Assembly (NCBI GenBank): GCA_003225215.1
Contig: QIBC01000092.1
Coordinates: forward strand, 1 to 32,907
From: Acidobacteriota bacterium
GTDB lineage: Bacteria; Acidobacteriota; Terriglobia; Terriglobales; Acidobacteriaceae
Direction: 5' to 3'
DNA length: 32,907 nt
Part shown: positions 1 to 32,907 of the stretch, piece after piece
How positions within the stretch are numbered: position 1 is the first letter of the stretch
Layout: every line of letters begins with the position of its first letter
The notes under the pieces: model-generated
The model's database searches: none
What the model saw: the letters and a program-made list of their open reading frames with translations, nothing else
Told to the model about the DNA's origin: nothing
Translations under genes and position numbers: made by a program

Positions 1-2
1 CG

Positions 3-1217
3 GCAAACCAGCCGCCGACGTGTTCACTATCGATAACGCCAACCAGCGGTGTTGTTCCACTTACGGTGAATGTGACTGCGAACTGCCTGGACTTTGACGG
101 TAGCGTAAACTCCGCCTCGATTGATTGGGGAGATGGCACGTCGGCCACTCAGTTGAACTGCGACGGAAACTGCTTTTTCAATGGAAGCCACACGTATACA
201 TCGCCTGGAACATTTAACGCGACGCTGACAGCGATCGACAACAATGGGGCATCTAGTCAGCCGGTAACGCAGACCATCACCGTTGCTCCGGTCCAGCCGC
301 CGGCGTGCACACTTAATGTTGTTCCCGTTGGCGGTCCCGCACCTTTGAGCGTGACTGCCACCGGCAATTGCACCGCCGGAACCAGTCCGATCGCGAGTTC
401 TACGATTGACTTTGGAGATGGCTCCGGGGCCCAAAGCGGAACCAGCGGAAATCACACCTACAATTCCCCCGGAACTTTTACAGTCACCGTCACTGCTACA
501 GACAGCAATGGCCTCTCCGGATCGGCGACCCAGACAGTAACTGTGGGGGCTGCCGTAGCGCCAAGTTGCACGCTCAATGTCGCACCTAACAACGGCCCTG
601 TTCCCCTCACGGTAACCGCCACTGGCAACTGCACGCCAGGCTCGCGTCCCATAGCGAGTACAACCCTTGATTTCGGCGACGGCTCAGCCGCACAGAGCGG
701 GGCGAGCGGAACTCACAAATACACGACCGCCGGCACGTTCACGGTAAACGTCACTGCAACGGACACAAGTGGCCTCTCCAGCACAGCAACGCAAACCGTG
801 ACCGTGACCCCAGCAGTCGCGCCGGCTTGCACTCTTACAGTCGCACCGAACAGCGGTCCTGCTCCACTCGACGTAACTGCAACCGGCAGCTGCACCGCTG
901 GTACAAGTCCGATCGCAAGCACAACGCTTGATTTCGGAGACGGCTCTGCTTCCCAGAATGGAACCAGCGGAACGCACACGTACAATTCAGCGGGCACGTT
1001 CACCGTCAAAGTAACCGCAACGGACACTAACGGCCTCTCCGGTTCGGCTGCTCAAACGGTGATGGTCGCGGTGAATCAACCGCCGACATGCACTTTGTCT
1101 GTGACTCCGACCAGCGGCCTTGCGCCACTCAGCGCCACGGCAACCGGTAGTTGCACCGATCCGGAGAAAGCCTTGTCGAGCACCTTGCTCGACTTTGGGA
1201 ACTTGTGTCGACGCTGA
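3..1217 (+). CDS. PKD-repeat secreted protein, N-terminal part (partial at left edge; frame broken near 1200)
   Basis: Frame open to the left edge (ANQPPTCSLSITPTSG...). Repeated ~87-aa PKD-like units with LDFGDGS...GTHTYNSAGTFTVKVTATD motifs. Confidence 0.8.
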   Translation, partial: ANQPPTCSLSITPTSGVVPLTVNVTANCLDFDGSVNSASIDWGDGTSATQLNCDGNCFFNGSHTYTSPGTFNATLTAIDNNGASSQPVTQTITVAPVQPPACTLNVVPVGGPAPLSVTATGNCTAGTSPIASSTIDFGDGSGAQSGTSGNHTYNSPGTFTVTVTATDSNGLSGSATQTVTVGAAVAPSCTLNVAPNNGPVPLTVTATGNCTPGSRPIASTTLDFGDGSAAQSGASGTHKYTTAGTFTVNVTATDTSGLSSTATQTVTVTPAVAPACTLTVAPNSGPAPLDVTATGSCTAGTSPIASTTLDFGDGSASQNGTSGTHTYNSAGTFTVKVTATDTNGLSGSAAQTVMVAVNQPPTCTLSVTPTSGLAPLSATATGSCTDPEKALSSTLLDFGNLCRR

Positions 1218-1380
1218 GAACAACATCAACGCAACCGTTCTCGACTTCGGTGACGGCGCCACGGCTAACTCCGCCAGCGGTACGCATATCTACAACGGCG
1301 CGGGAGCCTTCACCGTGAAGGTCACGGCAACCGACGCGCTGGGCCTTTCTGGTTCCGCGTCGCAAACGGTCACAGTGACA
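300..1380 (+). repeat. Tandem PKD-domain coding repeats (~258-264 bp period)
   Basis: Repeated CTL.V.P..GPAPL.VTATG.CTAG..PIAS.T.DFGDGS...TFTV.VTATD units starting near 305, 569, 827 and 1088. Confidence 0.8.
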
Positions 1381-2703
1381 GTAAGCAACTTCCCTGCCGG
1401 CTTGTTCGTCGGAATCAGTCCGGGCACAATCAAGCGGTTCGCTTCCGACGGGACGCTGTCGCAGACACTTAGTACTGGTCTCAGTGGAACGGTTTCCGGC
1501 ATGGGATTCGACAAAGCTGGAAATCTATACGCCACAGATTTCACTGCGGGCAATATCAGCAAGTTCGATCCGAAGACCGGGGCGCTGATCGGAACATTTG
1601 GAAGCGGCTTCAACTGCCAGCCGGAGACGATTGTGTTTGACGGCGGCGGCAATGCCTACGTCGGACAGCAAGGCTGCTCGCACAATCTTCTCAAGTTCGA
1701 TCCTAGCGGCAAACTGATGACAACTTTTACCGTCGCGACCGAGGAACAAGGCAGTGACGACATTGATCTTTCCGCCGACAACTGCACTTTGCTCTACACG
1801 TCGGAAGGTCCGTCGATCCTGCGCTACGACGTTTGCCGCAATCAGCAGCTTCCGCCGTTCGCCACGGGCTTGAAGAAGGCGCTGATGTTGCGCATTCTTC
1901 CCGATGGAGGCGTCGTTGTTGGTGACCTTACAGACATCATTCGCTTCAATGCTTCGGGCCAGCAGGTGATGACGTACACCGCGGCAGGCGAGCAGTGCCT
2001 GTTCTCGATCACGCTCGATCAGGACGGCACTTCGTTCTGGGCGGGCGATTACTGCAGCTCGAATATCTACCGCTTCGATCTCGCTTCCGGCAAGCAGCTG
2101 GCGAAATTCAATTCGGGAACGCCGAGCGGAACTGTGTTTGGCGTGGCCATTTCAGGCTCCGGATTGAATGTTGCAGGACTAGGTAACGCCGGCAATATCA
2201 CTGCGTCACCACAAAGCGCATCGCTGGCAGCGGGACAATCGACAACATTCACGGTTTCGTTCACTCCGAACGCGGCGGCTGCCGGGCATACGCTGGCTCT
2301 CTCCTGCGCGAATCTGCCGCCGGGACTCTCGTGCTCGTTCAATCCACCGAGCATCACGCTGGGGGCGGTGGGAACGACCACGACCGCGACGCTTACCATC
2401 ACACGAACTACGACCGCGTCCCTGTTACGTCCTGGTTCGCCCTGGATGCTCGCTACATGGATGGGCATGGTACCGGCAATCGTGTTGGTTGGGTTCCGCT
2501 CTCCACGCCGGCGTGGTAGCTCGATGCTGTGGCTGGGAATGATCGTGGCCTGTACCGGAATCTGGTCGAGTTGCGGAGGTGGTGGCGGCATGAGCAGTTC
2601 GACGACACCAGCACCTACGCCGCAGGGTTCGTACACCATCATCGTCGTTGGCAATGCCAGCGGGATGCAGGCTTCCACAACTGTTAGTTTGACTGTTCAG
2701 TAG
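1207..2703 (+). CDS. Downstream portion of the PKD protein: last PKD unit, NHL-like beta-propeller, Ig-like domain, C-terminal hydrophobic segments
   Basis: ORF in another frame continues the PKD pattern (TCVDAENNINATVLDFGDG...), then NLYATDFTAGNISKFDPKTG repeats and a C-terminal Gly-rich/hydrophobic region. Confidence 0.7.
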   Translation, partial: VDAENNINATVLDFGDGATANSASGTHIYNGAGAFTVKVTATDALGLSGSASQTVTVTVSNFPAGLFVGISPGTIKRFASDGTLSQTLSTGLSGTVSGMGFDKAGNLYATDFTAGNISKFDPKTGALIGTFGSGFNCQPETIVFDGGGNAYVGQQGCSHNLLKFDPSGKLMTTFTVATEEQGSDDIDLSADNCTLLYTSEGPSILRYDVCRNQQLPPFATGLKKALMLRILPDGGVVVGDLTDIIRFNASGQQVMTYTAAGEQCLFSITLDQDGTSFWAGDYCSSNIYRFDLASGKQLAKFNSGTPSGTVFGVAISGSGLNVAGLGNAGNITASPQSASLAAGQSTTFTVSFTPNAAAAGHTLALSCANLPPGLSCSFNPPSITLGAVGTTTTATLTITRTTTASLLRPGSPWMLATWMGMVPAIVLVGFRSPRRRGSSMLWLGMIVACTGIWSSCGGGGGMSSSTTPAPTPQGSYTIIVVGNASGMQASTTVSLTVQ

Positions 2704-2733
2704 CGCAGCGCAAACAAAAGGCAAGACTGACTG

Positions 2734-3567
2734 ATGATCAATTGCATGCAGCTAAAAACTCACTTCTATCGCTCTACAACTTTGATGTTGTGTTTTTTGC
2801 TCTCTCCTCTGCCGGGCTTCTGCCAGACAGGAAGCTCCGGACAACTTGCCGGTAGCGTAACCGCTCTTGACCAGGCGGCGACCCGAAATGGGAGCGGACT
2901 CAGCGTGCGCGATCAGGTGCAGTGGAACGACCAGCTCCAGACGAACAACACTGGACGTCTGCGGCTAAATCTTCGCGATGGCTCGATCCTAAGCCTGGGC
3001 TCGAACAGTCAGATGCGTGTAGTCCAACACAACGCGGCTACACAGCAGACGACACTCGAGCTGCTATTCGGCCGATTGCGCAGCCAGGTGGTAAAGCTCA
3101 CGCAGCCGAATTCTCGCTTTGAAGTACGCACTCCTACTTCGGTCGCCGGCGTAATTGGAACGGACTTTCTTCTGATTGCAACCGCCGACCGCACGACGCT
3201 CATCGTGTTTAGCGGCGTCGTCCAGATCACTCCGTTGAATGGAGCTGGCGGGGCGCCGAATCAATCGCAATCAGTGAACGTAAATTCCGGGCAGCAAGTC
3301 GAGGTGACGACAACCGGAGTTGGACCGGTCAGCACCGTAACCCAGCAGACAATTCAGCAATCGATCCAGCAAACAGCCGTCAGTCGCGCTGGATTGGCAG
3401 CGGGAACGAATGTCGGCGTCCAGGCTGGAACAAGCATTCTGAGAACTGTGCTGATTGCCGTCGGTTCTGTTGCCGCGGGAGCCGCAGTCGGCGTCGCCGT
3501 GGCGAACTCGCAACATACCTCTACGCCGCAGAAGCAGCCGTCAGGTCCCGGCATCCCTCCGCAGTAA
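2734..3567 (+). CDS. FecR-domain-containing protein with N-terminal signal peptide
   Basis: Signal peptide, then RLNLRDGSILSLGSNSQMRV...FEVRTPTSVAGVIGTDF...SGVVQI, typical of FecR domain proteins. Confidence 0.8.
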   Translation: MINCMQLKTHFYRSTTLMLCFLLSPLPGFCQTGSSGQLAGSVTALDQAATRNGSGLSVRDQVQWNDQLQTNNTGRLRLNLRDGSILSLGSNSQMRVVQHNAATQQTTLELLFGRLRSQVVKLTQPNSRFEVRTPTSVAGVIGTDFLLIATADRTTLIVFSGVVQITPLNGAGGAPNQSQSVNVNSGQQVEVTTTGVGPVSTVTQQTIQQSIQQTAVSRAGLAAGTNVGVQAGTSILRTVLIAVGSVAAGAAVGVAVANSQHTSTPQKQPSGPGIPPQ

Positions 3568-3577
3568 CCATCGGTAT

Positions 3578-3683
3578 GGTAGAGACGCAGCATGCTGCGT
3601 CTCCTCCATATTGCCTAGAGAACACCACTGAGCATGGGCTGACGAAAGCTTATCGCGAAGACGCAGCATGCTGCGTCTCTACC
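3578..3683. repeat. Palindrome-bounded intergenic element, locus 1 (106 bp)
   Basis: Left end GGTAGAGACGCAGCATGCTGCGTCTC (3578-3603); right end GACGCAGCATGCTGCGTCTCTACC (3660-3683). Confidence 0.85.
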
Positions 3684-3833
3684 GGTCTCACTACAAAGCT
3701 TTACATAAGTCGCGCTGCGCGTTTTGTATCGTTTCTTCAGCCCTGGTTTGCTCGCGTCGCGCCTGGCAATGCAGAATGCCACAGGGTGCTCTCATGCGCA
3801 GTTCGCGCCCAAAAGCCTTTCGGAGGACAGCAG

Positions 3834-5834
3834 ATGTTCCAGCCCGTTCATTCTCTTCAGCGTGCGCTTTTTATGCTACTCGCACTTGCGCTCGGTTTTT
3901 GTTCTAAGGTGTGGCCGGAACAGCCCGTGCCCGAGGATATTACGAAGGGTGCGCCAATATTTCCCAATGTGCTCGCGCCTTATAAAGCTCACGCCGTACC
4001 CGAGCCAAATTTGACCAACTCGGTACGCCTGAACAGCCTGATTCAAAATGGGAACATAATGCTGTCGCTCGACGATGCCATTGCGCTCGCTCTCGAAAAC
4101 AACCTGGACCTGGTGATCGCGCGCTATAACCTTCCCATTGCCGACACCGACATTCTCCGCACAAAGTCAGGCGCCAACGTTCGCGGCGTGAATACGGGAA
4201 TCGTACAAGGCACTCCAGGCGCGGGTATCGGTGGGATCGGAGGCGGCGCTACTGGCGGTGGCGCCGGGGGCACGGTGACTGCAGCGGGTGGAGCAGGAAC
4301 CGGAACTGGTGGACTGGTTTCGTCGACACTCGGCGTTGGTCCGCCGATCGACTCTTTCGATCCAGCTCTCAGCTCCAGCCTGGGGATACAGCACAGTGAC
4401 ATTCCGCAATCGAATACCGTAATCAGCGGCGTTCCCGCGCTTCTTCAGAACACCGGAAGCGCGAATTTCGGCTATCAGCAAGGATTTCCTACCGGCACTC
4501 TGTTCAACGTCACCTTTAATAATTCGCGGGTAACGACAAACAGCACGCGCACCTTCCTGGTGCCCCAGCTTAATTCCACCTTCCTGTTCCAACTGCGGCA
4601 GCATATTCTCCAGGGGTTCGGACTCGCTTCCAACCGCCGCTTTATGTCGATTGCGAAAAATAATCGCGAGATCGCCGACGAGGCCTTCCGTCAGCAAGTG
4701 ATTTTTACCGTCACGCAACTAGAGACGCTTTATTGGGAGTTAGTAACAGCGTTTGAGGATGTGAAGGCGAAGGAGCGCGCGGTCGCCTCGGCACAGCAGT
4801 TGGAAGCCAACAACCGCAAACAAGTGCAGGCCGGAACCATCGCGCAAATCGAGATCGTGAACGCGCAGGCGCAAGTTGCTGCAAGCCAGGAGGCTCTTAT
4901 CACATCGCAAACAAACCTCCAGCTGCAGCAGCTACTCATGAAGAACGCCATCACGCGCAACGAAAACGATCCTGTAGTGGCGAGTGCCGGCGTGATTCCC
5001 ACCGACAGGATGCAGCTGCCGGCAACTGAGCCGGTGCTCCCGACTCAGGACTTGATCAACGACGCACTTACCAGGCGACCGGAGTTAGCACAGGCGCGTA
5101 TTGACCTGACGAATCGCACAATAAGCAAGCGCTCGGCTCGGAATGCCCTGCTGCCGACAGTCGATCTCGTTGGTAACTATGGCGGCAACGGATTGTCGGG
5201 AGTGCTGAACCCCAATTTCAGCTCAAATTCTCCAGTCGCCACATCTGCAAACGGCGGCTATCCAGACGCGCTCACTGCGACGGTGAACCACCCAACTTAC
5301 TTTGTCGGCTTCTCGGTGAACATTCCCATTCTCAATCGCTCCGCGCAGGCGGATCAGATCCGTTCTGAGCTGGAGTATCGCCAGGCAGAGGTACGGCTGC
5401 AGCAGGTGCAAAACACAATCGCTATCGCCGTGCGCAACGCACAATTCTCCGTGCAACAGAACCGTGCCGCCGTCGATGCTGCGCTAAAAGCGCGAGATTA
5501 TGCCGCGCAGAGTCTGCAAGCGGAGCAGAAGAAGCTGGCACAAGGTTTGAGCATCACCTACAACGTGCTCACGCAACTCAGTAATGTCTCTACTGCAGAA
5601 TCGAATTTGGTGAACGCGATGTCGGCCTACGAGCAATCGAAGCTGAACCTTGATGTTGTGACCGGCAGGGTTCTTGAGACTCTGGAAATCAGCATTGCCG
5701 ATGCAGAGAGCGGAAACGTGACCCACATGCCACACGCTCCTTATGCGGTTCGAGGCAACGATGTAATCACACAGCCGGTACCTGAGTTTCAGCCCCAACA
5801 AACTGGAGTAACCCCGCAGCCAAAAGTCGACTAG
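3834..5834 (+). CDS. TolC-family outer membrane protein
   Basis: ATG with GGAGGA upstream, signal peptide (MFQPVHSLQRALFMLLALALGF), LSLDDAIALALENNLDLVIARYN, coiled-coil/OEP repeats. The supplied ORF start (3576) lies in the repeat and is probably too long. Confidence 0.85.
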   Translation: MFQPVHSLQRALFMLLALALGFCSKVWPEQPVPEDITKGAPIFPNVLAPYKAHAVPEPNLTNSVRLNSLIQNGNIMLSLDDAIALALENNLDLVIARYNLPIADTDILRTKSGANVRGVNTGIVQGTPGAGIGGIGGGATGGGAGGTVTAAGGAGTGTGGLVSSTLGVGPPIDSFDPALSSSLGIQHSDIPQSNTVISGVPALLQNTGSANFGYQQGFPTGTLFNVTFNNSRVTTNSTRTFLVPQLNSTFLFQLRQHILQGFGLASNRRFMSIAKNNREIADEAFRQQVIFTVTQLETLYWELVTAFEDVKAKERAVASAQQLEANNRKQVQAGTIAQIEIVNAQAQVAASQEALITSQTNLQLQQLLMKNAITRNENDPVVASAGVIPTDRMQLPATEPVLPTQDLINDALTRRPELAQARIDLTNRTISKRSARNALLPTVDLVGNYGGNGLSGVLNPNFSSNSPVATSANGGYPDALTATVNHPTYFVGFSVNIPILNRSAQADQIRSELEYRQAEVRLQQVQNTIAIAVRNAQFSVQQNRAAVDAALKARDYAAQSLQAEQKKLAQGLSITYNVLTQLSNVSTAESNLVNAMSAYEQSKLNLDVVTGRVLETLEISIADAESGNVTHMPHAPYAVRGNDVITQPVPEFQPQQTGVTPQPKVD

Positions 5835-5896
5835 CTCGATTGACTAGAATGAAGAGAAATGGCCTTCATGAAAACCGATAAATTGCAGGGGACCCG

Positions 5897-6406
5897 GTGA
5901 ATCGTTCATCCGAAAGCACGATCACCGAGGCGGATTCTTTTCGCCCGCGTTCGACATCGCGAAAGGCCCATATCATTCAGCTTTTTCGCTTTGGCGTGGT
6001 CGGGATTGTTAATACGGTCGTCGATCTCTCCGTTCTGAATATTCTCATCTTCCTTTTTCACACCGGAGAAACAGGAACGATGTTCGCGGTCTTCAAGACG
6101 GTAGCGTTCGTGTGCGCCGTGCTGAACAGCTACCTGCTGAACCGTTCCTGGACATTCCGGCGCGCGGCGGATAAGCACCATATCGTCGAGGGCGCTCAGT
6201 TTCTATTCATTAGCTTGCTGGGTGCGGTGGTCAATGTGGGAACTTCATCGTATGTTGCGACCTACATGCATCCTCGCTGGGGAATACACACCAAGGCCTG
6301 GCCCTCATTCGCCGCGCTGGTAGGAACTGCGTTCTCGCTCGGGTTCAACTTCGTCGGATACAAGTTCTGGGTATTCGCACACCGGAAGCCGGTAGCTAAC
6401 CTATGA
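5897..6406 (+). CDS. GtrA-family membrane protein
   Basis: QLFRFGVVGIVNTVVDLSVLNILIF...NSYLLNRSWTFR; four hydrophobic segments; GTG start. Confidence 0.85.
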   Translation: MNRSSESTITEADSFRPRSTSRKAHIIQLFRFGVVGIVNTVVDLSVLNILIFLFHTGETGTMFAVFKTVAFVCAVLNSYLLNRSWTFRRAADKHHIVEGAQFLFISLLGAVVNVGTSSYVATYMHPRWGIHTKAWPSFAALVGTAFSLGFNFVGYKFWVFAHRKPVANL

Positions 6407-6553
6407 GCCGGGAAAGAGCGAACACGAAGGTCACAAAGGCAAAACATGAGGTCACAGAGTACGCAGGAATCATTTCCGGGCTGCCGATTAGATTCTTCGA
6501 GCGACTTCTTCTTTGCCTCCGTGAACTTCGTGTTCGCTCCTTCCCGGGGCTCA
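6404..6553. repeat. Long inverted-repeat (hairpin) element, family B copy 1
   Basis: TGAGCCGGGAAAGAGCGAACACGAAGGTCACAAAGGCAAA at the left; near-complementary TTTGCCTCCGTGAACTTCGTGTTCGCTCCTTCCCGGGGCTCA at the right. Confidence 0.8.
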
Positions 6554-8227
6554 CTCCGCCAACACCCGATGGACAAGGTGAATGGAGATAGAACCTTCGC
6601 CCACCGCTGAGGCGACGCGCTTCACGTTATTGGCGCGCGCATCGCCGACCGCAAAGACTCCAGGCAGGCTCGTCTCAAGCAGGTATGGTGACCGCGAAAG
6701 CGGCCACTGAGCCACGCGCAAGTCTTCAGGGAGCAGCTCGGGGCCGGTTTTGATGAACCCCTTATCGTCCAGCGCAATGCATCCATCGAGCCATCCCGTA
6801 TTGGGACTAGCGCCGGTCATCAGGAATATATGGTGGATGCGATGAACTTCGGCGGAGCCACTCTGATTATTTTTCCAGCGGACGCAATCGATTCTGCCGT
6901 TGCCTTCCAGAGCATCGATCTCCGTAAATGGATGCAGAGTGATTTTGGGACTTTCTTCGATACGTCGAATCAGGTAGCGCGACATCGTATCAGCGAGTAC
7001 CGCGGAGCGAATGAGAATATGCACATGCTTCGCCGTATCTGCCAGGAAGACAGCCGCCTGTCCCGCTGAATTCCCACCACCAACGACGATCACCTCTTCG
7101 TTTCCGCACAACTGCGCTTCAATGTAGGTTGCCCCGTAGTACACGCCAATGCCTTCGTAGCGCGAAAGGTTCTCGAGTGGAAGTCTGCGATATTGCGCGC
7201 CGGTAGCGATCACGATCGCGCGGGCTGGAATCTGTCTGCCGCCCTCGATCTCGATCGCATAGGGACGCTTGGTACAGGCCAACTTGATTGCGCTGCGGGC
7301 GATGATCATCTCGGCGCCAAACTTCTGGGCTTGCGTGTAGGCTCGCCCAGCGAGATCTTGCCCGGAGATTCCAGTCGGGAATCCAAGGTAATTCTCGATC
7401 TTAGAACTGGATCCCGCCTGTCCGCCGGGCGCGTTGGTTTCGAGCACGAGTACGTCGAGCCCCTCCGAGGCGGCGTAGACTGCAGCGGCCAGCCCGGAAG
7501 GCCCTGCTCCAATAACGACAACGTCACGCATATGGCTTTCATCGATCTCGGGATTGAGTCCAAGACAATCGGCCACCTGCTGATTACTTGGATTTCGCAA
7601 CACGAGTTTTCCCTGGCAGATCAATACGGGAATTTCGTCGATCCTGACCTGAAACTTGTCGAGCAAGTCCTGAACGCCTTCGTCGCGATCAAGATCAATG
7701 TAGGAATAAGGATGCCCGTTGCGGGTGAGAAACTCTTTGATGCGCAGCGTTCCCGGCAAGTGCGAGGAGCCTACGAGGACCGCGTCGCCGATGCCGTGAG
7801 CGATCAATTCAAGACGCCGGAGAATGAAGGCACGCATGATGATCTCGCTCAGTTCAACGTCGGTTTGCACGAGCAGCTGCAGAGCGTGACGATCAAGTTC
7901 AATCACATCACCGGCCTTACTCATCCGGCCGCAGACCAGCGCACGCCGCCCCGAGAGCATGTTGAGTTCTCCAGTGAAGCTTCCCGGAGTGTGAGTTGTG
8001 ATCAACACATCACCCTTAGCCGTCGGCTGAATGATCTCAATCTCTCCTGAGACGACGACGAAAAGGCCTGCGGCAACCTCGCCCTGTTTGATCAACAACT
8101 CGCCGGCCTTTACCGGATGCGCCTTTCCTGCAGCTGCGATCCGCGCGATTTGGGAAGATGTAAGCGTTGGGAACAGCTGTTCGCGGCGCTCAGGGGATAA
8201 GACGGGGGCAGTCAGTGGGGTGGCCAT
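6551..8227 (-). CDS. Cyclic-nucleotide-binding domain + thioredoxin reductase-like FAD-dependent oxidoreductase
   Basis: CNBD-like N-terminus (AGELLIKQGEVAAGLFVVVSGEIEI), redoxin-like middle (TLRIKEFLTRNGHPYSYIDLD), FAD/NAD motifs GAGPSGLAAAVYAA and VVGGGNSAGQAA. Start moved to ATG at 8227 because the longer ORF runs into the tRNA. Confidence 0.85.
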   Translation of the reverse strand: MATPLTAPVLSPERREQLFPTLTSSQIARIAAAGKAHPVKAGELLIKQGEVAAGLFVVVSGEIEIIQPTAKGDVLITTHTPGSFTGELNMLSGRRALVCGRMSKAGDVIELDRHALQLLVQTDVELSEIIMRAFILRRLELIAHGIGDAVLVGSSHLPGTLRIKEFLTRNGHPYSYIDLDRDEGVQDLLDKFQVRIDEIPVLICQGKLVLRNPSNQQVADCLGLNPEIDESHMRDVVVIGAGPSGLAAAVYAASEGLDVLVLETNAPGGQAGSSSKIENYLGFPTGISGQDLAGRAYTQAQKFGAEMIIARSAIKLACTKRPYAIEIEGGRQIPARAIVIATGAQYRRLPLENLSRYEGIGVYYGATYIEAQLCGNEEVIVVGGGNSAGQAAVFLADTAKHVHILIRSAVLADTMSRYLIRRIEESPKITLHPFTEIDALEGNGRIDCVRWKNNQSGSAEVHRIHHIFLMTGASPNTGWLDGCIALDDKGFIKTGPELLPEDLRVAQWPLSRSPYLLETSLPGVFAVGDARANNVKRVASAVGEGSISIHLVHRVLAE

Positions 8228-8304
8228 GGCGTCAATTCGATGCGCACGAGTATATCCAGGACTCAGTATGCTGATGGATAGCAAAAAACTAGAAGGTGAA
8301 GTGC

Positions 8305-8394
8305 TGGCGGAGAGAGTGGGATTCGAACCCACGATACCCGTTAAGGTATACACGCTTTCCAAGCGTGCGCCTTCAGCCACTCGGCCATCTCTCC
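8305..8394 (-). tRNA. tRNA-Ser (anticodon GGA), CCA encoded
   Basis: Reverse complement GGAGAGATGGCCGAGTGGCTGAAGGCGCACGCTTGGAAAGCGTGTATACCTTAACGGGTATCGTGGGTTCGAATCCCACTCTCTCCGCCA, with long variable arm and TTCGAATCC T-loop. Confidence 0.97.
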
Positions 8395-8427
8395 GGGCTG
8401 CTTCTATTCTACTGGATACCGAAAACC

Positions 8428-8555
8428 AAGAGCGAACACGAAGGTCACGAAGGCAAAGAAGAGGTCACGCGAGCAAGTTAAGGGGCACGCAGGCATTACT
8501 CCCGCGGGATTCGTGACCTCCTATGTTTGCCTTGGTCAACTTCGTGTTCGCTCTT
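8428..8555. repeat. Long inverted-repeat (hairpin) element, family B copy 2
   Basis: AAGAGCGAACACGAAGGTCACGAAGGCAAAGAAGAGGTCACG (8428 on) and near reverse complement CGTGACCTCCTATGTTTGCCTTGGTCAACTTCGTGTTCGCTCTT ending at 8555. Confidence 0.8.
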
Positions 8556-8600
8556 TCCCGTGGTAATCTCCGATGTTTCCCGAATTCTGGAGGAAAGCAC

Positions 8601-10670
8601 ATGCGGCACGTTCTCCGAAATGTTGCGCTGATTCTCGGCATTTCGACTGCGGCGTTTTGTCAGGCTCCCTCTGCTGCTTCTGCGTCTTCGAACAGCAAGA
8701 GCGGATTCACGCCAGCGAACCTGGACCGCAGTGTCGATCCTTGCGTTGACTTTTACCAGTTCGCCTGCGGAACTTGGAGGAAAAACAATCCCATACCGTC
8801 CGATCAGCCGGCGTGGGAGAGCTTCACCGAAGTGTACGTGCGCAATCAGCAGATCTTGCGCGACATACTCGAGAAGCAGGCGGTGGAGAATCCGAAGCGC
8901 AGCGTAGTGGAGCGCCAAATCGGAGATTTCTATTACGCGTGCATGGATGAGAAGACGATTAACAGCAAAGGCATCCAAGCGCTCAAGCCGGAGCTCGACC
9001 GCACCGCTGCTATCCAGAACCGCGACCAGATCATCGAGCGGATGGCCTACATCCAGTTGCTTACCGGTCCGAGCCCGGTATTTAACTTCAGCTCCAGCCC
9101 GGACCTGCACGACGCGTCGATGGTGGTCGCCGACCTCGATCAGGGCGGAATCAGCATGCCCGACCGCGACTACTACATCAAAGATGACGAGAAGACCAAG
9201 ACAGTGCGTCAAGCCTACCTCACGTATCTGAAGAAGTCCTTCGTTCTGGCTGGGCAGAGCGAAGCGCAAGCGGCCGACTCGGCGCAGACCGTTCTAAACG
9301 TCGAAACCGATCTGGCGAAGGCCTCCATGGACCGCACCGTGCGACGCGATCCCGCAGTGCACGACCACAAGATGAGCCTCAACGATGCCGCCGCGCTTGC
9401 GCCCAATCTGCAACTGGTGAAGTTCTTCAAGTTCGCAGGAGTGCCGTCGTTTACTTCGCTCAACGTGGAAAATCCGGAGTTCTTCAAGCAGGCCAACGGA
9501 ATCTTCATGAAGTATCCGGTCGATGCCTGGAAGACGTATCTCAACTGGCAAATGATCAACTTTGCCGCTCCATGGTTGTCGGACCCATTCGTTCAGGCGC
9601 GCTTCGAATATCGACAATCGCTCACCGGACAGAAGGAACAGCAAGCGCGCTGGAAACGCTGCGTCGATCAGACCGACAACTCACTTGGCGAAGCGCTCGG
9701 ACAGTCGTACGTCGATCAAACCTTCGGCGTCGAAGGCAAGCAGCGCATGTTAAAGATGGTGAACGCCCTCGAACAATCGCTGGACAAGGACATAGCCTCT
9801 CTGCCCTGGATGACCGACGCAACGAAGAAAGAAGCAAAGATCAAGCTCGATGCAATTCGCAACAAGATTGGGTATCCGGAGAAGTGGCGTGACTACAGCT
9901 CGATCAAGATCAGCCGCGACGATTTTCTCGGCAACTACGTCCGCGCAGCGCAGTTTGAGGCGCATCGTCAGACTAACAAGATCGGCAAGCCCGTGGACAA
10001 GACAGAGTGGGACATGACCCCGCCTACGGTGAACGCCTACTACAGCGGGCAGTTCAACGAGATCGTCTTCCCTGCCGGCATCCTGCAGCCTCCTTTCTTC
10101 ACTAAGGAGCTGGATGACGCGATAAACTTCGGCGGAATCGGCGCGGTGATTGGTCACGAGCTGACTCATGGATTCGACGACGAAGGCCGCAAGTTCGATC
10201 CTCAAGGAAACTTGCGCGACTGGTGGACACCCGTTGATGCGCGCGAATTTGAGAAACGCGCAGGCTGCGTAGCCGACGAATACAGCGCATTCAACGCCGT
10301 GGATGATCTCAAGCTCAACGGCAAATTGACGCTTGGGGAAAACACAGCTGACAACGGCGGAGCTCGCATTGCACTGATGGCCCTGCTATCGACGCTGCAA
10401 CAACAGGCGAAGACCGCGCCCTCAGAGGATCCTCTTACACATAAGATCGATGGCTTTACTCCGGAGCAGCGTTTCTTTTTGGGATTCGCAACTGTGTGGT
10501 GCGAGAACCGCAGTGATGAATACAGCCGCTTTCTGGTGACGGTCGACCCGCACTCTCCCGGACGCTGGCGTGCCAACGGCGTTCTTCAGAACATGCCGGA
10601 GTTTCAGAAGGCATTCAGCTGCAAGCCTGGACAGGCAATGGTGAGCGCGAACGCTTGTCGGGTTTGGTGA
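8601..10670 (+). CDS. M13 family zinc metallopeptidase (neprilysin/PepO-like), secreted
   Basis: Signal peptide MRHVLRNVALILGISTAAFCQ; GHELTHGFDDEGR (HExxH) and ENTADNGGARIA motifs; GGAGGA SD before ATG 8601. Confidence 0.93.
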   Translation: MRHVLRNVALILGISTAAFCQAPSAASASSNSKSGFTPANLDRSVDPCVDFYQFACGTWRKNNPIPSDQPAWESFTEVYVRNQQILRDILEKQAVENPKRSVVERQIGDFYYACMDEKTINSKGIQALKPELDRTAAIQNRDQIIERMAYIQLLTGPSPVFNFSSSPDLHDASMVVADLDQGGISMPDRDYYIKDDEKTKTVRQAYLTYLKKSFVLAGQSEAQAADSAQTVLNVETDLAKASMDRTVRRDPAVHDHKMSLNDAAALAPNLQLVKFFKFAGVPSFTSLNVENPEFFKQANGIFMKYPVDAWKTYLNWQMINFAAPWLSDPFVQARFEYRQSLTGQKEQQARWKRCVDQTDNSLGEALGQSYVDQTFGVEGKQRMLKMVNALEQSLDKDIASLPWMTDATKKEAKIKLDAIRNKIGYPEKWRDYSSIKISRDDFLGNYVRAAQFEAHRQTNKIGKPVDKTEWDMTPPTVNAYYSGQFNEIVFPAGILQPPFFTKELDDAINFGGIGAVIGHELTHGFDDEGRKFDPQGNLRDWWTPVDAREFEKRAGCVADEYSAFNAVDDLKLNGKLTLGENTADNGGARIALMALLSTLQQQAKTAPSEDPLTHKIDGFTPEQRFFLGFATVWCENRSDEYSRFLVTVDPHSPGRWRANGVLQNMPEFQKAFSCKPGQAMVSANACRVW

Positions 10671-10931
10671 GCAGGCGAATCGGCGCTTTAGGGACGTGCA
10701 TCGACGGAAGCCGACCTCTTCCCTGAACTGCACTTCAATCATGCAATCACCGCCGAGAGCTCCATGCACGTAGAACCTCAATTCCTGGCTTAGGGCGACC
10801 ATCGGATCGAGCCGCGCTAACCCGTCTACGCGGCTGTCAATGCTGACAGTTCTTCGCCGAAGCTTCTATTCATACATTTCTCTTCTGGAGTAGGTGCGCT
10901 GATCGCGCGCCCACGCCACGGAGACGGCGAT

Positions 10932-11333
10932 ATGGGCCAGGCGGCGACTTTGCAAACGGTTCCGAATTCCACCGATTTGGCCTTCGAGCGCACTCGCATG
11001 GCAGCCGAACGTACGCTGATCGCGTGGATACGAACAGCGTTGTCGATGATCAGCTTCGGCTTCACGATCTATAAGTTTCTGCAGGCAATGCAAGGGTCGC
11101 AGAAGTTGTCTATCCGGCCGAACGGTCCGCGCAATCTTGGCCTGACCTTAATCGCCTTGGGAACTATTGGATTGATCGTCGCGTGCGTTCAGCATCGAAG
11201 TCTGTTGAAGCAATTGCATTATTCAAGCTCCGTAGGTGCTCGCTGGTCGCTGGCAATGATGGTAGCGGTCGCCATCTCCCTGCTCGGAACGCTCGCCTTC
11301 GCCGGTATCGCGTTGCGCATGGGGCCTTACTGA
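10932..11333 (+). CDS. DUF202 (YidH-like) membrane protein
   Basis: TDLAFERTRMAAERTLIAWIRTALSMISFGFTIYKF, characteristic DUF202 N-terminus; three TM segments. Confidence 0.85.
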   Translation: MGQAATLQTVPNSTDLAFERTRMAAERTLIAWIRTALSMISFGFTIYKFLQAMQGSQKLSIRPNGPRNLGLTLIALGTIGLIVACVQHRSLLKQLHYSSSVGARWSLAMMVAVAISLLGTLAFAGIALRMGPY

Positions 11334-11354
11334 GCTGATGACTCATGCAGGACC

Positions 11355-11603
11355 TTGCGTCCGGAATTTGTAGTCGTAACGATCGGAGCGGCTTCGATTT
11401 TTCTGTTTGGCAAGTGGCTCCACTTGCCAAAAACGAGCTTGCGCAGCTGGACGTTCGATTCGTGGCAAGGCTTGCTCGGGCTGCTGTCAGGCGCGCGAGG
11501 GCATCGACAGCGTGCTGATGGAACTACCACATGGTGTGAGGGCAAATTTCTGCCTTTCCTTTTAGGAGCTGCTGTGTTTTCCGTGCTCCTGGCTTTGATG
11601 TGA
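11355..11603 (+). CDS. Hypothetical small membrane protein
   Basis: 82-aa ORF with hydrophobic ends, co-directional and overlapping or adjacent to the next ORF. Confidence 0.3.
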   Translation: MRPEFVVVTIGAASIFLFGKWLHLPKTSLRSWTFDSWQGLLGLLSGARGHRQRADGTTTWCEGKFLPFLLGAAVFSVLLALM

Positions 11604-11629
11604 GAACCACCGAACACCTGGAGATTTAT

Positions 11630-12341
11630 ATGGGGACTGGATTGTGGCCAACAGACAAGATTTTCCTGATGATCTTCATCGTTTTTTCAATGATGTCGAT
11701 TACATTGCAAGTAACGTTGCGCCAAATAGCAGCGGTGTTGCGCGACGGAACTTTGGTCATGCGAGCCCTGATCATCAACTTCGTGCTGGTGCCATTGCTG
11801 GCTATCGTCTTGGTGCAACTCATACCAATGGCGCTGGACGTTAAGCGTGGGATCCTTCTGCTTGCGGTAATACCCGGAGACTTTCTGGCTTTTAATTTCA
11901 CACGAAAGCTCTGTGCCCGGATCGAGTTGGCAGCGGCAGTGCTGTTCCTCCTGACGTTTATGGGAGTCCTTTTGGCTCCTGTCTCGGCGCACTGGATTCT
12001 TCAATCGCAACTTCCTGTGGCTGTGCCATACGAAAAGATGATCAAGGGAATTCTTGTTTATGTCGCCCTACCTTTGATCGCGGGCCTCGCGCTCAACAGA
12101 TCATTCCCGAAACTTGCCGCCGCATTGCAGAGACCATTCACGGTTTTTTCGGGTTAGCAGCGGATTGAGAAACCTAGCAGTCTGCCTGGCTATCGCGACC
12201 AGTACCTTCCCGGACAGCAACATAGATCTCACAATCATCGCTTCCGTTGCATTAGGATTGCCCATGGCATTGCTATTTACGACGTATCAGACACGAAAGA
12301 GGAAGAAGAGCGCTTCGCACTCAATGGCGGGCGCAGCCTAG
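11630..12341 (+). pseudogene. Bile acid:sodium symporter (SBF)-like transporter, internally deleted and frameshifted
   Basis: Frame ending at 12157 gives the N-terminal TM half. Another frame gives SSGLRNLAVCLAIATSTFPDSNIDLTIIASVALGLPMALLFTTYQ, a typical SBF C-terminal segment, without the intervening helices. Confidence 0.65.
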
Positions 12342-12383
12342 TTCGATTTTGAGATCGGGTACTACGTCTTAAGCTGGATCTCT

Positions 12384-13394
12384 TTAGCGTCGATCCAGCC
12401 TTACAAACTGCCAACTAACGCCCAGCGTCCTAAAAGCGGCGCCGGCTCTCGCCGTAACTCCTGAACTGTAGGAGACCTTTATCGATTGCACTTTGCCGAT
12501 CGGCAAAGAAAGAGTTCCGCCAAGCCGGGTGTTGCTCTGCCGCGACTTTCCTGGGCCGCTGTCCACATGGACTGCGCCCCCGCCATACCAGATGGAATCG
12601 AATGCAACCCACAGCCCGCGTCGAACGGTATAACTCAGGTGTGCCTGAATCGATCCCAACAGATCCTGGCTGCGCGTGGAATCTCCCGGGAAGTATGCCT
12701 GGTTGGTGGTGAACAACGTCGCGGCAGTGTACAAGTCGAGGCTCACCTTCTTTATAGGGCGCGAAAAGCCAAGCTCAGGGCGGAACGACCATCGGTTGGT
12801 ACCGAGATTGATGAGCTTTGCGGAGCTGTACTGACCGGTTGGAGTATCTACCGTCAAACTTGCGGCGAGGATGAATTTGTTGTGCTTGGTTGCGGCGAAC
12901 TCTCTTGGTTTGAGCGCCGGGGATCCGAGAATGTTAAACGCAAAGCGGACATTCGCGCCCGCCAGTCCGGACCTCGTGACCGAACCGCTCTGTTCGCCCA
13001 CCTTCCCGGAAACTTCTCCCCAAGCATATGGCAGAGCTGCGGTGATCAAAGATTGTCGTCCGAATAATCCAAATGTCCGTCCAAGACCGACAAACGAAGA
13101 GTACAGGTTGGCATGTACGTCCGTGAGCGGGATTGTTGGATCGAAAGTCACGCCGCCACTCGAGCGCGCAAAGCCAATGGCGAGGAAGCTGGTGCCCACA
13201 GGAGAAGGCGAATAAGCACGGGGTTCAAGTTGCTGGGAAAAAATGTAAGGAGTTGAGAAAAAGACGAACAAGCCAACAACAAGCCGAACAAAGAACTCGG
13301 ACAAGGCAGGCTCATGAGCCTCGGCGGCGCGGACCGCGGTCATACGCAAGTATTGCCAGCGCGGCTTGGAACCGTGCCCTTTCCTGAAGCTCAC
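12384..13394 (-). CDS. Putative outer-membrane transporter (phenol MetA-type/DUF family)
   Basis: Signal-like N-terminus then beta-rich pattern PVGTSFLAIGFARSSGGVTFD..., TVDTPTGQYSSAKLINLGTNRWSFRPELGFS, C-terminal LGVSWQFVRLDRR. The 5' start is uncertain. Confidence 0.6.
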   Translation of the reverse strand: MSFRKGHGSKPRWQYLRMTAVRAAEAHEPALSEFFVRLVVGLFVFFSTPYIFSQQLEPRAYSPSPVGTSFLAIGFARSSGGVTFDPTIPLTDVHANLYSSFVGLGRTFGLFGRQSLITAALPYAWGEVSGKVGEQSGSVTRSGLAGANVRFAFNILGSPALKPREFAATKHNKFILAASLTVDTPTGQYSSAKLINLGTNRWSFRPELGFSRPIKKVSLDLYTAATLFTTNQAYFPGDSTRSQDLLGSIQAHLSYTVRRGLWVAFDSIWYGGGAVHVDSGPGKSRQSNTRLGGTLSLPIGKVQSIKVSYSSGVTARAGAAFRTLGVSWQFVRLDRR

Positions 13395-13537
13395 TTCGAG
13401 CCCGTAATCGCTCCGTGAGGCTTCACCGGCATTTTCATCACAGCGGGAGAGTATGTCGGTACTTAGGCGGGAATAACTGTCAACTCTTACAGGCCAGCCA
13501 GCCTCGTCAGCTCATGACGCAGAGCAAGACAGCAGTC

Positions 13538-13687
13538 TCATCGGGAAAGAAGCGGGTAAATTCCCCAGCTGACGAAGATCAAGACAATCAATCCGATGAG
13601 TACTGCCAGTTCCTGATCGGTAAGCCACGAGGTGATTACACCCTCAAACCTTTTCGGCAATTTATTCATTCCGTTGGTCAAATCCAT
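13538..13687 (-). CDS. Small single-TM protein (49 aa)
   Basis: MDLTNGMNKLPKRFEGVITSWLTDQELAVLIGLIVLIFVSWGIYPLLSR; GGAAAG just upstream of ATG. Confidence 0.4.
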   Translation of the reverse strand: MDLTNGMNKLPKRFEGVITSWLTDQELAVLIGLIVLIFVSWGIYPLLSR

Positions 13688-14147
13688 ACTTTCCTTCCAC
13701 AAGCCAGACGAGAGCTTAGAATGCCTGTAATTCCGAGTCTTCGCTACTGTCACAGTTATCGGTTACAGCCTGTCATTTATGACAGGCGCGAGAGCATTCC
13801 GTTCTTCCCGTTTTGGGCATTACCGTGCATGGTGGTAATGACACTAACCTTACTTTTGACTTGACAATACCAGATCACAACATAAGAATGTGCGCACATT
13901 GATCACAGTCGATTCCCAGAAAGCGCACTGAGCTTACGGCGGAGGACAGAACGCTTCACGCAAGGACTGCCAAACCGGCTTAATCTCTCAACAACTCCGC
14001 TTTGCTGACCATTCCGGGAAGCGCTTTAACCTATCCAGACTGCTATTTCATTTCCTTGCGCCAGAGCAACGACAGATTTCGGTTACACCGATAGGGTTTA
14101 TCGGTGGACTAGTTGTCCTCATATTTGCCCTTTGAAGTGTGTGATTC

Positions 14148-14291
14148 ATGAGAGTTGAAAGTTCGTATAAGCCACATCTGTGTTCCCGATGTGGGGTTTG
14201 GTTTTTTTCGATGAAGGCGTTAAGCGCAAAGATCGCCTGGGTCTGCAGTGACTGCGCGATGGCAAAATGGTTCGCTCTCTCCCAAAAGTAG
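14148..14291 (+). CDS. Putative small zinc-ribbon-like protein (47 aa)
   Basis: MRVESSYKPHLCSRCGVWFFSMKALSAKIAWVCSDCAMAKWFALSQK with paired CxxC motifs; no strong SD. Confidence 0.35.
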   Translation: MRVESSYKPHLCSRCGVWFFSMKALSAKIAWVCSDCAMAKWFALSQK

Positions 14292-14761
14292 ATTTCGATG
14301 GCAGTTCAGGCCGAAAAACGTCGCAGTCGCTGTTTTCCGTACGTCGGAAATCACCATGGCCACACGCCCGGGCCATCCTGTCTATGAAGTTCCCCGCTGC
14401 CAGTTCTGCCAGTTGGCAAAGCATTTTCTCAAAATAGCATCGGAGATACGAAGCGACTCCTGATGGGGACCCTGCATTTCGGGGCCAGGTGCGGCCCTCG
14501 CAATGGAAAGGTCCCCACAGGCAATTTCACCCCAAGCTGCTTGCGCCCTTCGCTCCGTTGCGATGCGTGCGTAACTAACAATTGACCAGCGGAGCGGGCG
14601 TTCTGTTTTTTTCTCGCGTCGCGGGTCAACCTAAACAACAGCAGATGTCCCGCTCCGCAAAAGCTAGGTTCGGTCCTCAAGCACAATCGTGGCGGAGCGA
14701 GCGACGATAGTGTGAGGATCTAACTGCTCAGGATCGCAAGGATGTAGGAATCCTCAACCAG

Positions 14762-15175
14762 TTATCGCCCGACGCGAGGTTCAGATGTCGATACGAAAAC
14801 AGTACCCTGCACCGCGCCTCGCAGAGCCGGGAGCAGGTCTCGAGTCAGATGGGATTTTGAGACGAACGCCATAGCACCGGCCGTGATTGCCGCCTTGGCG
14901 AGTGCAGGATCGTTATAGCCGGTCATGATCACTGTAATCGTTCGCAGGCCGGCTTCCTTCACCGTCCTTACGATGTCGAGCCCACTCATTCCAGGCATAT
15001 AAAGATCGAGCAAGGCGATGTCGGGATCGAGGCGTCGAATGCAGTCTAGAGCCGACATTCCCTCCCGCACGGTCGCGATTACGTCGAACTCGGGACGGAG
15101 GAGAACACGTACCTGATCCAGGATCCCGGAATGGTCATCGGCAATCACCACTCGAGGTTCCATTTTTTCCGTCAT
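14762..15175 (-). CDS. Single-domain response regulator receiver protein
   Basis: VVIADDHSGILDQVR, DIALLDLYMPGMSGLDIV, VIMTGYND, AFVSKS: conserved receiver residues; no output domain. Confidence 0.9.
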   Translation of the reverse strand: MTEKMEPRVVIADDHSGILDQVRVLLRPEFDVIATVREGMSALDCIRRLDPDIALLDLYMPGMSGLDIVRTVKEAGLRTITVIMTGYNDPALAKAAITAGAMAFVSKSHLTRDLLPALRGAVQGTVFVSTSEPRVGR

Positions 15176-15405
15176 TCGCCGGCAGCCCGCAGTTGATTCA
15201 CTAAGCTTGTCTCCGCGGACACAAGGCCAGCTCGACCAGACGCAAGCACCCGAGTCCCTTTATCAACGGTCGCTTATAGTACACCCTCGGATACTGGAAC
15301 AAAAAACGGTTGCCTGGGAGCCGTCGACTGCACTAACATTCTGATTTATGCTTAGCCCATTTTGGGCTTGCATGCCGGCTCTGCTCCTGCCGTTGAGGTG
15401 TTTCG

Positions 15406-17034
15406 ATGGTCAGCCACACATCGTCTTTCCCGCTGCCGAGAGTGAGCACGCCCTGGTTTCGAGAAAGCCAGGATAGGCGCTCAATCGCTGTTTCTTGGCT
15501 AAGAGGCTTTCCTCGGCCCGCCATCAATGCGGTGCTCGTCGCAGCAGGCTACTATCTCGGTACAAGAATTGGCTTCGCATTAACTCCGCAGCCACAGCCG
15601 ATTGCGACGTTCTGGCCGCCAAACGCGGTTTTACTCGCCGCATTTCTACTTGCACCGCGGCGCACGTGGGGAATCATCTTATTAGCGGTATTTCCCGCCC
15701 ATTTACTCATTCAGCTGCCTGCCGGCATACCTCTTGTTACCGCGTGCGGATGGTTCGTCAGCAATAGCGCTGAAGCATTGCTAGGCGCGGCATGTATACG
15801 TCGCTTCAAGGAACCGGGTGAATTGTTTGAAGACGTACCGGGGGTGCTCATATTCCTGGCGTTCGGAGTTGTACTTGCGCCGCTGGCGTCATCGTTTGTC
15901 GATGCTGCGGTGGTCGTGACTACGGGCTTCGGCAATGGATATTGGAAGCTGTGGACTGCTCGCCTGTTCTCCAACATGCTGGCCGAATTGACAATTGCGC
16001 CGACCATTGTCGTGTTGGTTCTGAGCGGACGTTCCTGGGTGCGGCATCTCGCTCGTTCGCGAATTATTGAGGCGACGTTGTTGGCTGTTGGGATCGTCGC
16101 AGTGAGCGATCTTGTTTTTGGCATTGCGAACGCAGCCATTCCCGCACTCATGTTCAGCCCTCTGCCTTTACTTCTCTGGATTGTTGTGCGCTTCGGAGCG
16201 GGGGGACTCTATCCGTCTCTTCTCGCAGTTTCAACCATTTCAATCTGGCATGCTACACGTGGCCGGGACCCATTCATCCTCGCTCCGATGCCGGAGAGCA
16301 TTCTCGGTATGCAAATATTCCTCTGCACGATTGCTCTGCCCATGATGCTCTTGGCCGCAGTGCTCGCCGAGCGCAAAGCAGTGGAGCAAACGTTGCGGGA
16401 GAGCAGAGGCCGACTCATCGATGCGCAAGAGCAGGAGCGCCGGCGCATTGCGCGAGAGTTGCATGACGATCTCGGGCAGCAGCTGATTATTCTTGAACTG
16501 GAGCTGGACCAGCTTCGTCATCAAGCAGGCGAGCAGCTCAAGCCATCTCTGGACAAGCTCTATCACCAGGCTTCCGAGACCTCGGCAACTGCACGCACAC
16601 TTTCTCACCGGCTACATTCGTCTCATCTTGATTTTCTCGGCCTTGTGCCTGCCGTTCGGAACCTTTGTGACGCGGTCGCTCATGAAACCTCCATCGAAGT
16701 CTCATTCGCGGAAGAGAGTGTGCCCGCTACCATCGATCCGCAGATCTCGCTGTGTATCTATCGGGTCACTCAGGAAGCGCTCCAGAATGTTATCCGGCAC
16801 AGCCATGCTCATAAGGCAACCGTTCAATTACATGGAGGTCGCGAAGGAATCTCGCTGCACATCGCCGATGATGGAATTGGAATCGCTGCAGAACGGGAGC
16901 ATGCGGTGGCGCTGGGATTGGCAAGCATGCGAGAACGCATCAGCTTGGCCGGCGGGAGCTTCAAGCTCATTACCCAATCCATGCGTGGCACAAGAATCGA
17001 AGCTACGATTCCGCTAAAGAGCACGAAGTCCTGA
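15406..17034 (+). CDS. Sensor histidine kinase, MASE1-like TM sensor + HisKA_3/HATPase (NarX/UhpB type)
   Basis: N-terminal multi-TM region, then RRRIARELHDDLGQQLIILELELDQL, TQEALQNVIRHSHAHKATV, DDGIGI, LGLASMRERISLAGG. Confidence 0.9.
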   Translation: MVSHTSSFPLPRVSTPWFRESQDRRSIAVSWLRGFPRPAINAVLVAAGYYLGTRIGFALTPQPQPIATFWPPNAVLLAAFLLAPRRTWGIILLAVFPAHLLIQLPAGIPLVTACGWFVSNSAEALLGAACIRRFKEPGELFEDVPGVLIFLAFGVVLAPLASSFVDAAVVVTTGFGNGYWKLWTARLFSNMLAELTIAPTIVVLVLSGRSWVRHLARSRIIEATLLAVGIVAVSDLVFGIANAAIPALMFSPLPLLLWIVVRFGAGGLYPSLLAVSTISIWHATRGRDPFILAPMPESILGMQIFLCTIALPMMLLAAVLAERKAVEQTLRESRGRLIDAQEQERRRIARELHDDLGQQLIILELELDQLRHQAGEQLKPSLDKLYHQASETSATARTLSHRLHSSHLDFLGLVPAVRNLCDAVAHETSIEVSFAEESVPATIDPQISLCIYRVTQEALQNVIRHSHAHKATVQLHGGREGISLHIADDGIGIAAEREHAVALGLASMRERISLAGGSFKLITQSMRGTRIEATIPLKSTKS

Positions 17035-17053
17035 AAGAACGAAACAATGTGGG

Positions 17054-19807
17054 CTACGCGGCGCTTGAAACAACAACTTTCCCTTTGAGTCCAGTCAGCT
17101 TACCTGCTTGCAAGTACGCTGCCGCATCGATGTTCCCATACAAGCGAATGAGCGATGCCACAGCACCGGTCCAGCCGGTTTGATGGCTTGCGCCCAGACC
17201 GGCTCCATTATCTCCGTGGAAGTACTCATAGAACAGAATATGGTCGCGCCAATGGGGATCCGTCTGGAACTTCTCCGTACCACCATAGACGGCGCGTCTT
17301 CCGCTCGCGTCTCGAGTGAAGATCCCGATCAGGCGATTGCCAATCTCTCGGCTGACCTCAAACAGGTTCATCAACTTGCCGGAGCCGGTCGGGCATTCGA
17401 CCTTGAAGGTGTCGCCATAGTACAGATAGAACTGCAGCAGCGCCCGAATCAGCAGAAGGTTAACGGGCATCCAGATCGGCCCGCGCCAATTCGAATTGCC
17501 GCCAAACATTCCCGAATTGGATTCGGCGGGCAGATAGTCGACGCGGAATTCTTCTCCGTGCACATGGACCACATACGGATGCTCGAGGTGGTAACGGGAC
17601 AGCGCGCGGATGCCATACGGACTGAGAAATTCGTTCTCGTCGAGCAGTTTCGAGAGAATCCGCCGCAACCGCTCGGGTGCGACTAACGCAAGTATGCCCC
17701 GCTCAGCGACTCCGTTATAGCCGGCTCCGGTGGGATGAATCGCCGAAGCGAGTCTTGGCATCCTGAGCAGCCGCTGGCGTATGTGCTCGACTGCTCGCGG
17801 CAGACGGTCACGGCTCTGCTTTTCCACGATAGTGGTGGCGCACAGCGGCAATATTCCCACGATGGATCGCACTTTCATGGGATATCCCTTGGAATTCGGC
17901 AGCCGCAACATATCGTAGTAGAAGCCGTCTTCCTCGTTCCAAAGTCCATTCTGGCTCACCCCATTGATCGCGGACGCGATCCAGAAGAAGTGCTCACAGA
18001 ACTTCACCACGAGTTCTTCGTAGGATGGATCGTAGGTCGCGAGCTCCACAGCAATTTGCAGCATGTTCTGCGAGAACAAGGCCATCCACGCCGTGCCATC
18101 GGCCTGCTCGATATGCCCCCCTGTCGGCAGCGCTGCGCTCCGATCGAAGACCCCAATGTTGTCGAGACCGAGAAAGCCGCCTTCAAACACGTTTCGACCG
18201 TCCGCATCCTTGCGATTGACCCACCAGGTAAAGTTGAAGAGCAGCTTGTTGAATGCCCGTTTCAGGAACTCCAGATCGCCTTCGCCACGCTGCTGTTTCT
18301 CCGTTTCATAAAGAAAAAGCGCGGCCAGGGCGTGAACGGGCGGATTGGTATCGCTGAAGTTCCATTCATACGCCGGAATCTGGCCGGACGGGTGCAGATA
18401 CATGGCATTGAGCACCAATTCGAGCTGGTGTTTTGCGAAATCGAGATCCACGATCCCCAGCGGTATGGTGTGGAATGCAAGATCCCATGCCGCATACCAG
18501 GGATACTCCCACTTGTCAGGCATCGACATCACGTCGGCATTAACCATGTGATACCACTCGCGATTACGGAGGACGCTCGCGGGAGTAGGTGAAGGGCTCT
18601 CCTCGTGTTCCTGCAGCCACTTGCTGGCATCGAGGAAATAGAATTGTTTTGTCCAAAGCATTCCCGCCAACGCTTGACGCATCACCTGTTGCTGATCGTC
18701 GTTCGTCGTCGTGGGCGTGATCGACTTGTAGAACTCATCGGCTTCATGCCGGCGAAGATCGAGCGTCCCGGTAAACTCCTTTGCGAACGGATCTGGTTCC
18801 TTTAAAGATTCAAGCAGCCGCCCAGGTTCAATGGTTGTGAGTCGTAGACGGATGCCCTGACTCTGGCCCGCAGCAACGTTGCACTTGTACAAAGCAGCCG
18901 CCTTGGTACCAAATTGTTTCGGATTGACCACGCGCTTATTTCCGGAAATGAGGTAATTGTGAAAGGCATCCTTCACGTAAGGAGTCTGATTCGACCCTCT
19001 CCACAACCGCTCGTTGTTAGTCTCATTTTCCGTGAATAAAAGATCGGGGGCGCCGTCTGCATAAAGAAAGTACGAAGGAAGAGTCTGATGGCTCGCTTGA
19101 ATGGTGGCTACGTTGCGTGGTGAATCACCGCGCTTGAGCAGCGGGCGAGCTTCGCCTTCAGACCCTGACCAGGTGTTGCGGAACCAAAGGGTTGGAAGCA
19201 GATGCAAGGTTGCTGGTTCCGCTGCCCGATTGCTGATGGTGATGGCTACAAGCACATCTTCGGGCGATTTTTTTGCGTATTCCACGAAGACATCGAAGTA
19301 TCTGTTCTCATCAAAGGCTCCGGTGTCGAGGAGCTCATATTCGAAGTCGTTGCGCGTACGCTTGCGATTTGCGCGTACGAGATCCTCGTACGGATAAGCG
19401 CACTGCGGATACTTGTACAGATATTTCATGTACGAGTGCGTGGGAGTGCTATCGAGATAGAAGTAATATTCCTTTACGTCTTCTCCGTGATTGCCCTCGC
19501 TATTCGTTAGTCCGAATAATCTCTCTTTCAGAATTGGATCGCGACCGTTCCAAAGTGCAAGGGCGAAGCACAGCAGTTGTTGATCGTCGGAGATGCCGGC
19601 AAGACCGTCCTCTCCCCACCGGTATGCCCGGGAGCGCGCCTGATCGTGCGTGAAGTAGTCCCAGGCGTCGCCGGTTACGCTGTAGTCCTCGCGAACCGTT
19701 CCCCACTGGCGCTCGCTGAGATAAGGGCCCCACTTTCGCCATGGAGTCCCATTTTGCTTCGCTTCTGACAACCTTAGTTGTTCAGGATTCTGCGGCGCGC
19801 TTGACAT
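17054..19807 (-). CDS. GH63-like glucosidase (917 aa)
   Basis: GTPWRKWGPYLSERQWGTVREDYS...DAWDYFTHDQARSRAYRWGEDG, WYAAWDLAFHTIPLG, NWRGPIWMPVNLLLIRALLQFY. Confidence 0.85.
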   Translation of the reverse strand: MSSAPQNPEQLRLSEAKQNGTPWRKWGPYLSERQWGTVREDYSVTGDAWDYFTHDQARSRAYRWGEDGLAGISDDQQLLCFALALWNGRDPILKERLFGLTNSEGNHGEDVKEYYFYLDSTPTHSYMKYLYKYPQCAYPYEDLVRANRKRTRNDFEYELLDTGAFDENRYFDVFVEYAKKSPEDVLVAITISNRAAEPATLHLLPTLWFRNTWSGSEGEARPLLKRGDSPRNVATIQASHQTLPSYFLYADGAPDLLFTENETNNERLWRGSNQTPYVKDAFHNYLISGNKRVVNPKQFGTKAAALYKCNVAAGQSQGIRLRLTTIEPGRLLESLKEPDPFAKEFTGTLDLRRHEADEFYKSITPTTTNDDQQQVMRQALAGMLWTKQFYFLDASKWLQEHEESPSPTPASVLRNREWYHMVNADVMSMPDKWEYPWYAAWDLAFHTIPLGIVDLDFAKHQLELVLNAMYLHPSGQIPAYEWNFSDTNPPVHALAALFLYETEKQQRGEGDLEFLKRAFNKLLFNFTWWVNRKDADGRNVFEGGFLGLDNIGVFDRSAALPTGGHIEQADGTAWMALFSQNMLQIAVELATYDPSYEELVVKFCEHFFWIASAINGVSQNGLWNEEDGFYYDMLRLPNSKGYPMKVRSIVGILPLCATTIVEKQSRDRLPRAVEHIRQRLLRMPRLASAIHPTGAGYNGVAERGILALVAPERLRRILSKLLDENEFLSPYGIRALSRYHLEHPYVVHVHGEEFRVDYLPAESNSGMFGGNSNWRGPIWMPVNLLLIRALLQFYLYYGDTFKVECPTGSGKLMNLFEVSREIGNRLIGIFTRDASGRRAVYGGTEKFQTDPHWRDHILFYEYFHGDNGAGLGASHQTGWTGAVASLIRLYGNIDAAAYLQAGKLTGLKGKVVVSSAA

Positions 19808-20154
19808 GATCAGACCTCGACATTTGAGCCGGAAGCAGACGACAGTGGCTCTCGAATGACGGCAGAAGGCAATCCTGAATCACATGCGACTTAGGAGGTA
19901 CTGTAAGTTCTCACAGTGCGCGATCTCGGTATTCCCCCAAACAGTCGCGATTCATTTGTGGCGTTTCCGAGTCGCGAGCAGCTGTAACTAGCAGATTCTT
20001 GGGAGATAAGAGCTCGGAATCGAGTGGATCATGCGACATCAATTCAAAATGGCCACGCTGCGCGGGAATGACAGGGGCGAACTGTCGGAACGCTCAGTTA
20101 CCGGTGATTCATAAAGGGGGCACACTCTAAATCAATTGCGGGAGCCCTTTATGA

Positions 20155-20385
20155 CAAGAACTCAAAGCAAAGGGCTTCAAAGGTCCAATCGTTTTCCTGA
20201 CGGTGCAGGAGGATGAGGACTATATCTTCGCCGCTCAAGCCCTCGGTGCGCTGGGGTACGTCCTGAAATCCCGAATGCGAACCGATCTTTTATCGGCAAT
20301 CGACGAGGCGCTGGCGGGCCGCGCATTCATATCGTCCATATCGTCGCAATCTGCGCTTCAGTGGATGCGAAAAGCCGCTGACTAG
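20155..20385 (+). pseudogene. Response-regulator remnant (N-terminal half missing)
   Basis: After an in-frame TGA: QELKAKGFKGPIVFLTVQEDEDYIFAAQALGALGYVLKSRMRTDLLSAIDEALAGRAFIS, i.e. the second half of a receiver domain with no DD...D half. Confidence 0.65.
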
Positions 20386-20447
20386 CAACGACGAAGTCGA
20401 TCCAACCGGATCCACTCTCTTGATCCCTACCTATCCAACCTCTCGCA

Positions 20448-20597
20448 TCAGCGCCACATCTCGCGAATGCGCTGCCACTGACGCTCCTGTCTGCGATGCT
20501 CGGTTTGGAATACCAGAGAAACGATCAATAACATTCCAGCGGCTCCGAAAATCACGCCGCACCAGACTCCCGAAAGGAATACAGCACTATCCGCCAT
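20448..20597 (-). CDS. Small single-TM protein (49 aa)
   Basis: MADSAVFLSGVWCGVIFGAAGMLLIVSLVFQTEHRRQERQWQRIREMWR: one TM helix plus basic tail. Below the cutoff of the supplied ORF track. Confidence 0.4.
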   Translation of the reverse strand: MADSAVFLSGVWCGVIFGAAGMLLIVSLVFQTEHRRQERQWQRIREMWR

Positions 20598-20803
20598 GAC
20601 TGCGCGACCTCACCGCGTCCGCCGGAGAGTTCAGCCCGTGGCGCGAGACGCCTCACAAGCGGAATACTATTCCAACTCTGAAGCCGGCGAGACACAACTG
20701 TCAGGGTTAGCAGGAGCAACTTGCAATTGTGCTAGACCGAGACTGTTTCGCTTGCAGACTTGTTGAACATCACTTCCTGGACAGCCCTGCCTGAGTCCCC
20801 AGT

Positions 20804-21268
20804 TCATTCCGTCCCAGATCTTCGTGCACGAAAAAATCCACGCAATAACTCAGAACACTCCGCTTCCAGGATTCCGCCCACTACTTCCATTTTGTGGTTC
20901 AGCCGCGGATGGTTCAGCACGTTCATCGCGGAATCGACCGCCCCGGCCTTCGGGTCACCGGTTCCATAGATAAGGGCCTTTAGCCGTGCGTGCACCAAAG
21001 CCCCGGCACACATGGCGCAGGGTTCGATGATCACGTACATTTCGCAGCCTTCGAGTCGATGGTTACCGAGATGGGCCCCGGCCGCGCGCAATGCGACGAT
21101 TTCTGCGTGCGCAGAGGGATCATGATCCTGCAAATTGCGGTTTTGTCCCGTGGCCACCAACTCGCCGTTTTTGACAATCACCGCACCAACCGGCACTTCA
21201 CCGGCTTGTTGCGCGGCCTTCGCCTCGTCAAGGGCTCGCTGCATCCATAACTCACGCTCCGAAAGCAT
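20804..21268 (-). CDS. tadA: tRNA-specific adenosine deaminase TadA
   Basis: WMQRALDEAKAAQQAGEVPVGAVIV, DPSAHAEIVALRAA, EPCAMCAGALVHAR, YGTGDPKAGAV. Confidence 0.93.
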   Translation of the reverse strand: MLSERELWMQRALDEAKAAQQAGEVPVGAVIVKNGELVATGQNRNLQDHDPSAHAEIVALRAAGAHLGNHRLEGCEMYVIIEPCAMCAGALVHARLKALIYGTGDPKAGAVDSAMNVLNHPRLNHKMEVVGGILEAECSELLRGFFRARRSGTE

Positions 21269-21681
21269 AGAGGCCGATTGTAAGGCTCAACCTTAGCGCC
21301 GAAGGCGCGACAAGCCATGGTTGCCCGAATAAGACACAGATTGAGCTTGTCCTTTTTTTGGGGCGCGAAGCCGCAGGCTTGATGGACCTGTGAACCGCTC
21401 ACCCGAAGGCTGATGCCGTGGAACCATCGTCGCAGAGGTTGAGTAATAACTATTTGATAAACGCAGTCACATTGGTAAGCGTTCATTTCGGGCCTTCAAT
21501 CCCGCAGCTCCGCTCGGTGCGGTTGTAACGATTCGTAAATTTCGTATTTAGGGAAACCCCGCCCTAGTAACCATTCTCTAACTGCCCATGGTGACAGTTC
21601 GCGTGTGCCACTCGGGCTGAATCAAGCACCCACGATGTCCGGCAATTCCGGCCGGGCAGGAGAGATCAAGAGGAGTAGCTC

Positions 21682-22467
21682 ATGAAGAAAGTGTTCTTTA
21701 CATGCTCTGCACTGCTGCTGTCTGCCGGCATCGCTGTCGGCCAGACATCCAGCACAACCGACCCGAACAGTCAGAATCAAACACCGGCTGCGACAAGTTC
21801 AACCAGCCAGAATCCGTCATCGACTTCCAGCACGACGCCGTCCACCAGCAGCAGCAGCTCTGATATGAGCCAATCGGCAACACCGTCGAGCTCAAGCCAG
21901 AGCAGCGCAACTCCGAGCAACACGGCGCCGAGCGCGACCTCCGGTCAGACATCGACGAGCCCAGCGGCTTCCGACCAGACGTCGAGCCAAGCAAATCCAA
22001 CTGCAGCTCCTTCGAGCACAAGCACGACCGACCAGAACGCCGCTACGGCTCCCGGAGCGACCTCGAGCTCAAGCTCGACGAGCGCTTCGCCCAGCTCAAG
22101 CTCCAGCAGCACGACGCCCAGCAGCAACGCTGCCGCGCCGAGTTCATCCAGCACGTCCACCTCGACCAGCACAACTGATCAGAGTGCACCGGCGGCAGCC
22201 GCTGCGCCGTCTGCTTCTTCGTCTTCGACCAGCACGACCGACCAGAGCGCCCCGGCCGCTTCCAGCACGACAACCGGCAGCAACGCTGCTGACCAGTCTG
22301 CCGCGAGCACGCAATCGAACGCTGCCAGCGCTGATCAGAACGCCAATGCCAGCAACAACGCAAGTAACGCGAACGGACTGCCCCAGACGGCATCTCCGCT
22401 CCCGCTGCTCGGGCTGCTCGGCTTCGGCTCTTTCCTTACGGGATTAGTCGCACGTTTCCGTAAGTAG
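21682..22467 (+). CDS. Ser/Thr/Ala-rich low-complexity secreted protein with C-terminal LPQTA + TM + basic tail
   Basis: Signal peptide MKKVFFTCSALLLSAGIAVG, ~200 aa of S/T/A-rich sequence, C-terminus LPQTASPLPLLGLLGFGSFLTGLVARFRK; GAGGAG SD. Confidence 0.8.
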   Translation: MKKVFFTCSALLLSAGIAVGQTSSTTDPNSQNQTPAATSSTSQNPSSTSSTTPSTSSSSSDMSQSATPSSSSQSSATPSNTAPSATSGQTSTSPAASDQTSSQANPTAAPSSTSTTDQNAATAPGATSSSSSTSASPSSSSSSTTPSSNAAAPSSSSTSTSTSTTDQSAPAAAAAPSASSSSTSTTDQSAPAASSTTTGSNAADQSAASTQSNAASADQNANASNNASNANGLPQTASPLPLLGLLGFGSFLTGLVARFRK

Positions 22468-22486
22468 CCAGTAAACCAAAATCACC

Positions 22487-22519
22487 AACGCCCGAGACGT
22501 AGAGTCTCGGGCGTTTTTT
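22487..22519 (+). terminator. Rho-independent terminator
   Basis: AACGCCCGAGAC-gtaga-GTCTCGGGCGTT followed by a T run: perfect 12-bp stem. Confidence 0.95.
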
Positions 22520-22526
22520 CTTTCGC

Positions 22527-22721
22527 GGTAGAGACGCAGCATGCTGCGTCTTTCACCATGCCGCGTGAGAGTGGAAAAAGAATGGGATGCGCTGGCCCTA
22601 CTCGCCTTCGGCCCGAAGCCTAAGATTATCGGATCTGCCTGAACCCTTTGCTTTCGAACACTTGGCGCGCTCAACGAGTGCTGCCATCTGACGCGATGAC
22701 GCAGCGTGTTGCGTCTCTACC
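22527..22721. repeat. Palindrome-bounded intergenic element, locus 2 (195 bp)
   Basis: Left GGTAGAGACGCAGCATGCTGCGTC (22527-22550); right GACGCAGCGTGTTGCGTCTCTACC (22698-22721). Confidence 0.85.
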
Positions 22722-22754
22722 GGCACCTATGAATTGACCCGATATACTTCTTCT

Positions 22755-24311
22755 GTGTCATTCGAAGAAAACCAATATCAACTGCGTCGCGACAAGCTAA
22801 AGCAGATCGAAGCTCTTGGACAGGAGAGCTATCCCCGTAAGTTCGAGTCCACGCACTCCATTCCAGAGATTCTCGCTAAGTACTCCGATTCGACCGGGGA
22901 GCAACTGGAGCGTGAGCGAGTCAACGTCCGCGTTGCCGGGCGCCTTATGTCGATTCGAGGACAAGGCAAAGCTGGATTTGCCCATCTGCAGCAGGCAGGC
23001 AAGCGGTTGCAGATTTACGTGAAGCTCGACTTTGTGGGCGAAACGGGATTTCAGCTCTACAAGCTGCTCGATCTCGGCGATTTCATCGGCGTGAGTGGGT
23101 ATCTGTTCCGAACGCGCACGAATGAACTATCGGTGCACGTAGAAGAGATCACATTTCTCGCCAAAGACCTTCTACCGCTGCCAGAGAAATACCACGGACT
23201 TTCCGATGTGGAACTCCGATATCGGCAGCGCTATGTCGATCTCAACATGACTCCCGAAGTGCGCGACGTCTTCATAGCGCGAAGCAAAGTTGTGAAGGCG
23301 ATTCGCTCATTTCTCGATGCTCGTGATTACATCGAAGTTGAGACGCCAATGATGCAGCCGATTGCGGGCGGAGCGGTGGCGCGTCCGTTCATCACGCACC
23401 ACAACACGCTCGACATTGATCTCTATCTGCGCATCGCGCCGGAGTTGTATCTGAAGCGCCTGATTGTCGGTGGGCTCGATCGCGTTTACGAGATCAATCG
23501 CAACTTTCGCAACGAAGGCATCTCCACGCAGCACAACCCCGAATTCACCATGCTGGAGTTCTATGAGGCTTATGCCGATTATCACGACTTGATGTCGCTC
23601 ACCGAGCAAATGCTGGCGCATGTGGCGCGCGAGGTAAATGGCACAACCGTAGTTTCTTACCAGGGACGTGAGATCGACTTCGGCAACTGGCAGCGCTTGT
23701 CGATGAGAGAAGCCATCATCAAGTACTGGCCAGAAACCTGCGCGCCTGCCTCGCAGATCTCCGACTTCTCCAGTGCCAATTCGGTACGGAAGCTCGTCGA
23801 GCGGCTGAATGCAACACACACTCCGCATATGCCGTACGATCCTGACGAACCCGCCGGGAAGACTATCGCGAATATGTTTGAAGCTGTGGCCGAGGAACAC
23901 CTCTGGCAACCGACGATTCTTTATGACTTCCCCGTCGCGATCTCCCCGCTGTCGAAGAACAAGAAGGATGAACCGGAATGGGTCGAGCGCTTCGAGATTT
24001 TTATCGGCGGCCTGGAGATTGGAAATGCTTTCAGCGAGCTGAACGATCCTGAAGAGCAACGCCGTCGCTTCGAGCAGCAGCTCTCAGAACGGGAGCGCGG
24101 CGATGAGGAAGCACACGCGATGGACGAAGACTATATTCGGGCGCTTTCTTACGGCATGCCTCCAACCGGCGGCGAGGGAATAGGCATTGATCGTTTGACG
24201 ATGCTGCTCACGGATTCCAAATCGATTCGCGATGTAATTCTCTTCCCGCTGTTGCGGCCACAAAAGCAGGAAGATGAAGTAATGCAGGAAGCCACGGGCA
24301 CAGGCGCTTAG
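22755..24311 (+). CDS. lysS: Lysyl-tRNA synthetase (class II)
   Basis: [124 protein letters not shown] 22755 is preferred; TTG 22734 in the track is an alternative. Confidence 0.96.
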
Positions 24312-24313
24312 TC

Positions 24314-25771
24314 GTGGGATTCGCGTTCGATTCCGAAACTCGGCGCCGCCTAGGCTATCGTCTAATCGATCACATTGACCGATATTTCGAGTCTCTGCCA
24401 ACTCGTCCGGTGCAGTTGCCGGAAGACCAGCGCACGTTCGGCCAGCTGACCGCAACTTTGCCCGAGTTCGGCGATAACGCCGCCCAGGTGCTCGACGACC
24501 TCTGCACTGAGCTGATCGACAAAGGCTTCCACGTTCCCGCCGCGAATTACTTCGGCCTAATGAATCCCACGCCGACGTATATGGCTGTCCTGGCTGAGGC
24601 ATTCGTTGCTGCGCTGAATCCGCAGTTGGCCACTCTTGCACGCTCTCAGCTTGCTTCGAAGATCGAGCAGGAGATGATTCGCTGGATCGGCGAACGTGTA
24701 GGCTGGAATCGTCCATTCAGCGGGACGTTTACGAGCGGCGGAAATGAAGCCAACTTCTCTGCCTTGGCTCTGGCGCTGACGGCAAAATTTCCCAATGTCG
24801 TAAATGACGGCGTGCGCTCGATTCACGGAGCTCCCGTCGTGTACGCCGCCTCGGAGGCACATCACTCGCTAGATAAATCCACCGGGCTGCTCGGCATTGG
24901 GCGTAACGCGGTCAGGCGCATCGCCGTCACGAATCGCATTCAGATGGATTTGGGCCAGCTCCAGCGCGTGGTCTGTGAAGACCTTGCTGCCGGACACCTG
25001 CCGTTTTGCGTTGTGGCTACGGCGGGCACGACGAACTCCGGCGCTATCGATGATTTGCGGGCGATCGCACGGTTTTGCCGCGAGCAAAATCTATGGATGC
25101 ACGTGGACGGGGCTTATGGTGCAGCAGCGATCTTCAGCGATAAGCATCGGAGTCTCGTGCACGGGATCGAACAAGCGGATTCCATTACCGTCGATCCGCA
25201 CAAATGGCTTGCAATGCCGTTTGCGGCTGGGGTTGTGCTCACATCACATCCGGATTTGCTGAAGACTACCTTTAGTGTGATGACCCCTTACATGCCGAAG
25301 CTGAACACGCCGCTTCCACCGGAGAACTTTGCCATCAGCACGCAATGGACTCGGCGCATGAACTCCCTCAAGCTATGGCTCACACTGAAGGTCCATGGAC
25401 GCCAGGCTTACGAAGAGCATATCGATCGCCAGATTCAACTCGCCGAGTGGTTTAACGTACAGGTCGCGGACTCGCCACATTTCAAACTTTTCGCGCCGCC
25501 GATGCTGCCGATCTTCAACCTTTGCTTGAGAGAGTCGCTGAATACTCAGGAAAACAATGCGCAAACGCTTCAGGCGATTGTGAACGAGGTCACACGCGAC
25601 GGTCAGCAGTGGATTTCAACTACCCTCGTCAGCGGCCACACGGTCATCCGCGTAATGATCATCAGCTACCTCACCGAGCAGAAGCACCTCGAGGAGCTGT
25701 TGCAACGCTTAGATAAAGCCGCCGAAAGGCTGCTGCGATCTCATAAGCCAACAACTCAGGCAGTACCTTGA
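24314..25771 (+). CDS. PLP-dependent group II decarboxylase (aromatic amino acid/glutamate decarboxylase-like)
   Basis: NYFGLMNPTPTYMAVLAEA, FTSGGNEANFSALALAL, ASEAHHSLDKSTGLLGIG, HVDGAYGAAAIF, SITVDPHKWLAMPFAAG (PLP Lys). Confidence 0.9.
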   Translation: MGFAFDSETRRRLGYRLIDHIDRYFESLPTRPVQLPEDQRTFGQLTATLPEFGDNAAQVLDDLCTELIDKGFHVPAANYFGLMNPTPTYMAVLAEAFVAALNPQLATLARSQLASKIEQEMIRWIGERVGWNRPFSGTFTSGGNEANFSALALALTAKFPNVVNDGVRSIHGAPVVYAASEAHHSLDKSTGLLGIGRNAVRRIAVTNRIQMDLGQLQRVVCEDLAAGHLPFCVVATAGTTNSGAIDDLRAIARFCREQNLWMHVDGAYGAAAIFSDKHRSLVHGIEQADSITVDPHKWLAMPFAAGVVLTSHPDLLKTTFSVMTPYMPKLNTPLPPENFAISTQWTRRMNSLKLWLTLKVHGRQAYEEHIDRQIQLAEWFNVQVADSPHFKLFAPPMLPIFNLCLRESLNTQENNAQTLQAIVNEVTRDGQQWISTTLVSGHTVIRVMIISYLTEQKHLEELLQRLDKAAERLLRSHKPTTQAVP

Positions 25772-25885
25772 AGCGTTTCAGATTTGCGTTGCTACGCGAG
25801 AACTGTTGCGGTAGCTTCCTAAGAGAGGAGGGTTCGAATGGAACAAATACCGAGCGCTACATCCATTAGAATCCGCGAAAATAAA

Positions 25886-26040
25886 TTCCCTGCTGATTCC
25901 CTGCTTTTTCCCTGGGCACTCTCGTCTTCTCCTGTATCCATGCAGGTTTGAGCTCTCAAAACAATTTCGCTGTTAAATTCGCTCATATTTTCCCTGATAG
26001 CTCCCTGATATCTCCTGATCAGGGAAACAGCAGGGAATTT
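25886..26040. repeat. Cluster of short TCCCTG(A/C)T repeats with inverted copies
   Basis: ATTCCCTGCTG-ATTCCCTGCT-TTTTCCCTGGG at 25886-25916; TTTTCCCTGATAG-CTCCCTGATAT-CTCCTGATCAGGGAAACAGCAGGGAATTTTT at 25988-26040. Confidence 0.65.
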
Positions 26041-26060
26041 TTATGCGACAGGAACCGTGG

Positions 26061-27349
26061 TTAGACGAGCTCCTGCTGACCGGCAGGTTCAGTGATGACC
26101 GGTGTTTCCGAAGCCGGAAGCAGACGATCCATCTGTCGCAATTCTGGGAAGAGCCACGACCAAAGTCCTACTATTGCCAAAGTACCGGCTCCCCCGAGAA
26201 CTACGGCAGGAACAGCGCCGAACCATTGCGCGGTAATCCCCGATTCGAATTGCCCGAATTCGTTGGAGGCCCCGATGAACAACAAGTTCACAGCACTCAC
26301 ACGTCCGCGCATCGCAGGAGGCGTCGCAATCTGCACAAGAGTACTGCGAATGACGACGCTGATCATGTCTGACGCCCCAATTGTGAATAGCGCAATTAGC
26401 GAGACCGTTACAGAATGCGACACACCAAAAATGATGGTGGCGATGCCAAAGATGGCGATAGCGACAAACATCAGCAGACCCGAGCGGCGGCGGAGCGGAC
26501 GATATGCCAGGGTCACCGCCATCAGGGCTGCTCCCGCCGCCGGCATGCTGCGCAACAATCCCAAGCCACGTGGACCGATGTGGAGAATGTCCTGCGCATA
26601 AACCGGCAGCAATGCAACTGCCCCGCCGAGTAACACCGCGAATAGATCGAGCGAAATTGACCCCAGAATGATCTTCTTCTGCCAAACGTAGTGGAAGCCG
26701 GCCAACAAAGTATCGAGGGATACGTCCTTGGTCTCCATTCGTCCGGTGCGGACCTGCATCATGAGGATGAACAGAAAGGCGCTGAAGTACATACAGGCAG
26801 CGGTTGCATAAACGCTGTGAGCTCCATGCGCCCATCCGTAAATCAGCCCGCCTAGCGCCGGGCCAACCACGGTCGCAACCTGAAAGATCGATGCTCCCCA
26901 GGTGACCGCATTCCCGAAGTGTTCCTGGGGAACAAGCTGCGGCACCAGAGCCTGGCTGACGGGGCCGCTAAACGCCCGGGTAACACCAATCAACAGCAGC
27001 ACGGCAAATATGGGGAGCACCGAACGCCCCCGGCATGCGCCTGAAGGAGCAACAGCACCGAGCAAAGCGCGTACGAGACGTTGCAGCAGAGCAATACGAC
27101 GCGACGATCAAAGCGATCTGCCGCGTGTCCGGCCGGAAGGGAAAGCAGTATCCCAGGCAGAAACTGCGCCAGACCTACATAGCCTAAGTCCAACGGACGA
27201 TGTGTGATCTGGAAGACTTGCCATCCCACGGCGACCGACTGCATCTCGGAGCCGATAATCGAGAACGCACGCCCTAGCTGAAAGAGGCGGAAATCGCGGT
27301 GCTGAAAGGCTGCTCGCGGTGGGACTGGAAGCTCGGCAGCGGTGGGCAC
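26061..27349 (-). pseudogene. MFS transporter (DHA3/EntS-like), frameshifted near 27020-27030
   Basis: N-terminal part (AFQHRDFRLFQLGRAFSIIGSEMQSVAVGWQVFQIT...DRFDRRVVLLCCN) in one frame; continuation RSVLPIFAVLLLIGVTRAFSGPVSQALVPQLVP in another. Confidence 0.75.
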
Positions 27350-27400
27350 TCTTTAGACTACACGAGTGCCGCAATGGTCCTGTGGCCTCAGCATAGCTCG

Positions 27401-27406
27401 TATAAT
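27401..27406 (+). promoter_or_regulatory. Candidate -10 box (TATAAT), 7 nt upstream of GTG 27414
   Basis: CGTATAATCTGTCGCGTGCCAAAG. Confidence 0.5.
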
Positions 27407-27413
27407 CTGTCGC

Positions 27414-28541
27414 GTGCCAAAGCCGACATTGCTCCCTCTCCTCCTAGGTATCGCACTGGCCGTCGCAACCGCCAAAGCTCAACAGACTCCAATCGTCTCT
27501 CCCGAAATGGGTTCAGACAATCGCGTAACTTTCCGATTCCACAGCCCGAACGCTCAGAAAGTTGAACTGCAACTGGAAGGCAGGACAAATCACCTTCCCA
27601 TGCAAAAAGACGATGCGGGGGTCTGGACTGTAACTACCGATCCGCTTGAACCCGACTACTATGGCTATTCGTTCGTCGCTGACGAAGTGAGCCTCATCGA
27701 TCCCAAAAATCCGCTGATGAAGCCGAACCTGCTCGGAACTCAGAGCATGGTGCACGTGCCTGGCCCTTCTTCTCTGCCTTGGGAGATAACTGGCGTGCCA
27801 CACGGAATAGTTCACCACCATTTCTACAAGTCCGGTGCGATTAGCGACCAGCGCGATTATTACGTCTACACGCCACCTGGCTACGAGGCTGCGGCAAAGA
27901 CGTCATATCCGGTCTTATATCTGCTGCACGGTTACAGTGACGACGCCAGCGGCTGGACCGCTGTAGGCCGCGCAAATGTGATCCTCGATAATCTGATCGC
28001 GCAGCACAAGGCGAAGCCGATGATCGTTGTCATGACGCTCGGCTACGGAGCGCCCGAGATGCTCTTGTACGGCTCGCGCTCTTTTAGCCACGAGGACCTT
28101 CGCGAGCGCAATCTGGAGAAGTTCCGGGAATCTCTGCTGACTGAAATCATACCCCGCATTGAGAAGGACTATCGGACCGCCAAAGATCCCACGTCGCGAG
28201 CCATCGCAGGACTTTCGATGGGCGGCTCTGAGTCGTTATTTGTGGGACTCACCTCTGCAGATCGCTTCGGTTGGATCGGAGCATTCAGTACTGGCGGCCT
28301 GAGCGATAACTTTGACCAACAGTTTTCCGAAATGAAGCCAAAGGAAGTTGCCCGGTTGAAGTTGCTTTGGATCGCATGCGGCACCGACGATCATCTCATC
28401 GAATCGAACCACAAGCTGCGCGAATGGCTCACTGAAAAAGGAATAAAGCATACCGACATCGACACTCCCGGCGCTCACACCTGGATGGTTTGGCGACGCA
28501 ATCTGGCAGCTTTCGCGCCGCTGTTGTTTCAGACTAAGTGA
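27414..28541 (+). CDS. Enterochelin esterase-like/CE1-type alpha-beta hydrolase with N-terminal E-set domain, secreted
   Basis: Signal peptide from GTG 27414 (MPKPTLLPLLLGIALAVATAKAQ); SYPVLYLLHGYSDDASGW, RAIAGLSMGGSESLFVG (GxSxG), PGAHTWMVWRRNL. Confidence 0.88.
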   Translation: MPKPTLLPLLLGIALAVATAKAQQTPIVSPEMGSDNRVTFRFHSPNAQKVELQLEGRTNHLPMQKDDAGVWTVTTDPLEPDYYGYSFVADEVSLIDPKNPLMKPNLLGTQSMVHVPGPSSLPWEITGVPHGIVHHHFYKSGAISDQRDYYVYTPPGYEAAAKTSYPVLYLLHGYSDDASGWTAVGRANVILDNLIAQHKAKPMIVVMTLGYGAPEMLLYGSRSFSHEDLRERNLEKFRESLLTEIIPRIEKDYRTAKDPTSRAIAGLSMGGSESLFVGLTSADRFGWIGAFSTGGLSDNFDQQFSEMKPKEVARLKLLWIACGTDDHLIESNHKLREWLTEKGIKHTDIDTPGAHTWMVWRRNLAAFAPLLFQTK

Positions 28542-28555
28542 GTTCCAAACTCATT

Positions 28556-28717
28556 TTTCACCACGGAGACACGGAGGCGCGGAGTACACCGGAGGTTTAA
28601 ACCACAGAGGACATGAAGTATCACGAAGGAGTTCGGATTTGAAGATTTTGTATTCCTTTGTGTTTCTTCGTGTCCTCTGTGGTTTCATCCGGCTGTTCTC
28701 CCGGTTTCCGTGGTGAA
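28556..28717. repeat. Long inverted-repeat element, family C (CCACGGAGACACGGAG / ACCACAGAGGACA)
   Basis: TTTCACCACGGA (28556-28567) vs TCCGTGGTGAAA (28706-28717); AAACCACAGAGGACATGAAG (28599-28618) vs CTTCGTGTCCTCTGTGGTTT (28666-28685). Confidence 0.85.
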
Positions 28718-28771
28718 ATGGGTTTTCTTGAGCCCGCTACGGTTCCCTTACAATGATCGTGGAGACCTCGC

Positions 28772-29011
28772 TTGCCTAAATTCGAAGATTGCCTGCAGCA
28801 GCTCGAAAAAATCGTGGAACAACTGGAGAAGGGAGATTTGTCGCTCGAGCAATCCTTGAAGTTATTTGAGGACGGGGTTCGTCTGTCAAATTCCTGTCGG
28901 CAGGAGCTCGAAGCGGCAGAGGGCAAGGTCGAGATTCTGGTGAAGCACGGCGGCAAGCTTAAACCGGAGCCTTTTGAAGGCGTGAGCGAAGACAGGTCTG
29001 TTGGAAAATAG
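28772..29011 (+). CDS. xseB: Exodeoxyribonuclease VII small subunit
   Basis: PKFEDCLQQLEKIVEQLEKGDLSLEQSLKLFEDGVRLSNSCRQELEAAEGKVEIL; TTG start with GGAG upstream. Confidence 0.92.
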   Translation: MPKFEDCLQQLEKIVEQLEKGDLSLEQSLKLFEDGVRLSNSCRQELEAAEGKVEILVKHGGKLKPEPFEGVSEDRSVGK

Positions 29012-29030
29012 CGCCAGCTAGCATGGATGC

Positions 29031-29136
29031 GGCCGCCCTCGGCCGGGTTTTGACTTTACTGAAGGGACTCACTTTTGACAGTCAACGAAACGACAGATTT
29101 ACAAAGTCTGAAGCAAACACCCGGCCGAGGGCGGCC
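29031..29136. repeat. Inverted repeat GGCCGCCCTCGGCCGGGT spanning the 5' end of the polyprenyl synthase gene
   Basis: GGCCGCCCTCGGCCGGGT at 29031-29048; exact reverse complement ACCCGGCCGAGGGCGGCC at 29119-29136. Confidence 0.9.
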
Positions 29137-30052
29137 GGATCCACCGAATGGCCCATCGCTCAACGACACGCTCGCCTCTGGCTGTGCACTGATCGATTCC
29201 ACGCTCGATCGCCTTCTGCCCGCTGAAACGCAGATTCCTACATCCATACACAAAGCCATGCGCCATAGTGTTTTTGCCGGTGGCAAGCGGCTGCGTCCGA
29301 TTCTGTGCATGGAAGCGGCTCGCATGGTGCAGCGCGAGCTTCCCGCCGGCGAGCTGCCAAGTGGAGTTGAAGACCTGGGCAGCGCCCTCGAAATGCTGCA
29401 CACGTACTCGCTAATTCACGACGACCTTCCGGCGCTCGACAACGACGATCTGCGTCGAGGCAAGCCCACCTGTCACGTGGTATTCGGCGAGGATATTGCA
29501 ATTCTCGCCGGTGACGCTCTTCAGACCCATGCCTACGAAGTACTGAGCAAGTTGCCCTGTGCACCGCAGGCCCGCATACGCATCGTCGGAGAAATTGCTC
29601 GCGGCACCGGGACCATCGATGGAATGATCGGAGGCCAAGTGATGGACCTCGAGGCGGAGAACACGCGCGCAGATGCCGCCACTGTTGAATACATCCACCG
29701 CTCAAAAACCGGAGCGCTGATCACCGCCAGCCTGACAACAGGTGGCATTTACGCGGGAGGCACTCGCGAGGAGATCGAAAGACTGCGCGAGTTTGGCCAG
29801 GCGATCGGTCTGGCATTCCAGATCGTCGATGATGTGCTTGATGTGACGAAATCTTCTGCGGAACTCGGGAAAACCGCAGGAAAAGACACCGCGTCCGACA
29901 AGGCGACCTATCCCGCGGTATTTGGTATTGAAGAGTCTCTACGCCGCGCAGATGCGCTTATTGTTCGGGCTTGTGAGGCGCTTGATCCATTCGGCAATCG
30001 CAGTGAAACCCTGCGATCACTGGCGCATTTTCTTGTAGAGCGCAAGAGCTAA
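29075..30052 (+). CDS. ispA: Polyprenyl (farnesyl/geranylgeranyl) diphosphate synthase
   Basis: GGKRLRPILCMEAA, LEMLHTYSLIHDDLPALDNDDLRRGKPTCH (DDxxxxD), FQIVDDVLDVTKSSAELGKTAGKDTASDKATYPAVFG. TTG start uncertain. Confidence 0.9.
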   Translation: MTVNETTDLQSLKQTPGRGRPDPPNGPSLNDTLASGCALIDSTLDRLLPAETQIPTSIHKAMRHSVFAGGKRLRPILCMEAARMVQRELPAGELPSGVEDLGSALEMLHTYSLIHDDLPALDNDDLRRGKPTCHVVFGEDIAILAGDALQTHAYEVLSKLPCAPQARIRIVGEIARGTGTIDGMIGGQVMDLEAENTRADAATVEYIHRSKTGALITASLTTGGIYAGGTREEIERLREFGQAIGLAFQIVDDVLDVTKSSAELGKTAGKDTASDKATYPAVFGIEESLRRADALIVRACEALDPFGNRSETLRSLAHFLVERKS

Positions 30053-30116
30053 GCTGGGCGTTTCCGAAGCTGCAGGTTAATACCTGAGTCGTCCGCTAAC
30101 ATATCGTTGTAATCGT

Positions 30117-30167
30117 AAGGCGATGGAGTTCGCCTGAACCGCCGCTGCAGCGGCTGATGACTCCTAC
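30117..30167 (+). ncRNA. Fluoride riboswitch (crcB motif)
   Basis: AAGGCGATGGAGTTCGCCTGAACCGCCGCTGCAGCGGCTGATGACTCCTAC matches the crcB-motif consensus. GGAGT (30125-30129) can form the pseudoknot with ACTCC (30160-30164). Confidence 0.92.
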
Positions 30168-30221
30168 CATTTCACTTCCAGCCTTGCTGGACGGGTGGAA
30201 GTCTTAGGACGGCAGAACTTC

Positions 30222-30596
30222 ATGCGAGCTTATCTCTGGGTTTCAGTGGGTGCTCTTGTCGGAGCCAACCTGCGTTATTTTGTTAGCCGTCTTGCCGCCA
30301 AACTGCTTTCGCCGAATTTTCCTTACGGCACGCTGATCATCAACATCAGCGGCAGTTTCATTCTGGGTCTGTTCCTTATCTGGACAACGGAAAGGGTTCT
30401 GGCCGACCCAAAATGGCGCTGGCTGATCGCGGTTGGCTTTTGTGGCTCATATACGACTTTTTCCAGCTACGCCTTCGAGACGATCGCGTATTTCGAACAG
30501 GGACACTGGAGCCTGCTTGCGCTGAACATTGTGACCAACAATTTGCTTTGTCTAGCTGCGGTGCTTGCAGGAGCCGCCCTAGCTCGAGGCATCTGA
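30222..30596 (+). CDS. crcB: Fluoride channel CrcB/Fluc
   Basis: GALVGANLRYFVSRLAAKL, FPYGTLIINISGSFILGLF, VGFCGSYTTFSSYAFETI; ATG 30222 with AGGACGG upstream. Confidence 0.95.
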   Translation: MRAYLWVSVGALVGANLRYFVSRLAAKLLSPNFPYGTLIINISGSFILGLFLIWTTERVLADPKWRWLIAVGFCGSYTTFSSYAFETIAYFEQGHWSLLALNIVTNNLLCLAAVLAGAALARGI

Positions 30597-30667
30597 CCTG
30601 CGAGTTATGGGGAAAATAACAATTCAAGGACAGAGAGTCACCGATGAGGTAAAACTAAAGGACCTGC

Positions 30668-30685
30668 GGCCGCCCTCGGCCGGGT
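30668..30685 (+). repeat. Third copy of GGCCGCCCTCGGCCGGGT
   Basis: Exact 18-bp match to 29031-29048. Confidence 0.85.
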
Positions 30686-30864
30686 TCGTGCACTTGGTGC
30701 AAGAAATTTGGGGCGAGCAATTATGGCAGTGGCTCAGTTAAGCAGGCTTCTGTCCCCACAAACAAATCCGCGCGAGGGCGCGCGTCGGTGCTTCAATTCT
30801 GACTTCGTATCCATAGTCTTTGGTCGGAACCTCATATCCACCTCTCCGGTTTACAATCTCCCCC

Positions 30865-31182
30865 GTGGCCGTCCAAGTAACCATTTACCTGAACGAGGCC
30901 GACGAACACCAGCGCCGCCCCGCTCATCTACAAATCCTCAACTATCTGCGGCAGGAAAACATTGCGAATGCGGTTGTAGTCCACGCCGTGGCTGGATTCA
31001 TCGGACGCAGCCGTGTGAAAACCAGCACACTGGTAGACGCCGGCGGCAAGTTGCCTCTGGTCGTTTTGTTTGTGGACGAAGAGGAACACGTGAGCCGGGT
31101 TCTCCCAACCTTAAAGCAGATGGCAGGCACACGCCTCATTGTTCGAGAGAATGTCGTCGTCGAATCAGGGAGCTTGGCCTAG
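30865..31182 (+). CDS. DUF190 domain-containing protein
   Basis: VTIYLNEADEHQRRPAHLQILNYLRQENIANAVVVHAVAGFIGRSRVKTSTLVDAGGKLPLVVLFVDEEEHVSRVLP; common neighbour of crcB. GTG 30865 preferred. Confidence 0.88.
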   Translation: MAVQVTIYLNEADEHQRRPAHLQILNYLRQENIANAVVVHAVAGFIGRSRVKTSTLVDAGGKLPLVVLFVDEEEHVSRVLPTLKQMAGTRLIVRENVVVESGSLA

Positions 31183-31965
31183 ATGCCCGGTCCCCCTTCG
31201 GAACTCACACCACAGCTCGACATACTTGCCATTGCAGCTCACCGCGACGACGTCGAACAAACCTGCGGCGGCACGCTGCTGAAGATGGCACAGAAAGGTC
31301 AGCGCACGGGAATACTTGACCTTGCGCGCGGGGAAATGGGAACCCGTGGCACTGCCGCCGAGCGTGAGCGCGAAGCTAAAGAGGCAGCACGGCTCATGCA
31401 AGTGTGCTGGCGCGAGGCCCTCGATATTTCCGACGGCCGTGTCGAGAACACCTGGGTAAACCGGCTAAAGATCGCACGTGTGATTCGTCGCACGCGGCCT
31501 CGAGTGGTCATACTCCCTTATTGGAAAGGTCGCCATCCAGATCACTACACGTGCTCCATCGTCGGGTATGAGGCATGTTTTCTCGCCGGATTGAAGAAAC
31601 TGGAGATCGAAGCCAGCTTGCGCGCGGAGGGCACGGCAATGGAAGCAGAGGACATGCTTCCCCCGCACCGACCGTTCAAGATCATCTACGCAACGCTTTA
31701 TTATGACGTGCGTCCGACATTCGTAGTCGATATTAGCGAACAATTTGAGCAGCGATTCGCGGCATTGATAGCTTACAAATCGCAATTTGAAGATCAGCAA
31801 GAAGGCAGTGCACTTTTTCCGGCACGCAACGAGATTCGCGACCGCATTCATTCCATGGCGCGCTTCTACGGAATGCTTGCAGGCGTGAAATACGCGGAGC
31901 CATTTCTGCAAAAAGAGGTCGGCCTGGTTGAGGACCTCACTACAGTGCCTGTGCAGTCGATCTAG
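31183..31965 (+). CDS. bshB1: PIG-L family deacetylase, BshB1-like (bacillithiol biosynthesis)
   Basis: LDILAIAAHRDDVEQTCGGTLLKMAQKG, LDLARGEMGTRGTAAEREREAKEAARLM, WKGRHPDHYTCSIVGYEACFLAGLKK. Confidence 0.85.
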   Translation: MPGPPSELTPQLDILAIAAHRDDVEQTCGGTLLKMAQKGQRTGILDLARGEMGTRGTAAEREREAKEAARLMQVCWREALDISDGRVENTWVNRLKIARVIRRTRPRVVILPYWKGRHPDHYTCSIVGYEACFLAGLKKLEIEASLRAEGTAMEAEDMLPPHRPFKIIYATLYYDVRPTFVVDISEQFEQRFAALIAYKSQFEDQQEGSALFPARNEIRDRIHSMARFYGMLAGVKYAEPFLQKEVGLVEDLTTVPVQSI

Positions 31966-32002
31966 TTTTTCTTAATCAGTGAGCGGCAGCGCCAACTAAG
32001 GG

Positions 32003-32449
32003 TCATAACCAGCGGGTCATTAGATGCCGATCATGATCTCGAAAGCCGAGACGCTTGTAGAACTCGTGTCCCCGCGTATTGAAGTGATCTGCTTCGAGAT
32101 GCACAGCTTCGATTCCGAGCTCGCGGCAGGTCTTGATCGCGAAGTCGACGGCTACTCGCCCAATTCCCTGCGCGCGTCGCTCTGGCTTGACGTAGAACTC
32201 ATCGATGAAACAATCGCGACCGTGGAACTCGAGAGAGAATCCGAAGCCTAGCACCATGTAGCCGGCTAGCTGCTGGCAGTGTTCAAACAAGATCAGTCGA
32301 CCAAGATTTTTGTCTTCGATCAATTCTGTCAAAAGGCTCTTAAGCCGAGTCTCGTCATAGGGCAGACGCTCGAACGAATAGAAATCTCGCATCAACGGGA
32401 GTAGCCCATCGATATCCGAGAGGCGACCGAATCGGAAGGAGACGTTCAT
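32003..32449 (-). CDS. GNAT family N-acetyltransferase
   Basis: FIDEFYVKPERRAQGIGRVAVDFAIKTCRELGIEAVHLEADHFNTRGHEFYKRLGFRDHDRHLMTRWL. ATG 32449 preferred; the longer ORF runs into the repeat. Confidence 0.9.
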   Translation of the reverse strand: MNVSFRFGRLSDIDGLLPLMRDFYSFERLPYDETRLKSLLTELIEDKNLGRLILFEHCQQLAGYMVLGFGFSLEFHGRDCFIDEFYVKPERRAQGIGRVAVDFAIKTCRELGIEAVHLEADHFNTRGHEFYKRLGFRDHDRHLMTRWL

Positions 32450-32451
32450 AC

Positions 32452-32876
32452 GGTAGAGACGCAGCATGCTGCGTCTCCGCTAGGCTGCCTGATTACAGCG
32501 CGCAGCGTAGTGTGAATGTGCTTCGCAGAGACGCAGCATGCAGCAGGCCTGTCTAAATTAACTCCTGCGAAGAGCATCGCCCGAGAGCAGTGCCGCGCCT
32601 CTTGCGGCATAGTTGAGAATAGCCCGGTGGTGCAACCCCAGGTGAACTGTCGGAAATCGAGTCCGGCTTTTTGCCGGACGGCTAAATTGCCTTTCCCGTC
32701 GGAAATCAAATCCAATCGTCCCGCAAACGACGCGGGACTCGAACACAAAATGCGCCAACCGGAGTTTCACTCCGGGCTATTCTGGGGCTATTCTCAACCG
32801 TGCCGCAAGAAGCGCGGCACTTCTCGGGGATGCCACGGCAAATTTGGACAAGCCTGCAGCATGCTGCGTCTCTACC
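32452..32876. repeat. Palindrome-bounded element, locus 3 (425 bp), containing a ~350-bp inverted-repeat element
   Basis: Left GGTAGAGACGCAGCATGCTGCGTCTC (32452-32477); right GCAGCATGCTGCGTCTCTACC (32856-32876). Inner GAGACGCAGCATGCAGCAGGCCTGTCTAAATT (from 32527) is near-complementary to AATTTGGACAAGCCTGCAGCATGCTGCGTCTC (ending ~32873). Confidence 0.8.
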
Positions 32877-32907
32877 AGCAACATCACCGCGCTACCCGCA
32901 GCCGATG

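Follow-up and report, generated by a model that had tools for sequence, protein, structure and literature searches.

At the right-hand end of the window, which is the whole 32,907-nucleotide stretch of DNA that was analysed, a GNAT acetyltransferase gene lies beside a set of nested inverted repeats whose parts are listed in Table 1. Two sets of complementary arms were found between 32516 and 32884: an inner pair of 41 nt (32585-32625 and 32785-32825) which is 90% complementary, and an outer pair of 44 nt (32516-32559 and 32841-32884) which is 82% complementary. Folded as DNA, 32528-32872 makes a single long hairpin of -117.8 kcal/mol (z = -12.0), and as RNA it reaches -208.1 kcal/mol (z = -15.2), with no shuffled sequence as stable in either case. 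The long hairpin and the near-complementary internal arms of the original prediction are therefore real, and the fold is far beyond chance. The prediction had also placed the element directly at the GNAT start codon, which is right for the outer palindrome only, the inner element beginning about 95 bp upstream of the start. The right flank of this copy stops at the contig end.

Table 1. Features of the nested element and of the adjoining gene in the window. D is the repeated palindrome described in the text.
Feature	Position	Strand	Evidence or remark
GNAT acetyltransferase gene	32006..32449	-	PF00583, E 3e-16; orthologues in five same-genus genomes; start codon 3 bp from first D
First D palindrome, GTAG-type, REP-like, complete, 2 mismatches to consensus	32453..32480	.	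D at same place in G108, decayed in G054
Left arm of second D (GCAGAGACG), split by MITE	32525..32533	+	sequence
Target-site duplication, left 10-bp copy (CAGCATGCAG, one mismatch)	32534..32543	+	
MITE core, 313 bp in this copy, terminal repeats CAGGCCTGTCTAAATTAA / AAATTTGGACAAGCCTG, no transposase gene	32544..32856	.	
Payload stem-loop A	32590..32610	+	
Payload stem-loop B	32620..32643	+	
Payload stem-loop C (GTCCGGC..GCCGGAC)	32661..32679	+	
Payload stem-loop C' (GTCCCGC..GCGGGAC)	32718..32738	-	
Payload stem-loop B'; extra GGGGCTATTCT directly after, not in other aligned copies	32757..32779	-	
Payload stem-loop A'	32800..32820	-	
Target-site duplication, right 10-bp copy (CAGCATGCTG)	32857..32866	+	
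Right arm of second D (CGTCTCTAC)	32867..32875	+	sequence

The outermost layer is formed by D, a 28-bp repeated palindrome with the structure GTAGAGACG-CAGCATGCTG-CGTCTCTAC, which often occurs in pairs like a REP dimer. Its 20-base core has 275 forward-strand matches genome-wide at up to 2 mismatches, and at up to 5 mismatches there are 12 in 157 kb of sampled contigs, the genome-wide counts resting on searches together with sampled regions. D is thus a high-copy short palindrome with a GTAG end and frequent dimers, as expected of a GTAG REP. In other genera the GTAG end of the palindrome is unpaired, as in GTAG-AGACGCAGC-TT-GCTGCGTCTC. In the genome G025, of another genus, the palindrome stands in a tight inverted pair with a sister form, GTAGAGACGTTGC..GCAACGTCTC. 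A literature search with the letters of the palindrome gave no match. Two more outward-facing D dimers occur in the window at 3579-3682 and 22528-22720, both without the inner element; they are unoccupied targets and presumably correspond to the first two loci of the original prediction. Other inverted repeats of 33-37 bp, at 28594-28690, 29024-29143 and 6408-6547, are unrelated to D. At the present locus the prediction had seen outward-facing palindromes on both sides. Only one of these is complete; what was read as the right-hand one is one half of another palindrome, split by the element.

The boundaries of that element were found by comparing its copies. BLASTN against its own genome returned 96 matching pieces, of which about 25 are long copies (79-88% identity), so the interior is repeated rather than unique; it is not conserved as coding sequence. 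In a boundary alignment of 22 copies with flanks, four (L047, L050, L051 and L053) were without the GAGACGCAGCATGC part and started at or beside CAGGCCTGTCCAAATTA. Outside D, these four carry matching 10-bp flanks: TGTAGAACGC at L047, CCGTTCACCC at L050, CTTGGCATCG at L053 and GGCCCRCGAC at L051. The element proper is thus the inner unit, a non-coding core of about 305 bp with terminal repeats CAGGCCTGTCCAAATTA. Where the palindrome is present, GTAGAGACG-CAGCATGCTG precedes the unit and CAGCATGCTG-CGTCTCTAC follows it, which places the unit in the centre of D with the 10 central bases duplicated. The termini of about 32 bp that had been read as one unit consist instead of a REP half, a 10-bp target duplication and the true terminal repeat (CAGGCCTGTCTAAATTAA at 32544).

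The target duplications have a fixed length of 10 bp (9-11) when set against mispaired controls. Among the non-D copies (n = 10) the duplication is perfect in 5, has one mismatch in 1 and two mismatches in 3, and none of 90 mispaired flank controls had fewer than 2 mismatches. End-like matches fell inside D in 75 of 132 cases, the others including weak chance matches with 3 mismatches as well as D insertions offset by one base; counted as elements, with the offset copies assigned by eye, D holds about 32, and about 10 lie elsewhere. Some sites have private variants of D on both sides of the insert (CAGCCTGCTG twice at L238, and partly at L035, L036 and L242), which is what separate duplication at each site would produce. 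At L038 and L049 two MITEs stand in tandem in one D. In four copies (L046, L048, L049 and L053) the left and right subterminal segments have changed places with respect to the interior, which looks as though it had been inverted between its repeats.

The target is shared by other families. Together with the one of about 305 bp, a second family of about 253 bp with ends CAAGCTTGTCCAAATTAGC makes a group of short, non-coding MITE families with terminal inverted repeats of at least 17 bp, and it too sits in D centres. The same ends, again in D but around different interiors, are found in G108, of the same genus, on elements of about 230-260 bp, and in G003, of another genus, on a 262-bp element.

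Sites of insertion were also compared with relatives. For L034 and L040, the empty sites predicted by joining the flanks at one duplication match the same-genus genomes G108 and G054 across the junction at 85, 82, 79 and 75% identity. At the L034 site G108 has a perfect D, GTAGAGACGCAGCATGCTGCGTCTCTAC, with no MITE, and the three other orthologous sites have D with small changes and no MITE. On these alignments, D is older than the MITE at the two comparable loci. The GNAT orthologues of G108 and G054 are each accompanied by a single D, placed like the first palindrome of the window, and lack the MITE; those of G154, G135 and G171 have neither. Both the duplications and the empty sites that the original prediction had proposed looking for were therefore found, the latter at two other loci.

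We consider it likely, with a probability of roughly 0.8, that a REP-like palindrome was already present at the locus and that a non-autonomous DNA transposon (MITE) inserted itself into its symmetry centre. In a rival version the whole unit, including the GAGACGCAGCATGC ends, is a single MITE with the palindrome halves for termini, as the original prediction described it, and moves as a whole. Most copies do have D halves at both ends, and the halves resemble 32-bp inverted termini, but copies outside D have no halves, and in them the 10-bp duplications adjoin the inner ends directly. The same halves also surround MITE interiors that are unrelated to one another, and the sister-species sites which keep D without an insert already contradict this version, leaving it very improbable. 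The MITE-like character given in the prediction stands (multiple copies, no coding sequence, terminal inverted repeats, 10-bp duplications, filled and empty orthologous sites), but its outer palindrome serves as the target, and the interior hairpins most likely come from a different transposon class.

Within the MITE ends lies a payload, which is a mirror array of stem-loops running A-B-C and then C'-B'-A', where A is GTGCCGCG..CGGCAC, B is TAGCCCGG..CCGGGT and C is GTCCGGC..GCCGGAC. At Y1_Tnp (PF01797) loci of related genomes, the gene is flanked by inverted B or C pairs (L119, L133, L118 and L128). At L118, L128 and L119, in three genomes, the modules are ordered A-B-C-gene-C'-B'-A', so that the ordered end modules of the payload flank Y1 transposase genes there, and these genes match the IS200/IS605 TnpA model. 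A near-identical junction text, GCGG.ACGGTTGAGA.TAGCCC, is common to L118 and the MITE, and module density is 0.71 per kb near Y1 genes and 0.087 per kb farther out. The gene at L067 matches the model for REP-associated tyrosine transposases (RAYTs), and its ends match the payload of the G108 MITE (E 4e-12). G135 has A-to-A' arrays without MITE ends, and the G108 example is less regular. Because the layout of the array is that of the ends flanking Y1/HUH (IS200-like) genes, the most likely source of the payload is a Y1 element whose gene was lost and which came to lie within MITE ends. This descent is supported by the sequences but not proven, since a direct BLASTN comparison of the 305-bp payload with Y1 ends yields short matches (E 7e-4 to 0.03).

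A Y1 gene with D at its ends was also looked for. Among 40 Y1 loci from 11 genomes, a subset of the Y1 genes, none had D or its half-site directly at the gene ends, and the sole D near a scanned Y1 gene (L061) is about 700 bp away. These scans bear on another explanation, in which the structure is like a REPIN or BIME and was spread by a RAYT without any DDE-type step. The likeness of D to GTAG REPs, its outward-facing dimers and the payload modules flanking Y1 genes would all fit, but no examined Y1 gene has a D half-site close by, and 10-bp duplications are, to our knowledge, not expected from Y1 transposition. A RAYT origin therefore seems very improbable, if slightly less so than a single composite MITE.

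A search for an autonomous element of 0.8-3 kb bounded by MITE ends (CARGCYTGTCCAAATTA repeats) found none in this genome or in those of five relatives, all draft assemblies, the own assembly being 88% complete and broken at repeats. One 2.2-kb candidate, on contig C256 of G000, carries genes for a transposase of the IS1595 family and for a DUF3800 protein. Its ends, GGTGATAATATACTTGAC, are not those of the MITE and lie inside a MITE copy, and one sits directly inside the end of a 253-bp MITE. Where homologues of this IS have clear ends, these resemble GGTAATAATATACTTGAC, and the duplications are mostly of 8 bp. Because of its position just inside the MITE end and the different ends and mostly 8-bp duplications of its homologues, the C256 element is a later guest nested in the MITE and was rejected as the parent. 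The ISAs1 family was considered because of the duplication length, and was also rejected: its PF13808 transposase is in 0 of 6 genomes (the own genome and the genus). A scan of genome contigs with GGCCTGTCCAAATTAA gave matches across phyla, apparently by chance.

Some further observations were made on the IS1595 elements. At L233 2077 (C256) and L335 ~202 (contig C43 of G000), IS1595-type ends (GGTGATAATATACTTGAC and GGCAATAATATACTTGAC) lie directly inside the MITE end CCAAATTAG, and a related IS1595 copy at L267 has the duplication CTAATTTG, the same word as the MITE end. Together these suggest that IS1595 elements may favour MITE ends. The DUF3800 gene, at L233 3305-4240 downstream of the IS1595 transposase, is possibly a passenger of that IS.

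In the mechanism proposed for the MITE, a Y1 element would have lost its gene and become enclosed by MITE ends, forming the payload. A cut-and-paste transposase making target duplications of about 10 bp would act in trans, recognising the MITE ends and favouring D at its palindromic centre, which it might read as a cruciform. What the copies themselves show is that the MITE with CAGGCCTGTCCAAATTA terminal repeats enters the D centre and duplicates the 10 bp CAGCATGCTG, as in some 30 copies, and that other copies lie outside D with 10-bp duplications of their own. A broader possibility, put forward tentatively and held to be rather less probable than its opposite, is that a cut-and-paste transposase recognises the REP-like symmetry centre, possibly as an extruded cruciform, and that the palindromes serve as docking sites for several MITE families carrying HUH end payloads. 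Two unrelated transposition systems would then share one nested repeat landscape in at least two genera.

The hairpin of about 350 bp is a by-product of three nested inverted-repeat layers, namely the D palindrome, the MITE and the stem-loop payload, and it probably has no dedicated function. Its very stable predicted fold and its position upstream of a gene could instead indicate a structured RNA or a regulatory element of the GNAT gene. However, an Rfam search gave no match near threshold, the element is missing at this locus in relatives, copies adjoin unrelated genes, and changes on both sides that keep the pair occur in only 5 of 95 consensus pairs, so that such a role seems very improbable, and the least probable of the explanations considered. 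A class of long 'hairpins' in these genomes would accordingly be stacked mobile elements and not RNA genes, with bacterial repeats nesting inside one another. The locus is a clear example from nature of MITEs docking in a REP-like palindrome, with a 10-bp duplication at its axis, and the filled and empty orthologous sites can be used for dating insertions. It also cautions that termini drawn by eye can merge a target with an element.

Earlier work has described GTAG REPs and the dimers they form, as well as tyrosine transposases whose ends are long and inverted (Di Nocera et al. 2013, PMC3733652). D is like the GTAG-tagged REPs of that paper in its GTAG start, palindromy, high repetition and outward-facing dimers, but this genus has many perfect D palindromes with GTAG at both ends, and no RAYT with D at its ends was found among the 40 Y1 loci scanned. 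The TIRtrons/TIRYT tyrosine transposases of the same paper are Y1 genes with inverted self-complementary ends; the payload is alike in layout, but is gene-less and lies within MITE ends. REPs are also known as precise targets of insertion sequences, and Tobes and Pareja (2006, PMC1525189) describe fixed-point insertion into REPs by ISPsy8, ISRm22 and ISPpu9/10, as at D, with ISPsy8 and ISRm22 at the palindrome axis. In the cases drawn on here, those elements bear genes and make duplications of 0-6 bp, whereas the present ones are non-coding and make 10 bp. Bacterial MITEs are likewise short and non-coding, with inverted ends, target duplications and dozens of copies, but the present ones strongly target the centre of a different repeat, and no IS was found that could be their parent. 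Each nested layer (REP-like palindrome, MITE and Y1-type ends) is thus of a known kind, and what is new, as far as these searches show, is a group of MITEs with 10-bp duplications which targets the axis of a REP-like palindrome and carries an HUH-type payload inside.
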